A DNA stretch of 64,000 nt, taken from positions 1 to 64,000 of the forward strand of contig NZ_JAPDMV010000015.1 of assembly GCF_026319305.1 (NCBI RefSeq), written 5' to 3'. Below, one piece after another: positions 1 through 64,000 of this stretch (position 1 is its first letter; each line of letters begins with the position of its first letter). The stretch is from Methylophaga sp. OBS4 (GTDB lineage Bacteria; Pseudomonadota; Gammaproteobacteria; Nitrosococcales; Methylophagaceae). The notes under the pieces are model-generated. The model was not told the DNA's origin. It made no database searches and saw nothing but the letters and a program-made list of their open reading frames with translations. The translations under genes and the position numbers were made by a program.

Positions 1-56
1 GCCTTGAAGCGGGTGATTTTGAACTCGGCAATCTCGATATCATGGATTTTGCCCAT
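1..56 (-). CDS. possible 5' end of an unidentified gene (partial)
   Basis: An open minus-strand frame begins with ATG at 54-56 and runs off the window edge after about 18 codons (reads [18 protein letters not shown]). It lies 7 bp downstream of the nitroreductase stop on the same strand, so it could be the next gene of that operon. The peptide has the hydrophobic-charged alternation of a real N-terminal beta strand, but no strong ribosome binding site is visible and 18 residues are too few to name a family. The opposite strand is also open (3-161), so the assignment is tentative. Confidence 0.35.
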
Positions 57-63
57 ATTATGG

Positions 64-687
64 TTAAGACGCTCGACTTCCATCCAGGTAGAGTCCGGCG
101 TCACCATGCGCCATGCCGCAAATCAGAATGCTGTCATCCGGGTAACCCAGTAAGGGTTTGACCAGATGCGGATATTCGGCCAAAGCTGCCTGGGGGCAGG
201 TCGCTAAGCCATGGTCTATTGCGGTCAGCATGATGGACTGTAGAAACATGCCAAAATCCATAAAAGAGCCGGTCTGCATAATGCCATCCATAAAAAACAG
301 CAGCATAACCGGCGCATCAAATGCCTGGTAATTAGCGGCCCATTGGGCTTGCCGGCGTGCTTTATCCTGACGTCCGATATTCAGGCTCTGATAAAGCTGA
401 AAACCACAGGCCTGCCGCCGATCCAGATAGGGCGACTGCCATGTGGTCGGGTAATAGTTGTAATCGGGTTGCTGCTGCTCGCCATTTTCAAATGCATCGA
501 TGATTGTTGCCGACACGTTGTCTTTACTGGCACCGGTTAATACTGCTACCTGCCAGGGCTGAGTATTGGCACCGGAAGGGGCTTGGCGGGCAATATCAAG
601 AATGTGAATGATCTGCTGAGGACTGACGGGTTTATCCAGAAAAGCGCGCACCGAATGGCGCTGTTTGATCGCTTCGCTGATATTCAT
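64..687 (-). CDS. nitroreductase family protein
   Basis: FMN-dependent NAD(P)H oxidoreductase of the nitroreductase superfamily, 207 aa, a usual length for the family. The N-terminus (residues 1-45) carries the typical pattern of an AIxxRxSxRxF start followed by [11 protein letters not shown], the FMN-phosphate and substrate-contact region. The middle part (about 125-165) has the helical [19 protein letters not shown] segment and the C-terminal part ends with an [10 protein letters not shown]-type strand that closes the flavin site. Substrate cannot be told; annotations in the family range from nitroaromatics to quinones and enones. The ATG overlaps the TGA of the upstream DUF454 gene by 4 bp (ATGA), indicating translational coupling. 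Confidence 0.88.
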
Positions 688-1070
688 CTGGGCAGCTGCT
701 CCGACTCTTTAAGGCGAGACACAAACCATAACAAAATCAGGCAGAGGCCGACCAGCATGAGCTGCAGACCAGGTCGTCCCCACAACACCGCAATGGATAG
801 TCCAAAGGTCAGGGTGATAAGCAGTATCACTTTTTTTTTCACCGCGCGGCGAATAGTGTGCGTTTTCTCCCACTGTGCCAGCGGCGGTCCAAACCATTTA
901 TGGTGCAACAGCATGCGATGAAACCGGGGGGAGCTTTCAGCAAAACAGGCCAGTGCCAGGATCAGAAAAGGCGTGGTCGGCAATAACGGCAAAACAGCAC
1001 CTACCGCACCTGTCAGCACAAACAGCCAGCCCAGGCAAATTAACAGGTAATGCTTTATTTTAGTGCGCAT
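684..1070 (-). CDS. DUF454 (YbaN-like) inner membrane protein
   Basis: Small integral membrane protein of 128 aa, the usual length for the DUF454/YbaN family. Residues 8-40 hold a first hydrophobic hairpin with the family signature GxxGxxLPLLPTTPFLIL; a short soluble loop with FHRMLLHHKWFGPPLAQWE follows at about 50-68, and a second hydrophobic pair lies at about 80-118. The biochemical role of the family is not known. It sits 11 bp downstream of efpL on the same strand and its stop overlaps the start of the nitroreductase, so the three genes probably form one transcript. Confidence 0.85.
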   Translation of the reverse strand: MRTKIKHYLLICLGWLFVLTGAVGAVLPLLPTTPFLILALACFAESSPRFHRMLLHHKWFGPPLAQWEKTHTIRRAVKKKVILLITLTFGLSIAVLWGRPGLQLMLVGLCLILLWFVSRLKESEQLPR

Positions 1071-1081
1071 TGTTCTGGTGG

Positions 1082-1648
1082 TCAGGCACGTGACATGAAC
1101 TTGCCCGTCGCCGTGTTGATTCTGATGATTTCCCCATTTTCTATATATTCCGGTACCTGCACTTCCAGCCCAGTGGAGAGCGTGGCAGGTTTGGTTCTGG
1201 CTGCAGCGGTGGCACCTTTGATACCCGGTGTCGTCTCGACAATTTCCAGGCTGACGGCCGCCGGCAATTCTATCGCAACCAGTTGCTGCTCCAGTAATAC
1301 GGCAACAATACTGTTTAGTCCCTCACTGATATAATCCAGTTCATTTTCGATGGCCTCGGCGTCAATAGCATATTGCTCGAAAGAGTCGTTATCCATAAAC
1401 ACATAACTGTTACCATCCTGATAGGAGTACTGCACCAGCTTGCGTTCGCAGTCGATGCCTTTCAGAAAATCTTCGCCTTTGAGCGATTCATCACGTTTTT
1501 GTTTATTTTTTAGATGATTAAATCGCACCTTATAAAGTGTCGCGGCACCACGAGAGGAAGGGTTACGGATTTCGATGTCTTTGACCACATAGGGTTCATT
1601 GGCCAGTTCAACTACCATCCCGCGTTTTAACTCACTCGCTTTCGGCAT
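1082..1648 (-). CDS. efpL: elongation factor P-like protein EfpL (YeiP)
   Basis: Translation factor of the EF-P family that relieves ribosome stalling at proline-containing and related motifs. Length is 188 aa with three beta-barrel domains: KOW-like N-terminal domain (about 1-65), OB domain (about 70-128) and C-terminal OB domain (about 130-186). The loop tip reads NPSSRGAAT with arginine at residue 33, the position used unmodified in the EfpL/YeiP branch, in place of the lysine that canonical EF-P needs for beta-lysylation. That loop separates it from true EF-P. Start ATG at 1646-1648 has AGAGAAC upstream. It heads an apparent operon with the DUF454 protein and nitroreductase. Confidence 0.92.
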   Translation of the reverse strand: MPKASELKRGMVVELANEPYVVKDIEIRNPSSRGAATLYKVRFNHLKNKQKRDESLKGEDFLKGIDCERKLVQYSYQDGNSYVFMDNDSFEQYAIDAEAIENELDYISEGLNSIVAVLLEQQLVAIELPAAVSLEIVETTPGIKGATAAARTKPATLSTGLEVQVPEYIENGEIIRINTATGKFMSRA

Positions 1649-2078
1649 TTTTTGTTCTCTGCAGATGAAAAAAGGACATTATACCGAAGCAGATACCCGT
1701 GATACCTGGAAATGCGCGTATCAGAACCGATGTAAACAGTCAGAACCAGGTGCAAGCCTGCAGCGGATGGTACTTTCTTGGCAAAGTCTGGCTGTAACGC
1801 GACACCGGCTGTTTATAGGCATTTATGCAAGGTTAGACAATAAGTTACCCTCTTTTTTTATAACATTTTGCAAGAAAATCACTATTCCGGTGATGTTTTG
1901 CCGCAAATAGAGCAGCTTCTTGCCGCGCTGTATCGTGCATTTCCAGGTATCACGGGTATGAGGTGGTGTATCTGTGCGTACGATGTTATAAAGGCAACTT
2001 AAATTTTTAGCTGGGTCAAGTTCTTAAGGTGACTTGCCATGGATGAGTGGGACTTGGCAATTCAATGAGGACCTGCTC
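1649..2078. other. intergenic gap between efpL and HD-GYP gene
   Basis: About 430 bases separating two divergent genes, so it must hold both promoters. The main structure seen is a pair of inverted 23-bp repeats (separate entry). The remaining open frame on the plus strand (1599-1910) has no family resemblance and looks like chance. No tRNA or convincing riboswitch fold was recognised. Confidence 0.5.
1693..1960. repeat. inverted repeat pair, dispersed repeat family R1
   Basis: The 23 bp at 1693-1715 and 1938-1960 are exact reverse complements (arm begins ATACCCGTGATACCTGG). The arms enclose 222 bp. A third, slightly diverged copy in the same orientation as the left arm is at 5259-5287, after the HD-GYP gene, and a more diverged relative starts at 36592. 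This points to a dispersed repeat family; whether the paired copy is a MITE-like unit or two separate insertions cannot be decided here. Confidence 0.7.
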
Positions 2079-5000
2079 ATGCTGCCATATATGTGCGGAA
2101 AACGTTTTCGCATTTCTATTCGCGCGACAGTCATTGCGTTTTTTCTGACGGCCACTATCATTACCGCTTCGGTGGCTATCAGTCTGCAATATTTCTTCAG
2201 CACCACTATGGCGACGGAATCGACATTGGCGGTGTATCAAAAAACAGCTGCAAGCACCCGTGATTATCTGTCTGTGGTCGATAGTCGTGCTGCCGCCGCA
2301 GCCAAAATCCTGTCTCAGTTCACCCGTTTTGTCGGCACCAGTGGAATATCTGAAGATTCACGCCAACTCTTTGCCGAAGCAATGCAGAATAATACGCTTT
2401 TTTATGCCATTTATATTGGGTTCGCCAATGGTGATTTTTATGAGCTGGTGAATCTGGATGCAGATAAGAATATCCGCAGACAGTTGCGTGCCAAAGCTGA
2501 GGATCGCTGGGTTGCGATCTCCGTTAAAGATGAAGGTGACAAGCGCCTGCGTCGTTTTGAGTTTTATGACGAAAATTTTCAGTTGCGCACCAGCCGCCAT
2601 CATGCCACTGACTATGATCCGCGCAAACGCCCCTGGTTTATCGATGCCCAGCTGGGAGAAGTCAACAAAACAGCACCTTATTTGTTCCAGCACCTGCAGG
2701 AGCCCGGTGAGACATATTCGACGGTGGTCCCTGCCAATAAAGCGGTACTCGGCGTCGATATTACTCTGTCATCTTTGTCTGAATTTCTGCGTGCTCAGGA
2801 TTTGAGCGAGGACAGTGAGGTTTATCTTTATCAGGATACCGGCGAAATCATTGCCTCCAATCAAAGAGCCAAAAGGCAGATGACGTTACCAGCGTCACCG
2901 CCATTGACCTTGACTGCTGAGCAGCAAAAGCTGGTGGATGATATTGAGTTCTTAACCATCTCTAATGAAATAGACTGGCCCCCCATTAACTTTGCTGCCT
3001 CAGGTCAGCCATTTGGTTATGCGGTTGATGTATTAAATTACATTTCTGAAATGACCGGGCTCGACATACGTTATATCAACGGCTTGAGCTGGAATGAACT
3101 GGCAGAGATGTTTGTCAGTAATGAACTAGATGTACTGCAGCCGGTATTTTTTGATGAGAGCAAGCAGGTGCTGGGGGAGTTAAGCCAACCGTTTCTGCAA
3201 GTGCCTTACGGTGTGGTGACCGCAAAAGGTAAAGATACGATCACTCATATCGAACAACTGGCGGGGAAAACCGTGGCTATTCCCAAGGGGTGGTCGCTGG
3301 CTAATCATCTTCAGGACAGTTTCCCGGAAATCAATATCGTTCGCGTCAATAATGTCAGAGCGATGTTCGATGCTGTCCGTAATGGTGAAGCGGATGCCGC
3401 CATTGATACAGGGCCTATTCTGAATTACACCGCACAGCAGTTCTTTATTGATGATGTGGTTATCAGCCAGCCTCTGAACTTCGGTGATACCAAGATGCCG
3501 ACGCAGTTGCATTTTATGCTCAACAGATCGCGGCCGGGGCTGACCGAACTGTTTAATCTGGCGCTGGAAAATCTCGGTCCGGAACATAAACAAGCGTTGG
3601 CAGCTAAGTGGTTAAACAGCAACAGTCGCATGGTGCGGCAGCTGGGGGCTGTACCTTATGCCGAATTGATGAAAATGGCCCAGCAGCAGACACCTGAAGG
3701 GCTGGAAATTATTGAGATTAAAGGGCGTGATCACTTTGTATTTGCCACACCTTTTGGTGAACATAATGGCAATGGCAAGAAGGATTTCTTTGCCATTGTC
3801 ACGCCGGTTGATACGGTACTGGCGCCCGGACTGGAAAAAGTCAAGACGTCGATCTGGTTGACCGTCGCCGCATTATTATTGTTGTTCCCGTTGTCCTGGT
3901 TGCTGGCCACACCGATAGTAAATCCTATCCGCAAACTGGCCGTGGACAGCGAAAAAATTACCCGGCGGCTTTACCAAGAGGTCGAAGAGGTTGAAACCAA
4001 TATCGTTGAGGTCGGGGATCTGGCTGATTCGATGAGCAATATGTCACAAGCGATACAAAGTCACGAAAAGGCCCAGGAAGAACTGTTAGACGCCTTTATC
4101 AAAGTCATTGCTCAGGCGATCGATGATAAGTCTCCGCATACGGCAGGTCACTGTGAAAGGGTGCCGGAGCTGGCCTTTATGCTGGTCAAGGAAGCAGAAA
4201 AAACAACCGATGGCCCGTTCAGGGATTTTGCTTTCAAATCAGCAGAAGAATGGCGCGAGTTCCAGGTTGCTGCCTGGTTGCATGACTGCGGCAAGATCAC
4301 CACGCCTGAACATATCATTGATAAAGGCACCAAGCTTGAAACGATATACAACCGTATTCATGAAGTACGTATGCGCTTTGAAGTCCTGTGGCGGGATGCT
4401 GAAATTGACTATCTGTTGCAAAAAGCGGAACCGGGTGCCAATGATGCCGCGCTGAGCAGGCAAAAAGGAGAAAAACAACAGCAACTGCGGGAAGACTTTG
4501 CCTTTATTGCCAATGCCAATGTCGGCGGCGAATTTATCAGCGAAGATGATGTGGCCCGTTTGCATGAGTTGGCAAAAATTACCTGGCAACGTCATTTTGA
4601 TGATCAACTGGGCCTGTCATCCGGTGAAATCTCGCGTTTGCAGGAAGCCTCCGCGCCATTACCGGCAACCGAGCATTTGCTGGCCGATCGGCCGGAGCAT
4701 CTTATTGAACGCATGCACGGTACAGACTTTGATCCCAAGTTTGGTATCAAGATGGAAGTGCCGGAATACCTATACAACCTGGGTGAATTGCATAATCTGG
4801 CTATTTCCCGCGGTACACTCAGCGCCGAAGACCGTTTCAAAATCAATGAACACATTATCAGCACCATTAAAATGCTGGAAAGTCTGCCCTTTCCTGAAGA
4901 GCTGCAACGTGTTCCGCGCTATGCCTCTACTCATCATGAAACTATGAAAGGAACCGGCTACCCGCGTAAGCTGACCGGCGATCAACTGTCGATTCCCGAA

Positions 5001-5246
5001 CGTATCATGGTGCTGGCGGACATCTATGAAGCATTGACAGCTGCCGACCGTCCCTATAAAAAAGCCAAACCGGTCAGCGTGGCACTGGATATTCTCTACA
5101 GCATGGTGCAGAACGACCATATCGATGTTGAGGTGTTTGAGCTGTTCCTGACTTCGGGGGTATATCTGGATTACGCCAGACGTTTCCTGCCCGACACCCA
5201 GATTGACGAGATCGATATCAGTCGGTATTTGCGCAAAGCCGGTTAA
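2079..5246 (+). CDS. Cache/PBP-sensor HD-GYP domain phosphodiesterase
   Basis: Large membrane sensor, 1055 aa from the chosen ATG at 2079, which has GAGGA 8 bp upstream; an earlier in-frame ATG at 2034 is possible but lacks this. Order: TM helix (about 12-35), Cache-type periplasmic domain (about 45-260, with the FYDENFQ...DPRKRPWF region), a bacterial extracellular solute-binding (SBP_bac_3) domain (about 295-530), TM helix (about 600-620), HAMP-like linker, then HD-GYP (about 675-1045). The HD pair is in WLHDCGK and the second motif in HHETMKGTGYP; an insertion of about 150 residues separates them. Family members hydrolyse cyclic di-GMP. Expected to couple a small-molecule ligand to c-di-GMP level. 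Confidence 0.88.
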   Translation: MLPYMCGKRFRISIRATVIAFFLTATIITASVAISLQYFFSTTMATESTLAVYQKTAASTRDYLSVVDSRAAAAAKILSQFTRFVGTSGISEDSRQLFAEAMQNNTLFYAIYIGFANGDFYELVNLDADKNIRRQLRAKAEDRWVAISVKDEGDKRLRRFEFYDENFQLRTSRHHATDYDPRKRPWFIDAQLGEVNKTAPYLFQHLQEPGETYSTVVPANKAVLGVDITLSSLSEFLRAQDLSEDSEVYLYQDTGEIIASNQRAKRQMTLPASPPLTLTAEQQKLVDDIEFLTISNEIDWPPINFAASGQPFGYAVDVLNYISEMTGLDIRYINGLSWNELAEMFVSNELDVLQPVFFDESKQVLGELSQPFLQVPYGVVTAKGKDTITHIEQLAGKTVAIPKGWSLANHLQDSFPEINIVRVNNVRAMFDAVRNGEADAAIDTGPILNYTAQQFFIDDVVISQPLNFGDTKMPTQLHFMLNRSRPGLTELFNLALENLGPEHKQALAAKWLNSNSRMVRQLGAVPYAELMKMAQQQTPEGLEIIEIKGRDHFVFATPFGEHNGNGKKDFFAIVTPVDTVLAPGLEKVKTSIWLTVAALLLLFPLSWLLATPIVNPIRKLAVDSEKITRRLYQEVEEVETNIVEVGDLADSMSNMSQAIQSHEKAQEELLDAFIKVIAQAIDDKSPHTAGHCERVPELAFMLVKEAEKTTDGPFRDFAFKSAEEWREFQVAAWLHDCGKITTPEHIIDKGTKLETIYNRIHEVRMRFEVLWRDAEIDYLLQKAEPGANDAALSRQKGEKQQQLREDFAFIANANVGGEFISEDDVARLHELAKITWQRHFDDQLGLSSGEISRLQEASAPLPATEHLLADRPEHLIERMHGTDFDPKFGIKMEVPEYLYNLGELHNLAISRGTLSAEDRFKINEHIISTIKMLESLPFPEELQRVPRYASTHHETMKGTGYPRKLTGDQLSIPERIMVLADIYEALTAADRPYKKAKPVSVALDILYSMVQNDHIDVEVFELFLTSGVYLDYARRFLPDTQIDEIDISRYLRKAG

Positions 5247-5258
5247 GGCTGTTTGTTT

Positions 5259-5287
5259 ATACCCGTGATACTTGGAAAGGCGCGTAT
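5259..5287. repeat. repeat family R1, diverged copy
   Basis: Starts ATACCCGTGATACTTGGAAA and matches the arm at 1693-1715 with few changes, and continues into GCGCGTAT as the 1693 copy does. It lies just downstream of the HD-GYP stop codon. No T-run follows, so it is not an obvious terminator. Confidence 0.6.
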
Positions 5288-5426
5288 TTCGGGGATATGT
5301 CTCTAACGGCGAATAAGCCTGGTAAATCAGCTAAAATGTCATCAGTAACGACACCACAATATAGAGCGCATGATGATTTACCCGAATAGGTCCAGCAGAT
5401 CGCAGATTAGTGAGCAGGTGAAATAG

Positions 5427-6350
5427 ATGGCTATCCAGTGGTATCCGGGCCATATGCATAAAGCCAGCAAGGAGATGAAAAAGATTCTGCCCCAGGTGGA
5501 TCTGATCATCGAGGTACTGGATGCTCGCATTCCGTTCAGCAGTGAAAACCCGATGCTTGCTGAATTGCGCGGTGATAAACCCTGCATCAAGGTACTTAAC
5601 AAGTTTGATCTGGCCGATCCGGAACTGACCGAAAAATGGCAGATTTATCTGGAGCAGCAAAAAGGCGTTAAAACCATCACGATGAACGCGCAGCAAACTG
5701 ATCGTGTCAGTGATCTGCTGGAACTGTGTTTAAAGATGGTGCCGCACAAAGCGCAGAGTGTTAAAAATATTCAGACCATGATTATGGGGATCCCCAATGT
5801 AGGCAAATCGACGCTGATCAACAGTCTGGCGGGGCGCATGATTGCCAAAACCGGTAATGAACCGGCGATTACCAAAATGCAGCAACGTATCAAACTGGAC
5901 AAAGGCATTGTTTTACATGACACACCGGGTGTGTTGTGGCCGAACCTGGAAAATCCGCACAGCGGTTATCGGCTGGCGGTAACCGGTGCCATCAAGGAAA
6001 CCGCCATCGATAATGATGATATTGCGCTGTATGCCGTGGAATATCTGCTTCAAGCCTATCCTGCCTTGTTAACGCAGCGATATGATTTCAAGACACTGCC
6101 TGCTTCGGGGCTGGAAGCGCTGGAAGCCATTGGCAGCAAGCGCGGCTGTCTGCGTTCGGGCGGGCGAGTGGATCTGGATCGTGCTGCCAAAATATTACTG
6201 ACCGAAATCAGATCAGGGACGCTGGGGCGTATCACTTTGGAAACCCCGGAGACGGTTGAAAAGGAATGGGCCGAGGTATTGATCGCCCGTGAAGAAAAAG
6301 CAGCCAAAAAGGCGGCACGCAAACAGAAAAAGCAAAATCAGCAGCAGTAA
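5427..6350 (+). CDS. ylqF: ribosome biogenesis GTPase YlqF/RbgA-like
   Basis: Circularly permuted GTPase of the YlqF/YawG family, 307 aa. The permuted order is visible: the G4 motif NKFD (about 58-61) precedes the G1 P-loop GIPNVGKST (about 121-129), followed by the G2 region and the G3 motif DTPG. The N-terminal WYPGHMHKA start is characteristic. In Bacillus the homolog matures the 50S subunit; in gammaproteobacteria the role is less studied. The tail (about 290-307) is lysine/glutamine rich and likely disordered. It stands alone between an HD-GYP gene and a lipoprotein gene, with an imperfect hairpin (6371-6403) downstream. Confidence 0.93.
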   Translation: MAIQWYPGHMHKASKEMKKILPQVDLIIEVLDARIPFSSENPMLAELRGDKPCIKVLNKFDLADPELTEKWQIYLEQQKGVKTITMNAQQTDRVSDLLELCLKMVPHKAQSVKNIQTMIMGIPNVGKSTLINSLAGRMIAKTGNEPAITKMQQRIKLDKGIVLHDTPGVLWPNLENPHSGYRLAVTGAIKETAIDNDDIALYAVEYLLQAYPALLTQRYDFKTLPASGLEALEAIGSKRGCLRSGGRVDLDRAAKILLTEIRSGTLGRITLETPETVEKEWAEVLIAREEKAAKKAARKQKKQNQQQ

Positions 6351-6370
6351 TTCAGAACTGAATCTACTGA

Positions 6371-6477
6371 TTTGAGACGGTAATGGTCTAAAGCCATCTC
6401 AAACCACCTTCTTCTGTAAACTGTACATCCCTGCACCACTGCCGGTCCCGCGTTCACTGCTTTTGAGACCATTTCTG
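6371..6477. repeat. dispersed repeat family R2, copy A
   Basis: Contains a 10-bp imperfect hairpin (6371-6380 with 6394-6403) and two blocks, 6423-6440 and 6461-6477, that recur almost unchanged at 63452-63469 and 63503-63519. The first block reads GTACATCCCTGCACCACT and the second TTTTGAGACCATTTCTG. The gap between blocks differs in length between the copies. It lies between rbgA-like and slp-like genes. Confidence 0.6.
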
Positions 6478-6577
6478 CCCAGATTATGAAACATCTTGCT
6501 TTGCTGTGAGTCAATCAAATTAGGCTATTTGCTAATTCATATACACTTGGCATGATTGCCTGGTCAGGAGGACAAAA

Positions 6578-7093
6578 GTGAAAATTTTTATCTATGCAGC
6601 TATCGCGTTGTTGACCGCTTGCAGCGGTGTTTCATCTAACATTCAGTCCGCACCTGCCGGAGATATCCAGCTTAAACAGGTGGTGACCGGTGTTGAAACC
6701 TATATGGGAACAACGGTGCGCTGGGGCGGCAAGATCATCAGCATCAGCAACTATGAAACGTATTCAAGTTTGCAAATTGTTCAGTTTCCGTTGAACCGGT
6801 ATGGACGGCCTATAGCTGACAGACACAGTCAGGGGCGTTTTATCAGTCAGAGCAAAAATTTCCTCGATCCGGAAATTTATCAGGAAGGGACGATGGTGAC
6901 GTTTGTCGGTACGGTCAGTGCTGAAGAGACCATCAAAGTGGATCAGAAAACATTGACTCTGCCCGTAATTGATATCATCGACAGTCACCTCTGGATTGAT
7001 AAATATTCAGGCACTAATAGGGAATACAACCCCAAACATGATGCGCCATTTGTCGGTTATGGTTACTACGGAACCGGTTATTATTCTCCCTGA
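6578..7093 (+). CDS. Slp/YeaY-family outer membrane lipoprotein
   Basis: Lipoprotein of the Slp family, 171 aa. Starts with GTG preceded by a strong AGGAGG. The short signal peptide ends in a lipobox LLTAC (Cys at about residue 15). The mature part has the family pattern of a beta-rich domain with VRWGGKI, TYSSLQIVQFPLN, GRPIADRHSQGRFI and YQEGTMVTFVGTV. In E. coli Slp is induced by starvation and acid; the molecular function is unknown. The C-terminus is rich in glycine and tyrosine. Monocistronic, ended by the hairpin at 7110-7152. Confidence 0.88.
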   Translation: MKIFIYAAIALLTACSGVSSNIQSAPAGDIQLKQVVTGVETYMGTTVRWGGKIISISNYETYSSLQIVQFPLNRYGRPIADRHSQGRFISQSKNFLDPEIYQEGTMVTFVGTVSAEETIKVDQKTLTLPVIDIIDSHLWIDKYSGTNREYNPKHDAPFVGYGYYGTGYYSP

Positions 7094-7109
7094 TTTTTAT
7101 TGAAAAATG

Positions 7110-7160
7110 TACCGAAACAACCTGATACGCGCAGTTTCAGGTTGTTTCGGTATTTTGTCT
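7110..7160 (+). terminator. perfect 16-bp stem terminator after slp-like gene
   Basis: 7110-7125 and 7137-7152 are exact reverse complements, with an 11-nt loop, followed by TTTTG. The left arm shares 15 bases (TACCGAAACAACCTG) with the repeat starting at 36593, so the terminator appears to be made from a dispersed repeat. Confidence 0.75.
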
Positions 7161-7205
7161 GTGCTCAAGGAGGAACACGTATTTATCGGTCATCTATTTC
7201 TAAAC

Positions 7206-7243
7206 GATAATGATTTGCATTTAGATTAAGTTGTGTTTATACT
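7206..7243 (+). promoter_or_regulatory. Fur-box-like site and promoter for small-gene operon
   Basis: GATAATGAT at 7206-7214 matches the first half of the Fur consensus exactly and the following ten bases match in part. A -35 element TTGCAT (7215-7220), a 17-bp spacer and a -10 element TATACT (7238-7243) overlap and follow it, so bound Fur would block the promoter. A Shine-Dalgarno GTGAGGTGAG precedes the ATG at 7275. Confidence 0.65.
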
Positions 7244-7274
7244 CATTCCCACACTTTGGAAAGTGAGGTGAGAT

Positions 7275-7463
7275 ATGAAAACAGCACAGCTAAATTTACA
7301 AGGACACCATAGTATTCATCTGGCTTTTGAGCAGGACAAGCTGGAAATGCTCATCCGGGAAGGCAAGCTGCATGCTGCCGATTTTAATTGCCTGGATAAA
7401 ACCTCCAAGAAAACCGTATGGGGCTTGCTGCTGTCTGCAGCAGCCAGAACCATTCGCTCATGA
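7275..7463 (+). CDS. small unknown protein, probable iron-regulated operon
   Basis: A 62-aa protein that I cannot assign to a characterised family. It has an N-terminal beta-like stretch (QLNLQGHHSIHLAFEQDKL) and a C-terminal region with a conserved-looking ADFNCLDKTSKKTVWGLLLS segment containing its only cysteine. It is the first gene after a Fur-box-like promoter and has a clear ribosome binding site. The TGA overlaps the ATG of the next gene by 4 bp, so translation is probably coupled. The context suggests a role in iron homeostasis, which is inference only. Confidence 0.7.
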   Translation: MKTAQLNLQGHHSIHLAFEQDKLEMLIREGKLHAADFNCLDKTSKKTVWGLLLSAAARTIRS

Positions 7464-7753
7464 ACGCACCATTGAAGCAAGACAACTGGCAGCTGGAGTT
7501 GCTTCTGGCTGCCAACAGGCAACTGGAATTCCAATATCGCCAGCATCCGTCTGGTTGTCTGGCACTGCAGATCAGCCGCAACTACCGCTTATTACTGACC
7601 CATCAGGAACAGCCGCAAATCAAACAATATTGGCGGTCTTTATCCCAAATGTGGTGGCAACTTTATTGTGATGAGCGTGATCTCAACCAAGCCGATCGCT
7701 TGGGTTGGGAATTATTTAAACCCGTAAATGAATTATTTAAACTCGTAAATTAA
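7460..7753 (+). CDS. small unknown protein, second gene of the operon
   Basis: A 97-aa protein of unrecognised family. The start at 7460 is chosen over an upstream in-frame ATG at 7418 because it forms an ATGA overlap with the stop of the preceding gene and avoids a long overlap. The product is rich in glutamine, leucine and tryptophan (RSLSQMWWQLY near residues 65-75), predicted soluble and helical, without signal peptide or cysteine pairs. It ends with a short repeat (LFKPVNELFKLVN) encoded by a near-perfect 18-bp direct duplication at about 7717-7750. Confidence 0.65.
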   Translation: MNAPLKQDNWQLELLLAANRQLEFQYRQHPSGCLALQISRNYRLLLTHQEQPQIKQYWRSLSQMWWQLYCDERDLNQADRLGWELFKPVNELFKLVN

Positions 7754-7762
7754 GGATTAGAA

Positions 7763-7981
7763 ATGACATCAACTGCCTGCCGTCCGCAAACGGTTTATGA
7801 ATCAGCTTCTGTAGATATACAACACTGTCCTGACTGTCAAATGATTCATCTGACTATGGGGTCTATTACGATTCGTATGACAGAACATCACTTTACACAA
7901 TTTGCACAGGACATCAGTAAAGGTTTGTTTGAGTTCAGTGCCAGCAGGGCGTCACAGCCGAGCCTACGCATGATGATGTAG
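7763..7981 (+). CDS. small CxxC protein, third gene of the operon
   Basis: A 72-aa cytosolic protein with a CPDC pair at residues about 22-25 followed by MIHLTMGSITIRMTEHHFTQFAQ. The layout of a CxxC knuckle, a short HLxxG strand pair and a helix is like DUF6686-type small proteins, but this is resemblance by eye. A metal- or redox-binding role is possible. It starts 9 bp after the preceding gene with an AAGGATTAGAA leader. The third codon-dense gene after the Fur-like promoter, it lies upstream of a second Fur-like site that precedes the porin. Confidence 0.65.
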   Translation: MTSTACRPQTVYESASVDIQHCPDCQMIHLTMGSITIRMTEHHFTQFAQDISKGLFEFSASRASQPSLRMMM

Positions 7982-8026
7982 CAAAAAAACAACAAAACAA
8001 ATAATTTTGTTATAAAAGTGACGAAG

Positions 8027-8059
8027 CTTAATGATAATGATTCGTAATCTATATATAAT
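8027..8059 (+). promoter_or_regulatory. Fur-box-like site upstream of porin
   Basis: TTAATGATAATGATTCGTAA covers two adjacent GATAAT-type hexamers (8033-8038 is GATAAT) and is followed by a TATAAT -10-like hexamer at 8054-8059. It resembles the 7206 site and supports shared iron control of the small genes and of the porin block. Confidence 0.6.
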
Positions 8060-8104
8060 CCATAATGCTTGTAATTTTGTAATCTAAAGATGGGGGAGTA
8101 AATA

Positions 8105-9364
8105 GTGAAATTTAAACGTACTCTGCTGGCGACCACGTTGATGACTGCCATGGCGGCAGCTCAGGCAGCAAGTCCCAGCAACGAAGAAATCTGGCAAATG
8201 CTGCAGGAAATGAAGCAGCAACTGAATGAAGTTAAAGAGCAAAACCAGGAACTGAAAGCTGAAAACCAGAACTTGAAGCAAAAGGTTGAAGAAACTGAAG
8301 TGACGGCACGCGAAGCCAGTGAAGCGGCGGAAGCTATGGCAGTCGCAACTGAGGAAGCGGTGAAAGCCGTAGCAAGTAAAGACTCCAAAACCTCAATCGG
8401 TGGTTATGGTGAACTGCATTACAACAACCTGGAAAACCAGGGCGATGCAGATGACAAAGATGAAATCGATTTCCATCGTTTTGTCTTGTTCTTTAATCAT
8501 GAGTTCAATGACCGCCTGCGTTTCTTCTCGGAGCTGGAACTGGAACACTCTCTGGCCGGTGAAGGCAAAAACGGCGAAGTTGAGATCGAACAAGCCTTTA
8601 TTCAATATGATCTGAACGACCGTCACCGCGTTAATGCGGGTCTCTTCCTGATGCCGGTCGGTCTGCTTAACGAAACGCATGAACCCCCCACGTTTTACGG
8701 TGTGGAACGTAATAATGTCGAGAAAAACATTATTCCGACCACCTGGTGGGAAGGTGGTGCAATGCTGAGCGGCGAGATTGCGCAAGGTTTCTCTTATGAT
8801 GTGGCAGCAACCTCCGGCCTGAACACCAATAGCGGTAAAAAGTATGCGGTTCGCAACGGCCGCCAGAAAGTTTCCAATGCTGAAGCGGAAGATTTTGCTT
8901 ATACTGCCCGTCTGAAATGGACCGGTATGCCGGGGGTAGAACTGAGCACTTCTCTGCAATATCAGGAAGATATCACGCAAAGCAATGACCCTGATGCCGG
9001 TAGCGCCACCTTGTGGGAAGCGCATGCAGCTATTCAAAAAGGTAACTTTGGCCTGCGCGCCTTGTACGCAACCTGGGATCTGGACGGCGACGGACCGGAA
9101 TCTGTCGGTGCTGATGAACAAACTGGTTGGTATATCGAACCGTCTTACAAGTTGACCGACAGCATTGGTATCTTTACCCGATACAGCATGTGGGATAACC
9201 AGGCGGGGAACTCTACTGATACCGAATTCAACCAGTGGGATATCGGTTTGAACTGGTGGATTGATCCGCAAGTTGTCGTTAAAGTCGACTATCAGGACAT
9301 GGATGCTGATAACAAAGACAAAGAATTTGATGGCTTCAACGTCGGTCTTGGCTATCAGTTCTGA
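8105..9364 (+). CDS. outer membrane porin with N-terminal coiled coil
   Basis: A 419-aa outer membrane beta-barrel protein. GTG start preceded by GGGGGAG. A signal peptide ends near AAAQAA (about residue 22); residues about 25-90 form a heptad-rich coiled coil (MLQEMKQQLNEVKEQNQEL), common in trimeric porins with periplasmic or peptidoglycan contacts. From about 97 (TSIGGYGELHYNN) to the terminal phenylalanine of GLGYQF the pattern is amphipathic beta strands, and the C-terminal F fits the BAM signal. It resembles phosphate/anion porin-like families. The Fur-like site upstream and the redox genes downstream suggest an iron-related solute, as inference. Confidence 0.85.
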   Translation: MKFKRTLLATTLMTAMAAAQAASPSNEEIWQMLQEMKQQLNEVKEQNQELKAENQNLKQKVEETEVTAREASEAAEAMAVATEEAVKAVASKDSKTSIGGYGELHYNNLENQGDADDKDEIDFHRFVLFFNHEFNDRLRFFSELELEHSLAGEGKNGEVEIEQAFIQYDLNDRHRVNAGLFLMPVGLLNETHEPPTFYGVERNNVEKNIIPTTWWEGGAMLSGEIAQGFSYDVAATSGLNTNSGKKYAVRNGRQKVSNAEAEDFAYTARLKWTGMPGVELSTSLQYQEDITQSNDPDAGSATLWEAHAAIQKGNFGLRALYATWDLDGDGPESVGADEQTGWYIEPSYKLTDSIGIFTRYSMWDNQAGNSTDTEFNQWDIGLNWWIDPQVVVKVDYQDMDADNKDKEFDGFNVGLGYQF

Positions 9365-9391
9365 TTTGAGTTGATATGGGGGGACGTAACG

Positions 9392-9928
9392 GTGAATAAC
9401 ATCAAGCATTGGACAGTCAGCTTTGGCCTGATCGCTTTTTTGTTGTTCATCGTTACTATTCCTGCACAAGCTCGCGGTATCTACCAGACTACGGATGAAT
9501 TTCTCAACGAGGTTTTTAACCAGCAAGTCCCTCAAAGCGATGTGGTCTGGTTAAAAGGGGAAGTGCGTGAGCGTGTGACCGAAATTTTGGGTCACAGCTA
9601 TGCCGGTTTACGGATCCGTTACTGGCATAATAATGATCGCAGCGCCTGGATTCTGGAAGAGATCGGTAAAGAAGAGCCGATCACCTTCGGCATAGTAATA
9701 CATCAAAATAAAGTCGAGCAGGTTAAGGTGCTGGCTTATCGTGAAAGTCGCGGTTGGGAAGTTCGCCATCCCGCATTTACCCGGCAATTCAGCGATGCCA
9801 AACTGGAAAATAACGGGCTGGATCGGAATATTGATGGTATTACCGGTGCAACTTTATCTGTCAGGGCTATGACTGCCGTCGTGACACTGGCATTATATCT
9901 GGATGAATTTATCAGCAATCAGAGTTAA
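9392..9928 (+). CDS. FMN-binding domain protein (periplasmic flavin carrier)
   Basis: A 178-aa exported protein. The GTG at 9392 is chosen because GGGGGG lies 9 bp upstream; a TTG at 9371 is less likely. A signal peptide or anchor covers about residues 5-28 (ending AQA). The C-terminal half is an FMN_bind domain: DGITGATLSVRAM contains the [S/T]GAT motif whose threonine receives FMN from ApbE in Nqr/Rnf-type proteins. No apbE is seen in this window. It follows the porin by 27 bp and precedes a PepSY membrane protein by 3 bp, an arrangement found in flavinylated extracytosolic electron-transfer systems. Confidence 0.85.
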   Translation: MNNIKHWTVSFGLIAFLLFIVTIPAQARGIYQTTDEFLNEVFNQQVPQSDVVWLKGEVRERVTEILGHSYAGLRIRYWHNNDRSAWILEEIGKEEPITFGIVIHQNKVEQVKVLAYRESRGWEVRHPAFTRQFSDAKLENNGLDRNIDGITGATLSVRAMTAVVTLALYLDEFISNQS

Positions 9929-9931
9929 AAA

Positions 9932-10651
9932 ATGAACCGCAGAATGCAAAGTCTGCACCGCAGTATGGGAGTAGTGGTCGCTATTTTTCTGCTGTTGTTT
10001 GCCGTAACTGGCGTGATCCTCAATCACTCCAATCAATTCAAACTTGACCAGCGTTACCTTAACTGGAACTGGCTTATGGCGCATTACGGTATCGGAGACG
10101 TCGAACCTGATGCCGCCTACCTGCTGGATAACAAGATCATTTCCCAGTTCGATACCCAGCTATTTGTTGACGCCAGGCCGGTCACCCATATTCATCGTCC
10201 GCTTCTGGGCGGTATTACCCTCGAAGACTTGATTGTGCTGGCGACCGATGATGAGCTTATTCTGCTCACCCGGGAAGGTGACTTTGTTGAACGAATGGGC
10301 GGTGAAGCCGGCATACCGGGTAGTATCCAGAATATCGGCATGCATCATGGTGAGCCGGTCATTCAGACGCACAATGGCATGTGGCGCAGCAACTTTATGC
10401 TGGATGTCTGGGAACCGATTTCATTGCTGGGCGTCACATGGAGTGTAAGCCATCCTATGCCGGAGTCTGTGGCAGCTGATTTGCAGCAATATTTCTACGG
10501 TCAGGGTGTGTCTGTTGAGCAAGTACTGATCGATATTCACAACGGCCGTATTTTGGGCAATATCGGTGTTTGGCTGGTAGATATTCTGGGCATTCTGCTG
10601 GTGGTGTTAGCGTTTACTGGTTTGTGGATGTGGGGCAGGCGACTCAAATGA
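9932..10651 (+). CDS. PepSY-associated transmembrane protein
   Basis: A 239-aa inner-membrane protein of the PepSY_TM group. TM helix at about 8-30 (VVVAIFLLLFAVTGVILNHS), a large periplasmic domain (about 35-205), and a C-terminal TM helix at about 212-233 ending in GRRLK. The LNHS at the end of the first helix and DIHNGR before the last are the conserved histidine positions of the family, possibly heme ligands. Such proteins pass electrons across the membrane in ferric reductase-like systems. Tightly linked to the FMN-binding gene, so the pair likely forms one redox module. Confidence 0.85.
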   Translation: MNRRMQSLHRSMGVVVAIFLLLFAVTGVILNHSNQFKLDQRYLNWNWLMAHYGIGDVEPDAAYLLDNKIISQFDTQLFVDARPVTHIHRPLLGGITLEDLIVLATDDELILLTREGDFVERMGGEAGIPGSIQNIGMHHGEPVIQTHNGMWRSNFMLDVWEPISLLGVTWSVSHPMPESVAADLQQYFYGQGVSVEQVLIDIHNGRILGNIGVWLVDILGILLVVLAFTGLWMWGRRLK

Positions 10652-10694
10652 TGATTTGTGTCATGATGCATTGAACGAGGAGTGGAGACTGACA

Positions 10695-11651
10695 ATGAGA
10701 CAGGCAGATTTTCCTTATTTGCCGAAGGATTTCATCCAGACAGAGGACGGTCTCATTTTTGCTGTAGTCAGTTATCATCCCCATCAACAAAAAGTCGGTT
10801 GTTTTCTTCGTTATGCCGCCGCTGGCGGTGACAACTGGCAGAAAGTCGATACGGCCCAGGCCAACCGCCTGCTTGCTCGCCATTATCCCCAATACCTTTT
10901 CAAGTCCAAGCAGTTCGACGCGGAATTTCATGCCGTCAATGTGCGCGATATTGTCCGTCACTACCGGCCGGAAGACCGCCTCAAAGCCTTGTTGGCTGCG
11001 CAGCCAAAAGATGAAATTGAACAAAAATTGCACAAACTTATTACTATTTTGGTGCAGTCTGGCGTAGATTGTAACTTTTTGGGGCTAACGGGCTCCATGC
11101 TCATCGGTCAGCAAAAGGCAGGTTCGGATATTGATTTGGTGGTGTATGGTCGTAAAGCTTTTCATCAAATCCGCGATGTGGTGAGGCAGGCCGTAGTTTC
11201 TGGCCTGATTGATGAGTTAGATATTGCATTGATGCGGGACAATTTCCATCGTCGTGGCGGTGAGCTGAATTTTGAGGAATTTGCCTGGCACGAATCTCGC
11301 AAATTCAACAAAGCAGCAATTGATGGCACCAAGTTTGATATTGGCATGGTCTGTCTGCCTACCGAGCTGGATCACGATCACCACCACTATATTAAGCAGG
11401 GAATCGCCACTGTCAAAGCCATGGTTCTGGATGATCATCGCGCTTTTGATTTTCCTGCCCGTTATCTGATTGACAACGAAATGACACCCGAAGTGGTGTC
11501 GTTTACACATACTTACGTCGGGCAGGCGCAGACAGGAGAAATGATAGAAGTATCCGGTGCCGTCGAGTGCGATTCTGCATCCGGTCAACGCAGATTGGTT
11601 GTGGGATCAACGCGAGAAGCAATTGGTGAATACATAAAGGTGTGTAGATAA
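10695..11651 (+). CDS. nucleotidyltransferase domain protein
   Basis: A 318-aa protein with a Pol-beta-like nucleotidyltransferase core at about residues 130-165: [21 protein letters not shown] supplies the GS and the DxD pair of catalytic aspartates. The N-terminal 100 residues ([24 protein letters not shown]) form a separate domain, and a C-terminal part of about 100 residues has a histidine cluster (DHDHHHY). The start at 10695 follows GAGGAG; an ATG at 10656 lacks this. Substrate is unknown. It ends 2 bp before gnd, so the two are probably co-transcribed. Resembles stand-alone proteins seen in archaea and scattered bacteria. Confidence 0.75.
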
Positions 11652-11653
11652 TT

Positions 11654-13123
11654 ATGAGTGAAATGGAAAAACCCGCCAAGGCGGATATCGGCCTGATTGG
11701 TCTGGCAGTTATGGGCCAGAACCTGGTGTTAAACATGAATGACAAAGGCTTTACTGTCGCGGTATTCAACCGTACTACCAGTAAAATCGATGAGTTTATG
11801 ACTGGCCCCGCCAAAGGTACCAACATCATTGGATGTCATGATCTGCAGACATTTATGGACAGCCTGAAGGTGCCTCGCCGTGTGATGTTAATGGTCAAAG
11901 CCGGTCCGGTGGTGGACGCCCTTATCGAGCAACTGGTTCCTTATCTGGATAAAGGCGATATCATCATTGATGGCGGTAACTCGCTGTTCAATGATAGTGA
12001 CCGCCGTACTTATGAACTGCACCAACAAGGCATTTTGTTTATTGGCAGTGGCGTCTCCGGTGGCGAGGAGGGAGCCCGCCACGGCCCTTCGTTAATGCCT
12101 GGCGGTAATCATGCCGCCTGGCATTCAGTTAAACCCATTTTCCAGTCGATTGCCGCCCATGTTGATCATGAACCCTGCTGTGACTGGGTGGGCAATGACG
12201 GCGCCGGCCATTATGTGAAAATGGTGCATAACGGCATTGAATATGGTGATATGCAGCTTATCTGCGAAGCCTACCAGATGATGCGTGAAGGACTGGGTAT
12301 GCGTGGTGATGAAATCCAGAAAGTCTTTGCCGAGTGGAATGAAGGCGTGCTGGACTCCTACCTTATCGAAATCACGCGTGACATTCTTGCCGTGCGTGAT
12401 GAAGAAGACGGCGAACTGCTGATTGACCATATTCTGGATACTGCAGGGCAGAAAGGCACCGGTAAATGGACCGGCATGAATGCTCTGGATCTGGGCATTC
12501 CGCTGACCTTGATTGGAGAAGCAGTGTTTGCACGTTGTTTGTCGGCACGTAAAGACGAACGGGTGCGGGCATCAAAAGTACTGCCGCAACTGGCTGCCAC
12601 GTTTGAAGGCGACAAAACCGAGATGGTCAACGCCATCCGTGATGCTTTGTATGCGTCCAAGATTATTTCCTATGCGCAGGGTTATATGCTGATGCGGGAA
12701 GCAGCCGAAACCTATGGCTGGGAGCTGAATTACGGCGGTATCGCGCTGATGTGGCGCGGTGGCTGTATTATCCGCAGTCAGTTTCTCAGCAAGATCCGTG
12801 ATGCCTTTGATCTGAATCCTGAGCTGGAAAATCTGCTGCTTGATGATTTCTTTATCGAAGCGATTACAAAAGCCTTGCCAGGCTGGCGCAAAGCCGTAGG
12901 TACGGCAGTAGCGCTCGGTGTGCCGGTACCGACTTTCAGCAGTGCCTTGTCATTTTATGATGGCTACCGTAGCGAGCGTCTGCCTGCCAACCTGTTGCAG
13001 GCACAGCGGGATTACTTCGGGGCGCATACCTATGAACGCACCGACAAGCCGCGTGGCGAGTTTTTTCACACCAATTGGACTGGCCGCGGCGGTGATGTGG
13101 CCGCATCGACTTATGATGTCTAA
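11654..13123 (+). CDS. gnd: 6-phosphogluconate dehydrogenase (decarboxylating)
   Basis: Converts 6-phosphogluconate to ribulose 5-phosphate, CO2 and NADPH in the oxidative pentose phosphate route (also the cyclic oxidation branch of RuMP methylotrophs). 489 aa, the long homodimeric type. The N-terminal Rossmann motif is [19 protein letters not shown] follows, the NADP phosphate-contact area. The family signature [14 protein letters not shown] lies at about 259-272, and the catalytic Lys/Asn region [13 protein letters not shown] at about 189-201. The C-terminal tail [10 protein letters not shown] is typical. Coupled to the preceding nucleotidyltransferase gene. Confidence 0.96.
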
Positions 13124-13178
13124 AAGCACAGTTTTGGTTTTGTAACGAGAAAGGCGGTCAATGGCCGCCCTTATCGTA

Positions 13179-14078
13179 TCAGGACTGAGGGGTTGCCGCT
13201 GACTGGGCCAGCCGGGTTTTGCGGCTTAACATGACCAATTGGTTGGGTTCGCCAACAATAAAGATATTGCCGTCTTTATCGACGGTCACGCCTTCGGGTT
13301 GTTCCATCAGCGGCCACAGCTTCAATAAACCGGTACGCAGTGATAGGCGTGACAAGGGGTTACCGTTTAGATCCAAGGCATGCAGGCTGTGGGATGCTTC
13401 GCTCAAGACCAGCAGCATGTCCTGATCGCCATGCAGCATACTGATACCGGCATAGTCAGAGACATCAAGAGACTTTGAACGAACCAGGGGCTGCAAATCC
13501 TTGGCAGGTTCGGCATCATGCATCATATGATGTATCAGCCTTGGCGGGTATTCCTGTAATACAAAAAAACCATAGGCCGGTGACCACGCTACACCTTCGA
13601 AGCCGGTATTCTCATTACTGGCCCGGTCCAGGGGCAGAACTTGAGCATTTTGGTAATGCACCACGCTGATATCAGCGTTCAGATAAAAAAACACCAGCCG
13701 CCGTCTTCTTTCCTCCGACACCACAAACAGGTTGTTGCCAAGATAATCGATACTTTCGGTATCGACAAATCCCTGTAAGTCGATGGTGCGAACCACTTTA
13801 CCCTGTTTGGTCATTTCGATGATTTTTTCCGGGTTGTTCAATACAGCATATAAATGATCAGATTCAGGGTGATAGGCAAGTCCCGATAAATTATCATCGA
13901 TGCTTTCTATCGTGATCGGCGTACCTACCTCATAGTGGTATTCGAGATCCCACAGCGGTGCCTGTTGCGTTGCCGCTGCCTGAGTCAGCGTTAACTTCAA
14001 CAGCAAGACAGGTATTGTCAGCAACATGATGAATAGAGCCAGCCGGTGTGTCGGGCCATACGAAGCTTTTCTAAACAT
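13179..14078 (-). CDS. SdiA-regulated/YjiK-like protein
   Basis: A 299-aa exported or membrane-anchored protein of the SdiA-regulated (YjiK) family. N-terminal hydrophobic segment at about 15-33 (LALFIMLLTIPVLLLKL), then a beta-propeller-like domain with repeats such as SGLAYHPESDHLYAVLNN, TESIDYLGNNLFVVSEERR, GFEGVAWSPAYGFFVLQE and PEGVTVDKDGNIFIVGEPN. Members are related to NHL/phytase-like propellers; the substrate is not known. Monocistronic; convergent with gnd, with an imperfect GC-rich hairpin (13153-13170 area) between them. Confidence 0.85.
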   Translation of the reverse strand: MFRKASYGPTHRLALFIMLLTIPVLLLKLTLTQAAATQQAPLWDLEYHYEVGTPITIESIDDNLSGLAYHPESDHLYAVLNNPEKIIEMTKQGKVVRTIDLQGFVDTESIDYLGNNLFVVSEERRRRLVFFYLNADISVVHYQNAQVLPLDRASNENTGFEGVAWSPAYGFFVLQEYPPRLIHHMMHDAEPAKDLQPLVRSKSLDVSDYAGISMLHGDQDMLLVLSEASHSLHALDLNGNPLSRLSLRTGLLKLWPLMEQPEGVTVDKDGNIFIVGEPNQLVMLSRKTRLAQSAATPQS

Positions 14079-14279
14079 GGGATCTCCCGCTTGTTAGAGA
14101 GAATATGAAATGAAGTATGTTTTGGGCTTATTTAGACAAAAAAGCATGACAAGGTGATGACAGGTCTGTGATAAAAAACGGTAAAAAGTGCCCTGGTTCA
14201 CAACCGACAGGAAAAAAGGTTCATCGCGATATGATCAGCCTCTAGGAGCACCCCATGAATAAATCCTGCAGCACCTTGG

Positions 14280-14525
14280 TTAAGAAGCGCTTTTGCCCTT
14301 TTCCTGCAACACGGTTTTGCAGTAGTGAATCACGATAATCGAGGCACCAAGCAGCAAAATGGCGGCGGTAATACCCAGAATGCGCCAGGCGATATTCTTC
14401 ATATCCAGAATCAGATAACGTGCCAGCGCCACAATAGCGATATAAAGCGGTATCTTGATCGGCAGTTCGCCCGACTCGTAATACACCGCCACCATGGTCA
14501 GCACTTCCAGATAGATAAACAGTTC
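14280..14525 (-). pseudogene. 5'-truncated psiE-family remnant
   Basis: The reading frame from 14525 to 14280 encodes ELFIYLEVLTMVAVYYESGELPIK... through a KGKSAS end, the C-terminal half of PsiE-type phosphate-starvation membrane proteins (normally about 130-150 aa). An in-frame TAG lies directly upstream at 14526-14528 and the carbonic anhydrase gene ends at 14547, so the N-terminal transmembrane half is missing. A GTG at 14502-14504 could start a 74-aa product, but without the first helices it is probably non-functional. Two hydrophobic helices remain. Confidence 0.75.
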
Positions 14526-14546
14526 CTATATAGTGTTGGGTGGATT

Positions 14547-15131
14547 TTATGGTCGTGCCTTGCCTTTCTCACTGGCTTCGTGAATCTCGCTCAACCTGCC
14601 GGTATTAACATCGTAGATAAACCCGTAGATAGGAATATCATCCGGCACCAGCGGGTGATGGCGGATTCTTGCCACATCCTCGATGACACTTTTTCTGTCA
14701 TCCGCGATGGTGAGCCAGTCAATATAATTAGCTTCGGTCGAACCTGCGCCTTTGCCTGAGTCATGCCAGCCGGTGGCATCCACTGTGGCTGTTTTCAAAC
14801 TGCTGGCAAGCAACTTACGCATGATGTCATCGGTGAAGGTTTCCATACCACAATCGGTATGATGGATCACAAACCATTCGCGGGTACCGAGCAGTTTGTA
14901 GGAAATCACCAGCGAACGGATTGCATCATCACTGGCCCGGCCACCGGCATTGCGGATCACATGGGCATCGCCTTCTGCGAACCCTGCGAACTTGGCAGGA
15001 TCAAGCCGCGCATCCATACAGGTGAGAATGGAAAATTGTCTGCCGGGAGGCATTGGCAACCGCGCTTTATCACCAAAATCAGCCGCGTAATGGCCGTTGG
15101 CAGCCATTACTTCATTAATAATATCACTCAT
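14547..15131 (-). CDS. beta-class carbonic anhydrase-like protein
   Basis: A 194-aa zinc enzyme of the beta-carbonic anhydrase superfamily. Zinc ligands and dyad are visible: CMDARLD (Cys and Asp-Arg pair), then HHTDCGM (His and Cys). RNAGG and [11 protein letters not shown] are conserved spacer motifs. The start at 15131 is chosen because AGGAG precedes it by 7 bp; a GTG at 15155 would add eight residues. It catalyses interconversion of CO2 and bicarbonate; the branch resembles the smaller Mycobacterium Rv1284-like type. Its 3' end abuts the broken psiE remnant. Confidence 0.88.
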
Positions 15132-15278
15132 GGCTATGCTCCTTTTCTCGCTCACCGCATTGTGAACTGAAAAAGAATCACCGTTGCGGTGACAGAGAGC
15201 TAACAGGATTTCTCAGTTGTCAGTGACATGGAGTATAGACAACAAAAACGGCAAGAATGTTATGACACGGAAATAAGG

Positions 15279-15650
15279 TTAATGGTCTTTCTGGTTCACC
15301 CAGTCTTCGGCTAACGCCAGTTGATTGGCATTAAAGTGCTGGATTTTGGCAGCCACAAAATGAGACGCGATATTTTCAGCAAACTCACCGGCCAGAGAAT
15401 CAGTAACAATAGCGACTTTTTTGATTTTACGGTGATGATCACGAACAAAACGAAAATGCTGAATCGCTGCATTCAGGTCTTCCCAGCCGGGAAACTTCTC
15501 AGTCTCAATAATCAATCCCGCCAGGCCGCCTGATTGTTCGATATACGGATCAACCTCGGCGGTTAACTGTTCAAAGTCCGCTTTGCTTAACGGTCCTTTG
15601 GGGTAAATATACACGATAGCCGTGTTTTGATTCAGAGTGTAGTGGAGCAT
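15279..15650 (-). CDS. SpoIIAA-like STAS/SEC14-fold protein
   Basis: A 123-aa soluble protein of the STAS/SEC14-like (SpoIIAA-like) family. It has the alternating strands and helices of the fold: YTLNQNTAIVYIYPKGPLSKADFEQL, GLAGLIIETEKFPGWED and KKVAIVTDSLAGEFAENIA. The EKFPGWED segment is a hallmark of this group. Function is unknown; homologs are often stress-linked or near transporters. Standing alone with about 150 bp to the carbonic anhydrase gene on the same strand. Confidence 0.8.
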   Translation of the reverse strand: MLHYTLNQNTAIVYIYPKGPLSKADFEQLTAEVDPYIEQSGGLAGLIIETEKFPGWEDLNAAIQHFRFVRDHHRKIKKVAIVTDSLAGEFAENIASHFVAAKIQHFNANQLALAEDWVNQKDH

Positions 15651-15753
15651 AGATATCCCTCCCCCTAAACATTGGTTTTGAGATGGGAAATGGAAGGAGA
15701 TACCGTTAATAATACCTGATTTTCAGGTTAATTTGCCGGGAGCCGGGCCAGGG

Positions 15754-16020
15754 CTAATCTCCATAAATCAGCACGGCATCGGGCGGCACATGATGCCTGA
15801 GTTGATGGCAATCACCTGGCGGTGGTTGCTGACCTGCCGGTCGGTCCGGATACCAGATACGGCACTCGCCGGGAGGCGGCCGGTGTCCTTCAGGAATGGA
15901 ATGTGAATAACCGTATCTGTCGGCGCTAAATAATGCGTGTGAAGCACAACCCGTCAACGTCAGGGGTAACAACAACAGCCATAACAGGCGAACTGATTTT
16001 TTGATGTGAATAAGTGGCAT
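15754..16020 (-). CDS. small proline-rich lipoprotein
   Basis: An 88-aa predicted lipoprotein. The signal peptide (LLWLLLLPLTLTGC) carries a lipobox with Cys at about residue 25. The mature part contains a duplicated motif, EGHRPPPGECRIWYPDRPAG and QQPPPGDCHQL, so two PPPG-[ED]-C units with single cysteines, and ends with PPDAVLIYGD. This PPPGxCRxWxPxxPxGxQPPPG pattern recurs in small exported proteins of proteobacteria; function is unknown. The ATG is followed by lysines as expected for a signal peptide. Confidence 0.75.
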   Translation of the reverse strand: MPLIHIKKSVRLLWLLLLPLTLTGCASHALFSADRYGYSHSIPEGHRPPPGECRIWYPDRPAGQQPPPGDCHQLRHHVPPDAVLIYGD

Positions 16021-16238
16021 GTTTGGCTCCGTGAATAAACTGTGTTGGTATGCTACAGCAAAGAAATCACGCTTGTCTGTGTGATTATCGGCAATACTAA
16101 AAAGAAATCAAAGGGCCTTGCCGTGAATCGAGAACGGTCATGCCGACCCCTTCGGCTACGCTCAGGGCAAGGCTCCGCGGAGGCATCTGGAAATGTTCCG
16201 AAATTCGTGGGTATCCCTCAGGTCGTAACATTTGATTC

Positions 16239-16748
16239 CTAAGCCTTTTTTTGTAACACGGTTAAGTCAATATCTTTGGCTTTAAGCTTGCCGGCATTAT
16301 TATCGACGGGATAAAGCTTTTTATGACCTATCGGTTGATAGCCGCGTTTGATATAAAAATCGATCAGGGTTTGATTGGGCGTGACTACGGACACCTGAAA
16401 TCGCTGGCAGCAGTTTTTCGCATGATTTTCTGCATAAGCTAATAACTGCTTACCGATGCCCATTCCATGCTTTTCCTGCTTAATAGCAAAAGTGCCGAAT
16501 TCAGCGATTGTGTTCCTATAACAAATAGAGATGCAGCCAATCAATTTATCCTGCTCATGGCAGACAATAAAATCACATTGACTATCATTAATCAGGTCTG
16601 TGAGAGCCTCAACGGAGATACGATCACCCGCTACCAAATGGGCTTCCGTTGTCCAGCGATGGTCACCACCTGTTCCCCGATAAGCCTCATTAATCAGTGC
16701 GACAATGGCCGGAAGATCATCGTCATTTTGTTTCAAGGAATAAAGCAT
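16239..16748 (-). CDS. GNAT-family N-acetyltransferase
   Basis: A 169-aa acetyl-CoA-dependent transferase. The acetyl-CoA pyrophosphate loop is in EKHGMGIGKQLLAYAE (Q/R-x-x-G-x-G pattern, about 104-119), preceded by the strand TIAEFGTFAI and followed by RFQVSVVTPNQTLIDFYIKRGYQPIG, the usual motif B with FYIKRGY. The substrate is not known. Monocistronic in an accessory region. Confidence 0.85.
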   Translation of the reverse strand: MLYSLKQNDDDLPAIVALINEAYRGTGGDHRWTTEAHLVAGDRISVEALTDLINDSQCDFIVCHEQDKLIGCISICYRNTIAEFGTFAIKQEKHGMGIGKQLLAYAENHAKNCCQRFQVSVVTPNQTLIDFYIKRGYQPIGHKKLYPVDNNAGKLKAKDIDLTVLQKKA

Positions 16749-16966
16749 CTGTTCAGACAGCAGATTAGTACATTGACGTAGTCAGTGGTGACGCCAGCCA
16801 TATCAGCGGGTAGTTTTTCGTTTTAAGTGTTCCGGCCACTTTAAACCGGGTTTCATAGACATTAATCTTTGGTATTCGATTGGAAATTGTCATTGCCAGG
16901 CGCAGCCGCGGGAATCCAGAGATTTACTTTCGCATAAATGCGAGTCAAGGGCACTCATCGCGCTAT

Positions 16967-17308
16967 TTACACTATTCGCTTCGTATAACTCTCCGTCTCG
17001 ATATCTACAGCTTCTACAGTGATAACAACGGCGGATAAACCTGTATCAGCCAAGCGCTCGATGATTGTCGAAGACAGCATTTTTTTCTGGGCGACAGTTC
17101 TGCCTTGGTGCAGGCGAACTGTGACATGGATAAAGTTTGATTGTTCTGCGCCTACCTGAAAATAATCGTAAGCAACCGCACGCGTCTTGATATGCGAGGC
17201 TTCAAACAACTCAGAAGCTAAAGCACCTTGATGCACGGCATTGACCAATGCCGGTGGTGTCAGCTGAGATTCCAGATCTTTTGAAAATTCGATAATGCAA
17301 TGTGGCAA
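16967..17308 (-). CDS. 5-carboxymethyl-2-hydroxymuconate isomerase-family tautomerase
   Basis: A 113-aa member of the CHMI branch of the tautomerase superfamily. It begins MPHCIIEFS, so the catalytic Pro is exposed after Met removal. The body shows the two beta-alpha-beta units and the FIHVTVRLHQGRT segment with conserved arginine. CHMI acts in homoprotocatechuate (4-hydroxyphenylacetate) breakdown, but no other gene of that pathway is nearby, so the substrate here is uncertain. Confidence 0.85.
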   Translation of the reverse strand: MPHCIIEFSKDLESQLTPPALVNAVHQGALASELFEASHIKTRAVAYDYFQVGAEQSNFIHVTVRLHQGRTVAQKKMLSSTIIERLADTGLSAVVITVEAVDIETESYTKRIV

Positions 17309-17437
17309 GGTTATGTCCTTAAAAATTCGGTTAAGCGGGTCTTAGGTTTGAAATCAACGTTAGAAATAAATTTGCCCCCTTAAGGGACTCCGTGGAAAGC
17401 AGGCCTTCCCTCACCTTACGGAGCGTAGTTTCCAGTT

Positions 17438-18064
17438 TCACCCCCACATAATATCTGTTTGATTTGGTTGTAAGATACCGTTCTTCTCCCACTTGTAAAT
17501 ACGCATTGGCGGTATATTCAGAAGCTCTATCCTAATTTGCTCTGAGCCTAGATAGGGCCGGCACAGGGATACGATTCGCTTGCTCACCTGGTAGGCCACG
17601 AAACGACCGTTTGGTGCGAGCAGAGACGAAATCGCCTCAATAACTTGAGAGCCTTCACGATGCAGCATAGTTGAAAATGGAATACCAGAAATAACTGCCT
17701 CAGGCGCGCCTAGTCCATACATTGAAATGATTTCATTCAGTTCACATGCGCTGCCCAGGTGTGCAATGAGACGATCATCCTCAATGCCGCTAACAAAGGC
17801 ATGGAATCGCGGATTAATTTCTATGCTTAGGAGCTTAGCGTCTTGCGGCATCATACGCAGTATCGCTCGAGTTGTATTTCCTATACCGGCGCCCAACTCC
17901 ACCACAAATTTAGCCGAACCGATGGCTGCGGCCTCCTGAATGCGCTGTTCAAGGAAATGAGAGCTGGGAATGATCGAACCAATCTGAAGGGGATGTTTCA
18001 GAAATTCCTGAAAGAAAGCGAATCGTCCATTTAGCCGGGAATTGCCTGGTTTCATGTTTGCCAC
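17438..18064 (-). CDS. SAM-dependent methyltransferase, PmtA-like
   Basis: A 208-aa class I methyltransferase. The SAM-binding motif I is VVELGAGIGNTT (about residues 54-65); motif II SIEINPRF follows, and VISGIPFSTM occupies the motif IV position as in phosphatidylethanolamine N-methyltransferases (PmtA type) and rRNA dimethylase relatives. The N-terminus FFQEFLKHPLQIGSIIPSS is also typical of PmtA-like enzymes. Phospholipid N-methylation is likely but not proven. There are no obvious operon partners. Confidence 0.75.
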   Translation of the reverse strand: MANMKPGNSRLNGRFAFFQEFLKHPLQIGSIIPSSHFLEQRIQEAAAIGSAKFVVELGAGIGNTTRAILRMMPQDAKLLSIEINPRFHAFVSGIEDDRLIAHLGSACELNEIISMYGLGAPEAVISGIPFSTMLHREGSQVIEAISSLLAPNGRFVAYQVSKRIVSLCRPYLGSEQIRIELLNIPPMRIYKWEKNGILQPNQTDIMWG

Positions 18065-18230
18065 CCACTAATTTTTATTTTGTGGTGTCTAACAGTGAGT
18101 TATACGGCATGCCGTATCCCCCCTTCAGACGATATGCAAGCTGGTTGATCCTTATTGCGAGTGTTTACTTATATTTGTTATGCACAAGTAAACGTTATCA
18201 CAAATCAAGTTGACTGATCCCATGAACATA

Positions 18231-20003
18231 TCAATGGAACGGCCAAACCAGGGGTATCAGCGCAGTCGTAACCAGGGCGGACAAAATTGCCATCGGCGCA
18301 CCAATTCTCAAATAATCCGTAAATTGGTATCCACCCGGCCCCATCACCATCAGGTTTGTCTGATATCCCAAAGGCGTTAAAAAGCTGGCACTGGCTCCAA
18401 ACATGACAGCTATGATAAAAGGCATGGGGCTGACGCCAAGCTGCCCGGCGACACCCGTAGCTATCGGAAACAGTAAAACCGCTGCCGCATTGTTGGTGAT
18501 AAGCTCGGTAAAAAAACTGGTTACGATATAAACCAGCAACAGGGCCAGCCATGGATTTTCAATGCCACCACTTAGAAGAATGTCTACTATCCAGGCAGCG
18601 GCTCCACTTTCCTCCAACGCCGATCCCAGAGCAAAAGCAGCGCCAATAACCACCAATACGGGCAAATTAACGCTCACATTCATTCGAGCACGATTGACCG
18701 TCACACAGCCTGTCACCAACAATAAACCAGCGGCTAACAGTGCGGCCTCCAGAACGGACATGAGCCCCACGACATTGACCGCTACCATGACAAATAGAAT
18801 GCCCGTGGCAAGCGGCGCCTTGGAAAAATTGGGAGGCGTGGAATCCCGCAAGGGGCTGACCAGCATAAAGTCCCTGCGATACTGGTATTGCTCCACAAAG
18901 GCCTCACTGGTTTCCAATAGCAACGTATCACCGACCCGCAGCGTCATATCACCCACTTTGCCGGTCATGCGCCTGCCACCACGGCTGACACTCAATATCG
19001 CCGCGTGGTATAGGGATCGAAACTCCGTTTCCTTTACGGTCTTGTTTAATCCGGGAAATTCCGATCCCAAAACCACCTCGACCAAACAACGTTGATGATG
19101 ATTGAGTTGTAGCTTATGGGCGCCGCCATGGGCGGGAATCAGCCCGTTGATCCGCTGAAGCTCCCGCGCACAGGCGGGGGCGCCAATGAAGGCGAGCTGA
19201 TCGCCTTCTTGAAGCTGCATGTCAGGGCCGACTGCTGTATAAAGCTTTTCGCCGCGCTTGATATCAGTGAGGTAACCATGCTGCAAATTACGCAAACCTG
19301 CATCGCGAATGGATTTACTGTGCAAAGGACTGCCTTTGGGGATTGCCATCTCGACATAGTACTCACGGGCATGCTTCAATTGTTCTACCAGCTCTTCGCG
19401 TTGCGGTAACAACCTGCGACTAAACAGGATTAAAAACACTGAGCCTGCCAGCAGCAGAGGGACACCTACCCAGACCAAATCGAATATGTGAAGCCCCGCC
19501 ATGCCCCGGCTCTGCATCAGGCCATCGACAACAAGGTTGGTGCTGGTACCTATCAGAGTACAGGTACCCCCTAGAATGGCTGCGTAACTGAGAGGAAGCA
19601 GCAACTTCGACGGTGATATGTTCAGGCGCTGTGCCCACTCCTGTACCGCCGGGATCATGATGGCTACCACAGTGGTATTGTTGAGAAAGGCACTTAAAAA
19701 AGAGGTCGGCAGAATCAAGCGCGCCTGACTGGCCAGTACCGTATTGGGGTGGCCCAACAACTTGTGAGCAACCCAATAGATGGCCCCGGTATCCCTGAGT
19801 GCCGCCGCAACCACATACAACACCGCCACCGTCATCATGCCTGCGTTGGAGAATCCCGCCAGAGCTTGCTCAGTGGTAATAACGCCACCAACGAGTACCG
19901 CCACCATCGCCGCCATCATGGTGATTTCCGCGGGTACTCTGCTGGCCAAAGCCACCAGCACACCGACAACAACAGCCATGGTGAATAACATTTCCACTGT
20001 CAT
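18231..20003 (-). CDS. SLC13/DASS-family permease with RCK_C domains
   Basis: A 590-aa inner-membrane transporter of the SLC13 (divalent anion:Na+ symporter) family. Two membrane halves (about 1-190 and 395-590) flank two cytosolic TrkA-C/RCK_C domains (about 205-380; patterns LQEGDQLAFIGAP and LRVGDTLLLETSE). The hairpin motifs LNNTTVVAIMIPAV and ITNNAAAVLLFPIA are the SNT-like substrate and sodium sites. Members carry sulfate, dicarboxylates or other anions; the substrate is undetermined. No neighbouring metabolic genes help. Confidence 0.88.
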   Translation of the reverse strand: MTVEMLFTMAVVVGVLVALASRVPAEITMMAAMVAVLVGGVITTEQALAGFSNAGMMTVAVLYVVAAALRDTGAIYWVAHKLLGHPNTVLASQARLILPTSFLSAFLNNTTVVAIMIPAVQEWAQRLNISPSKLLLPLSYAAILGGTCTLIGTSTNLVVDGLMQSRGMAGLHIFDLVWVGVPLLLAGSVFLILFSRRLLPQREELVEQLKHAREYYVEMAIPKGSPLHSKSIRDAGLRNLQHGYLTDIKRGEKLYTAVGPDMQLQEGDQLAFIGAPACARELQRINGLIPAHGGAHKLQLNHHQRCLVEVVLGSEFPGLNKTVKETEFRSLYHAAILSVSRGGRRMTGKVGDMTLRVGDTLLLETSEAFVEQYQYRRDFMLVSPLRDSTPPNFSKAPLATGILFVMVAVNVVGLMSVLEAALLAAGLLLVTGCVTVNRARMNVSVNLPVLVVIGAAFALGSALEESGAAAWIVDILLSGGIENPWLALLLVYIVTSFFTELITNNAAAVLLFPIATGVAGQLGVSPMPFIIAVMFGASASFLTPLGYQTNLMVMGPGGYQFTDYLRIGAPMAILSALVTTALIPLVWPFH

Positions 20004-20048
20004 GATCAGGGGCGCCCCTTATATTCTGATTGCTAATTAAAGGGGATC

Positions 20049-20934
20049 AAAGGGTAGCTTCCCTATTAATTTCGACATCAGGGTTTATTTGTTGGGTTTT
20101 ATTCTTCAATCCAATCTACTGAGCTGGTCCTTTGACTTGAGTTTCAAGTGATCTGGCCCCTTGAATTTGTTGAATTTGCAAACCAAGGATGAACTCTCGA
20201 ATAGTTGCTGTTAACTCCCGGATTTCTCCACTCTTCCCTTCAAGTCTTTCATCGAAAGTATAGGTAGCCGTGGCACGGGTTAGCGCAGCTTTCTTACCAG
20301 CCTCGACCATAACTGGATTTTTATATCCAATTTCAGTGGAAACAGCAGAGGTCGATGCCGCTGTTGATTTTGAAGTATGGAAAACCTCTTCAAGATAAAG
20401 CGAGTTATTGGAAAACAAACGGTATTTCCAAAGTTCAATATTTGCACCCATAACTTGCACAGCATGTAAATCATATTTTTTATAGTTTGGTGCAATGCAA
20501 ATAACTCTGACGTCAGACCAATCCACTTTAACGCCATTTCCTAGCCGCTTTTGCACTGCAATCTCAAAATCACCTTTATGATCTTGAATCCAGTGCAAAT
20601 AGAAAAGACTTTGGTTAATCAGCTCTGATGATTCGACTTTTTTGTATTCTATGATGACCGGATTATCTTCTTCTGATAGCGCAAGGCTATCAATTCGACC
20701 AGCGTGTTGAGCGCCAGTCGAGAATTCACTGGCAACGGATCGGCAATTGAAAACGGTTTCTAGATTTTTCTCAATCAGGGACTGCAAGTCCTTTTCCAGA
20801 TCGAAATTCTTCTGCTCTACGGCAGAAAGCTTATCCCCTGAAATATCAAATATCGGCACTTGATGATTACTCCATTCTCTCTGTGGCTTCTAACGCCGCC
20901 AACACCGGCCGGGAATTAAAGGGTAGCGTCCCCT
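20049..20934. repeat. near-identical short repeats flanking a truncated gene
   Basis: AAAGGGTAGCTTCCCT (20049-20064) and AAAGGGTAGCGTCCCCT (20918-20934) are direct repeats in the same orientation, each inside an AT-rich ATTAAAGGG context and each weakly palindromic. They flank the truncated gene at 20116-20859. Motifs of this AAAGGG...CCCTTT type are often linked to REP-type sequences; no transposase lies here. Confidence 0.5.
20116..20859 (-). CDS. DUF5655-family nuclease-like protein, C-terminally truncated
   Basis: A 247-aa protein whose first 190 residues match the N-terminal part of DUF5655-associated proteins: MPIFDISGDKL start, GRIDSLALS...VIIEYKK (the D...ExK of a PD-(D/E)xK nuclease fold, about 54-73), and DWSDVRVICIAPNY. 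It then enters YTFDERLEGKSGEIRELTATIREFIL, the beginning of the DUF5655 domain, but stops after about 20 unrelated residues. Relatives are about 300 aa. The gene is probably decayed or has a degraded effector domain. Composition is more AT-rich than its neighbours, which suggests transfer. Confidence 0.7.
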   Translation of the reverse strand: MPIFDISGDKLSAVEQKNFDLEKDLQSLIEKNLETVFNCRSVASEFSTGAQHAGRIDSLALSEEDNPVIIEYKKVESSELINQSLFYLHWIQDHKGDFEIAVQKRLGNGVKVDWSDVRVICIAPNYKKYDLHAVQVMGANIELWKYRLFSNNSLYLEEVFHTSKSTAASTSAVSTEIGYKNPVMVEAGKKAALTRATATYTFDERLEGKSGEIRELTATIREFILGLQIQQIQGARSLETQVKGPAQ

Positions 20935-21009
20935 TTTTAAGCTAAGCTATACCATCAACGGTGGCGGTTTTTAACATGTTCTTTTCCTTTAGTCGGATTA
21001 GTAGTCTGC

Positions 21010-21408
21010 TTATTTACGTTTGCATTTACAGAGACAATCCACACTCCAACTGCCGCCACCTGCAAACACAAAATACAGAAACACAAAGCAGAACATGATG
21101 GCTAGTTCACCACCGTTATTCAGCGGCCAGAACGCTTTGGGCGCATGGGCAATAAAGTAGGCAAAGGCCATCTGGCCCGACAGGATGAATGCAACCGGAC
21201 GGGTAAACAGGCCAATTAATAGTAAAAAGCCGCCGACCAGTTCCAGTACACCAGCGGCACCAATTAGTGAAAACAGCTCAAATGGTTGATGTGGTTCAGC
21301 CGGGAAGCCGAAAATTTTCATTCCACCGTGCTGCATAAACAGGAACGCGGAAATAATACGGACAATACTCAAAACACGCGGTTGCCATGATGCCAGGAAA
21401 TTTTCCAT
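21010..21408 (-). CDS. DoxX family membrane protein
   Basis: A 132-aa four-helix membrane protein of the DoxX/YphA family. The N-terminal VLSIVRIISAFLFMQHGGMKIFGF and LFSLIGAAGVLELVGGFLLLIGLFTRP are the family signatures. It ends with a lysine/cysteine-rich tail (CLCKCKRK). The function is poorly known; members associate with redox or respiratory complexes. AGGAGAAGAG precedes the ATG. It is 44 bp downstream of a DUF6524-like membrane gene on the same strand, likely co-transcribed. Confidence 0.85.
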   Translation of the reverse strand: MENFLASWQPRVLSIVRIISAFLFMQHGGMKIFGFPAEPHQPFELFSLIGAAGVLELVGGFLLLIGLFTRPVAFILSGQMAFAYFIAHAPKAFWPLNNGGELAIMFCFVFLYFVFAGGGSWSVDCLCKCKRK

Positions 21409-21451
21409 TTTCTCTTCTCCTTATTGGTTTTGATGAATTTGTGTTGCCTGA

Positions 21452-21883
21452 TTATTCGTCCACATCATCCATATCGGCCTGACCGGACATGCGGCGGCGG
21501 ATATGTGACCAGGACATACCGACAGCCAACACAGCCGAGAGCAGGAACAGAATGATATAGCTGAGTACCGAGAAGCTGCCGATACCGATCAGGCCGATAT
21601 CGACCAGCCACCAGATAATAATGGCGAAAAAGGCGAGGGCGAGTGCCAATCCGAAACCGCCCAACGAGCGGAAGGTGGCGCGCAGGTAAATGGTCCAGCC
21701 GATCAGCAGCACAATGGTGACCAAGGCAAAAGGCGGGGAAAGGAAAGTCGCTTCACCGAAAAAAGCGTCTTTGGCCCAGTGATAGTAGCTGAGGCCGCTG
21801 GGGTTGTAGGTCGCGTAAACCAGCACCAGGGCGAATGCCAAACGAATAAAGAAGCTTTGCCAGGTAAAGCGATGTGCCGCCAT
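21452..21883 (-). CDS. DUF6524-like membrane protein
   Basis: A 143-aa protein with four predicted transmembrane helices (about 8-25, 47-65, 75-95, 100-120) and an acidic C-terminus (QADMDDVDE). The start at 21883 is chosen because AAGGA lies just upstream and the sequence MAAHRFTWQSFFIRLAFALVL fits the family start; the frame is open to 21946. The pattern with TYNPSGLSYYHW matches DUF6524 proteins. The function is unknown. Confidence 0.75.
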   Translation of the reverse strand: MAAHRFTWQSFFIRLAFALVLVYATYNPSGLSYYHWAKDAFFGEATFLSPPFALVTIVLLIGWTIYLRATFRSLGGFGLALALAFFAIIIWWLVDIGLIGIGSFSVLSYIILFLLSAVLAVGMSWSHIRRRMSGQADMDDVDE

Positions 21884-22361
21884 ATTGAGTCCTTTTCCTA
21901 TCACGCTGAATTCAGCTAAGGATAGCTTGCTAGGGGGAAATCGCAAACCTTTAACCCGGATTTCTCACCACTGTTCGTCGCAAGGGCGTTGAGACGCCGT
22001 TTATCAAAGTAAATCTTTATCCGCAGATTACGCCGATGAACGCGGATTATTCCATGAGATGGGTAGACCTATGCCTATATCAGTACGGCAATGCCGGTTC
22101 ATTTCCAGTCCTCTATCGGAGTAAGCAACTCAAGGCTTTCTAGGTTGATTTCGTCTGGTTCAGAGGAGACTCAGATAACTATCTCAAAGTATCGGGGTTG
22201 GCAAAAGCCCTGCTACTCAACTTTGGTGTCGGGAGTCTGCAACATACAAAGACTGTTTTAATCTGTGAGAATCGGCGAAATCTGCGGATTTATAAAAAAT
22301 TTCCACGACAGGAATGACGGAAAATAAATTTTGGGCGGGAACCTGCTGAACAGAGGCGAGC
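21884..22361. other. 478-bp intergenic gap with REP-like inverted repeats
   Basis: No convincing reading frame. It holds two copies of a 30-bp repeat in inverted orientation, 22019-22048 and 22260-22289 (24 of 30 positions agree when one is reverse complemented; core ATCCGCAGATT). Similar ATCCGCAGATTACGCCGAT-type sequences are widely dispersed in proteobacterial genomes. Nothing else is recognisable. Confidence 0.55.
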
Positions 22362-22637
22362 TTAGTGAATCTCGAAATCGGTGAATTCACCGGTGGCGGG
22401 TTTTTCGGTGATATCAACTTTGGCAACATTGGCAAAGCGCGGGCCCTGTTTGGCCCAGGCGATCAGCGCGTTGAGGCTGGCGGTCTCGCCTTCGATGAGC
22501 ATTTCTACGCGGCCGTCGGCCCGGTTTCTGACCCAGCCGGTGACGTCAAGGCGTTGTGCCTGTTCCCAGGCAGCCATGCGGTAACTGACGCCTTGTACGC
22601 GGCCGTTAACTAATAAATGATATCTTTTTATTCCCAT
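22362..22637 (-). CDS. acyP: acylphosphatase
   Basis: A 91-aa enzyme that hydrolyses acyl phosphates. The signature [16 protein letters not shown] carries the phosphate-loop Arg, and [17 protein letters not shown] provides the catalytic Asn and the second signature. The length is usual. The ATG lies within the last codons of guaA (10-bp overlap), so it is translated as the distal gene of the guaB-guaA transcript, an unusual partner. Confidence 0.93.
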
Positions 22638-24205
22638 TCAATCGTAGCGGGTGGCTTGCCGGAGATATCGTACGTCACCCGTGAAATACCTGTGGTTTCG
22701 TTAATGATACGACGCGAAACGAGATCCAGGAAGTCGTATGGCAGATGTGCCCAGCGTGCGGTCATAAAGTCGATAGTTTCGACCGCGCGCAGCGCGACAA
22801 CATAGTCATAACGCCGACCGTCGCCCATCACGCCGACTGATTTTACCGGTAAAAATACAGTAAACGCCTGGCTGGTTTTGTCGTATAAATCATGTTTTCG
22901 CAATTCTTCGATAAAAATATGATCCGCTTTACGCAGCAGATCGGCATATTCTTTTTTCACTTCACCCAGAATGCGTACCCCCAGACCCGGCCCCGGGAAC
23001 GGGTGTCGATAAACCATATCGAAAGGCAGGCCCAGCTCAACACCGAGTTTACGCACTTCGTCTTTAAACAGTTCACGCAGCGGCTCGAGCAGATCCAGTT
23101 TCATTTCTTCCGGCAGGCCACCGACGTTATGGTGGGTTTTAATCACATGGGCCTTACCGGTTTTAGCCGCGGCCGATTCGATCACATCCGGATAGATGGT
23201 GCCTTGAGCCAGCCATTTAACATTGGATAGTTTGCTGGCTTCTTCATCGAATACTTCTACAAATACCCGACCGATAATACGGCGCTTTTGTTCCGGATCG
23301 TTGACACCGGCAAGTTCACCCAGGAAACGATCTTCGGCATCAACACGGATGACTTTGATGCCCATATGTTTGGCGAACATCGCCATCACCTGATCACCTT
23401 CATGGTGGCGCAGCAGGCCGTTATCAACAAACACGCAGGTCAGTTGGTCACCGATAGCTTTGTGCAACAGGGCGGCCACCACGGATGAGTCAACCCCACC
23501 GGACAAACCCAGCAGCACTTCATCGTCGCCGACTTGTTCGCGAACGGCGTTGATATGGTCTTCAATGATATTGGCCGAAGTCCACAAGGTGTCACAGCCG
23601 CAGATTTCAATCAGGAAGCGTTCGATCATGCGCTGTCCCTGCGTCGTGTGAGTCACTTCAGGGTGGAACTGCAGGCCGTAGAATTTACGTTCTTCATCAG
23701 CCATACCGGCAATCGGCGCGCTGTCGGTGCTGGCTATGACTTTGAAACCTTCCGGCATACGGGCAACACGGTCACCGTGGCTCATCCACACGTCGAGCAT
23801 GCCCCAGCCTTCTTCGGTAGTGTGATCTTCGATATCTTTGAGCAATAGCGAATGGCCACGGGCACGAATCTGGGCGTAACCGAATTCGCGGTGTTCGAAG
23901 GATTCAACCAGGCCACCCAGCTGTGATGCCATGGTTTGCATGCCGTAGCAAATGCCTAATATCGGCAGACCCAGTTCAAATACTACATGGGGTGCGCTGG
24001 GCGCTTCTTCACCGATAGTGGAATCGGGACCGCCGGATAGAATAATGCCTTTGGGATTGAATTCACGGATCTCGGCTTCGCTGATATCCGGGTTGCGCAG
24101 TTCGCAGTAGACTCCGGCTTCACGAATACGGCGCGCAATGAGCTGCGTGTATTGGGAGCCGAAATCAAGGATAAGAATACGATGATCGTGAATATTGCTG
24201 GTCAT
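22628..24205 (-). CDS. guaA: GMP synthase (glutamine-hydrolysing)
   Basis: Converts XMP to GMP with glutamine and ATP. 525 aa. Class I glutamine amidotransferase domain (about 8-200) with catalytic Cys in GICYGMQ and the His-Glu of QFHPEVTHT; then the ATP-pyrophosphatase P-loop SGGVDSSV (about 234-241) and the dimerisation domain with [10 protein letters not shown]. The C-terminus ends IEWE as in most orthologs. It follows guaB with 66 bp between, containing a strong hairpin. Confidence 0.97.
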
Positions 24206-24234
24206 TGAGGTCTCTTTAATACAGTTAAAGCAAA

Positions 24235-24255
24235 GCTGCCCCGAAGCGGGGCAGC
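24235..24255 (-). terminator. hairpin between guaB and guaA
   Basis: 9-bp perfect GC-rich stem (24235-24243 with 24247-24255) and a 3-nt loop, followed on the minus strand by TTTGCTTT. It could be an attenuator or partial terminator lowering guaA relative to guaB, or an RNA-stabilising stem. Confidence 0.6.
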
Positions 24256-24271
24256 GATATCAGGCAGGCCA

Positions 24272-25780
<1,509 letters not shown>

Positions 25781-25787
25781 TCAGGAA

Positions 25788-25948
25788 AGTGCTCCTTCAA
25801 TGTGATATTTTGGAGTTCAGTTGGTCTGTCAGTGTTCAGGTCAAGGCGCAGCTCGCAGTGAATGTCCACTCCCTTGTCAGGCACCGTAACACTGCAGCAG
25901 GACACCACAGGGACGCTGAAACCGAAAATATCACATTGAAGGAGCACT
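25788..25948. repeat. 161-bp MITE-like element with 24-bp perfect terminal inverted repeats
   Basis: 25788-25811 and 25925-25948 are exact reverse complements; an inner stretch of about 15 bp also pairs imperfectly, and CAGTGTT (25830-25836) pairs with AACACTG (25888-25894). The whole unit is quasi-palindromic and non-coding. It lies between the divergent guaB and xseA. The right arm contains AAGGAG (25939-25944), which could serve as the xseA ribosome binding site, and the left arm abuts the guaB -10. No clear target duplication beyond AA is seen. Confidence 0.7.
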
Positions 25949-25956
25949 AAGGGTTT

Positions 25957-27465
25957 ATGGCATCACTTAATACATCTGATAACCGGCCCGCGCTGGCAAA
26001 TCGCGCCGTCAAGGATGTGTATGCCGTGTCTAGACTGGTGCGTGAAGCGCGTGTGTTGCTGGAAGGCTCGTTTCCCCTGTTGTGGGTTGAAGGCGAGATC
26101 TCCAATCTTGCGATGCCTGCCTCAGGCCATATCTATTTCACCTTGAAAGATGAAGCCGCACAGGTACGTTGCGCAATGTTTCGCAATCGTAACCAGCAAC
26201 TGCGCTTTACCCCTGAAAACGGCATGCAGGTCTTGTTGCGGGTGCGTGTCACGCTTTACGAAGGCCGCGGTGAATTTCAGCTGGTGGTTGAGCACATGGA
26301 AGAGGCCGGTAGCGGCGCCTTGCAACGTGCTTATGAAGCGCTGAAACAACGTCTCGGGCAGGAAGGCCTGTTTGATGAAAAATACAAAAAACCGATCCCC
26401 GAGTTGCCGCAGACCATAGGCATAGTCTCATCACCTGACGGCGCGGCGGTACACGATATTCTCAGTGTGCTGAAAAGACGTTTTCCTGCCGTCGACGTTA
26501 TTTTGTATCCGGTGGCGGTACAGGGTGAGTCAGCCGCAAGGCAGATTGCACAAGCCATTCGTCTGGCCGATGAACGCAAAGAATGTGATGTGCTGATTGT
26601 CGGACGGGGCGGCGGATCACTGGAAGATTTGTGGAGTTTCAACGATGAACAGCTGGCGCGCACTCTCTTTGCCTGCGAACTGCCCATTATATCGGCTGTC
26701 GGCCATGAAATAGACTTCACTATCACTGATTTTGTCGCTGATGTCAGAGCGCCGACACCGTCAGCCGCTGCCGAGATAGCGGTGCCGGATGCCAGGCAGT
26801 TGCTGGCAAGAATGCAGGGGCTGACACAACGACTGACTTCGATGACACGTCAATTTCTGGCGGGCGAACAACGTCATTTACAACATCTGCAAAGAAGGCT
26901 GCCACGTCCGGACTGGCAACTGGCACAGCAAACCCAGTTGCTGACACGAAACAAAAAAATGCTGGATGCTGCCTGGCAAAGAGCCTGGCTTAACCGGCAG
27001 CAGCAATTGGATTATCTGGCGGCCAGACTGAAACATCCGCAGGCACAAATCGATAACCAGAAAGTGAACTTGAATACGCTGCAACGCAGGCTGGAACAGG
27101 CATTCAAGAATCAGCAGCAACAAGCGCTGAGCTTGTTTTCTTCTCTGCGCCAGCGTTTAAACAGGCAGCTTCCCGCTAGCCGAATTGCCGGGCAACAACA
27201 GCATGTGGCGAGTGTGCAAAAACAACTGCATCGTCTGATGCAGCAGCAATTGGATGCCGCCAGACAAATGCTGGCCCAGCAAGTCAGAACCCTGGCAGCG
27301 GTAAGCCCGCTTAATACGCTGGAGCGCGGATACAGTATCACCACTGTGGCGGAGTCGGATGAAGTGATTACCCGCGCCACTGATATTGAAGTCGGACAAT
27401 CGGTCCGGGTACGGTTGCATCAAGGCAGATTGGATTGTGAGGTAAAAAATGTCTCTGATAAGTAG
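25957..27465 (+). CDS. xseA: exodeoxyribonuclease VII large subunit
   Basis: Large subunit of the exonuclease VII complex that degrades single-stranded DNA from both ends. 502 aa. The OB-fold nucleic-acid-binding domain lies at about 20-120 (WVEGEISNLAMPASGHIYFTLKD), the catalytic domain at about 130-320 with IVSSPDGAAVHDIL, GRGGGSLEDLWSFNDE and SAVGHEIDFTITD(F)VAD, and then a glutamine-rich coiled coil at about 330-455. The xseB small subunit is not in the window. The stop overlaps the start of the M23 peptidase gene by 17 bp. Confidence 0.95.
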   Translation: MASLNTSDNRPALANRAVKDVYAVSRLVREARVLLEGSFPLLWVEGEISNLAMPASGHIYFTLKDEAAQVRCAMFRNRNQQLRFTPENGMQVLLRVRVTLYEGRGEFQLVVEHMEEAGSGALQRAYEALKQRLGQEGLFDEKYKKPIPELPQTIGIVSSPDGAAVHDILSVLKRRFPAVDVILYPVAVQGESAARQIAQAIRLADERKECDVLIVGRGGGSLEDLWSFNDEQLARTLFACELPIISAVGHEIDFTITDFVADVRAPTPSAAAEIAVPDARQLLARMQGLTQRLTSMTRQFLAGEQRHLQHLQRRLPRPDWQLAQQTQLLTRNKKMLDAAWQRAWLNRQQQLDYLAARLKHPQAQIDNQKVNLNTLQRRLEQAFKNQQQQALSLFSSLRQRLNRQLPASRIAGQQQHVASVQKQLHRLMQQQLDAARQMLAQQVRTLAAVSPLNTLERGYSITTVAESDEVITRATDIEVGQSVRVRLHQGRLDCEVKNVSDK

Positions 27466-28285
27466 GCTGGTGGCAATATTAAGTTTATTGCTGATTTCTA
27501 ATGTATGGGCGGCCAGCCTGCCGCAACAGTCGGCCGTGCCGGGCGGAGTGGTGAATATTCCGCTGAGTCTGGACACGGAAAAGAAACCTGCCGTCAGTTT
27601 CCAAAACAAACCGGTGATGGTGGTGGCGGCAGACGGTCAGTGGCAGGCGGTGCTCGGCGTACCGTTAACAGCCAAAGCGGGCAGCCATAAAATTCAGGTG
27701 ACACGTGGCAGTGAGCAAAGCACAGCCATCTTTGATATTGCTGATAAGGCTTACCCCACTCAGCACATCACCATCACAGACAAACGCAAGGTTAACCCGA
27801 CCAAACTGGATATGGAGCGTATTAACCGCGAAACGGCCAAAATCAACAAGGCACTCAAGCACTGGACGGAGAAAGACGTTATTCCTTTCAACTTTATCTG
27901 GCCGATAGAAGGCGAGATCAGTGGTCTGTTCGGTCGTCGACGGGTATTTAACGGCGAGCCGCGCAAGCCGCATAGCGGCATGGATATCGCTGCGCCGACA
28001 GGAACCGCAATTCATGCCCCTGCTGAAGGTGTGGTGCGTGATACCGGTGATTATTTCTTTAACGGCAATACGGTGTTTATCGACCATGGACAGGGGCTGG
28101 TAACCATGTTCTGTCATATGGACCGTATTGATGTGAAAACCGGCCAGAGCGTCAAGCAGGGTGAAGTGATTGGTACGGTCGGGGCGACCGGGCGGGTAAC
28201 CGGGCCGCACCTGCATTTGGGCGTCAGTCTTAACGATGAGCGGGTGGAGCCGAGATTATTTTTTCCGCCTCGTCGTGAGCGCTAG
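27449..28285 (+). CDS. M23 family periplasmic metallopeptidase
   Basis: A 278-aa exported LytM-type peptidase. The signal peptide (about 1-22) ends at VWA. An N-terminal Ig-like domain (about 25-130) precedes the M23 domain (about 150-270) with zinc ligands in HSGMDIAAPTGT (H, D) and GPHLHLGV (HxH). All catalytic residues are present, so it is likely an active murein endopeptidase acting in the periplasm. It overlaps xseA by 17 bp and is thus coupled to it. Confidence 0.92.
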   Translation: MSLISRLVAILSLLLISNVWAASLPQQSAVPGGVVNIPLSLDTEKKPAVSFQNKPVMVVAADGQWQAVLGVPLTAKAGSHKIQVTRGSEQSTAIFDIADKAYPTQHITITDKRKVNPTKLDMERINRETAKINKALKHWTEKDVIPFNFIWPIEGEISGLFGRRRVFNGEPRKPHSGMDIAAPTGTAIHAPAEGVVRDTGDYFFNGNTVFIDHGQGLVTMFCHMDRIDVKTGQSVKQGEVIGTVGATGRVTGPHLHLGVSLNDERVEPRLFFPPRRER

Positions 28286-28294
28286 TACTTAGAC

Positions 28295-30982
28295 TTATAG
28301 GTAAGGCTGCAAAGCCCGTGTCAGCAGGTTGAAGTCAACCGGTTTGGTGATATAGGCTTTGAACAAATCATCAGCAGCATCGATATTTTCTTTCATTGCC
28401 GCGGCGCTCAAAGCAATGACGGCAATATCAGCATATTCTGGTGTTTCCTTTAGCGTACGCATGGCGTCAATACCTGACATGCCCGGCAAATTGATATCCA
28501 TCAAAATTACATCCGGCCGCATGGTTTTGAGCAGTTCCAGTCCGGTTTCCGCACTTTCGCAGGTATGCAGACAGACCTGTTTGATACGTGAGAAAAATAC
28601 TTCTATAAGGCGAATATTAGCCGGGTTATCTTCGATGTAAAGTACATGTTTGAGATGTAGCGGACGTTCACTATCAGTACGCCGCGACGTTAATGTCTTG
28701 TCGAATTGTGCTGTCAGTTTTTCGAACTGATTGGTGGTATCGGCCTGTTGGGCGGACAGCGGCAATTCGATCCAGAAACTGCTGCCGCGCCCCTCGGTGC
28801 TGGTAAAGTTTATTTGGCCGCCCATGGCATCGATCAGCCGTTTACTGATGCTGAGGCCGACTCCGCTACCTTCAATATCGGCATGTTCCTGACCCAGCCG
28901 TTCAAATGCGGTAAAGACCTGAGCCTGTTTATCTGCGGCAATACCCTGGCCGCTATCCGTTACGGTTAATTTGAATGTGTTGTTATGTGTTTGCACACTG
29001 GCATTGATCAGAACCTTACCACCGGATTTGTTGTATTTGATGGCATTAGTGACCAGGTTGATAAAGACTTGTTTCAGTTTGGTAAAGTCTGCCATCACGA
29101 TAGCATCGGTGGTGTCCAGTACCTTAATATGTACATCATGGTTGTCGGCCAGTGTTTGCAGCATGGGCAGGCATTGTTCTATCACATTGGCAACAGCTAC
29201 AGGTTCATGGGCGGTTGTAATATTGCCTGCCTCGATTTTGGACAGTTCCAACACATCGTTAATCAATGTCAGCAGGTGTTCACCGTTATGCATAATTTGT
29301 TTTACATTGGACAGTTGCTGTGTGCTGAGGGGCGTTTGACTATCACTCAATAATAGTTGCGAGAAACCCAGAATGCCGTTGAGCGGTGTACGTAATTCGT
29401 GACTCATTGCCGACAGGAATTCTGATTTGGCATTGTTGGCCCGTTCGGCTTCCAGTTTTGCCTCCAGCAACGCTTGTTGTTCGGTCTTTTGTTGGGAAAT
29501 ATCGCGGGCGATACCGGTAAACATATATTGTCCTTCCCATTGGAAGTCACTGATGGTGAGTTCAACTGGAAAACTGCTGCCATTTTTGTGCCGGGCTTCG
29601 ACTTCAATGGGTTTACCCAGGATTCGACTTGTTTCGGTGGACATAAAACGTGCCATGCCCAGTTTGTGCAGATCACGATAACCGGCAGGCATCAACATGG
29701 TGATGTTCTGGCCCAGCACTTCCTCAGGCTGATAACCAAACAAGGCGATCGAAGCTTTGTTGTAATTTTCGATGAGGCCGGACGCGTTGATGGTAATGAC
29801 ACTGTCAATCGTATTGTCGAGCAGGGTTTGCAGACGCAGGCTTTCATGATGGGCGGCAACTTCAAGTGCTTCTCTTTTCCTGAGTTCGTCTTGAAGTGAC
29901 GCCGTTTGCTGGCGGATTTGTTCAGTCAGTATTTTATTATGATGTTTTTTTAATAGATAACAAATCAGCGTGAAGATGCTGATGAATGCCAGAATGCCGG
30001 CCAGCCACTGGAACAAATTGGAGTCCTTCATGGGGTCCTGGTAAAAGAAACCTTCCAGCCCATGGGAGGAATCGTACAGGCCCAGCTCTTGATAAATATC
30101 AGCAATCTGTTGCCAGCGATCCTGCGTCATATGACCAAAATCAACAGTCGGGTAGAGACTGAGCCTGATCAGTTGATCGGCTTCAAACTGCAAATGTGTG
30201 CGTGATTTATTCTGTACATTGTATTTGTTCAGAATCAGGTCAATGATTTCATTGCGGTGCTCAACTGCGTAACGCCAGCCTTTGTATGTGGCCTCACGGA
30301 ATGCTTTTACTGTTTCAGGGTTTTTTTCCAGAAACTGCCTGGAGGTAAACAGGATGTCACTGTAGAAATTGATGCCATAGTCCTTGGGAGCAATGGTGCG
30401 GTAGGGTACCTGGTGTTGCACCATGATGAAGGGTTCATTGGACACATAAGCAGTCAGGCCATCGACACGGCCAGCAATCAGATTATCAATATCAGTGGCA
30501 GAGGGTTCGATAAAATTAATCAAGTCCGTATTAATATCTTGTTTGAGAAAGATGGCCGCCAGATCATCGGCATAGGACTGTCTGGTCAGGGTTTTGCCAA
30601 CAAAGTCAGCAGCAGAGTAAATGCCTGAATCGGCAGTGACCAGCCAGACATAAGGGCTATTCTGAAACGTGGCGCCGAGCGCGACCAGCGGTCTGCCCTT
30701 GAGATACTCAACGATAATACTGGTTCCGGAAATACCGAATTCCACTTCGCCGTTTTCTACCTCATCGTAAGGGTGCGTGCGGCCGGTGAGGATGCTGACA
30801 TCAAAACCGGCATCCCGATAAAAACCTTTTTCTTGAGCTGCATAGATACCGGCAAACTGAAACTGGTGCTGCCATTGCAGCTTGATGGACACAGGTTGCA
30901 GTTCAGCGGTGTCATGCTCGCTGGCCTCAACTGTAAAGCAGAACCATAAAAGCGCAGCAGTGAAGTAGGTGATTAGTTTCAT
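28295..30982 (-). CDS. hybrid histidine kinase with NMT1/THI5-type sensor domain
   Basis: A membrane hybrid sensor kinase, 895 aa from ATG 30982 (frame open to 31024, which would give 909 aa; no strong Shine-Dalgarno decides). Order: signal peptide, NMT1/THI5-like substrate-binding domain (about 25-310: PVSIKLQWQHQFQFAGIY), TM helix (about 325-345), coiled coil, PAS domain (about 385-500: LFGYQPEEVLGQNITMLMP), HisKA with SAMSHELRTPLNG, HATPase with the N box NLVTNAIKYN and GSGVGLSIS, and a C-terminal receiver with DVILMDINLPGMSG. Likely senses a small pyrimidine- or amine-like ligand. Sits directly after lptB. Confidence 0.88.
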   Translation of the reverse strand: MKLITYFTAALLWFCFTVEASEHDTAELQPVSIKLQWQHQFQFAGIYAAQEKGFYRDAGFDVSILTGRTHPYDEVENGEVEFGISGTSIIVEYLKGRPLVALGATFQNSPYVWLVTADSGIYSAADFVGKTLTRQSYADDLAAIFLKQDINTDLINFIEPSATDIDNLIAGRVDGLTAYVSNEPFIMVQHQVPYRTIAPKDYGINFYSDILFTSRQFLEKNPETVKAFREATYKGWRYAVEHRNEIIDLILNKYNVQNKSRTHLQFEADQLIRLSLYPTVDFGHMTQDRWQQIADIYQELGLYDSSHGLEGFFYQDPMKDSNLFQWLAGILAFISIFTLICYLLKKHHNKILTEQIRQQTASLQDELRKREALEVAAHHESLRLQTLLDNTIDSVITINASGLIENYNKASIALFGYQPEEVLGQNITMLMPAGYRDLHKLGMARFMSTETSRILGKPIEVEARHKNGSSFPVELTISDFQWEGQYMFTGIARDISQQKTEQQALLEAKLEAERANNAKSEFLSAMSHELRTPLNGILGFSQLLLSDSQTPLSTQQLSNVKQIMHNGEHLLTLINDVLELSKIEAGNITTAHEPVAVANVIEQCLPMLQTLADNHDVHIKVLDTTDAIVMADFTKLKQVFINLVTNAIKYNKSGGKVLINASVQTHNNTFKLTVTDSGQGIAADKQAQVFTAFERLGQEHADIEGSGVGLSISKRLIDAMGGQINFTSTEGRGSSFWIELPLSAQQADTTNQFEKLTAQFDKTLTSRRTDSERPLHLKHVLYIEDNPANIRLIEVFFSRIKQVCLHTCESAETGLELLKTMRPDVILMDINLPGMSGIDAMRTLKETPEYADIAVIALSAAAMKENIDAADDLFKAYITKPVDFNLLTRALQPYL

Positions 30983-31043
30983 AAGGGATTGGGTTGAGTT
31001 CATCGCATCATAGTAACGGGACAAATCAAACAGGCCCTAGCCA

Positions 31044-31769
31044 TTACATTCTGAAATCACGGCCCAGATAGACACTCAGTACCCGTTTATCGCGGAGAAT
31101 TTCATCCGGTGTACCGCGGGCAATGACTTCGCCTTCGTTGAAGATATAGGCGCGCTGGCAAACTTTGAGGGTTTCCCGCACATTGTGATCGGTAATAAGG
31201 ATGCCGATACCACGTTCGGACAATTCTTTGATAATGCCCTGAATATCCAGCACCGAAATCGGATCGACGCCGGCAAAAGGTTCATCCAGCAGAATAAATT
31301 GCGGATCCATTGCCAAAGCGCGGGCGATCTCAACCCGGCGCCGCTCACCGCCGGATAACGCCATACCTTTTGATTGACGGATGTGATCGATATGGAAATC
31401 TTGCAGTAGGCGTTCGAGCAGATCATATTTGGCACCATCATCCAGATCTTTACGGGTTTCGATAATCGCAAACAGATTGTCTTCCACGCTGAGTTTGCGA
31501 AATACCGATGCTTCCTGTGGCAGGTAACCGATGCCCAGACGGGCACGCTCATGAATCGGGTAATCGGTGAGTTCTTGCTGGTCAAGGTGGATGTTGCCAT
31601 GATCAACCGGAATCAGTCCGACAATCATATAAAAACTCGTGGTTTTGCCTGCACCGTTAGGCCCCAGCAGACCGACAATTTCACCACTTTTGACATCCAG
31701 AGAGATATCTTTGACAACCTGACGGTCGCCAAAACGTTTCGCTAATTGTTGCGCGGATAAAATACTCAT
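31044..31769 (-). CDS. lptB: LPS export ABC transporter ATP-binding protein LptB
   Basis: Cytoplasmic ATPase of the LptB2FG complex that extracts LPS from the inner membrane. 241 aa. Walker A is GPNGAGKTT, the Q-loop follows in GLLGPN...LPQEASVF, the signature is LSGGERRR, Walker B is [13 protein letters not shown] and the H-loop is ITDHNVRET. It lies 17 bp downstream of lptA. The next minus-strand gene is a histidine kinase, not rpoN as in many proteobacteria. Confidence 0.97.
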
Positions 31770-31786
31770 ACTGCCTTTGAATAAGC

Positions 31787-32593
31787 TTATTGAAGATAGC
31801 GTTGGTTAACCCAACCGATAACGACGTCTCCGTCAATCATGCCGCGTACCTGGGCCCATGATTGCTGGCGGGTCAATACAATCACTTCCAGCCCCTGATC
31901 ATAGGTGCCTATTTTGTTGTAATGTGTGCCCGGACCGGTACGTACATTCAGGCGTGTGGTGGTGATCGCGGTAGGATAGGATTTATCGCTACTGTCGCCA
32001 GTAGGGGGTGTTTGTGACGGAGCTTTGGGCTGGGTAGTTTTTTCCGAACCGGGCTTAACCGGTGTGGTCTTTTTCTGGGTGCCCGGCGGTTGAATGATAA
32101 TGTGTACACGCCCTTTTTTCTGTGTTTCGCCTCCGACGGTAATAGGGGCGGAATTAGCGGTGACCACATTGTTGTTGATATCGTATTCAATTCTGTTGCC
32201 GGTAAACTCATCGCCTGCCTGCCAGACATGTCCCTCGCCCAGCAAATAGATCTTTTGGCGGTCAGCATAGTATTCCATTTGCAAAGCACGGGCACGGACC
32301 GGTGCTTCGCCTGGTTTCTGAACTTGCTCGTAGGTTGCCAGTTTGCCCTGCGCTACGGCTTTGGTGAGTTGTTTGTTTTCGTCATAAAAGAAGGTGATGA
32401 TATCGCCTGTTATTTTCAACGTACCCTGAGTCAGGATGGCATCACCTTTATATTGGGTGATGCCTTCTTTGTCATCCAACTGGGCATGATCGGCTTCAAT
32501 ATTGATCGGCTGCTCGCGATCACTGGGCAACGCCCAACTCAGCACCGGCACAGTCAAGATCAATAAAGCCATCAATTTAGTTTGCAGGTGCAT
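31787..32593 (-). CDS. lptA: LptA periplasmic LPS bridge with extra C-terminal SH3 domain
   Basis: 268 aa, clearly longer than typical LptA (about 170-185 aa). Signal peptide (about 1-21), then the OstA/LptA beta-jellyroll (about 25-165) with [30 protein letters not shown] proline/threonine-rich linker (about 170-205) joins a bacterial SH3 domain (about 208-268: [18 protein letters not shown] ... WVNQRYL). SH3b domains in the periplasm usually contact peptidoglycan or peptides, so this LptA may be tethered to the wall. It overlaps lptC by 17 bp. Confidence 0.93.
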
Positions 32594-33146
32594 CGTATTG
32601 TCCTCTCACCTTGGAATGCAGGTTTATTGTTTCATCTTCCAGTGCCGCATGCAGCCCGACGGAATGGGTATCACCATGAGGTGAATGAATCGTAACAGCC
32701 TCATCCGTGTAGGCGGTGTTATAAACGGTATCCAGCGTTAGTTTTTCGGTCAACAGTTTAAATTCAGGATTGTCTTTGTTGGTGATAATAACATTTCCTG
32801 TCAGCAGGATATTCTCACCTTTTCCCTGTGTGTGACCATGTTCCGATTGAATAATCCAGGTGTCGTTGCCAGGTTGCATAAATTCAGCAATAGGCTGGAT
32901 GATTTCAGTGGAATCATCGTGGGGGAAATGTGCAATTTCTTCACCCTGAATAATACGGGAAGGTACACCGTTTGCGTCCATCACGGTCATGGTGAAATCT
33001 GTCATTGCGTAATCGCTGGTGCGATGGATTTCACGCAGTGTTTTGCCGGATGGATCAGAATCGTCAATGATCAGCCAGAGGCTGAGCAAGGCCACAGCGA
33101 ACAGGGCCAGCTTGGCATAAAAAGGAATATTAAAAATGGCGTTCAA
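32577..33146 (-). CDS. lptC: LPS export protein LptC
   Basis: A 189-aa bitopic inner-membrane protein linking LptB2FG to LptA. One TM helix at about 10-27 (LALFAVALLSLWLII), then the periplasmic jellyroll (about 45-180) with DFTMTVMDANGVPSRIIQGE and the C-terminal CD strand region TEKLTLDTVYNTAYTDEAVTIHSPHG. Its start overlaps the kdsC 3' end by 17 bp and its end overlaps lptA, so the genes are tightly coupled. Confidence 0.93.
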   Translation of the reverse strand: MNAIFNIPFYAKLALFAVALLSLWLIIDDSDPSGKTLREIHRTSDYAMTDFTMTVMDANGVPSRIIQGEEIAHFPHDDSTEIIQPIAEFMQPGNDTWIIQSEHGHTQGKGENILLTGNVIITNKDNPEFKLLTEKLTLDTVYNTAYTDEAVTIHSPHGDTHSVGLHAALEDETINLHSKVRGQYDAPAN

Positions 33147-33651
33147 TTTGATCCTGCAGGTTTCCCTGGGCTTCCATAATCAATTCGCATACTTCACGTG
33201 CTGCGCCTCTACCGCCTGCCGAGGGCGTTATCCAGTGCGCATGTTTTTTAACTACCGGATCGGCATCCTGTACCGCAACAGCGAGGCCGACCCTGCTCAG
33301 GATGGCCAGGTCGACCCAGTCATCACCCACATAAGCACACTGTTCAGGAGACAGGCCTAATTCTTTAACCAGTTTTTCAAATACCGGTAATTTGATGCGC
33401 TGGCCCTGGTAGACATGATTGATCCCCAGCCCTTGCATACGGTGTTCAACGGTTTTTGATGTGCGGCCGGTAATAATGGCAATTTCGACACCGGTGTATT
33501 GCAGCAGTTTCATGCCATGGCCGTCACGGGAATTGAACGCTTTGTATTCCTGACCATCATCACCGATGATAATGCTGCCATCAGTGAGTACACCGTCAAC
33601 ATCAAATACCACCAGTTTAATTTTTTCAGCCTTTTCCAGAATATCTTGCAT
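33130..33651 (-). CDS. kdsC: 3-deoxy-D-manno-octulosonate 8-phosphate phosphatase KdsC
   Basis: HAD-type phosphatase producing Kdo for the LPS core. 173 aa from ATG 33651 (MQDILEKAEKIKL), the usual length; an upstream in-frame ATG at 33723 would overlap kdsD and adds residues without homology. Motif I is VVFDVDGVLTDG, motif II is IITGRTS, and the late acidic motif is YVGDDWVDL. Substrate is supplied by KdsD/KdsA. Confidence 0.94.
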   Translation of the reverse strand: MQDILEKAEKIKLVVFDVDGVLTDGSIIIGDDGQEYKAFNSRDGHGMKLLQYTGVEIAIITGRTSKTVEHRMQGLGINHVYQGQRIKLPVFEKLVKELGLSPEQCAYVGDDWVDLAILSRVGLAVAVQDADPVVKKHAHWITPSAGGRGAAREVCELIMEAQGNLQDQIERHF

Positions 33652-33679
33652 ATGTGTTCCCAGGGTCTGTTGATTGTTG

Positions 33680-34657
33680 TTAAACCACGCCTGCGCGCAA
33701 CAGATCGTGCATATTGATGGCACCGGTCAGTTGGCGTTTATCGTTCAGAATCAGCAAAGCATTAATCTTATAACGCTGCATCAGTTCCAATGCTTCCGCG
33801 GCCAGCATGTCAGGGCGGCCGGTTTTGCAATCTTTTGTCATAAATGCCGACAGGGTTTGCGTATGAATATTGATTTCCTGTGCCAGCACCCGCCGCAAGT
33901 CACCGTCGGTGAAGATGCCGGCGATTTCGTTATTGTCATCAGTAATCGCGGTCATACCCAGGCCCTTGGCGGACATTTCGATTAATGCTTCGCTGATCAG
34001 TGCTGATTTGTGGATCTGTGGAACCGCATCGCCGGTGTGCATGATATCGCTGACATGCAGCAACAATCGGCGTCCCAATAAGCCGCCGGGATGAGACATG
34101 GCAAAGTCATTTGCCGTGAATCCCCTGGCTTCAAGCAAGGCGACAGCCAGTGCGTCCCCCATCACCAATGCCGCGGTGGTGCTGGAGGTCGGCGCCAGGC
34201 CCAGTGGGCAGGCTTCCCGGGCAACGGAGACGTTAAGAAGGGCGCTGGCATATTTAGCCACGGTAGAGTCGGGTTTGCCGGTCATCGCGATTAACGGGAC
34301 GCCCAGACGTTTTATTAAGGGCAGGATAGTCAGAACTTCACTGGTTTCACCCGAGTTGGATAAAGCCAGTACCACATCCTTATCAGTAATCATGCCTAAA
34401 TCGCCGTGGCTGGCTTCACCGGGATGTACAAAAAAAGCAGGCGTGCCGGTACTGGCTAGAGTAGCTGCTATTTTGCCGCCGATATGGCCTGATTTACCCA
34501 TACCGATAACAACAATGCGGCCCTGGCAGTGAAGCATGAACTCGCAGGCCTTGAGAAAATCATCGTTGATACGCTCACGCAGGATTGAAACAGCCTCCAG
34601 CTCGGTATCAATAACCGCTAAAGCAAGCTTTTTCAGCTTGTCATGCTCTATCGTCAT
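33680..34657 (-). CDS. kdsD: D-arabinose 5-phosphate isomerase KdsD
   Basis: Sugar isomerase (SIS) enzyme converting ribulose 5-phosphate to arabinose 5-phosphate, the first step to Kdo. 325 aa: SIS domain (about 40-175, GRIVVIGMGKSGHIGGKIAATLASTGTPAFFVHPGEASHGDLG) followed by two CBS domains (about 205-325, ending MHDLLRAGVV). It overlaps the yrbG stop by 1 bp. Confidence 0.95.
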   Translation of the reverse strand: MTIEHDKLKKLALAVIDTELEAVSILRERINDDFLKACEFMLHCQGRIVVIGMGKSGHIGGKIAATLASTGTPAFFVHPGEASHGDLGMITDKDVVLALSNSGETSEVLTILPLIKRLGVPLIAMTGKPDSTVAKYASALLNVSVAREACPLGLAPTSSTTAALVMGDALAVALLEARGFTANDFAMSHPGGLLGRRLLLHVSDIMHTGDAVPQIHKSALISEALIEMSAKGLGMTAITDDNNEIAGIFTDGDLRRVLAQEINIHTQTLSAFMTKDCKTGRPDMLAAEALELMQRYKINALLILNDKRQLTGAINMHDLLRAGVV

Positions 34658-35643
34658 CAGCTCAGGCCCGTAGTATTTTGATATGCCAGTAGGCTGTTAT
34701 AACCGATATAAATCATCAGCATCAACATGCCGGCACTTCTGCCGATGCGCCCTTGGGAGCAAAAGCGGGCGAACAGGTACAGGCCTGCAGCTAACACGAT
34801 CATGAACGGGAAGTCACGATAAAGCAGCATGGGGTCAATATTTGAGGGGGCAATTAGGGCCGGCATCGCCAGTACCGCGAGTAAATTAAAAATATTGGAA
34901 CCCAGGATATTACCAACGGCAATATCATGTTCGTTTTTCAATGCTGAGATCACAGAAGCGGCAAGTTCCGGCAGACTGGTACCAATGGCGACGATGGTCA
35001 GGCCGATAACCAGATCGCTGACACCGAGCAGGTGGGCAACACCGGTTGCTCCCCACACCAGCGATTTGGAGCCAATCAGCAAGGCAACCAGTCCACTGAT
35101 AAAAAACCAGCCGGCCCGGCCCGCACTCATTTTCGGGCTGGCGTATTCCTGCGCGAATTCAGTTTCCAGCGGATCGTCATGGCCGCTGCCGCGTAAAGCC
35201 AGCCATGCCATGCCACATAACGTCAAGATGAAACCGGCAAACAGAATACTGCCATCCAGCAAACCCAGGTTGCCATCCACCACCAACAGTAACGACAACA
35301 GCATGATAAAAGCCAGCACCGGGAATTCGCGACGCAACGTGTCGGAATGAACCACCAGCGGTGTAATCAGGGTGGTGATACCAAGCACCAAGCCGACGTT
35401 GGTGATATTAGAGCCGATGGCATTACCAATACCTAATGCGGGAGCGTCATCAAATGCGGCTAATGCCGAAACCATCATTTCCGGCGCCGAGGTACCGAAA
35501 CCGACAATGGTCAGGCCTACTATCAACGGTGATACCCCAAAATTGGTTGCAATATTGGCAGCGCCATCAATAAAGCGATCAGCTCCCCATATCAAAACAG
35601 CGAATCCAGCGACAATGGCGAGAATAAATAAAATAGTAGTCAT
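34657..35643 (-). CDS. yrbG: calcium/sodium antiporter YrbG-type
   Basis: A 328-aa inner-membrane K+-independent Na+/Ca2+ exchanger. Two inverted halves carry the alpha repeats: GLTIVGFGTSAPEMMVSALAA (about 43-63) and GLTIVAIGTSLPELAASVISA (about 210-230), with the ion-binding acidic residues, and each is followed by a GSNI(T/F)N motif. It is the first gene of the LPS run here, as in E. coli. Confidence 0.93.
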   Translation of the reverse strand: MTTILFILAIVAGFAVLIWGADRFIDGAANIATNFGVSPLIVGLTIVGFGTSAPEMMVSALAAFDDAPALGIGNAIGSNITNVGLVLGITTLITPLVVHSDTLRREFPVLAFIMLLSLLLVVDGNLGLLDGSILFAGFILTLCGMAWLALRGSGHDDPLETEFAQEYASPKMSAGRAGWFFISGLVALLIGSKSLVWGATGVAHLLGVSDLVIGLTIVAIGTSLPELAASVISALKNEHDIAVGNILGSNIFNLLAVLAMPALIAPSNIDPMLLYRDFPFMIVLAAGLYLFARFCSQGRIGRSAGMLMLMIYIGYNSLLAYQNTTGLS

Positions 35644-35673
35644 GAATGTCCGTTAAAAGCGGGCTGTAAAATA

Positions 35674-35707
35674 CAAAAAAGCCGGGTCAAAACCCGGCTG
35701 TTTATTA
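35674..35707 (-). terminator. rho-independent terminator after mlaA
   Basis: AGCCGGGT / ACCCGGCT stem with a 5-nt loop (about 35680-35700) and A/T runs on both sides: a T-run follows on the minus strand, after mlaA. On the plus strand the stem also has T residues, so it may act in both directions. Confidence 0.8.
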
Positions 35708-35731
35708 TAGGTGCTTAGGAGATAATTGTCG

Positions 35732-36457
35732 CTAATCCGAGAAAACGTCGAAATCTTCCTCAGGAGGATTGCCATCATAAATCAGATGTTGACGACGCTG
35801 CAGGTAGGCATCACGCACGTAGCTGTATTCATCAATGGCTGCTTCATCCAGAACTTTTTCTGCTTTCAGCAGGTTGGCACGTGTGTCGACGATGCGGGTA
35901 GCCAGAAAGGCATTACGCGCGCCCGGGCCTTCAATATAAGTAATCGGATCAGAGAAGTAGTCACCAACCAGGCCGAAAGAATCACGCACGGTACGCGGAC
36001 CAAAGAAAGGCAACACGACATAAGCGCCGGGTTCGGCACCCCAGACGCCGAGAGTTTGACCGAAGTCTTCATTGTTTTTGGTGTAACCGGACAGGCTGGC
36101 CACATCAAAAATACCGGCAACCCCTACCGTACTGTTCAATACAAAACGGCCGGTATCTTGGAAAGCCTGCTCAAATTTGAACTGAAGCAGATCATTGATA
36201 ATAATCGTAATATCATTCAGATTGCTGAAGAAGTTGCTGATGCCATGACTGAAAGGATCCGGCATGACTGTGTCATACCCTTTGGCGACGGGTTTAATGA
36301 TGGCGGCATCGACGGTATCGTTAAACTTGAACATGGCACGGTTATATCGTTCCAATGGATCGTTAACGTCGGCTGATTGATTGGTGGCGGCACAGCCGGT
36401 CATTAGCAGAATGGCCGAAACCAGACCGATTCTAAAAAAAGAGTGGTAACTAGGCAT
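35732..36457 (-). CDS. mlaA: MlaA (VacJ) outer-membrane phospholipid maintenance lipoprotein
   Basis: A 241-aa lipoprotein that removes misplaced phospholipids from the outer leaflet of the outer membrane. The chosen start is ATG 36457 (MPSYHSFF...), giving a signal peptide with lipobox LMTGC; the frame is open to 36550 without a better site. MlaA helices are seen in DPLERYNRAMFKFNDTVD and YFSDPITYIE. The acidic tail (PPEEDFDVFSD) is usual. The mlaFEDCB genes are not in the window. Confidence 0.93.
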   Translation of the reverse strand: MPSYHSFFRIGLVSAILLMTGCAATNQSADVNDPLERYNRAMFKFNDTVDAAIIKPVAKGYDTVMPDPFSHGISNFFSNLNDITIIINDLLQFKFEQAFQDTGRFVLNSTVGVAGIFDVASLSGYTKNNEDFGQTLGVWGAEPGAYVVLPFFGPRTVRDSFGLVGDYFSDPITYIEGPGARNAFLATRIVDTRANLLKAEKVLDEAAIDEYSYVRDAYLQRRQHLIYDGNPPEEDFDVFSD

Positions 36458-36591
36458 CGAATGAAGGTCCCTGTTTATTCTTATATTTGACTTGGGAATA
36501 ATCTCACGCTGACCGATGTCGATCAAGTTATCTGTTGTAACTATCACCACGCAGAATTGAGAAGGTTGTAAAAAAACAACAAGTAGTGTTT

Positions 36592-36668
36592 ATACCGAAA
36601 CAACCTGGAAATGCAGATATCAGGCAGTTTCTTCTCTCGCGGATATCGTGCAGTTGCAGTTTTAGGTA
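36592..36668. repeat. repeat family R1-like imperfect palindrome
   Basis: Begins ATACCGAAACAACCTGGAAA, combining the start of the 7110 hairpin arm (15 identical bases at 36593) with the CTGGAAATGC core of the 1693 repeat. The right side (about 36640-36668, ending TTAGGTAT) is a decayed inverted partner. It sits between mlaA and the end of the glycosyltransferase gene. Confidence 0.5.
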
Positions 36669-36672
36669 TAGA

Positions 36673-37725
36673 TCACAGACACCAGAAGGCCTGGTTGGTA
36701 ATAGCGGGATCATCTTTATCTGTTTGGGGGTGATTATCGTGCATAAGCCCGGCAAATACCTCGGTGCAGGTTAACCAGCTATTGTTTTTTGCAAACGCGA
36801 TACACTGGTTTTTATCCAGTGATTGTGCTGCCAGTACTGCTTTATTCAGGTCTTCATCCAGGAAGCCTGTCACACCATTTTCGATAATATCAGCGGGACC
36901 TGTGACCGGATAAGCTGCAACAGGTACACCACAGGCCAAAGCTTCCAGCAGCACAAGACCAAAAGTGTCGGTTTTGCTGGGAAACACAAACACATCGGCC
37001 GCGGCTACATAAGAGGCCAGTTCCTTGCCGAATTTGGCACCGGTAAACAATACATCGGGATAACGTTGCTGTAACTGTGTCAGATCGGGACCATCACCCA
37101 CCACCACTTTGCTGCCGGGCACATTGATATCGAGGAAGGCCTCAATATTTTTTTCCACCGCGACCCGTCCCATATTGAGCAGGATCGGGCCGGGCAAATT
37201 CAGATTTTGTGGTTTTTCCGGTGAAAAAATATGAGTATCGACGCCACGGCCCCAGACTGCTACCTGTTCGAAGCCGTGTTGATACAGGCGCTCCTGTTGC
37301 GAACGGGTCGGCACTAAGGTGCGCTCTGCTTTGCCATGAAAGCGTCTGAGCCAGGCATAACTCCAGCTGAGTGGAATCGGGGCTCTGAGCCGGAGGTATT
37401 CCGGAAACTGTGTGTGATAAGACGTTGTGAATTTGATGCCGTTTCGCAGACACCAACTGCGAGCGGCCATGCCTATCGGCCCTTCGGTGGCGATATGAAT
37501 GGCGTTAGCATCCAGATCATCAAGAATTTTGCCAACTTTGCGGCCGGGAAATAAGGCCAGCGGGATGCTGGGGTAGCTGGGACAGGGGATGGTACGAAAC
37601 AGTTCGGGGGTGATCAGTGTGACTTCATGCCCAAGTAAAATAAGGTGGTCATGTGTTTGTTTTAAGGTACGTACCACCCCGTTAACCTGAGGCTCCCAGG
37701 CATCGGTTGCGATAACGATTTTCAT
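36673..37725 (-). CDS. GT4 glycosyltransferase, Agt/MgtA-like
   Basis: A 350-aa cytosolic/membrane-associated retaining glycosyltransferase of family GT4. N-terminal ATDAWEPQVNGVVRTL and C-terminal PSKTDTFGLVLLEALACGVPVAA with the E-x7-E nucleotide-sugar motif are visible. Close relatives add sugar to diacylglycerol or make glucuronosyl/glycosyl lipids in phosphate-starved marine bacteria (Agt), or mannosylate lipids (MgtA). It overlaps the metallophosphoesterase gene upstream (TGATG-type 1-bp overlap), which supports a shared lipid function. Confidence 0.8.
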   Translation of the reverse strand: MKIVIATDAWEPQVNGVVRTLKQTHDHLILLGHEVTLITPELFRTIPCPSYPSIPLALFPGRKVGKILDDLDANAIHIATEGPIGMAARSWCLRNGIKFTTSYHTQFPEYLRLRAPIPLSWSYAWLRRFHGKAERTLVPTRSQQERLYQHGFEQVAVWGRGVDTHIFSPEKPQNLNLPGPILLNMGRVAVEKNIEAFLDINVPGSKVVVGDGPDLTQLQQRYPDVLFTGAKFGKELASYVAAADVFVFPSKTDTFGLVLLEALACGVPVAAYPVTGPADIIENGVTGFLDEDLNKAVLAAQSLDKNQCIAFAKNNSWLTCTEVFAGLMHDNHPQTDKDDPAITNQAFWCL

Positions 37726-38519
37726 CAGGCTGCCTGAACCGTCTGCTGGGGTTGTTCCACTTGTTCAGTCCAGTTGATGATTTCCATTGCACCATTAGGA
37801 TGTTCGACCAGCGCGGTACAACTTTCCACCCAGTCCCCGCAGTTGAAATAATCGATATCGTGATGACGGGCAATTTCGGCCCGGTGGATATGGCCGCAGA
37901 CCACTCCATCGACCCCCTGACGGGCAGCTTCATGGGCTACGGCTTCTTCAAAGTTACTGATATATTGCACGGCGTTTTTCACTTTGTGCTTGAGAAAAGC
38001 GGCCAGAGACCAGTAAGAGAAACCGAGTTTACGGCGTATATAATTGACCCAGCGATTAACCCTGAGCAAATGTTCGTAGAGGCGGCCACCGATTTTGGCC
38101 AGCAACGGCGAGCACTTCACCACGCTGTCAAATTGATCGCCATGCAGGATAAGCAACTTTTTGTTATCGGCCGTGGTATGAATGACTTCATTTTGAATTT
38201 CGACATTACCAAACACCGCGCCGTCGAAGTCGCGTAATACTTCATCATGGTTGCCGGGCACGTAGATGACTTTGGTATTATGTTTGGCTTTACCCAGAAT
38301 GGTTCGGATGACGTTATTATGGGCCTGGGGCCAAAACATGCGTTTTTTCATTTCCCAGATATCAATGATGTCGCCGACCAGATACAAATAATCACATTCG
38401 ACTTTGTGCAGGAAATCGAGCAGAAAGTCGGCACTGCAACCACGAAAGCCGAGATGAATGTCTGAAATCCAGACACTGCGAACTTTTATCTTCTCTTTGT
38501 GACTTACTTGTGTTTGCAT
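37725..38519 (-). CDS. plcP: metallophosphoesterase, PlcP-like (UDP-2,3-diacylglucosamine diphosphatase family)
   Basis: A 264-aa calcineurin-like phosphoesterase. Metal motifs: SDIHLGF, GDIIDIW, GNHDEVL, LHGDQFD, and GHIHRAE. It differs from LpxH proper and matches the broader group annotated as UDP-2,3-diacylglucosamine diphosphatase, which includes the phospholipase C PlcP that splits phospholipids to diacylglycerol in phosphate stress. The pairing with a GT4 glycosyltransferase is the PlcP-Agt arrangement. Function is inferred from context; a weak Pho-box-like sequence upstream is not convincing. Confidence 0.75.
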   Translation of the reverse strand: MQTQVSHKEKIKVRSVWISDIHLGFRGCSADFLLDFLHKVECDYLYLVGDIIDIWEMKKRMFWPQAHNNVIRTILGKAKHNTKVIYVPGNHDEVLRDFDGAVFGNVEIQNEVIHTTADNKKLLILHGDQFDSVVKCSPLLAKIGGRLYEHLLRVNRWVNYIRRKLGFSYWSLAAFLKHKVKNAVQYISNFEEAVAHEAARQGVDGVVCGHIHRAEIARHHDIDYFNCGDWVESCTALVEHPNGAMEIINWTEQVEQPQQTVQAA

Positions 38520-38521
38520 AT

Positions 38522-38582
38522 TGCGCTCTTCGCTTAGTATCTTGAGCGCACACTATCTGATTAATATTGCAGCAATATTAAT
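38522..38582. promoter_or_regulatory. two palindromes between plcP and prlC
   Basis: TGCGCTC (38522-38528) pairs with GAGCGCA (38544-38550), and 38560-38582 is a perfect 23-bp palindrome (arms ATTAATATTGC around one base). They lie directly upstream of the divergent plcP-like gene and prlC. The second looks like a dimer-type operator and is followed by a T-run that could also end transcription. Confidence 0.45.
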
Positions 38583-38661
38583 TTTTTATTGCAAAATGAT
38601 GACGATAAGTCTTTGAATACACTGTCGTATAATTAATTCAGCACGACTAACCGGGACCGAT

Positions 38662-40701
38662 ATGACTAATCCATTACTTGAAACTTATACCTTACCGCCG
38701 TTCTCCCGCATTAAACCGGAGCATGTAGAACCGGCTGTGATCCAGGCCATTAATAAAGCCCGTGAGGCCGTTGACCAACTGCTCACGCAGCTGGAGCACC
38801 CCACATGGGAAAACCTGGTCGAGCCGATGGAAGAGATTGAAGCCAGTATCGATCATGTCTGGTCACCGGTAAGTCATATGAATTCGGTGGTGAATTCGGA
38901 AGCCTTGCGGGGCGCCTACAATGCCTGCCTGCCCAAACTCAGCGAGTTCGGCACCGAGCTGGGCCAGAACGAGGCTTTATATAAAGCGTATAAAACGCTG
39001 GCTGACAGCCCGGTGTATCAGCAACTGGATACGGCGCAGAAAAAAGTCATCGATAATGCGCTCAGAGATTTCCGTTTGTCCGGTGTTGAATTGGCACAGG
39101 AGCAACGCGAGCAGTATAAAAAAATCACCCAGAAATTGACCGAACTCAGCGCCAAGTTCGAGGAAAATCTGCTCGATGCGACGCATGCCTGGAAAAAACA
39201 TATTGCCGATGAAGCGATGCTGTCCGGCCTGCCGGAGTCGACGGTTGCGATGGCGGAGCAGTTTGCCAAACGGGACGGCCTCGATGGTTGGTTGTTCACT
39301 CTGGATTTTCCATCCTATATGCCGGTGATGTCTTATGCCGACAATCGCGAACTGCGTGAGGAAATGTATACCGCATTTGCCACCAAAGCCTCTGACCAAG
39401 GGCCTAATGCCGGTAAATGGGACAACACTGAAGTGATGGCCGAAATCCTCAAATTACGTCATGAGCTGGCGCAATTACTTGGCTTTGCCAATCATGCCGA
39501 GCGTTCGCTGGCCACTAAAATGGCCAAGACACCTGAACAGGTGCTGGAATTTTTGAATGATCTGGCCGCCCGCTCCAAGCCGATTGCGGAAAAGGAATTT
39601 GCCGAACTCAAAGCCTTTGCCAAGGAAACTGCCGGCATGGAGGATCTGGAAGCCTGGGATGTGACCTATTTTGCCGAAAAACTGCGTCAGCAACGCTACG
39701 CGATTTCGCAGGAAGAATTAAAACCGTATTTCCCGGAAGACAAAGTGGTCTCCGGCCTGTTTGCGGTAGTTAACAAATTGTACGGACTTGAAATCACTGA
39801 GCGTACAGATGTCGATACCTGGCATAAAGACGTACGCTTTTTTGAAATTCGTGATGCCGAGAGCGAACTGCGCGGTCAGTTCTATTTGGATCTGTATGCA
39901 CGCCAGCACAAACGCGGCGGTGCCTGGATGGATGAATGTCTGGTGCGCCGAAAAACGGCTGATGGTATTCAGACACCGGTCGCTTTTCTGACCTGTAACT
40001 TCTCGGAACCGGTCGGCGATAAACCGGCTTTGTTTACCCATGATGAAGTCACGACTTTGTTCCACGAGTTCGGTCATGGCCTGCACCATATGCTGACCAA
40101 GATTGATTATGCCGGGGTGTCTGGCATTAACGGTGTGGCCTGGGATGCGGTCGAACTGCCCAGCCAGTTTATGGAAAACTGGTGCTGGGAACGTGAAGCG
40201 CTGGACTTGATTTCCGGTCACTATCAAACCGGTGACAAACTGCCTGACGATCTGTATCAGAAGATGATCGCGGCGCGTAACTTCCAGTCGGCGATGATGA
40301 TGTTGAGACAACTGGAGTTTTCATTGTTCGACTTCCGCTTGCACCTGGAGTTTAACCCTGACGAAGCGCACCAGGTTGACAAGATCCTGGCCGAAGTCCG
40401 CGATAAGGTTACTGTGGTGAAACCGCCTAAATTCAACCGTTTTGCCCATAGCTTTGCCCATATCTTTGCCGGTGGTTATGCAGCGGGTTACTACAGCTAT
40501 AAATGGGCGGAAGTGTTATCAGCCGATGCCTTCTCCAAGTTTGAGGAAAAAGGCATCTTCGATCGCCAGACCGGGTTGGAATTCTTGAGTTCGATCCTGG
40601 AGCAGGGTGGTTCGCGGGAACCAATGGAACTGTTTATCGAGTTCCGGGGGCGTGAACCTGAAATTGATGCCTTGCTGAGGCATTCAGGCATCGCGGCCTG
40701 A
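38662..40701 (+). CDS. prlC: oligopeptidase A (M3 family)
   Basis: Cytoplasmic zinc oligopeptidase degrading signal peptides and short peptides. 679 aa, the expected length. Thermolysin-like zinc motif HEFGHGLHH (about 468-476) with the third ligand glutamate further on (ELPSQFMENW). N-terminal PPFSRIKPEHVEPA is the family start. Ended by a strong bidirectional hairpin at 40715-40740. Confidence 0.96.
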   Translation: MTNPLLETYTLPPFSRIKPEHVEPAVIQAINKAREAVDQLLTQLEHPTWENLVEPMEEIEASIDHVWSPVSHMNSVVNSEALRGAYNACLPKLSEFGTELGQNEALYKAYKTLADSPVYQQLDTAQKKVIDNALRDFRLSGVELAQEQREQYKKITQKLTELSAKFEENLLDATHAWKKHIADEAMLSGLPESTVAMAEQFAKRDGLDGWLFTLDFPSYMPVMSYADNRELREEMYTAFATKASDQGPNAGKWDNTEVMAEILKLRHELAQLLGFANHAERSLATKMAKTPEQVLEFLNDLAARSKPIAEKEFAELKAFAKETAGMEDLEAWDVTYFAEKLRQQRYAISQEELKPYFPEDKVVSGLFAVVNKLYGLEITERTDVDTWHKDVRFFEIRDAESELRGQFYLDLYARQHKRGGAWMDECLVRRKTADGIQTPVAFLTCNFSEPVGDKPALFTHDEVTTLFHEFGHGLHHMLTKIDYAGVSGINGVAWDAVELPSQFMENWCWEREALDLISGHYQTGDKLPDDLYQKMIAARNFQSAMMMLRQLEFSLFDFRLHLEFNPDEAHQVDKILAEVRDKVTVVKPPKFNRFAHSFAHIFAGGYAAGYYSYKWAEVLSADAFSKFEEKGIFDRQTGLEFLSSILEQGGSREPMELFIEFRGREPEIDALLRHSGIAA

Positions 40702-40714
40702 TATGGTGAAAATA

Positions 40715-40740
40715 AGAAAAGGGGCAACTGCCCCTTTTCT
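40715..40740. terminator. bidirectional terminator between prlC and ybiI-like gene
   Basis: A 12-bp stem (AGAAAAGGGGCA / TGCCCCTTTTCT) with a 2-nt loop, flanked by A-rich and T-rich ends, between two convergent genes. Confidence 0.85.
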
Positions 40741-40760
40741 CGTTTTAGATAAAGCTAAAT

Positions 40761-41027
40761 TTAGCGTAACTGACTATCTTTACTGCCACGCCGGTTGAAT
40801 AGACCGGCTGCCTTGTTTTCCTTATCGATGATTTCCTGACATTTCACGCACAGACGAACGCCGGGAACGACCTCTCGTCGTCTTAGTGGGATTTCAGCGT
40901 CACACTCTTCACAATGGGTTAAGCTTTCACCTTTCGGTAAGCTATCACGAGCGTGTTTAACAGCATCTTCAACACTGGCATCAATCTGATCTTGAACGGC
41001 TCCATCACGGGACCAACCTCCAGCCAT
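40761..41027 (-). CDS. DksA/TraR-type C4 zinc finger protein (YbiI-like)
   Basis: An 88-aa small zinc finger protein, the length of E. coli YbiI. Start chosen at ATG 41027 (MAGGWSRDG) with GGAGG 6 bp upstream; the frame is open to 41039. The zinc finger is CEECDAEIP...CVKCQEI (two CxxC pairs). Short members may bind RNA polymerase in the DksA manner, but lack the coiled-coil length of DksA. Monocistronic. Confidence 0.9.
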   Translation of the reverse strand: MAGGWSRDGAVQDQIDASVEDAVKHARDSLPKGESLTHCEECDAEIPLRRREVVPGVRLCVKCQEIIDKENKAAGLFNRRGSKDSQLR

Positions 41028-41153
41028 AACAACCTCCAACTGACTGTATTTATAGTTTTATTCTCTCATAGTGAGAAGTTTGAGGGAATCCTAATAAACA
41101 CAAACTAACTGAATTAAACCTCGTTGTTTTTGTCTCAATCCAACTACGTTTTA

Positions 41154-41636
41154 TTATTGATTAATTACCCTTACCACTTTCACGATGCGCGGCTTCCAAT
41201 AAACGTTGTCTGAAGAGCTGATAATGACGCCTTTAGATTCTGATGAGTGGATGAAGCTAAGTTTATTACCTTGAACTTTGTTGATAATGCCAACGTGATA
41301 AATCTTACGGTCAGAGGTTCGGAAAAAGATTAAATCTCCTGACATGGCTTTATTTTTGGTTATCGTATTGCCTAATCTGGATTGTTGCTGCGCCGTGCGA
41401 GGCAGTGCAATTTTCACTTGCGAATACACCTCATGGACCAGACCTGAACAGTCTATTCCCGCTTTAGTTGTGCCGCCATATTGGTACGGTGTGCCTAACC
41501 ATGAATAAGCGTTATCCAATACTTGGCTGGTAACGGAATCAGTGCGTGCTGCCGTTTTTATTGGTTGTGTAGGCGTAGTGCTGCATGCCGTTAAAGCACA
41601 CAAGCAGAATAACCAAAAAAGCTTAGAACAAGACAT
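41154..41636 (-). CDS. NlpC/P60 family cell-wall hydrolase lipoprotein
   Basis: A 160-aa exported peptidoglycan endopeptidase. The lipobox LTAC follows a short signal peptide. The catalytic Cys is in GIDCSGLVHEVYS, the His in YHVGIINK, and a third polar residue near SFIHSSESKGV. The start at 41636 is a better signal-peptide start than the in-frame ATG at 41657. The gene stands alone next to a truncated regulator. Confidence 0.88.
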   Translation of the reverse strand: MSCSKLFWLFCLCALTACSTTPTQPIKTAARTDSVTSQVLDNAYSWLGTPYQYGGTTKAGIDCSGLVHEVYSQVKIALPRTAQQQSRLGNTITKNKAMSGDLIFFRTSDRKIYHVGIINKVQGNKLSFIHSSESKGVIISSSDNVYWKPRIVKVVRVINQ

Positions 41637-41722
41637 AGATGTGATGATACCTCCCAAAACTGATTTATATCCTATCGTTGACTACGTCTTGTTTGTGTGA
41701 AGTAGGTATTAGTCTTGTTGGG

Positions 41723-42022
41723 CTAAAAGGGAAGTGTTCCATTTAATCGAACCAAGCCAATCGTCTTTTTAACGATACCAATCAACTCGTGATAAATCGG
41801 GCACTGTGGATTGGCTTGATAGTGATGTTGATTTCCCACCTTTTGCAAAGTCAAAATGCCCGCTTTATGCATGCGATCCAGCTCACGTTTGATGGTACCT
41901 ACACCCATACCCGTCAAACGCAATATTTCCTTGGTATAAAAACTTTTCTGAGGTTGCCCATATAACAAGCTCAGCACCCGTTGCTGGGTTTCTGTAAAAA
42001 GGGCTGCGCTTAATTGGCTCAT
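41723..42022 (-). CDS. winged-helix regulator, probably a C-terminally truncated HTH-nucleotidyltransferase
   Basis: A 99-aa protein with a winged-helix DNA-binding domain (LSAALFTETQQRVLSLLYG, FYTKEILRLTGMGVGTIKRELDRM, AGILTLQKVGNQHHYQAN). In its usual family this N-terminal part is followed, after KKTIGL, by a nucleotidyltransferase domain of about 100 residues. Here the frame ends at RLNGTLPF shortly after that point, so the C-terminal domain is lost. It may still bind DNA. The start is uncertain (42022 or 42034). Confidence 0.7.
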   Translation of the reverse strand: MSQLSAALFTETQQRVLSLLYGQPQKSFYTKEILRLTGMGVGTIKRELDRMHKAGILTLQKVGNQHHYQANPQCPIYHELIGIVKKTIGLVRLNGTLPF

Positions 42023-42475
42023 AACAATCACCATCGTTCACTTTTTGGGAACCTTCAAGGCTTTAAATATATTTTTGTGAGGAATTTCATTGCAAGATTA
42101 GGTGCTGAAGCATTCCTGTTTCATCCAATGCGTAATTGAGGAATGCTCGTATCTAGGGTAATGAAAATGTTGGGTTTTGTGCCTCAACCCAACCCGCGCA
42201 TTATATTTTATCTGCTATTTTAGGACGAATTGTACGGATGATTTCCAGATAACCTTCTCGATCATTCTGTTCCCTGATTTAAATACGATAAAGATTGAGT
42301 AAATCATGGAACCAAGCTTGATTGGTTTCATCCTAAGGAGTCTAACTATTTCATATTTTTATATCGACTGGCAACGAGCGATCGGTTGAGCCTGATGCTT
42401 TCAGACGACTTCACTTTCTCAAACTGGCTGTGAAACTGATAAGCTACCTCCACCCAATAAGAACAAAGCAGATTA
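42023..42475. other. 450-bp gap upstream of ubiD
   Basis: Holds a stem-loop at 42169-42193 (GTTGGGTT / AACCCAAC), of a type often dispersed in bacterial genomes, and a short minus-strand open stretch ending in TAA at 42201-42203 (about 24 codons, ...GYLEIIRTIRPKIADKI) that could be a gene remnant. No convincing full gene. The promoter of ubiD must lie in the last 150 bp. Confidence 0.4.
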
Positions 42476-43942
42476 ATGAAATACACTGATTTACGTGACT
42501 TTATCGACGGACTCGAAAAACAGGGCGAATTAAAACGCATAACGACCGAAGTCGATCCGGCTCTGGAAATGACCGAAATTGCTGACCGTGTGTTACGTGC
42601 TGGTGGTCCTGCATTGTTATTTGAAAATCCGAAAGGCAGTGAAATACCGGTATTGGTGAACCTGTTCGGTACACCCAAACGGGTGGCGATGGGCATGGGC
42701 GAAGAGAGTGTTGATGCCCTGCGTGAAGTGGGTAAATTGCTGGCCTTTTTGAAAGAACCCGAACCACCCAAGGGCATGAAAGATGCCTGGGATAAGTTGC
42801 CGGTGTTCAAACAAGTTTTGAATATGGGGCCCAAGGTGGTGAAATTTGCTGCCTGCCAGCAAGAAGTGTTGGAAGGTGATGAGATTGATTTGGGCAACTA
42901 CCCGATTCAGTTATGCTGGCCGGAAGATGCGGCACCGCTGATTACCTGGGGTTTAGTGGTCACCAAAGGACCGCATAAGGAACGTCAGAATCTGGGTATT
43001 TACCGGCAGCAGGTGATTGGCAAGAACCGGGTGATTATGCGTTGGTTATCGCATCGTGGCGGGGCGCTGGATTTTAAGGAGTGGCAGCAGGAACATCCGG
43101 GCGAGCCGTTTCCGGTCAGTGTGGTGTTGGGCTGCGATCCGGCGACTATTCTGGGGGCGGTTACACCTGTGCCGGATAGCTTGTCTGAATATGCCTTTGC
43201 CGGTTTGTTGCGTGGCAGTAAGACCGAGTTGGTCAAATGTATAGGCAATGATTTGCAGGTACCGGCCAATGCCGAGATTATCTTGGAAGGTTTTATCTAT
43301 CCTGATGATATGGCACCGGAAGGGCCGTATGGCGATCACACCGGTTATTACAACGAAGTCGATAGCTTTCCGGTGTTTACCATTGAACGTATCACCCAGC
43401 GTAAAAATCCGATTTATCACAGTACTTATACCGGCCGTCCGCCTGATGAACCGGCGATTCTCGGGGTGGCGTTAAACGAAGTGTTTGTGCCGATCCTGCA
43501 AAAGCAGTTTCCGGAAATTGTCGATTTCTATCTGCCGCCGGAAGGCTGTTCCTATCGCATGGCAGTGGTGAGCATGAAGAAACAATATCCCGGTCATGCC
43601 AAACGGGTGATGATGGGAGTGTGGTCGTTTTTACGGCAGTTTATGTATACAAAATTCGTGATCGTCGTCGATGATGATGTGAACGTGCGTGATTGGCAGG
43701 ATGTGATTTGGGCTATTACGACGCGTATGGATCCCATTCGTGATACCACGCTGGTGGAAAATACGCCAATTGATTATCTGGATTTTGCCTCACCGGTGTC
43801 GGGGCTGGGTTCCAAAATGGGTATGGATGCGACTAATAAACTGCCCGGTGAAACCGATCGTGAATGGGGTCGACCGATTGAACGTGATCCGGATGTGGTA
43901 GCAAGAGTTGACACAATCTGGGAGTCGCTGGGGCTGGACTGA
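42476..43942 (+). CDS. ubiD: UbiD 3-octaprenyl-4-hydroxybenzoate decarboxylase
   Basis: Prenylated-FMN-dependent decarboxylase of ubiquinone biosynthesis. 488 aa. N-terminal [43 protein letters not shown] and the prFMN/Mn region around ENFIYP...[11 protein letters not shown] are typical, with the catalytic R-E-E triad region in the C-terminal half. The partner prenyltransferase UbiX is not in the window. Monocistronic. Confidence 0.95.
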
Positions 43943-43998
43943 GTCAGGCTGACAAGCGCAGACTGATGTTTATGAGTCTGTGAATCAGGGAGAGCAGC

Positions 43999-44580
43999 AT
44001 GATCGAAAGCGCTCTATTGCTGTTTCTGGTTATCGATCCATTCGGTAATCTGCCTTTTGTGCTGGCGGTGATTGGCGATTCGCCGCCAGCGCGCTACCGG
44101 CGCACCATCGTGCGTGAAACGCTACTGGCATTTGTCGTGCTGACGGTATTTACGCTGGCAGGCGATCAGGTTCTGGGCTATCTGAGTATCGAACAGGCCT
44201 CCTTAATGGTCGCCGGCGGTGTTATCCTTTTTTTGATCTCCTTGAAAATGATCTTTCACTCTGCGAAGGAAATCTTCGATAGTGATTATCGGGATGATCC
44301 TTTTCTGTTTCCTATTGCTGTGCCTTCGCTGGCGGGACCGTCGGCCATTACCGCAGTGATGATCCTGCGTTCACAGCAACAAACCAGCGTTGAGCAGTTG
44401 CTGGCCGCCTTGTTTCTGGTCATTCTGGCAACGTGCATCGTTTTACTGCTGGGACGGCGGATAAGTGGCTGGCTGGGGGTACGAGGTATTCGAGCTGTGG
44501 AAAAACTGATGGGGCTGCTGCTCAATCTGGTGGCGGTCAATATGATGCTGGTGGGGGTCAAAGATTTTATGGCGTTTTGA
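43999..44580 (+). CDS. MarC family integral membrane protein
   Basis: A 193-aa inner-membrane protein with six predicted helices, the family length. N-terminal LFLVIDPFGNLPFVLAVIG and central VPSLAGPSAITAVMIL match MarC/UPF0056. The role is unknown despite early links to antibiotic resistance. GGGAGAG precedes the ATG. It is followed by an M48 peptidase gene 170 bp downstream. Confidence 0.88.
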   Translation: MIESALLLFLVIDPFGNLPFVLAVIGDSPPARYRRTIVRETLLAFVVLTVFTLAGDQVLGYLSIEQASLMVAGGVILFLISLKMIFHSAKEIFDSDYRDDPFLFPIAVPSLAGPSAITAVMILRSQQQTSVEQLLAALFLVILATCIVLLLGRRISGWLGVRGIRAVEKLMGLLLNLVAVNMMLVGVKDFMAF

Positions 44581-44750
44581 TTCGTTCACTGATGATGTCA
44601 AAAGCCAGAAATATGTCCATGAGGTGAAGGAACGAAGTAGTACAAAATATTTCAAAAATGTATGAAAGGCTGTCTGGTCTTGAGCAAAAAACAATAATGA
44701 AAACCCGGCGCAGCGGTCTATGCAGTGGCGTTGACAGAGGGTGGTCTAGC

Positions 44751-45734
44751 ATGGCGATAAAACAGAATATCGATTCAAATGTCTGGCTGCAGCATGCCTG
44801 GCGTAATCGTGTACAGTCGTTGATGTTGCTGGCGGTGATGGAAGGGTTTCTTGCCTTATTGGGCTGGCTGCTGTGGGGGCCGCCCGGCATCCTGATTCTG
44901 TTGATGGTCGGTATTATGGGCACTTTGTTCAATCAGTCCATCTCACCCTGGATGGTGATACGGATGTATGATGCCATACCAATTAGGCCGCATCAGGCAC
45001 CGATGCTCGACGAGGTGGTGTCGCAACTTGCCGAGCGTGCAGAACTGCCGCAACGGCCGGATCTTTACTATGTGCCGAGCCGCATGCTCAATGCCTTCGC
45101 TGTCGGTTCTCCCAGGGAGTCGGTGATTGCGGTCACTGACGGCCTGTTAAGACAATTGACCTTGCGAGAAGTGGCCGGTGTACTTGCACACGAACTCAGC
45201 CATATTCGGAACAACGATCTGCAGGTCATGGGGCTGGCGGATTTGTTCAGCCGGACTACCCGTTTATTGTCTCTGGTAGGGCAAGCCCTGTTGTTACTGA
45301 ATCTGCCCCTTATTGTATTTGCCGAACAAACCATAAATTGGTTTGCCATTGCATTGCTTATTTTCGCGCCGACGATTAGTGCTATGGCGCAGCTGGCTTT
45401 ATCACGCACCCGTGAATTTGATGCTGACTTGAATGCCGTTCGCCTGACAGGAGACCCCGATGGTCTGGCCTCTGCACTGGCCAAGATCGAACAAATTCAG
45501 GGCGGCTGGCTGGAACGTATTTTTATGCCGGGACGGCGCATACCCGACCCTTCACTGCTGCGTACGCATCCGGAGAACGACGAGCGCATTGCCCGCCTGA
45601 TGGCACTCAAACCGCATCTGGCGGATTTTGACCGCTCCTTGCTGGAAGAACTGCCGCTGAATACGACGCCGTTGTTTGATAAGCCGGCCGTGCGCCGCCA
45701 TCCCCGCTGGCACAGCAATGGCTCGTGGCACTAG
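44751..45734 (+). CDS. M48 family membrane metalloprotease
   Basis: A 327-aa membrane peptidase from ATG 44751 (MAIKQNIDSN); an earlier frame start at 44658 has no homologous N-terminus. Two TM helices at about 25-70 and two more near 150-195 surround the zinc motif HELSHIRNND in VAGVLAHELSHI, with the third ligand in the REFDADLNAV stretch. It resembles HtpX-type quality-control peptidases but is distinct from HtpX (longer tail with LRTHPENDERI). Monocistronic. Confidence 0.85.
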   Translation: MAIKQNIDSNVWLQHAWRNRVQSLMLLAVMEGFLALLGWLLWGPPGILILLMVGIMGTLFNQSISPWMVIRMYDAIPIRPHQAPMLDEVVSQLAERAELPQRPDLYYVPSRMLNAFAVGSPRESVIAVTDGLLRQLTLREVAGVLAHELSHIRNNDLQVMGLADLFSRTTRLLSLVGQALLLLNLPLIVFAEQTINWFAIALLIFAPTISAMAQLALSRTREFDADLNAVRLTGDPDGLASALAKIEQIQGGWLERIFMPGRRIPDPSLLRTHPENDERIARLMALKPHLADFDRSLLEELPLNTTPLFDKPAVRRHPRWHSNGSWH

Positions 45735-45760
45735 CATAACTGAACCAGCCAGGCTTTTGC

Positions 45761-46150
45761 TCAGCCGGAGAAATAGCCGATTATCAGATAGAAGATATTC
45801 AAAGCGGCCAAAGCGATGATCAGGTAAAAAGTGATTCTCATACCCAGCACGCGGCGTCTGACATTACTGTTTTTAAGTGCTGAAGCATGGAGCAGACGGC
45901 TGCTGATTAAGGTGATGCCGGCAAGATGAATCAGCCACCAGGGACCGCCGGCCCATTCCAGCAAGATCATCAGAATCAAACTGATCGGGATATATTCGGT
46001 GGCATTGCCCTGACTACGGATAGCGGCCTGTAATGCTGGCTGACCGCCATCGCCGAGCCCTACATGCAATTGTCTGCGCAGGGTAATGACATTCGAAGAC
46101 AGTTTGACGATAAGCAATGCACAGAGGCTGGTATACAAGGCAGTGATCAT
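45761..46150 (-). CDS. MAPEG family membrane protein
   Basis: A 129-aa protein with four predicted helices. The MAPEG pattern LYTSLCALLIVKLSSNVITLRRQLHVGLGDGGQPAL...RSQGNATEYIPISLILMILLE is clear: the RxxxN-E-P-like region N-A-T-E-Y-I-P fits the glutathione-linked eicosanoid family. Its start overlaps moaE's stop by 4 bp, so it is the distal gene of moaD-moaE-MAPEG. Confidence 0.88.
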   Translation of the reverse strand: MITALYTSLCALLIVKLSSNVITLRRQLHVGLGDGGQPALQAAIRSQGNATEYIPISLILMILLEWAGGPWWLIHLAGITLISSRLLHASALKNSNVRRRVLGMRITFYLIIALAALNIFYLIIGYFSG

Positions 46151-46602
46151 GATGATGTTTCTTTACTGTGCCCGTCGGTGTTTTCCTCCACCCAGCGGGC
46201 ACCATCCGGACCGAATTCCTGCTTCCAGAACGGAGCATGATATTTAAGTTCTTCTATCAGCCAGTTACAGGCATCCAGGGCGGCACGGCGGTGAGCCGAC
46301 CAGCAGCTAATAAGCACAATAGGATCGCCGGGATAAATATCACCGACCCGGTGTACGATCAGGCAATCCAGCAACGGCCATTGCGCTCTGGCCTGCTGCT
46401 CCAGCTTGTCCAGGTAACGTGCCGTCATTTGCGGATAATGCTCCAGCTTCATTTTGCTCAGATCCTGGCGGGTGCTGAAATCGCGCATGGTGCCGATAAA
46501 GCTGGCGATAGCACCAAACTGCCCCGACAGTTCGTTTGCAGACTGTTGCTGGCTAATGGTTTGCCAAGGATCAAACGGTTGCTCCGACACCCAACTGCTC
46601 AT
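46147..46602 (-). CDS. moaE: molybdopterin synthase catalytic subunit
   Basis: Catalytic subunit that inserts sulfur into cPMP to form molybdopterin. 151 aa with the MoaE signature GAIASFIGTMRDFS, MKLEHYPQMTARYLDKLEQQA, HRVGDIYPGDPIVLIS and the SAHRRAALDA lysine/arginine region, and the active-site lysine region ELKYHAPFWKQE. It forms a complex with MoaD, encoded 1 bp upstream. Confidence 0.95.
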   Translation of the reverse strand: MSSWVSEQPFDPWQTISQQQSANELSGQFGAIASFIGTMRDFSTRQDLSKMKLEHYPQMTARYLDKLEQQARAQWPLLDCLIVHRVGDIYPGDPIVLISCWSAHRRAALDACNWLIEELKYHAPFWKQEFGPDGARWVEENTDGHSKETSS

Positions 46603-46603
46603 G

Positions 46604-46831
46604 TCAACCTCCGGTTACCGGCGGGAAAAAAGCGACTTCATCACCATCATGGACCGGCGTGTCGAAATGGGCATATTCCAGATTAATGGCAACCAGCACA
46701 TTATCCGGTTTGGGTGCGTTATTGGTTGCCAGTTCCCATGCTTCGGCAGCATTGGCTGCCTGCGCCACCGCCACATGTTCCTTACCGATTTTCTCGCGCA
46801 GGCTGGCAAAAAATTTGACTTGAATACTCAT
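46604..46831 (-). CDS. moaD: molybdopterin synthase sulfur carrier subunit
   Basis: Ubiquitin-like sulfur carrier, 75 aa, ending in the functional GG of PPVTGG that is thiocarboxylated. The fold pattern SIQVKFFASLREKIG and HDGDEVAFFPPVTGG fits MoaD. It is directly upstream of moaE on the same strand and divergent from moaC. Confidence 0.95.
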   Translation of the reverse strand: MSIQVKFFASLREKIGKEHVAVAQAANAAEAWELATNNAPKPDNVLVAINLEYAHFDTPVHDGDEVAFFPPVTGG

Positions 46832-46877
46832 CTGGTTGATCGTTTTAGCAATTAAAAATTAAAGGATAACATTTACG

Positions 46878-47354
46878 ATGTCTGAATTGACTCATTTTAA
46901 TCAAGCGGGTGAAGCACATATGGTCGATGTCGGTACTAAAGCGGTGACCGACAGGGTCGCAGTGGCGGCCGGGACGATTAAGATGTTGCCGGAAACCTTT
47001 GCCTTAATCGAACAGGGCGGACACAAAAAAGGTGATGTACTCGGCATTGCCCGGATTGCCGGTATTATGGCGGCAAAACGGACTGCTGATTTGATTCCTC
47101 TTTGTCATCCGCTGGCTTTGACCAAAGTGTCTGTCGAATTTGAGCTTGATAAAGCAACTGCAGCGGTGCATTGCCGTACCGAGGTCGGTACCAGCGGCCA
47201 GACCGGTGTGGAAATGGAAGCCTTGACTGCGGTGCAGGTAGCCTTATTAACGATTTACGATATGTGCAAGGCAGTTGATCGCGGCATGGTGATGACCGAT
47301 ATTCAACTGCTGGAAAAAGCCGGTGGTAAATCCGGTCACTGGCAGCGTTCTTAA
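46878..47354 (+). CDS. moaC: cyclic pyranopterin monophosphate synthase accessory protein
   Basis: Produces cPMP together with MoaA. 158 aa. Signature segments: [38 protein letters not shown] and [29 protein letters not shown], with the conserved catalytic Asp/Lys region [13 protein letters not shown]. moaA and moaB are not present. Convergent with the ModE/TupR-like regulator, overlapping it by 4 bp. Confidence 0.96.
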
Positions 47355-48421
47355 GCGAATATTTCCTTGAAGCTGACCAGTTCGCCGGAGCGGGAAAAGT
47401 CATAACCTGACAAACAGGCCAGCTTCTGTTGGAATGCGTCACTTTGCAGTAAAGATATAATCTCGGCAACGCGTTCATCCTCTGCCAGATCGCGTGGTAG
47501 CGCAAGGCAGTAGTGCTCCCAAACCAACGGAATAAACTCCAGGTTGAACTTGTCCGCTATCGGTGCGATACCAAATCCGGCATCAGCGGCGCCACTGGCC
47601 ACCATAGCCGCAACGGCCATATGAGTAAACTCTTCGTGTGAATAGCCTTTGATCCGGTTGACCGCGATCTGATTTTTATCCAGCAATTGATCAAGCAGCA
47701 GGCGCGTACCCGAGTCAGCTTGCCGGTTGATAAACGTCACATCATCGCGAGTCAGAGCATGGAGCTCGTCAATTTGTTTCGGATTATCTTTAGCCACCAT
47801 CAGCCCCTGATTACGTTTGACTACGTAAATAAGCTGGTGGCTGTCGGGACTGAGGATTTTGAGATAGTTGGGTGATAGCTGATGACCCAAATCACCGACC
47901 GGGATATGAAAACCGGCAATATGACATTCACCGTTTCGTAAAGCACGCAGGCTTTCCAGACTGCCATGAAAATGCAGATCGAGTTTGAAACCGGATTGTT
48001 GATTGATCAGATCCCTTAGCGCGCCGACAGCAAGACCATGGCTGGCAAAAATATTAAATCTATCGCCGTCACTATGTTCCAACACGGTTTCGAACTCGCG
48101 TTTGAACTGGGTGGCAAAATTGTCCAGCTCGGGTGAAAACGAAGCGGACAGATGACGGTGGGCATGCATCAATTTTTCACCTGCGGCTGACAGCCTGGCG
48201 CCTCGCCCACGCTCCAGAATCACCAGTGGTTGCCCAAGTATGGATTCCCATTTACCCAGCAGTCCCCAGGCAAACCGATAGGAGACACGAACCCGGTCCG
48301 TGGCTTTTTTTAATGAGCCTTCCGTTTGCACGGCTTCCAGCATTTGAAATAACACCGTGTCGATGTTGTGAGTTTCGCCGTCCTGGTTAAGTTGCCAGTG
48401 GAATTTTATTTTAATATCCAT
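47351..48421 (-). CDS. ModE-type HTH/substrate-binding-domain regulator (TupR-like)
   Basis: A 356-aa regulator from ATG 48421. The N-terminal ModE-like winged helix (about 1-105: [26 protein letters not shown] and [16 protein letters not shown]) joins a periplasmic-binding-protein-like domain (about 125-350: [28 protein letters not shown]-type motif TRLLLDQLL, and [14 protein letters not shown]). This composition is found in tungstate/molybdate-responsive regulators. It is divergent from the porin-tupA pair, and palindromes lie in between. Confidence 0.85.
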
Positions 48422-48433
48422 AATATGAATCAA

Positions 48434-48521
48434 TGTACATATTTTTTAGTAATCTAATCCCTATTAAACTGTACATGTTATTTGAAATATATGTAAGTAA
48501 TAACATATATCTCAAATTAAC
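48434..48521. promoter_or_regulatory. palindromic operator candidates upstream of porin
   Basis: TGTACAT occurs at 48434-48440 and 48470-48476. 48477-48494 and 48503-48521 form an imperfect inverted repeat (one insertion, few mismatches), whose core ATATATGT...ACATATAT resembles ModE-type TATAT/ATATA operators. Lies in the 127-bp divergent spacer between the regulator and the porin. Confidence 0.55.
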
Positions 48522-48548
48522 GATTTTAACCCTTTCAAGGAATGACCT

Positions 48549-49898
48549 ATGAAAATAAAAACAACGTTATTGGCCGCTAGTGTGGCGGCTGCTTTAAGTA
48601 CACCGGTTTATGCCGGTTCCGAAATAGAAACTTTGATCAATATGCTCCACGAAAACGGTATGGTCAGCGATGAGCAATATGGGCGTTTGAAGGCAGAGCT
48701 TGAACAGAATCAAAGTCAGGCTGCCGAGGAAAAAGCTGAGGTCGACAAGAAACTGGCCGAAGCGACCAAACCTTCCGATGTCGAAGTGGCGGTGAAAGGT
48801 GGGGTTACTGTTAAAACGCGCGACGGTAATTTCTCCACCAAAATCGGTGGCCGGCTGCAGGCTGATGCGGCGACTTATGGCGGCGATCCTGACATCGGTG
48901 ACGGTACTGAAATCCGCCGCGCCAGACTCTATGTTGAAGGCACCATGTATCGGGACTGGGGTTTTAAACTGCAATATGATTTTGCCAGCACCGGAGCCAA
49001 TGGCAAGGGCATTGCTGATGCCTATGTGGCCTACAATGGTTTTGACAATCTGCAAATCAAGGCCGGTAACTTCAAGGATCCGTTCAGCCTGCAGGAGCAG
49101 ACCAGTTCCAAGTTTGTATCCTTTAATGAGCGTGCGCTTCCCTCAGCCTTTGCGGCAGGTCGTCATATTGGCGTGATGGCGTCAACCAAACAGCAACACT
49201 GGTCGCTGGCGGCTGGCCTATTTGGTGATTCATTAACCGCTACCAATGGCAGTAGTCATGATGAGGATGAAGGCTGGGGTGCCGGTACCCGTGCTACCTG
49301 GGCGCCTGTTAATGAAAAAAACAGCGTGCTGCACGTCGGCCTGGGTTTGAATTATCGCGATACCGGCGGTGCGGGTACCACATCGTTCCGCCAACAGCCG
49401 GAAACGCATATCGGTGGAATCAATATTGTTGATACCGGCACTATCGACGCGGTGAAAGATTTTTACAAAGTCGGCGCCGAAATAGCGACTGTGCAAGGGC
49501 CTTTCTCAGCGCAGGCGGAATATATCACCACCTCGGTTAACCGTAACAGTGGCTCTGATCTGGATTTTGACGGCTGGTATGTACAAACCGGTTATTTCCT
49601 GACTGGTGAGTCACGCAACTATAAAAACGGCGCCTTTGGCGGCATTACACCAAAAGCTAATGCCGGTGAAGGTGGTATCGGTGCATGGGAGCTGGCTTTG
49701 CGATACAGCACGCTGGACTTGACCGATGCTGATATTGATGGCGGTGAAGCCGATGCGGTCACCTTGGGGGTGAACTGGTATCCGACCCCGACTTTGCGCT
49801 TCTCGGCTAACTACGTCGATGTGCTGGAAGTTGATGGCGGCACGCATGATAACGAAGAACCGACAGTATTTCAGCTGCGTAGCCAATGGGCTTTCTAA
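48549..49898 (+). CDS. OprP-like anion-selective porin
   Basis: A 449-aa outer-membrane porin of the OprO/OprP type. AAGGA lies 7 bp before the ATG. Signal peptide of 22 residues (ending VYA), a short periplasmic coiled coil (about 25-75: ETLINMLHENGMVSDEQYGRL), then a barrel starting at about 97 (NFSTKIGGRLQADAATYGG) with the arginine-containing TEIRRARLYVEGT and a terminal QWAF. OprP porins carry phosphate, but its position between a TupR-like regulator and a tungstate-binding protein points to molybdate/tungstate here. Confidence 0.85.
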   Translation: MKIKTTLLAASVAAALSTPVYAGSEIETLINMLHENGMVSDEQYGRLKAELEQNQSQAAEEKAEVDKKLAEATKPSDVEVAVKGGVTVKTRDGNFSTKIGGRLQADAATYGGDPDIGDGTEIRRARLYVEGTMYRDWGFKLQYDFASTGANGKGIADAYVAYNGFDNLQIKAGNFKDPFSLQEQTSSKFVSFNERALPSAFAAGRHIGVMASTKQQHWSLAAGLFGDSLTATNGSSHDEDEGWGAGTRATWAPVNEKNSVLHVGLGLNYRDTGGAGTTSFRQQPETHIGGINIVDTGTIDAVKDFYKVGAEIATVQGPFSAQAEYITTSVNRNSGSDLDFDGWYVQTGYFLTGESRNYKNGAFGGITPKANAGEGGIGAWELALRYSTLDLTDADIDGGEADAVTLGVNWYPTPTLRFSANYVDVLEVDGGTHDNEEPTVFQLRSQWAF

Positions 49899-49966
49899 TT
49901 ATCAAATTCCCAAGGTAATCAAATTCCAGAGTATTTCGCTAAATTATTTCCAAAAGGAATAAAGTA

Positions 49967-50776
49967 ATGAGACTAAATAGAATATTGGCGTTTTTCTTAT
50001 TTATTATGCTCAATTCCACGGCCTTTGCCGTGGAGCATCTGAAGCTTTCTACAACAACCAGTACTGATAATTCAGGACTGCTGGCGGTATTACACCCGGT
50101 ATTTGAAAAAAAATATGATGCCAAGGTTGATGTGATCGCGGTGGGGACCGGCAAGGCGTTGAAGATTGGCAGCAATGGCGATGTCGATGTAGTGTTTGTC
50201 CATGCACCGGCCGCTGAACTTAAGTATGTCGAGTCAGGCGATTTTATCGATCGCAAAGCTGTGATGCATAATGACTTTGTGATCGTGGGGCCTGAATCGG
50301 ATCCAGCTGTTATTGCTGAAGCAAATAGTGCGGTGGAAGCATTGCAGCGTATTGCCAAGGCCGAGGCTAGCTTTGTCTCACGCGGCGATGATTCCGGTAC
50401 CCATAAGAAGGAAAAAGCGTTGTGGCAGGCGGCAGCGATCAGCCCTGAAGGGAAATGGTATATCGCAGCGGGTCAGGGCATGGGCGCAGTATTGAAAATT
50501 GCCGATGAAAAACAGGCCTATGCATTGACTGATCGTGGCACCCAGATTGCCTATGCAGACAAGATGAGCTTGAAAGTCATTTTCGAAGGTGATGAGGCCT
50601 TGTTCAATCCTTATCATGTGATGGCGGTGAACCCTGAAAAACACGGCCATATCAAATATGATCTGGCAAAAAAATATATTGAATTTGTCACAGGTGAAGA
50701 GGGGCAAGCGATTATCAAAGGCTTCCAGAAAGGCGGACAACAATTGTTTTATCCTGATGCCTTAATAGCCGAATAA
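49967..50776 (+). CDS. tupA: tungstate/molybdate-type substrate-binding protein (TupA-like)
   Basis: A 269-aa periplasmic binding protein with a signal peptide ending AFA. The TupA signatures are LSTTTSTDNSGLL (oxyanion-binding TTTS) near residue 27 and SRGDDSGTHKKEKALW at about 138-153, which together bind tungstate in TupA. AAAGGA precedes the ATG. No tupB permease or tupC ATPase gene follows; the next gene is a cytochrome on the other strand. Either the partner genes are elsewhere or this protein acts with the regulator. Confidence 0.88.
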   Translation: MRLNRILAFFLFIMLNSTAFAVEHLKLSTTTSTDNSGLLAVLHPVFEKKYDAKVDVIAVGTGKALKIGSNGDVDVVFVHAPAAELKYVESGDFIDRKAVMHNDFVIVGPESDPAVIAEANSAVEALQRIAKAEASFVSRGDDSGTHKKEKALWQAAAISPEGKWYIAAGQGMGAVLKIADEKQAYALTDRGTQIAYADKMSLKVIFEGDEALFNPYHVMAVNPEKHGHIKYDLAKKYIEFVTGEEGQAIIKGFQKGGQQLFYPDALIAE

Positions 50777-50784
50777 TTGAATAA

Positions 50785-50815
50785 GCGGGTTGCCATAACG
50801 CAACCCGCCTTGTTT
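50785..50815 (+). terminator. rho-independent terminator after tupA
   Basis: A 9-bp stem GCGGGTTGC (50785-50793) / GCAACCCGC (50800-50808) with a 6-nt loop, followed by TTGTTTTTATTT. It lies between the convergent tupA and cytochrome c genes. Confidence 0.85.
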
Positions 50816-51220
50816 TTATTTGGCTTTTTTCGGTTTGACTTCACCGATGGCACCATCGGAACGGGCTTTAAGATAGCGGTAAAGCTGTTCACGACCACCG
50901 TTCATAACCTGCGGATTAGATGACCAGGCCGGCATGCTGCCTATGGTGCCGGTTTTGCCGTCAGCCACAGTCGTAAAAAATTCATCTTTGCTGATGATAG
51001 TCAGGCTTTCAGCCAGGTTAGGTCCGACCATACCCTGGCCGTAAGTGCCGTGACAGCGGGCACACCAGTTTCTATATAGTTTGAAACCCTGATAGGTTTC
51101 AGCATCCAGTTCATTGCCGTTGCTGACTTGATAGCTCTCTGCTGCCTGCATTGTCAACGGGGCGGCCAGCATTGTTGTAAGGATTAAAATGCTTAAATTA
51201 AGCGTTTTAAATGGTGACAT
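50816..51220 (-). CDS. class I cytochrome c
   Basis: A 134-aa exported protein with a signal peptide (ending MQA) and one heme c motif CARCH near residue 53, then GMVGPNLAES and SMPAWSSN, where the methionine in GTIGSMPAW is the probable axial ligand. It has a lysine-rich C-terminus. Such short cytochromes serve as electron acceptors for periplasmic dehydrogenases (for example PQQ-dependent alcohol dehydrogenases), but no partner gene is adjacent, so the pathway is not known. Confidence 0.88.
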   Translation of the reverse strand: MSPFKTLNLSILILTTMLAAPLTMQAAESYQVSNGNELDAETYQGFKLYRNWCARCHGTYGQGMVGPNLAESLTIISKDEFFTTVADGKTGTIGSMPAWSSNPQVMNGGREQLYRYLKARSDGAIGEVKPKKAK

Positions 51221-51386
51221 CTGCTTGTTCCTCCATCATTCTATTTATGTTGTCATGGTTATCAGTTTGATACCGGCAGCTAACCTTGTCCGGTTAGCAT
51301 AAAGTGTAATCAAAATAACCATTGCATAAATATGTGATTTGCTGTCAGCCATATGGGATATGCCATAGCCTGACTGGCAGATGCCA

Positions 51387-52448
51387 CTAACCCTGGCTGA
51401 GCAGAGTGCGTAAATCAATGGTGGCAGCATGAGCCCGGGAAATATAGGAGCCCATCACCAGCGAGTGATTAGCAAACAAACCAAAACCGCTGCCATTAAG
51501 GATCACCGGGCTCCAGACGGTTTTCTGCGTCGCCTCCAGTTCGCGAATAATCTGGCGCAGACTGATTAAAGCATTTTTCTTCTTAAGAATATCTTCAAAA
51601 TCATGTTCTGCGGCTTTGAGTAAATGAATCAAAGCCCAGGTTGTACCGCGGGCTTCAAAAAACACATCATCTATTTCATTCCATGGCGTTTGAGTAATGA
51701 CTTCAGAAGCTGTCGGGGTCGATTGATGTGCATCAGGATCGCCTGCGAGATCAGTATTAATGCGAATCTGACCGACACTGGCGCTTAACCGCTGTGACAG
51801 GCTGCCCAGCCGTTTTTCGACAATAGCCAGCCAGTCAGCCAGGTTATCGGCGCGGGCATAAAACTGGGCTTCATCGCCCTGAAGGCTGAGACGGTTGAGA
51901 TAAGACTGCAAGGCTTTTATTCCCTTGCGGTATTCGCGTTCAGAGGGAGGGAATAACCAGGACTCTGAATTGAAATTGAATTGGGGTTCGGCAATGGCCA
52001 GATCAGGATCTTCCCGAGACTGCGATTGCGAACGGCTGATATCGTTGCGCAATGCCCGGGAGAAGTCCCGAATCTGCACCAAAACGCCGAACTCCCAGTT
52101 AGGAATATTGTCCATCCACACGGACGGCGGCATCACATCATTGCTGAGGTAACCGCCGGATTTATCAAGCAGCGTTTGTGCGAGTGTTATCAGGGCGGCG
52201 GTTGAGGTGTACCCCGTCACGGTTTGCTGTTGATGATCAGCGGCCATGTCCTGGGCATTAACCACCGGATCAAACCGGGCCGGGGTTACGTTCCACCACA
52301 GCATCAGCAGAACCATTAACACCACAACAACCCCGGCACCGACGCTGAGGATTTTGATAATGCGGCTGCGGGTCGCGGTGTCTGCCATATCGTCACTGAC
52401 CGCCCAGCCGAGGTTGCGAATTTTTTGGAAAAAAGGTTTTAAGGCCAT
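51387..52448 (-). CDS. DUF2333 family membrane protein
   Basis: A 353-aa protein with one TM helix at about 33-52 (VGAGVVVVLMVLLMLWW) and a large periplasmic domain. It has the DUF2333 features DKSGGYLSNDVMPPSVWMDNIPNWEFG and the final SLVMGSYISRAHAATIDLR. Members are found in proteobacteria with no known function. Between a cytochrome and an ABC operon, oriented away from the latter. Confidence 0.85.
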   Translation of the reverse strand: MALKPFFQKIRNLGWAVSDDMADTATRSRIIKILSVGAGVVVVLMVLLMLWWNVTPARFDPVVNAQDMAADHQQQTVTGYTSTAALITLAQTLLDKSGGYLSNDVMPPSVWMDNIPNWEFGVLVQIRDFSRALRNDISRSQSQSREDPDLAIAEPQFNFNSESWLFPPSEREYRKGIKALQSYLNRLSLQGDEAQFYARADNLADWLAIVEKRLGSLSQRLSASVGQIRINTDLAGDPDAHQSTPTASEVITQTPWNEIDDVFFEARGTTWALIHLLKAAEHDFEDILKKKNALISLRQIIRELEATQKTVWSPVILNGSGFGLFANHSLVMGSYISRAHAATIDLRTLLSQG

Positions 52449-52615
52449 ATCAATCTCATAAATGAGGGAATGGAGAACAGCTTATGCGCTAAGCACAGTT
52501 AAAACAACAATGGGGACACGTCATGCGGTCGGAATTCAAACTTGACTTAAGCTTGCCTATCTAAGGAGAATGACGCGTTTGCAAAAATGTTTTAGAAGCG
52601 GGGGACGCTTTAGGT

Positions 52616-53566
52616 ATGACATTAAGAATCGAGATCGATGATCTGGCCAAACATTTTGGCGCGATAAAAGCCGTTGACGGCGTGTCATTTTCAGTGGCTA
52701 AAGGCGAAGTGCTGGGTTTTCTGGGCCCGAACGGTGCCGGCAAATCGACCACTATGAAAATGATTACCGGGTTTTTAACACCAACCAGAGGCACGGTGCG
52801 GGTATGTGGCTATGATGTGCTGCGGGATCCGATAGCGGTGAAAGCGCATCTGGGTTATCTGCCTGAAGGGGCGCCGGCTTATGCGGATATGACCCCGGAC
52901 AGTTTTCTTAAATTTATCGCGGATATCCGCGGCTTGAGCGGGGCCGATAAAAAACGGGCGGTGGAATCGGCTGCGGAAAGAGCCCGTATTCTTAATGTGA
53001 TGTTTCAGCCTATTGAAACCTTATCTAAAGGCTACAAACGCCGGGTAGGTCTGGCGCAGGCGATTTTGCATAATCCGCCGGTGTTGATTCTGGATGAGCC
53101 TACCGATGGCCTGGATCCGAACCAGAAACATGAAGTCCGCACCCTGATCAACGAAATGGCAGAAGACAAGGCCATTATTATCTCCACCCATATTCTTGAA
53201 GAAGTGCATGCCCTGTGTAACCGCAATGTGGTGATTGCCAACGGCAAAATCCGTTTCGATGGCACGCCGCAGGAGCTGGAGTCGAAATCACGTTATTACA
53301 ATGCGGTCTGCGTCAACGTTGCCAATATCGAACAGCAGGCTTTCCAGAGTTTCCTCATTTCGCTGGAGTTTGTTGCAGAAGTTGAACAACTCAACGGTAA
53401 TGCCGGCTTCCGGGTTTATCCGCAAAACGGCCGTCAGATCACGGCTGAATTATCGGAAAAAATTCGTGCAAACGGTTGGGATATTGATGCCCTGCATGCT
53501 GAGAGCGGTCGTCTGGATGAAGTCTTCCGCACCATCACAACGCCAACTACAGGTACAAGCAACTGA
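52616..53566 (+). CDS. ABC transporter ATP-binding protein (GldA-like)
   Basis: A 316-aa ATPase. Walker A GPNGAGKST, ABC signature LSKGYKRRVG, Walker B VLILDEPTDGLDP and H-loop ISTHILEEV are all intact. The C-terminal 80 residues form an extra domain (VNVANIEQQAFQSF...) typical of the GldA group. It is the first gene of a four-gene operon with a permease (stop and start overlapping 1 bp), a GldG-like protein and a DUF4340 protein. Confidence 0.93.
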   Translation: MTLRIEIDDLAKHFGAIKAVDGVSFSVAKGEVLGFLGPNGAGKSTTMKMITGFLTPTRGTVRVCGYDVLRDPIAVKAHLGYLPEGAPAYADMTPDSFLKFIADIRGLSGADKKRAVESAAERARILNVMFQPIETLSKGYKRRVGLAQAILHNPPVLILDEPTDGLDPNQKHEVRTLINEMAEDKAIIISTHILEEVHALCNRNVVIANGKIRFDGTPQELESKSRYYNAVCVNVANIEQQAFQSFLISLEFVAEVEQLNGNAGFRVYPQNGRQITAELSEKIRANGWDIDALHAESGRLDEVFRTITTPTTGTSN

Positions 53567-54306
53567 TGAATATGCAAAATATCTGGTTCATTATGAGACG
53601 TGAGTTCAGTGGCTATTTTGTGACGCCGGTGGCTTACGTATTTATCATCATTTTTTTGTTGTTGACCGGCTTTTCCACGTTTTATGTGGGCCACTTTTTC
53701 GAGCGTGGCGAAGCCGATTTGTATCCTTTCTTTTCTCTGCACCCGTGGCTGTATATCTTGCTGATACCGGCCATTTCGATGCGGCTGTGGGCTGAGGAGC
53801 GTAAAAGCGGCTCGATTGAGTTGCTGATGACCTTGCCGGTGTCGGTATTTGAAGCGGTGCTGGGCAAGTTTCTCGCAGCCTGGGCTTTTACCGGCCTGGC
53901 TTTAATGCTCAACTTCCCGCTATGGATCACGGTGAATTATCTGGGCAATCCTGATAACGGTGTGATCATAACCAGTTTCCTCGGTAGTCTGCTGATGGCC
54001 GGTGGCTTTCTGGCGATTGGCTCATGCATCTCTGCCATTACCAAAAATCAGGTGATCGCCTTTGTCTTAAGTCTGATTATCAGTCTGGTATTTGTCCTTA
54101 GCGGTTATGGCATCGTTATCGACTTTTTCAGTGGCTGGGCACCGCAAACACTGGTTGAAACGGTCAGTTCGTTCAGCTTCCTGACACATTTTGATGCGAT
54201 TACCAAAGGGGTCATTGATTTGCGTGACATGATGTATTTCATCTCACTGATCGCCATCTGGCTGTTTGCCAATGCGCTGATCGTCAATGCCCGCAAGGCC
54301 GACTAG
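53566..54306 (+). CDS. ABC transporter permease (GldF-like)
   Basis: A 246-aa inner-membrane permease with six hydrophobic segments (first about 18-40; others at about 60, 100, 135, 165 and 220). RREFSGYFVTPVAYVFIIIF and WAEERKSGSIELLMTLPVS are the ABC-2 type signatures. Together with the ATPase and GldG it resembles the gliding-type transporter, but the operon occurs in many non-gliding gammaproteobacteria. Confidence 0.92.
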   Translation: MNMQNIWFIMRREFSGYFVTPVAYVFIIIFLLLTGFSTFYVGHFFERGEADLYPFFSLHPWLYILLIPAISMRLWAEERKSGSIELLMTLPVSVFEAVLGKFLAAWAFTGLALMLNFPLWITVNYLGNPDNGVIITSFLGSLLMAGGFLAIGSCISAITKNQVIAFVLSLIISLVFVLSGYGIVIDFFSGWAPQTLVETVSSFSFLTHFDAITKGVIDLRDMMYFISLIAIWLFANALIVNARKAD

Positions 54307-54312
54307 GAGAAA

Positions 54313-56235
54313 ATGGCGACGATGAATAAACAACTACTATCGACAGCAGGTCTGATTCTGGCAGTGATTCTGTTTGTTGCTTTTAATATTGTGGTCAATG
54401 GCAATCTTAAATCTGCCCGGGTGGATTTAACCGAAGATTCGCTTTATACCCTGTCTGACGGCTCTATCAATGTATTGGAGTCGATGCAGGATCCCGTGAC
54501 CTTACGTTTTTACTATTCGGATCAGGTAGCGCAGGCTTTACCGAGTCTGAAGGCCTATGCACAACGGGTTCAGGAATTGTTGCAGGAATACCAGCGTGCT
54601 TCCAACGGCATGATTCGTCTGTTTGTGATGAATCCGCAACCGTTTTCCGATAACGAACAACGTGCCAAACAATATGGTTTGCAATCAGTACCTATTGAGG
54701 GCGAAGCGGATCCGATGTTTTTCGGTCTGGCAGGTACCAACCTGCTGGATGGGGTGGAAACCATTCCGTTTTTCCAACCGGAAAAGGAAGATACGCTGGA
54801 ATATGATCTGACCAAGCTGATTTACAAGCTGTCTAACCGTGACCGGAAAACAGTGGCCGTGATGAGTGCTTTGCCGATTGACGGTGAGCAATACGATCCG
54901 CTCAAAGGTGAAGTGGCCTCCCCCGATGGCGCCAAACCCTGGGCGATGATGGCCGAGTTGCGCCAGATGTTTGATGTCACTGTATTGCCAAAAGATGTTC
55001 GCCGTATTCCCTCCAGCATCGATGTGCTGATCGTGGTGCATCCGAAAGAATTTACTGACATGGCGATGTATGCCATCGATCAGTACGTGCTCAATGGTGG
55101 CAAGCTGGTGACTTTTGTTGATCCCTATGCTGAAGCGGATATTCCGGAAAAAGATCCGGATAATCCGATGGCGGCGATGATGGCATCACGCAGCTCCAAT
55201 ATGGATAAATTGTTTACGGCCTGGGGTATTGAGCGTGCCGGTGCTGACGTAGTGGCTGATCGCAAAACGGCGACTAAAGTCGACTTTGGTGCCCGCACCA
55301 ATCATCAGCCTATCGATTATGTTTTGTGGCAGGGGCTGGATGAGGATAATCTCAACCGTGAACAGCGTATTACCGCTGCTCTGCGCAAAATCAATCTGGC
55401 GACACCCGGGCGTTTTATTACGCTGGATAATGCCACAACTACCGTCACACCGTTATTGTCATCCAGCAATGAATCGATGCTGGTGGACAAACGGGTTGTG
55501 CAATTCCGTAATGATCCAGTGGCCCTGCTGACCAAATATGCAGCCGGTACGATCAGTTATCCGATGGCAGTTCGTGTTGAGGGTGAGGTCACAACGGCTT
55601 TCCCTGACGGTGCTAAAAACCAAAGCGGCGAGCAGGTGAAAATGCCGGGCCATATCGATACTGCAAAACAGCCGATCGATGTGATTGCGGTTGCCGATGT
55701 CGATATGCTGGATGATCGTTTTTGGGTTCAGACTCAGGATTTTTATGGTCAACAGCTGGCATTCAGCACATCGAATAATATTGATTTTCTGATCAATTCG
55801 GTAGAGGACATGACAGGCAGTGAAGGTCTGATCAGTGTTCGTTCCCGTGCCGGCTTCTCCAGACCGTTCCATCGGGTGATTGCATTGCAACGTGAAGCGG
55901 AAAAACGCTATCGCACCAAAGAACGTGAATTGCAGAAAAAACTGAAAGAAACCCAGCAGCGCATTGCGCGCATGCAAGTAGAGCGCAGCGGCAGCGGTGA
56001 ACAGATCCTGACAGCCGAACAGCAAAAAGAAATTGCGCAGTTCCGGTTGACGGCTAACAAAACCGAGCAGCAACTGCGCGAGGTTCAGTCCAATCTTCGT
56101 AAGGATATTGATCAGCTTGATACCCGGCTGAAATTCTTCAATATTGGTCTGGTGCCGATTCTGGTTGCGATGCTGGCCGTGTTCACCGGCTGGATGCGGA
56201 TCCGTAAGCGTAACAAGGCACGCTCACAGCAGTAA
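54313..56235 (+). CDS. GldG family ABC transporter component
   Basis: A 640-aa protein with an N-terminal TM helix (about 8-26), a large periplasmic domain including DLTEDSLYTLSDGSINVLESMQDPVTLRFYYSDQ, and a C-terminal TM helix (about 600-620) ending in a basic tail. A coiled coil (about 530-595) precedes the helix. It matches GldG/ABC-type uncharacterised transport auxiliary components. Third gene of the operon, 7 bp after the permease. Confidence 0.92.
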   Translation: MATMNKQLLSTAGLILAVILFVAFNIVVNGNLKSARVDLTEDSLYTLSDGSINVLESMQDPVTLRFYYSDQVAQALPSLKAYAQRVQELLQEYQRASNGMIRLFVMNPQPFSDNEQRAKQYGLQSVPIEGEADPMFFGLAGTNLLDGVETIPFFQPEKEDTLEYDLTKLIYKLSNRDRKTVAVMSALPIDGEQYDPLKGEVASPDGAKPWAMMAELRQMFDVTVLPKDVRRIPSSIDVLIVVHPKEFTDMAMYAIDQYVLNGGKLVTFVDPYAEADIPEKDPDNPMAAMMASRSSNMDKLFTAWGIERAGADVVADRKTATKVDFGARTNHQPIDYVLWQGLDEDNLNREQRITAALRKINLATPGRFITLDNATTTVTPLLSSSNESMLVDKRVVQFRNDPVALLTKYAAGTISYPMAVRVEGEVTTAFPDGAKNQSGEQVKMPGHIDTAKQPIDVIAVADVDMLDDRFWVQTQDFYGQQLAFSTSNNIDFLINSVEDMTGSEGLISVRSRAGFSRPFHRVIALQREAEKRYRTKERELQKKLKETQQRIARMQVERSGSGEQILTAEQQKEIAQFRLTANKTEQQLREVQSNLRKDIDQLDTRLKFFNIGLVPILVAMLAVFTGWMRIRKRNKARSQQ

Positions 56236-56279
56236 ACGGAAATACGAACCGCGTGACCCGACAATTAAGGTTGTAAAAG

Positions 56280-57407
56280 ATGACAAAAAAACTAAACAGT
56301 CTGACTATTTTGTTCATTATCACGGTGGTGATGGTACTGCTGGCACTGGTAAGTATCTACCGTGCTGAAGACAGTACAGATGACTTTACCCTGTTGTTCC
56401 CGGATTTATATGAACAACTGAGCCAGGTAGATAATATCAAGTTCAACAGCAGTGAAGATGAATTCACGTTATACCGTGAAGGTGAAGACTGGTTTATTCG
56501 CGAATACTACAATTACCCGGCTAACTTTGATGACGTCAAACGCATGCTGATTGATATGTCAGAAGCGAAAATCCTGGAACGTAAAACCGCTAATCCTGAT
56601 GAGCATGTTGTGCTGGGAGTTGAAGGAGCCGAACCGGAAGTGCCGGGTGGTGAATCACTGCAAGTGACCTTGCTGGATGACAATGAAGAGGTGGCTGGAC
56701 TGATTGTGGGTAATCAGCGTGAAGTGACTTCTCTGACCGGCCCCAAACAATTTTACGTACGACGCACAGGAGAAGAGCGTGCCTGGCTGGCAGAAGGCTA
56801 TTTGCAAATCAGCCCGGTGATGCTCAACTGGATTCAGGGGGAAGTCATCAACCTGGCACGCGAACGCATTGCCCGGGTAGAAATTATTCAGCCTGCTGGC
56901 GACAAGGCGGTGCTGGTTAATTTGGGTGAGAAAGACAAATTTGGTACACCGGAAAGCCGTGATAGAACGGTATTCAAATACGAGCAGCTTGGTTATGACA
57001 TCGCCGGTGCTTTACATCAATTACGCATGGAGGAGGTCCAACCGGTAGCTGAATTCTCCCGTGGTGACGCTGAAGTGGTGACGGCCAGATTCTTTACTTT
57101 TGACGGCTTGGTGGTGACGGCTGAAACTTCATTCAACGACGGTTTCTATTATGCGACTTTCTCTGCAGAATATGATGCCTCAGCGGTCAAACAAGCACCA
57201 GAAGACATTCAGAAACTGGAGGTGCTGAAAACTGCGGAACAGGTACGGGCAGAGGTGGCAAAACTCAATGAGAAGCTGCAGCCCTGGGTTTACCGGGTCA
57301 GCGGTTTTGTCGGCACCAACCTGATGCGGGCGCGCGCCGATATGGTGACGGAACGTTCAAATGTGATTCCGATGCCGCCTGATATGACCGGCTTCGGTCC
57401 ACGCTAA
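56280..57407 (+). CDS. DUF4340 domain protein
   Basis: A 375-aa protein with an N-terminal TM helix (about 8-25) and a periplasmic DUF4340 domain (about 55-320: FTLYREGEDWFIREYYNYPANFDDVKRML and ADPLE-type repeats ILERKTANPDEHVVLGVEG). It is the standard fourth partner of GldA/F/G-like operons. The start follows the GldG stop by 44 bp with AAAGATG. The function of the complex is unknown; a surface or envelope role is likely. Confidence 0.9.
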   Translation: MTKKLNSLTILFIITVVMVLLALVSIYRAEDSTDDFTLLFPDLYEQLSQVDNIKFNSSEDEFTLYREGEDWFIREYYNYPANFDDVKRMLIDMSEAKILERKTANPDEHVVLGVEGAEPEVPGGESLQVTLLDDNEEVAGLIVGNQREVTSLTGPKQFYVRRTGEERAWLAEGYLQISPVMLNWIQGEVINLARERIARVEIIQPAGDKAVLVNLGEKDKFGTPESRDRTVFKYEQLGYDIAGALHQLRMEEVQPVAEFSRGDAEVVTARFFTFDGLVVTAETSFNDGFYYATFSAEYDASAVKQAPEDIQKLEVLKTAEQVRAEVAKLNEKLQPWVYRVSGFVGTNLMRARADMVTERSNVIPMPPDMTGFGPR

Positions 57408-57437
57408 TAAAAAAGGCTCCCTCGGGAGCCTTTTTTG
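57405..57437. terminator. bidirectional terminator between ABC operon and cheV
   Basis: A stem AAAAAGGCTCCC / GGGAGCCTTTTT with a short loop TC (57408-57436) between convergent genes. Confidence 0.85.
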
Positions 57438-57456
57438 ATTCCGTAAAACAGGGGCG

Positions 57457-58383
57457 TCAGTCTGCGATCATCGCCTGCACTTCGGTGGCCAGTTCATCAG
57501 CAGAAAACTTGGGCAGAAATCTGTCGGCCCCGACTTTTTCGACCAGGCTTGAGTTAAATGTGCCGCTCATGGAGGTATGAAGTAAAACCCGCAAGTGTTT
57601 GAGTTGAGGATCCTTGCGGATCTCGGCGGTCAGTGTATAACCGTCCATTTCCGGCATTTCAATATCTGAAATCAGTAAGGCTACATGCTCAGCCACGTCA
57701 ATGCCTTCAGCCGCCCAGGTTTTGAGTTGCTGCAGGGCTTCTTTACCGTCGCGCGTCACCGTTGTCTCCAGGCCGATTTGCTCCAGAGTACGTTTGATTT
57801 GATTGCGCGCCACGTTGGAATCATCGGCAACCAGAATATGTTTTCTCCGTTCCTGGTTCTGGTCACTGAAGTCACTCACAAGTTCGGAGGATACTTCACT
57901 GCTGATCCCCAATACCTCAGCCAGTACCTGTTCCACGTCAATAATCTGCACGATCTGATCATCGACTTTGGTAATGGCGGTCATATAATTGCGGGTGCCG
58001 GAAGCGGGCGGCGGCGGCAAGACTTCCGACCAGCTGATATTGATAATGCGATCCACGCCGCTGACCAGAAAGCCCTGAACCGAGCGGTTATATTCGGTCA
58101 AAATTACAAAACTGTTCTCTGTGTTGTCGACACCGCGTCGGCCTATGCCTTTGGATAAGTCAAAGAAACTGACAGCCTGACCCCGCACCGAGGCAACACC
58201 GCGAATCACGGGATGAGCATGTGGCATCTGGGTTAAAGCGGGACAGGGAATCGCTTCACGTACTTTGAAAACGTTAATGCCATATAGCTGTTGACCACCG
58301 AGTCGGAATAACAATAATTCCAGCCGGTTATTACCGGCGAGTTGGGTGCGTTGGTCGACGCCATCAATAATACTGCTGCTCAT
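57457..58383 (-). CDS. cheV: chemotaxis coupling protein CheV
   Basis: A 308-aa CheW-receiver fusion protein. CheW domain (about 18-160: LFRLGGQQLYGINVFKVREAI, HPVIRGVASVRGQAVSFFDL) and receiver domain (about 180-305: HILVADDSNVARNQIKRTL, LLISDIEMPEMDGYTLT with phospho-acceptor Asp, and a KFSADELA Lys region). It links chemoreceptors with CheA. Its place next to flgAMN is usual in polar-flagellated gammaproteobacteria. Confidence 0.94.
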   Translation of the reverse strand: MSSSIIDGVDQRTQLAGNNRLELLLFRLGGQQLYGINVFKVREAIPCPALTQMPHAHPVIRGVASVRGQAVSFFDLSKGIGRRGVDNTENSFVILTEYNRSVQGFLVSGVDRIINISWSEVLPPPPASGTRNYMTAITKVDDQIVQIIDVEQVLAEVLGISSEVSSELVSDFSDQNQERRKHILVADDSNVARNQIKRTLEQIGLETTVTRDGKEALQQLKTWAAEGIDVAEHVALLISDIEMPEMDGYTLTAEIRKDPQLKHLRVLLHTSMSGTFNSSLVEKVGADRFLPKFSADELATEVQAMIAD

Positions 58384-58456
58384 AATTACTCCTGTAAATA
58401 TTCGTTCTGGCTATCGGCATAAAGGCTCATTACTTAAAATATTTCTCCAAGTTAAT

Positions 58457-58472
58457 GGGCATGGACTTTGCA
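58457..58472 (+). promoter_or_regulatory. sigma-54 promoter candidate for flgA
   Basis: GGGCATGGACTTTGCA fits the -24/-12 pattern TGGCAC-N5-TTGCA with two mismatches and the exact GG-N10-GC spacing, 50 bp upstream of flgA. Confidence 0.55.
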
Positions 58473-58521
58473 AAGCTTAAGCTGAATCTTATTATGAATA
58501 ACGCCGCAGAGGTCAGTAGCC

Positions 58522-59220
58522 ATGACAATTCGCTCTTTATTCTGTCTGGTCTGTGCCGTATTTTTGACACATGCCGTGCAGGCAGAGACATTACAACCCT
58601 TGGCACAGATTGAACAGGCCGCCTATATTCACGCCGTCAATGATGCCCAGGCCAGCTATGATAATCCGCAGATTATCGTTGAGCCGCTGGATAACCGGTT
58701 GCGGCTGCAAGCTTGTGAAACACCGCTGCAGGCATTTTCCAGCTCGGTCTCCAACACGCTGGGCAATCGGACTATCGGGGTGCGTTGTAATGCACCTGTT
58801 GAGTGGACGGTGTATGTGCCGGTCAAAGTGAAAGTGATGCGTGATGTGGTCGTTGCCGCGAGGCCACTGGCGGCTAACCAGCGGCTTGGCGCTACGGATA
58901 TCAAACTAGAGCCGATGAATATCGGTGATTTGCGGCAGGGATATCTGCAGACAACGGAGCAGGTGCTGGGACAGCAGTTAAAATATCCGTTGGCAATGGG
59001 CATGGTATTGCCGCCGCGCAGCCTGAAAAGTGAAAAAATTGTGCGCCGCGGCGAACAGATTATTCTGGTCGCCAGTGCGGGATCAATGGAAGTACGTATG
59101 AATGGTACGGCGATGGAGGATGCCAGCATGGGCGAAAAGGTCAAAGTTAAAAACAGCTCATCACAACGAGTAGTGGAAGGGATAGTTTATGCCCGCGGAA
59201 TTGTCAGAGTGACTATGTGA
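58522..59220 (+). CDS. flgA: flagellar basal body P-ring formation protein FlgA
   Basis: A 232-aa periplasmic chaperone for P-ring assembly, with signal peptide (ending VQA) and a C-terminal SAF domain (about 105-232: RPLAANQRLGATDIKLEPMNIGDLR, GMVLPPRSLKSEKIVRRGEQI). The final VNGIVYARGIVRVTM-like strand is typical. Precedes flgM and flgN, likely with a separate promoter for flgMN. Confidence 0.93.
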   Translation: MTIRSLFCLVCAVFLTHAVQAETLQPLAQIEQAAYIHAVNDAQASYDNPQIIVEPLDNRLRLQACETPLQAFSSSVSNTLGNRTIGVRCNAPVEWTVYVPVKVKVMRDVVVAARPLAANQRLGATDIKLEPMNIGDLRQGYLQTTEQVLGQQLKYPLAMGMVLPPRSLKSEKIVRRGEQIILVASAGSMEVRMNGTAMEDASMGEKVKVKNSSSQRVVEGIVYARGIVRVTM

Positions 59221-59248
59221 TACAGGCTGAAAAAATTGATGAAAAGAC

Positions 59249-59275
59249 TCAACTTTTTTACGAGTTGACCGATAC
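59249..59275 (+). promoter_or_regulatory. sigma-28 promoter candidate for flgMN
   Basis: TCAACTTT (59249-59256), 11-bp spacer and ACCGATAC (59268-59275) match the FliA consensus TAAAGTTT-N11-GCCGATAA at 6 of 8 in each half with exact spacing. Confidence 0.5.
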
Positions 59276-59306
59276 ACTGGTCACAAGCTGATTGGAGACA
59301 GGCACA

Positions 59307-59615
59307 ATGTCTGAAATTAATAACATCAAACCACCTTTGCAGCCGGGCGTAAATCCGCCGCGCAATGTGGCCGAGCGCGGCAATCGCGCCGCAGAGGCAA
59401 AGCCGGTAACAGCGGCGCCTAATACTGAGCCGGATAAGGTCAGTCTGACCGATACTGCCACCCAGTTGCAGGCTTTGCAGCAAACAGTAGCCGACTTGCC
59501 GGAAGTCGACAAGTCGCGGGTTGACGCAATAAAAGCAGCCATCGAAAACGGTTCATATCAAATTGATAGCCAGGAGTTGGCACGAAAAATGATTGATTTT
59601 GAGGGTGATTTCTAA
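59307..59615 (+). CDS. flgM: anti-sigma-28 factor FlgM
   Basis: A 102-aa small regulator that binds FliA until exported. The start ATG 59307 is chosen (GGAG upstream); the frame is open from a TTG at 59292. N-terminal disordered part (NNIKPPLQPGVNPP) and C-terminal helices with TDTATQLQALQQTVADLPEVDKSRVDAIKAAI and the YQIDSQELARKMIDFE motif. Follows a sigma-28 promoter candidate. Confidence 0.93.
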   Translation: MSEINNIKPPLQPGVNPPRNVAERGNRAAEAKPVTAAPNTEPDKVSLTDTATQLQALQQTVADLPEVDKSRVDAIKAAIENGSYQIDSQELARKMIDFEGDF

Positions 59616-59629
59616 CAAGGACATGCCTC

Positions 59630-60118
59630 ATGTCGATGAACCCGATGCAACAACTGAGTTCAATTCTGCAAGCGGAGTTGAACATTTCTTCGCAATTGTC
59701 ACAACTGCTGCAGCAAGAGCGCGAAGCGCTGAAAACGGCAGATCTCAACCTGATCCATCAGCTGACCCAGCAGAAACAACCGTTTATCGTGCAGCTGGAA
59801 CAGCTTGGACGCCAGCGGGAGCAATTGCTTAAATCCGCCGGATTCCCAAACGGCAAGTCTGGGCTGGAAGCCTTTATTGCCAATCTGCCTCAGGCCGAGG
59901 CCTACAAACTCACCCCGTTACTGAGCAAGTTACGCACGGTGGCGCGCAGTTGCCGTGACGATAATCAAATCAACGGTGGTATTGTGAATGTGAATCGTCA
60001 ATATCTGGTCAGAGCCCTGAGTATCCTGCGCGGACGCGACCCTGAAACCGGTGCCTACGGCCCCGGCGGCGAATATACCAGTCAGGTTGTCCGTCAGCCA
60101 TTGATTGGACGGGTTTAA
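59630..60118 (+). CDS. flgN: flagellar export chaperone FlgN
   Basis: A 162-aa helical chaperone for hook-associated proteins FlgK and FlgL. AAGGA lies 9 bp before the ATG (MSMNPMQQLS). Coiled-coil helices cover about 5-110 (SSILQAELNISSQLSQLLQQEREALK), with a conserved RNNQINGGIV-like segment (DDNQINGGIVNVNRQYLVRAL). Its stop abuts the end of hemH. Confidence 0.88.
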   Translation: MSMNPMQQLSSILQAELNISSQLSQLLQQEREALKTADLNLIHQLTQQKQPFIVQLEQLGRQREQLLKSAGFPNGKSGLEAFIANLPQAEAYKLTPLLSKLRTVARSCRDDNQINGGIVNVNRQYLVRALSILRGRDPETGAYGPGGEYTSQVVRQPLIGRV

Positions 60119-61129
60119 CTACTGCCGACACCAGTCAGCCAGGACCTCAACCCAGGACGGGTGGTCGTTCATACAAGGTATCAGTGTCAAAGAATCGCCA
60201 CCGGCTTTTTGAAACACTGCTTCACCACGTATGGCGATTTCTTCCAACGTTTCCAGACAATCGGTCACAAACGCCGGGCAAATCACCAAAACGTTCCTGA
60301 CACCGTTAGCCGCCAATTCTGCCAGTTTATCTTCAGTATTGGGTCCCAGCCATTTGGCCCGCCCCAGGCGTGACTGGAATGCGACAGAGTAACGATTGCT
60401 GGCAAGCCCTGCCTGCATGGCAAAGCATTGGGTGGTACGCATGACCTGATGGCGGTAACAGGTCTTGTGAGCAGGGTGAGCAACCTGACAACAATGCTCC
60501 TGTTTCAGGCAATGCTGGCGACTTTTGTCGAGTTTGGTGATATGCGACTCGGGCAGACCGTGATAACTAAAAACGATATGGTCGTAATCCTGATCCAGGT
60601 AGGGTTGGGCGCTACGCACTAAAGCCTGAATATAATCCGGATTATCGTAAAACGGCTGGACGACACGCAGCAGTATATCCAGTTTGTGTTTTTTGATTAC
60701 CCGTTTGGCTTCTGCGACCGATGTGGTGACGGTACTGTCAGCAAAATGTGGGTAGAGCGGAATAAATAAGACTTCGGAAATGTCTTTGTCCGCGGCCAGT
60801 TTTAACAATTGCTGTTCGATACTGGGGCTGCCATAACGCATGGCGATCTCCAGCGGCAGATCGATTCGCTGCTGCAGCGCGGATTTGAGCTTTTCCGATA
60901 ATACGATCAAGGGAGAACCTTGTGGCATCCACACGCTGCGGTAGGCGTGTGCAGATGCTTTGGGGCGTGTTGGCAATACAAACAGGCTGACGATCAGTCT
61001 GCGCAGTAGCCATGGCAGCTGAACGACATACGGATCCATCAGAAATTGATTGAGGTAACGTCTTACCGGTTGCGTTTCGGGTTGGTCGGGAGAACCGAGA
61101 TTGGCAAGTAATACAGCTCTTTTTGTCAT
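60119..61129 (-). CDS. hemH: ferrochelatase
   Basis: Inserts Fe2+ into protoporphyrin IX. 336 aa. N-terminal VLLANLGSPDQPET, the active-site histidine in FSYHGLPESHI, and the C-terminal LVICPAFVTDCLETLEEI with glutamates fit bacterial HemH. Cysteines in CLKQEHCCQ and a further Cys suggest an Fe-S-less Gram-negative form of uncertain type. Convergent with flgN with no gap. Confidence 0.95.
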   Translation of the reverse strand: MTKRAVLLANLGSPDQPETQPVRRYLNQFLMDPYVVQLPWLLRRLIVSLFVLPTRPKASAHAYRSVWMPQGSPLIVLSEKLKSALQQRIDLPLEIAMRYGSPSIEQQLLKLAADKDISEVLFIPLYPHFADSTVTTSVAEAKRVIKKHKLDILLRVVQPFYDNPDYIQALVRSAQPYLDQDYDHIVFSYHGLPESHITKLDKSRQHCLKQEHCCQVAHPAHKTCYRHQVMRTTQCFAMQAGLASNRYSVAFQSRLGRAKWLGPNTEDKLAELAANGVRNVLVICPAFVTDCLETLEEIAIRGEAVFQKAGGDSLTLIPCMNDHPSWVEVLADWCRQ

Positions 61130-61144
61130 GAATTTCCGTTCTTG

Positions 61145-62041
61145 TTATTGAAGTACATCACGCAGTGCAGTCGAAACATCAGTATATTGGAACTGAAAAC
61201 CGCTTGCCTGTGCTTTTTGCGGGACGGCGCGCTGGCTGCCCAGCAATAATTCAGACATTTCTCCCAGCAGCAGTTTCAACATACAGGCCGGCACCGGTAT
61301 TACAGCTGGTCTGTGCAGACTGGCTGCGAGTATGCGGGTGAATTCAGCATTGGTGACCGGCGCAGGTGCCGTGCCGTTAAACACACCTTTAGCATCCGGC
61401 TGTTTGCTCAGGAAAATAAACAGATTGGCAATATCCGTGAGATGTATCCAGGGTATGAACTGATTGCCCGCACTGATACGTCCGCCCAGTCCCAGCTTGA
61501 ATGGCAGCAGCATGCGTTTCAGAAAACCGCCTTCAGCAGCCAGAACCAGTCCGGTACGTACGATGCAGACACGAATGCCCAGGGTTTTCGCTGCCAAAGC
61601 TGACTGTTCCCAGCGCTGACAAAGTTGGTGTGCATATTCATCTTTGAAGCCGCTGTCTTCAGTCAGCACAGCCTCTCCCTGATTCCCATACCAGCCTACC
61701 GCCGAGCCACTGATAAGACATTGCGGTTTTTCGGTACGCGAGCCGAGCCAGTTGACCATATTTTCCGTTAAATTGACACGGCTTTGTTCCAGCTCAGCTT
61801 TACGCCGGTCGCTCCAGCGGGCATCGGCTATCGGCGCCCCGGCCAGGTTGATCACGGCGTCAAGCTGTTCATGTTCCCCAATTTCATTGAGATCAGTTAT
61901 CGCTATTGCGGCAGGACCGCATTGCCGATGTACTTTACTGCGGTTGCGACTGAGTACGATAACAGTGTGGCCTGCGGCCAGTAATTGTCTGCAAATAGCT
62001 GTGCCAATAAGACCGGTGCCGCCAGTAATCAGATAATTCAT
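61145..62041 (-). CDS. TIGR01777 family epimerase/SDR protein (YfcH-like)
   Basis: A 298-aa NAD(P)-binding extended SDR protein. Rossmann motif ITGGTGLIG, catalytic pattern region GSAVGWYG (YxxxK variant of the family), and C-terminal DUF1731 part (ILAASLHRPAVIPVPACMLKLLLGEMSELLLGSQRAVP). The role is uncertain; relatives include cell-division inhibitor SulA-like annotations without support. Adjacent to hemH on the same strand. Confidence 0.9.
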   Translation of the reverse strand: MNYLITGGTGLIGTAICRQLLAAGHTVIVLSRNRSKVHRQCGPAAIAITDLNEIGEHEQLDAVINLAGAPIADARWSDRRKAELEQSRVNLTENMVNWLGSRTEKPQCLISGSAVGWYGNQGEAVLTEDSGFKDEYAHQLCQRWEQSALAAKTLGIRVCIVRTGLVLAAEGGFLKRMLLPFKLGLGGRISAGNQFIPWIHLTDIANLFIFLSKQPDAKGVFNGTAPAPVTNAEFTRILAASLHRPAVIPVPACMLKLLLGEMSELLLGSQRAVPQKAQASGFQFQYTDVSTALRDVLQ

Positions 62042-62476
62042 ATCGGTTCCCTCTGCATATGATGAATTTATAGAACACAGTTGCTTATTAAAGTTTGCCC
62101 GATGTCACGGTCTGTTGATATTTCGTCTTCGCTTTGGTTGTGTTTTGGAAAAGTGTCCAGCAAGGCGCGAGGAATGTGATTTGCGAGATACAGCCTTGCA
62201 TCCCGCCCCTTGCGGGGTTACGCTCAAAAACGTACCGGACGTTTTTGTGGTGATTTCAAATGAAGAGCAGCACTTTTCAAACACAATCCGCAAGGCCGGG
62301 ACTATTTTTGCGCCCAGCATTGTTGTTAATCACTTATGTAGAATAACTACATTATGCTCTTTACGTCTTGCCGGACACAATGAGCCGCCAGCAGTGGTGA
62401 AGACGAAACGTCGATAGATCCTGAGATCCTGTCATTATCCAGAATAATTTATCCAGCTTATTTTGAGTGGTATGCC
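62042..62476. other. 435-bp gap with palindromic element
   Basis: No gene seen. Holds a set of nested inverted repeats: 62121-62130 with 62399-62408 (TTTCGTCTTC / GAAGACGAAA), 62137-62158 with 62269-62289 (TGTGTTTTGGAAAAGTG type), 62160-62166 with 62193-62199 (GCAAGGC / GCCTTGC), and a perfect 8-bp stem 62226-62233 with 62239-62246 followed by a T-run. A MITE-like or repeat-derived structure is likely; a terminator may be part of it. Confidence 0.5.
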
Positions 62477-63421
62477 ATGCGAATTAAAGTCGGAATCAGC
62501 AGTTGTCTACTGGGGCAGGAAGTCCGTTATGATGGCACGCACAAACATCTGCGTCTGGCGACGGACAGTCTGTCACGTTATTTCGATTTTGTGCCGGAAT
62601 GTCCCGAAGTCGGTATCGGTATGAGTATTCCGCGTAAACCGATTCGGCTGATCGGTGACGTGGCGCAACCCCGGGCCGTGGCCGTGCATGATGAGCAAAT
62701 CGAATATACCCGCGATTTGTCTGACTTCGGTCGCCGCAAAGCCATGGAGCACCACGATCTTTCTGGCTATATCTTTATGAGAAACTCACCTAGTTGCGGC
62801 TTGTTCCGGGTCAAGGTCTATCAGGACAACGGCTATCCGGCCCAAGCGCCGGGACGCGGTTTGTATGCAAAAGCCTTTACTGATTCGTATCCGCTATTAC
62901 CGGTTGAAGAGTCGGGCAGACTCTGCGATCCATTGCTGCGGGAGAATTTTGTTACTCGCGTGTTTGCCTATGCCAACTGGCAGGCGCTGAAAAAAGAGGG
63001 GCTGACCTATCAGGGTATTCTGAATTTTCATGTCCGCTACAAATACTGTCTGATGGCGCATTCACCCTCCAGATACACGGAGCTCGGACAACTGCTGGCA
63101 GAAGCAGGCAAACATGATCCGGATGACTTGGGCGAACGTTATTTTGCTGCGCTGATGACAGTATTTAAGACTTTGGCCTCACGTAAAACCCATACCAATG
63201 TTTTGATGCATTTGCAGGGATATTTGAAAAAAGTCTTATCCAGCCGGGAAAAAGCCGAGTTGGCTCAGATTATCGAGCAATATCGTACTGCGCAGGTACC
63301 GCTTATCGTACCGGTCACGCTGCTGAAACATCATTTCAATAACCACCCGGATCCTTATATTGCTCAACAAGCTTATTTGCATCCCTATCCGGATGATTTG
63401 AGTTTGCGTAATACTATTTAG
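62477..63421 (+). CDS. DUF523-DUF1722 protein
   Basis: A 314-aa fused protein: DUF523 (about 1-150: ISSCLLGQEVRYDG, ECPEVGIGMSIPRKP, FMRNSPSCGLFRVKVY) and DUF1722 (about 170-310: RVFAYANWQALKKEGLTYQGILNFHVRYKYCLMAHS). Cysteines in SSCLLG, ECPEVG and NSPSCG suggest a thiol or metal site. Homologs often lie near photolyase or light-response genes; none is seen here. An upstream palindromic element precedes it. Confidence 0.88.
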   Translation: MRIKVGISSCLLGQEVRYDGTHKHLRLATDSLSRYFDFVPECPEVGIGMSIPRKPIRLIGDVAQPRAVAVHDEQIEYTRDLSDFGRRKAMEHHDLSGYIFMRNSPSCGLFRVKVYQDNGYPAQAPGRGLYAKAFTDSYPLLPVEESGRLCDPLLRENFVTRVFAYANWQALKKEGLTYQGILNFHVRYKYCLMAHSPSRYTELGQLLAEAGKHDPDDLGERYFAALMTVFKTLASRKTHTNVLMHLQGYLKKVLSSREKAELAQIIEQYRTAQVPLIVPVTLLKHHFNNHPDPYIAQQAYLHPYPDDLSLRNTI

Positions 63422-63451
63422 AACAAAATGATGTTTTTAGCTTTGTAAGCG

Positions 63452-63519
63452 GTACATTCCTGCACCACTTCTGCTTGCACTCGCCGATGCTGCGTTTGCT
63501 GATTTTGAGACCATTTCCG
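63452..63519. repeat. dispersed repeat family R2, copy B
   Basis: 63452-63469 and 63503-63519 match the two blocks of copy A at 6423-6440 and 6461-6477 almost exactly, with a different spacer length between them. It lies between the DUF523 gene and the MASE1 gene. Confidence 0.6.
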
Positions 63520-63588
63520 GTATAGCGACTGCCTGAAATGTTAAATCTGGGCTACACTCTGGGGACATGGCAATAATCAGGGATTGAT

Positions 63589-64000
63589 GTGGATCTGAAG
63601 AAAGTCATTATCAGCAACCTTTTACTGACGGCGGCATATTACCTCAGCGGCAAGCTGATCGGTTTTCTGTCACTGCCACCGGTTGGGGCGACGCCGCTAT
63701 GGGTGCCGGCAGGGATTGCTGTTGCCGCAGTTTTGATCTGGGGCTATCGCTTATTGCCGGGGGCTTTTCTGGGAGACTTGCTGATCGGGCTGGATATATT
63801 TGGCATCGGTAGTCTCCAGGCTGTCAGCATAGCCGTGGTGCTTGGCACGCAGTCAATGATGGTGGCCTTCTTTGCTCGCTGGCTTTTACTGCGTTATGGC
63901 ATCTGGCCGTCATCTTTGGTTAGAGAGCGGCACATCATCAAGTTCTTTTTGTTGGCTGCTGTTGTTGCCCCTTTTCCTTCGGCTTTGTTGACTATTGGCG
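63589..64000 (+). CDS. MASE1-domain sensor protein (partial, 5' end)
   Basis: The GTG at 63589 has AGGGA 5 bp upstream and an in-frame TAA lies just before, so it is a real start; the frame stays open to the window end (137 codons). The encoded part, MDLKKVIISNLLLTAAYYLSGKL ... PPVGATPLWVPAGIAVAAVLIWGYRLLPGAFLGDLLIG, is the MASE1 transmembrane sensor, with several helices. MASE1 usually precedes GGDEF/EAL or histidine-kinase output domains, which lie beyond the window. Confidence 0.8.
   Translation, partial: MDLKKVIISNLLLTAAYYLSGKLIGFLSLPPVGATPLWVPAGIAVAAVLIWGYRLLPGAFLGDLLIGLDIFGIGSLQAVSIAVVLGTQSMMVAFFARWLLLRYGIWPSSLVRERHIIKFFLLAAVVAPFPSALLTIG

Follow-up and report, generated by a model that had tools for sequence, protein, structure and literature searches.

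The regulator–porin–tupA locus

Domain matches and positions confirmed the arrangement described in an earlier sequence-only reading of the window (the whole 64-kb stretch of DNA analysed here), namely a ModE/PBP regulator gene (REG) divergent from a pair of genes for a porin and a TupA-like protein, near moaCDE, with all three genes present where they had been placed. The genes for the porin and TupA share one orientation and are separated by 68 bp, and, as had also been stated, no tupB or tupC adjoins tupA at the locus. The features are as follows.

46147–46602, minus strand: moaE (PF02391, 110.9 bits), divergent from moaC
46604–46831, minus strand: moaD (TIGR01682, 68.4 bits), divergent from moaC
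46878–47354, plus strand: moaC (PF01967), converging on REG; a neighbour conserved by synteny
47351–48421, minus strand: REG, in which an HTH of the LysR/ModE type is joined to a sensor domain resembling TupA (PF12727); the ATG at 48421 is its likely start
48421–48444, no strand: O1, the left-hand palindrome of the two operator sites (11/14 half-site bases)
48487–48510, no strand: O2, right palindrome (ATATATG-N10-CATATAT), 14 of 14 half-site bases
48549–49898, plus strand: OprP-like outer-membrane porin (PF07396, predicted barrel) with an N-terminal helical segment
49967–50776, plus strand: TupA-like, putative periplasmic tungstate-binding protein (NF041772; match to 3lr1)
50785–50808, plus strand: terminator-like hairpin past the porin–tupA pair, a 9-pair stem followed by a T-rich tail

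The arrangement was found again in many relatives by synteny comparison, and it is therefore neither due to chance nor the product of an assembly join. The hairpin comes only from a consensus scan, which gave 13 in the region and 5.3 in shuffles, and an Rfam search of the 64-kb window gave no match.

REG matched PF12727 (PBP_like) with 208 bits, HTH_1 with 25.5 bits, slightly below the cut-off of 26.6, and the ModE domain with 39 bits against a cut-off of 98.5. It shows the combination of HTH and periplasmic-binding-fold sensor of the LysR/ModE-HTH plus PBP_like regulators, and its sensor gave a profile match to TupA (E = 4e-6). Within the ORF at 47351–48433, the ATG at 48421 is a likelier start than the TTG at 48433. 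A PHROGs search with REG gave no match.

Two known regulators are close in role or in structure. A tupR gene (DVU3193) of Desulfovibrio was reportedly the subject of a 2019 study by Rajeev et al., and the tupR family presumably carries an excisionase-like DNA-binding domain, unlike the LysR/ModE-type domain of REG. As cited in PMC10102598, DVU3193 regulates tungstate uptake genes, the role in which we would also place REG. The molybdate repressor ModE has a related HTH and a palindromic, A+T-rich operator. Its sensor, which we take to be molbindin, differs from that of REG, where no molbindin family was detected at E 0.01 and the sensor has the periplasmic-binding-protein fold (PF12727). The operators differ as well: that of E. 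coli ModE is printed as the consensus ATCGNTATATA-N6-TATATANCGAT (PMC545781), whereas the REG-side operator is N10-spaced and paired, with approximately 66 bp (porin) or 74–78 bp (fds, described below) between sites.

Predicted operator palindromes and formate dehydrogenase operons

The two palindromes between REG and the porin gene are conserved. O1 overlaps the likely start codon of REG by one base, the first, and O2, with arms of 15 nt that are 93% complementary, lies 38 bp upstream of the porin ATG. The pair was present in 17 of 19 REG–porin gaps of TupA-positive genomes (at most 3 in shuffles), a test that omitted L056 (in G055, TupA-positive and without a site), L126, where the porin gene is broken, and loci that have no divergent regulator; counting L056 gives 17/20. 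In the two failing gaps (L082 and L130), sites are present at a different spacing. L240 of family f67 has the same pair, and L244 of family f29 has a single site between tupB and a divergent porin gene. Sites with at most one mismatch numbered 50, of which 21 were at REG–porin, a regulator, fds or a YdeP-like molybdo-enzyme; placement was by reading the list, mainly these 21, and reversed-pattern controls gave 13. All eight perfect sites adjoin REG, seven at the porin and one at fds.

In relatives, the operator pair also precedes the molybdenum-type formate dehydrogenase (FDH) operon fdsGBACD (fds), and not the tungsten-type operon. It lies before fdsG in 13 of the 14 relatives with fds, the near site being no more than about 20 bp from fdsG where the start is clear. 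The FDH of TupA-positive genomes was of the MeFDH1 type in 24/24 loci read outside the source genome of the window, and one such enzyme, compared with the PDB, scored 1280 bits to the tungsten enzyme 7vw6 versus 591 to a molybdenum FDH. No operator pair with at least 11/14 per site was found before MeFDH1-type operons in 22 loci, the count being 22 and not 24 because L294 and L295 stop short of the upstream region. With the threshold lowered to 10/14 and a stretch of 560 bp, a weak pair without TATG/CATA cores appeared in 1/22 (L275), and the formal test, run on the 260-bp stretch used for fds, gave 0/8 (seven MeFDH1-type loci and the FDH locus of the source genome). The source genome (83.6% complete) yielded neither fds nor an MeFDH1-type FDH; the MeFDH1 type was rejected for its lone FDH, which is of a third type. 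No operator was found before modA in this genome. None was found before tupBC in the loci scanned either, and the transporter as a whole is therefore not co-regulated.

REG would bind these palindromes and sense tungstate or molybdate. It would most simply be a repressor, given that O1 reaches into the start codon of REG and that fdsG is so close to the near fds site. In cells with plenty of metal, REG would keep the capture genes off, along with the molybdenum FDH in genomes that encode it, and a shortage of tungsten would lift the repression of both. We regard it as rather doubtful that REG is instead an activator, or a sensor of molybdate rather than tungstate, with the metal inducing porin–tupA and fds. 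LysR-type regulators are often activators, the predicted model of REG (pLDDT 86.6) resembles full-length LysR regulators, and five genomes lacking TupA have a ModB-like gene no more than approximately 10 kb from fds; the positions of O1 and of the near fds site, however, suit repression.

The porin and its linkage to tupA

The porin matched PF07396 with 264 bits, and the top Foldseek matches of its predicted barrel were OprO (4rjw/4rjx) and OprP (2o4v), with TM 0.72–0.79 and E 2e-30 to 4e-30. It shares with OprP/OprO of Pseudomonas the fold and the arginines at positions R34, R59, R60 and R133, and R218 of OprP is also kept. It differs from them in lying beside tupA and the moa genes, in having R and K in place of Y62 and Y114, and in the OprP positions R220 (here Q), R222 (E), R226 (N) and R242 (aligned to a gap), where the loop alignment is unsure. 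The comparison of the arginine ladder with OprP proposed earlier thus revealed no tungstate-specific pore signature at positions 62, 114 or the ladder; among pst-labelled relatives, R62 occurs in 5/5 and K114 in 2/5.

In the tree, from which seven of 68 matches were dropped (duplicate, truncated or very distant) and in which several tup-linked rows outside the family are on long branches (L220, L057), the porin clade is separate, with support, from the pst-linked (phosphate) and sbp-linked (sulfate) OprP-like porins of the family. For these classes, pst–phoU linkage was confirmed for L254 only, with L256 showing a PstS-like neighbour on visual inspection and the pst labels of L250, L251 and L253 given by similarity; the sbp label was confirmed for L252 and L258 and given by similarity to L263 and L264. 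A phosphate porin as the closest identity was rejected because the pst-labelled rows fall in other clades, and the tight clustering with phosphate-regulated OprP genes that would have spoken against a specialised channel was not observed.

Outside the family, 8 of the 34 genomes with both genes have an OprP-like (PF07396) porin no farther than 4 kb from tupA, against 0.13 expected; the eight may be an undercount because not every porin position was listed. In G054, a relative of REG is divergent from an Alginate_exp-family barrel gene followed by tupA, so that a barrel non-homologous to the porin stands in its place. The survey of the three genes thus recovered the arrangement in many relatives and also showed the genes to be separable. 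Seven relatives have kept REG and the porin and have lost tupA, tupBC and the operator; in such genomes, the dN/dS of REG and the porin is about 0.02–0.03 in the computable pairs, with dS near or above 1 in most. In some TupA-positive genomes, tupA directly follows moaC with no porin or regulator, and the porin is therefore dispensable. The porin tree suggests that tupA was lost at least two separate times.

These exceptions in both directions contradict a fixed porin–TupA pair. Specialisation of the porin for tungstate or molybdate, as had been proposed, is favoured by the recurrent linkage of PF07396 porins with tupA, the barrel swap in G054 and the shared operator, but not by any pore residue; strict tungstate specificity is weakened by this and by the persistence of REG and the porin after the loss of tupA, tupBC and the operator. 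It seems unlikely that the porin is only a general or phosphate-type anion channel sharing a promoter with tupA, with tungstate entering by ordinary diffusion. Such a channel would fit the PF07396 fold, the constriction arginines kept from OprP, the seven relatives without tupA and the general view that molybdate diffuses in through porins (PMC8264917), but it accords poorly with a clade distinct from that of the pst-linked relatives, which the family also contains, with a tupA linkage that recurs across several porin clades and in six further families, and with an operator common to molybdo-enzyme operons. No report of a tungstate or molybdate porin was found among the open-access papers searched, subscription papers being mostly outside the search.

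The probable split transporter and the proposed uptake route

The TupA-like protein scored 246.8 bits with the NCBIfam TupA model NF041772, below the equivalog cut-off of 400, and among solved structures the tungstate-binding protein 3lr1 comes closest (292 bits). Its oxyanion-site residues T30, T31, S32, R139, T145, D189 and H79 are invariant in 16 homologues, and the first threonine of the TTTS motif, present in the TupA of the window, is S in three distant rows. The site described for TupA comprises TTTS, R118, T124, D170 and H59 in DaG20 numbering (PMC5517513).

A search of the rest of the source genome (G000), as the sequence-only reading had advised, found both a complete modABC and the permease that it had suggested might lie elsewhere: a tupB–tupC pair on contig 9 with no tupA beside it (TupB permease 176.5 bits, cut-off 320; TupC ATPase 164.4 bits, cut-off 400). 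Adjacent tupA and tupB were seen in none of the 39 family genomes that encode both; the two are on different contigs in 29, approximately 97–156 kb apart in nine and at least 850 kb apart in one. No TupA match was found at the 43 fetched tupB loci of 39 genomes, with flanks of only 1.5 kb in 30 of them, and metF is directly upstream of tupB in 38/43. An assembly error, the reservation raised earlier, was rejected as the cause of the split, since the separation is also seen in the single-contig G007 and in nine other genomes in which both genes lie on one contig (approximately 97–156 kb apart).

Among the genomes of family f1 at least 90% complete (n = 37), 27 have both tupA and tupB, nine have neither and one is discordant, and the presence of TupA/TupB tracks the tungsten-type FDH. 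In the underlying table, MeFDH1 was the type read in 21 of this subset's 28 FDH780-positive genomes, G051 and G053 were scored positive from partial matches, the source genome was scored positive yet is outside the subset, and the Fisher tests on co-occurrence ignore phylogeny. As presence agrees in 36/37 genomes and tracks the FDH, the best reading is that tupA and tupBC may be regarded as one split transporter. That the TupA-like protein is a periplasmic buffer or sensor, with TupBC using a different binding protein, is very improbable: its score below the equivalog cut-off and the lack of linkage to tupB within the family would allow this, but tupA co-occurs with tupB, the source genome has a single TupA-like protein, at the porin locus, and no second one at E 0.01, a TupB match occurs at 56 of the 80 named TupA loci (almost all from other families), and the binding-site residues are largely invariant.

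The one split transporter thus proposed has homologues of all three TupABC proteins and keeps the TTTS and SRGD..GT oxyanion-site residues; it differs from the known transporter in that tupA and tupBC lie apart throughout the family, with tupBC mostly behind metF, and in that all three proteins fall below the NCBIfam equivalog cut-offs. In the methylotroph Methylobacterium extorquens, the moeA1-mobB-tupBCA cluster, contiguous as described, serves a tungsten formate dehydrogenase (MeFDH1), the role also proposed here, and the words porin and outer membrane are absent from the main text of that paper (PMC13197769). The split found here cautions against judging transporters incomplete from a single locus.

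Taken together, these comparisons indicate that the locus probably encodes the outer-membrane and periplasmic parts of a divided uptake system for tungstate, and likely molybdate, controlled by a LysR/ModE-like regulator whose sensor resembles TupA, in a Methylophaga-like methylotroph. The porin would let tungstate or molybdate into the periplasm, TupA would pass it to the remote TupBC, and TupBC would supply the tungsten formate dehydrogenase. More tentatively, and as a possibility rather than a probability, REG may be a tungstate-sensing metal switch by which low tungsten opens a dedicated oxyanion channel and binding protein and, where encoded, a replacement molybdenum FDH, with the porin as a group-6 oxyanion channel in a set of OprP-like channels that each have a partner binding protein for one oxyanion (phosphate, sulfate or tungstate). 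The crossing of the outer membrane by tungstate and molybdate is usually ascribed to unspecific porins; a channel co-encoded with a binding protein, beside a regulator with a similar sensor, makes this step concretely testable, and an operator common with the molybdenum-type FDH would tie metal supply to isoenzyme choice in methylotrophs.

Two further observations concern single genomes. G054 carries a second tupA copy with a TupC-like ATPase gene approximately 2.6 kb away and no tupB match, and O2, at porin–tupA, is the only 0-mismatch operator site in the whole 2.55 Mb of the source genome.

The porin-tupA locus and the separate tupBC genes

The window begins at the first base of contig 11 of its genome (2.55 Mb, 83.6% complete) and runs to base 64,000. 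The regulator (REG), porin and TupA-like genes were confirmed at the positions listed, adjoined by moaC, moaD and moaE as the sequence-only reading had stated.

47351-48421 (-), REG (likely start at 48421), a LysR/ModE-type helix-turn-helix with a sensor aligning with TupA around the RxxDSGT motif
48421-48444, palindrome O1, touching the start of REG
48487-48510, palindrome O2 (ATATATG-N10-CATATAT), before the porin gene, 66 bp from O1
48549-49898 (+), OprP-type porin
49967-50776 (+), TupA-like binding protein, 68 bp beyond the porin gene; a terminator-like hairpin lies 3' of the two
50816-51220 (-), c-type cytochrome, weakly like methanol-metabolism cytochromes (63.6 bits)

The cytochrome gene is also present at this locus in several relatives (L075, L078, L079 and L115-L121). 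Elsewhere in the window (8105-10651), a porin with a weak PF07396 match (64.6 bits) precedes an FMN-binding-domain protein and a PepSY_TM protein, possibly an unrelated uptake or redox cluster.

The proposal that a permease lies elsewhere was borne out. Among 14 ABC-permease matches in this genome, one is a TupB-like permease on contig 9, downstream of metF, with a TupC-like ATPase gene behind it and no binding protein adjacent; the search of the remaining genome for tupBC or modBC that had been advised also located a complete modABC on contig 13, which includes another of the 14. The only TupA-like protein found is that of the window. Among 95 genomes searched, TupA was detected in 51 (E 1e-5) and TupB in 51 (E 1e-15); among 37 family genomes with a completeness of 90% or more, both genes are present in 27, neither in nine, and tupB only in one (G038). 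In the 39 family genomes with both, the genes lie on separate contigs (29) or on a single contig at least ~97 kb apart (10). Of 43 tupB loci retrieved from 39 genomes, 30 of them with flanks of only 1.5 kb, all carry tupC and none a TupA match, and metF is directly upstream at 38. As tupA and tupB are co-present yet apart across the family, the transporter looks, from gene content, split rather than broken. A TupB match is present at 56 of 80 named TupA loci that span many phyla, some of them cut short.

G054 is a partial exception, with a second tupA copy ~2.6 kb from a TupC-like ATPase gene and no tupB match. This locus (L132 3357-7740) holds the ATPase, a REG relative (44%) and, divergently, an Alginate_exp-family barrel (188 bits) directly before tupA; thus, a different kind of outer-membrane channel occupies the porin's place. 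Its gap contains two sites, 40 bp apart, that weakly resemble the operator (11 of 14 half-site bases).

Identity of the porin and its linkage to tupA

The porin resembles OprP and OprO by sequence and in predicted fold, bearing out its OprP-type assignment. In a 63-row tree, it falls within a 38-row clade (support 100/100) of porins from moa/tup loci, which also takes in a copy at another place in G030 and the porins of two porin-tupA pairs (records named Methylococcaceae UBA975 and a Cycloclasticus symbiont). Porins labelled as phosphate-linked (pst) or sulfate-linked (sbp) and those of Pseudomonas lie outside, so the porin does not group with the pst-labelled porins; such grouping would have spoken against a specialised channel. 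Comparison of the OprP constriction residues, also suggested earlier, revealed no tungstate signature. The porin, a putative tungstate channel, probably serves molybdate as well.

Tup-linked porins also occur in other tree clades (L240/L241/L057, L244/L246, L242/L243 and L220). In a class sample of 369 genomes, TupA was found in 95 and PF07396 in 103; among the 34 non-family genomes with both, the genes are within 4 kb in at least eight, from six families, where random placement expects 0.13. The co-occurrence survey thus upheld a recurrent porin-tupA linkage, with the reservation that REG and porin persist in seven relatives that lack tupA.

Several further arrangements were observed. In Methylophilales LSUCC0135 (L220 589-10127), a porin-tupA-tupB-tupC row is divergent from a formate dehydrogenase (FDH) operon of fds make-up. 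In some same-genus genomes (loci L048, L053), OprP-like porins stand in tandem, with moaC on one side and an inverted tupA on the other; no operator site reaching 12 of 14 was found at these porins. In comparison locus L254, pstB and phoU lie beside the porin. Sulfate-binding protein genes follow OprP-like porins at L252 4587-7000 and L258 5060-7473 (NCBIfam, 511 and 527 bits), with cysT further on in L258 (9523-10362), which hints that a similar pairing of porin and binding protein exists for sulfate.

Predicted operator pairs and formate dehydrogenases

The O1/O2 pair, a predicted operator, is present in 17 of 19 REG-porin gaps of TupA+ genomes (the window's own and those of 18 relatives; shuffles, at most 3 of 19) and in none of seven such gaps of TupA-less genomes. 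The window's genome has no perfect site other than O2, and two-mismatch sites are at control level. In other families, a pair recurs at L240 (67 bp apart) and a single site lies between tupB and a divergent porin (L244).

A family-wide operator search led to the molybdenum-type fds operon. Of the 14 genomes with fds, all relatives of the window's genome, 13 have a pair upstream of fdsG, its two sites 74-78 bp apart; G007, G016 and G018 have this pair in the interval separating REG from fds. A second target at fds would account for the retention of REG in genomes that lost tupA, tupBC and the porin operator. No pair at 11 of 14 precedes any of 22 MeFDH1-type (tungsten-type) operons with upstream sequence; a more permissive scan turned up a single weak one.

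The family has two main FDH groups. The ~780-bit group was MeFDH1-type at all 24 loci read outside the window's genome, and the member compared with the PDB matches the tungsten enzyme 7vw6 at 1280 bits and a molybdenum FDH at 591. The ~930-bit group is fdsGBACD-like, the member compared scoring 1483 bits to 6tg9, the molybdenum FDH of Rhodobacter capsulatus, versus 599 to 7vw6 or its twin. TupA tracks the ~780-bit group (both in 27 of 37 genomes, neither in nine, FDH only in one), and a ModB-like gene lies within ~10 kb of fds in five TupA-less genomes. The only FDH seen in the window's genome is a lone one of a third type, with 41% identity to MeFDH1-type. The 83.6% complete assembly yielded no fds, and a MeFDH1-type gene may be encoded in the part not assembled or may not exist.

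Two other loci carry operator sites. In TupA-less G036, whose fds has none, two sites with a spacing of 123 bp lie upstream of a YdeP/FdhF-family molybdo-enzyme gene (L273 3544-6151; TIGR01701, 947 bits). In G009 (L274 1783-8000), REG with one upstream site adjoins two binding proteins, one of them ModA-like (280 bits), along with a di-haem oxidoreductase and, by eye, a TonB receptor look-alike.

A proposed model of regulation and its exceptions

TupABC, OprP porins and Mo/W regulators all represent established classes. According to PMC8264917, molybdate is believed to diffuse into the cell via porins; the open-access literature searched yielded no report tying a porin to tungstate or molybdate uptake. 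A separation of modA from modBC has been described for Geobacter bemidjiensis (PMC2996986).

We propose that metal-free REG would leave its promoters open, so that channel and TupA, and the molybdenum FDH where present, are made, and that metal-bound REG would repress. TupBC, behind metF and without an operator, would be produced steadily; control would therefore act at the outer membrane and periplasm. The seven relatives retaining REG and porin without tupA count against the reading of the locus as a capture module; two of them have one damaged partner, REG for G022 and the porin for G023. Other relatives carry tupA without an adjoining porin. Porin and TupA are thus partners rather than an obligate pair.
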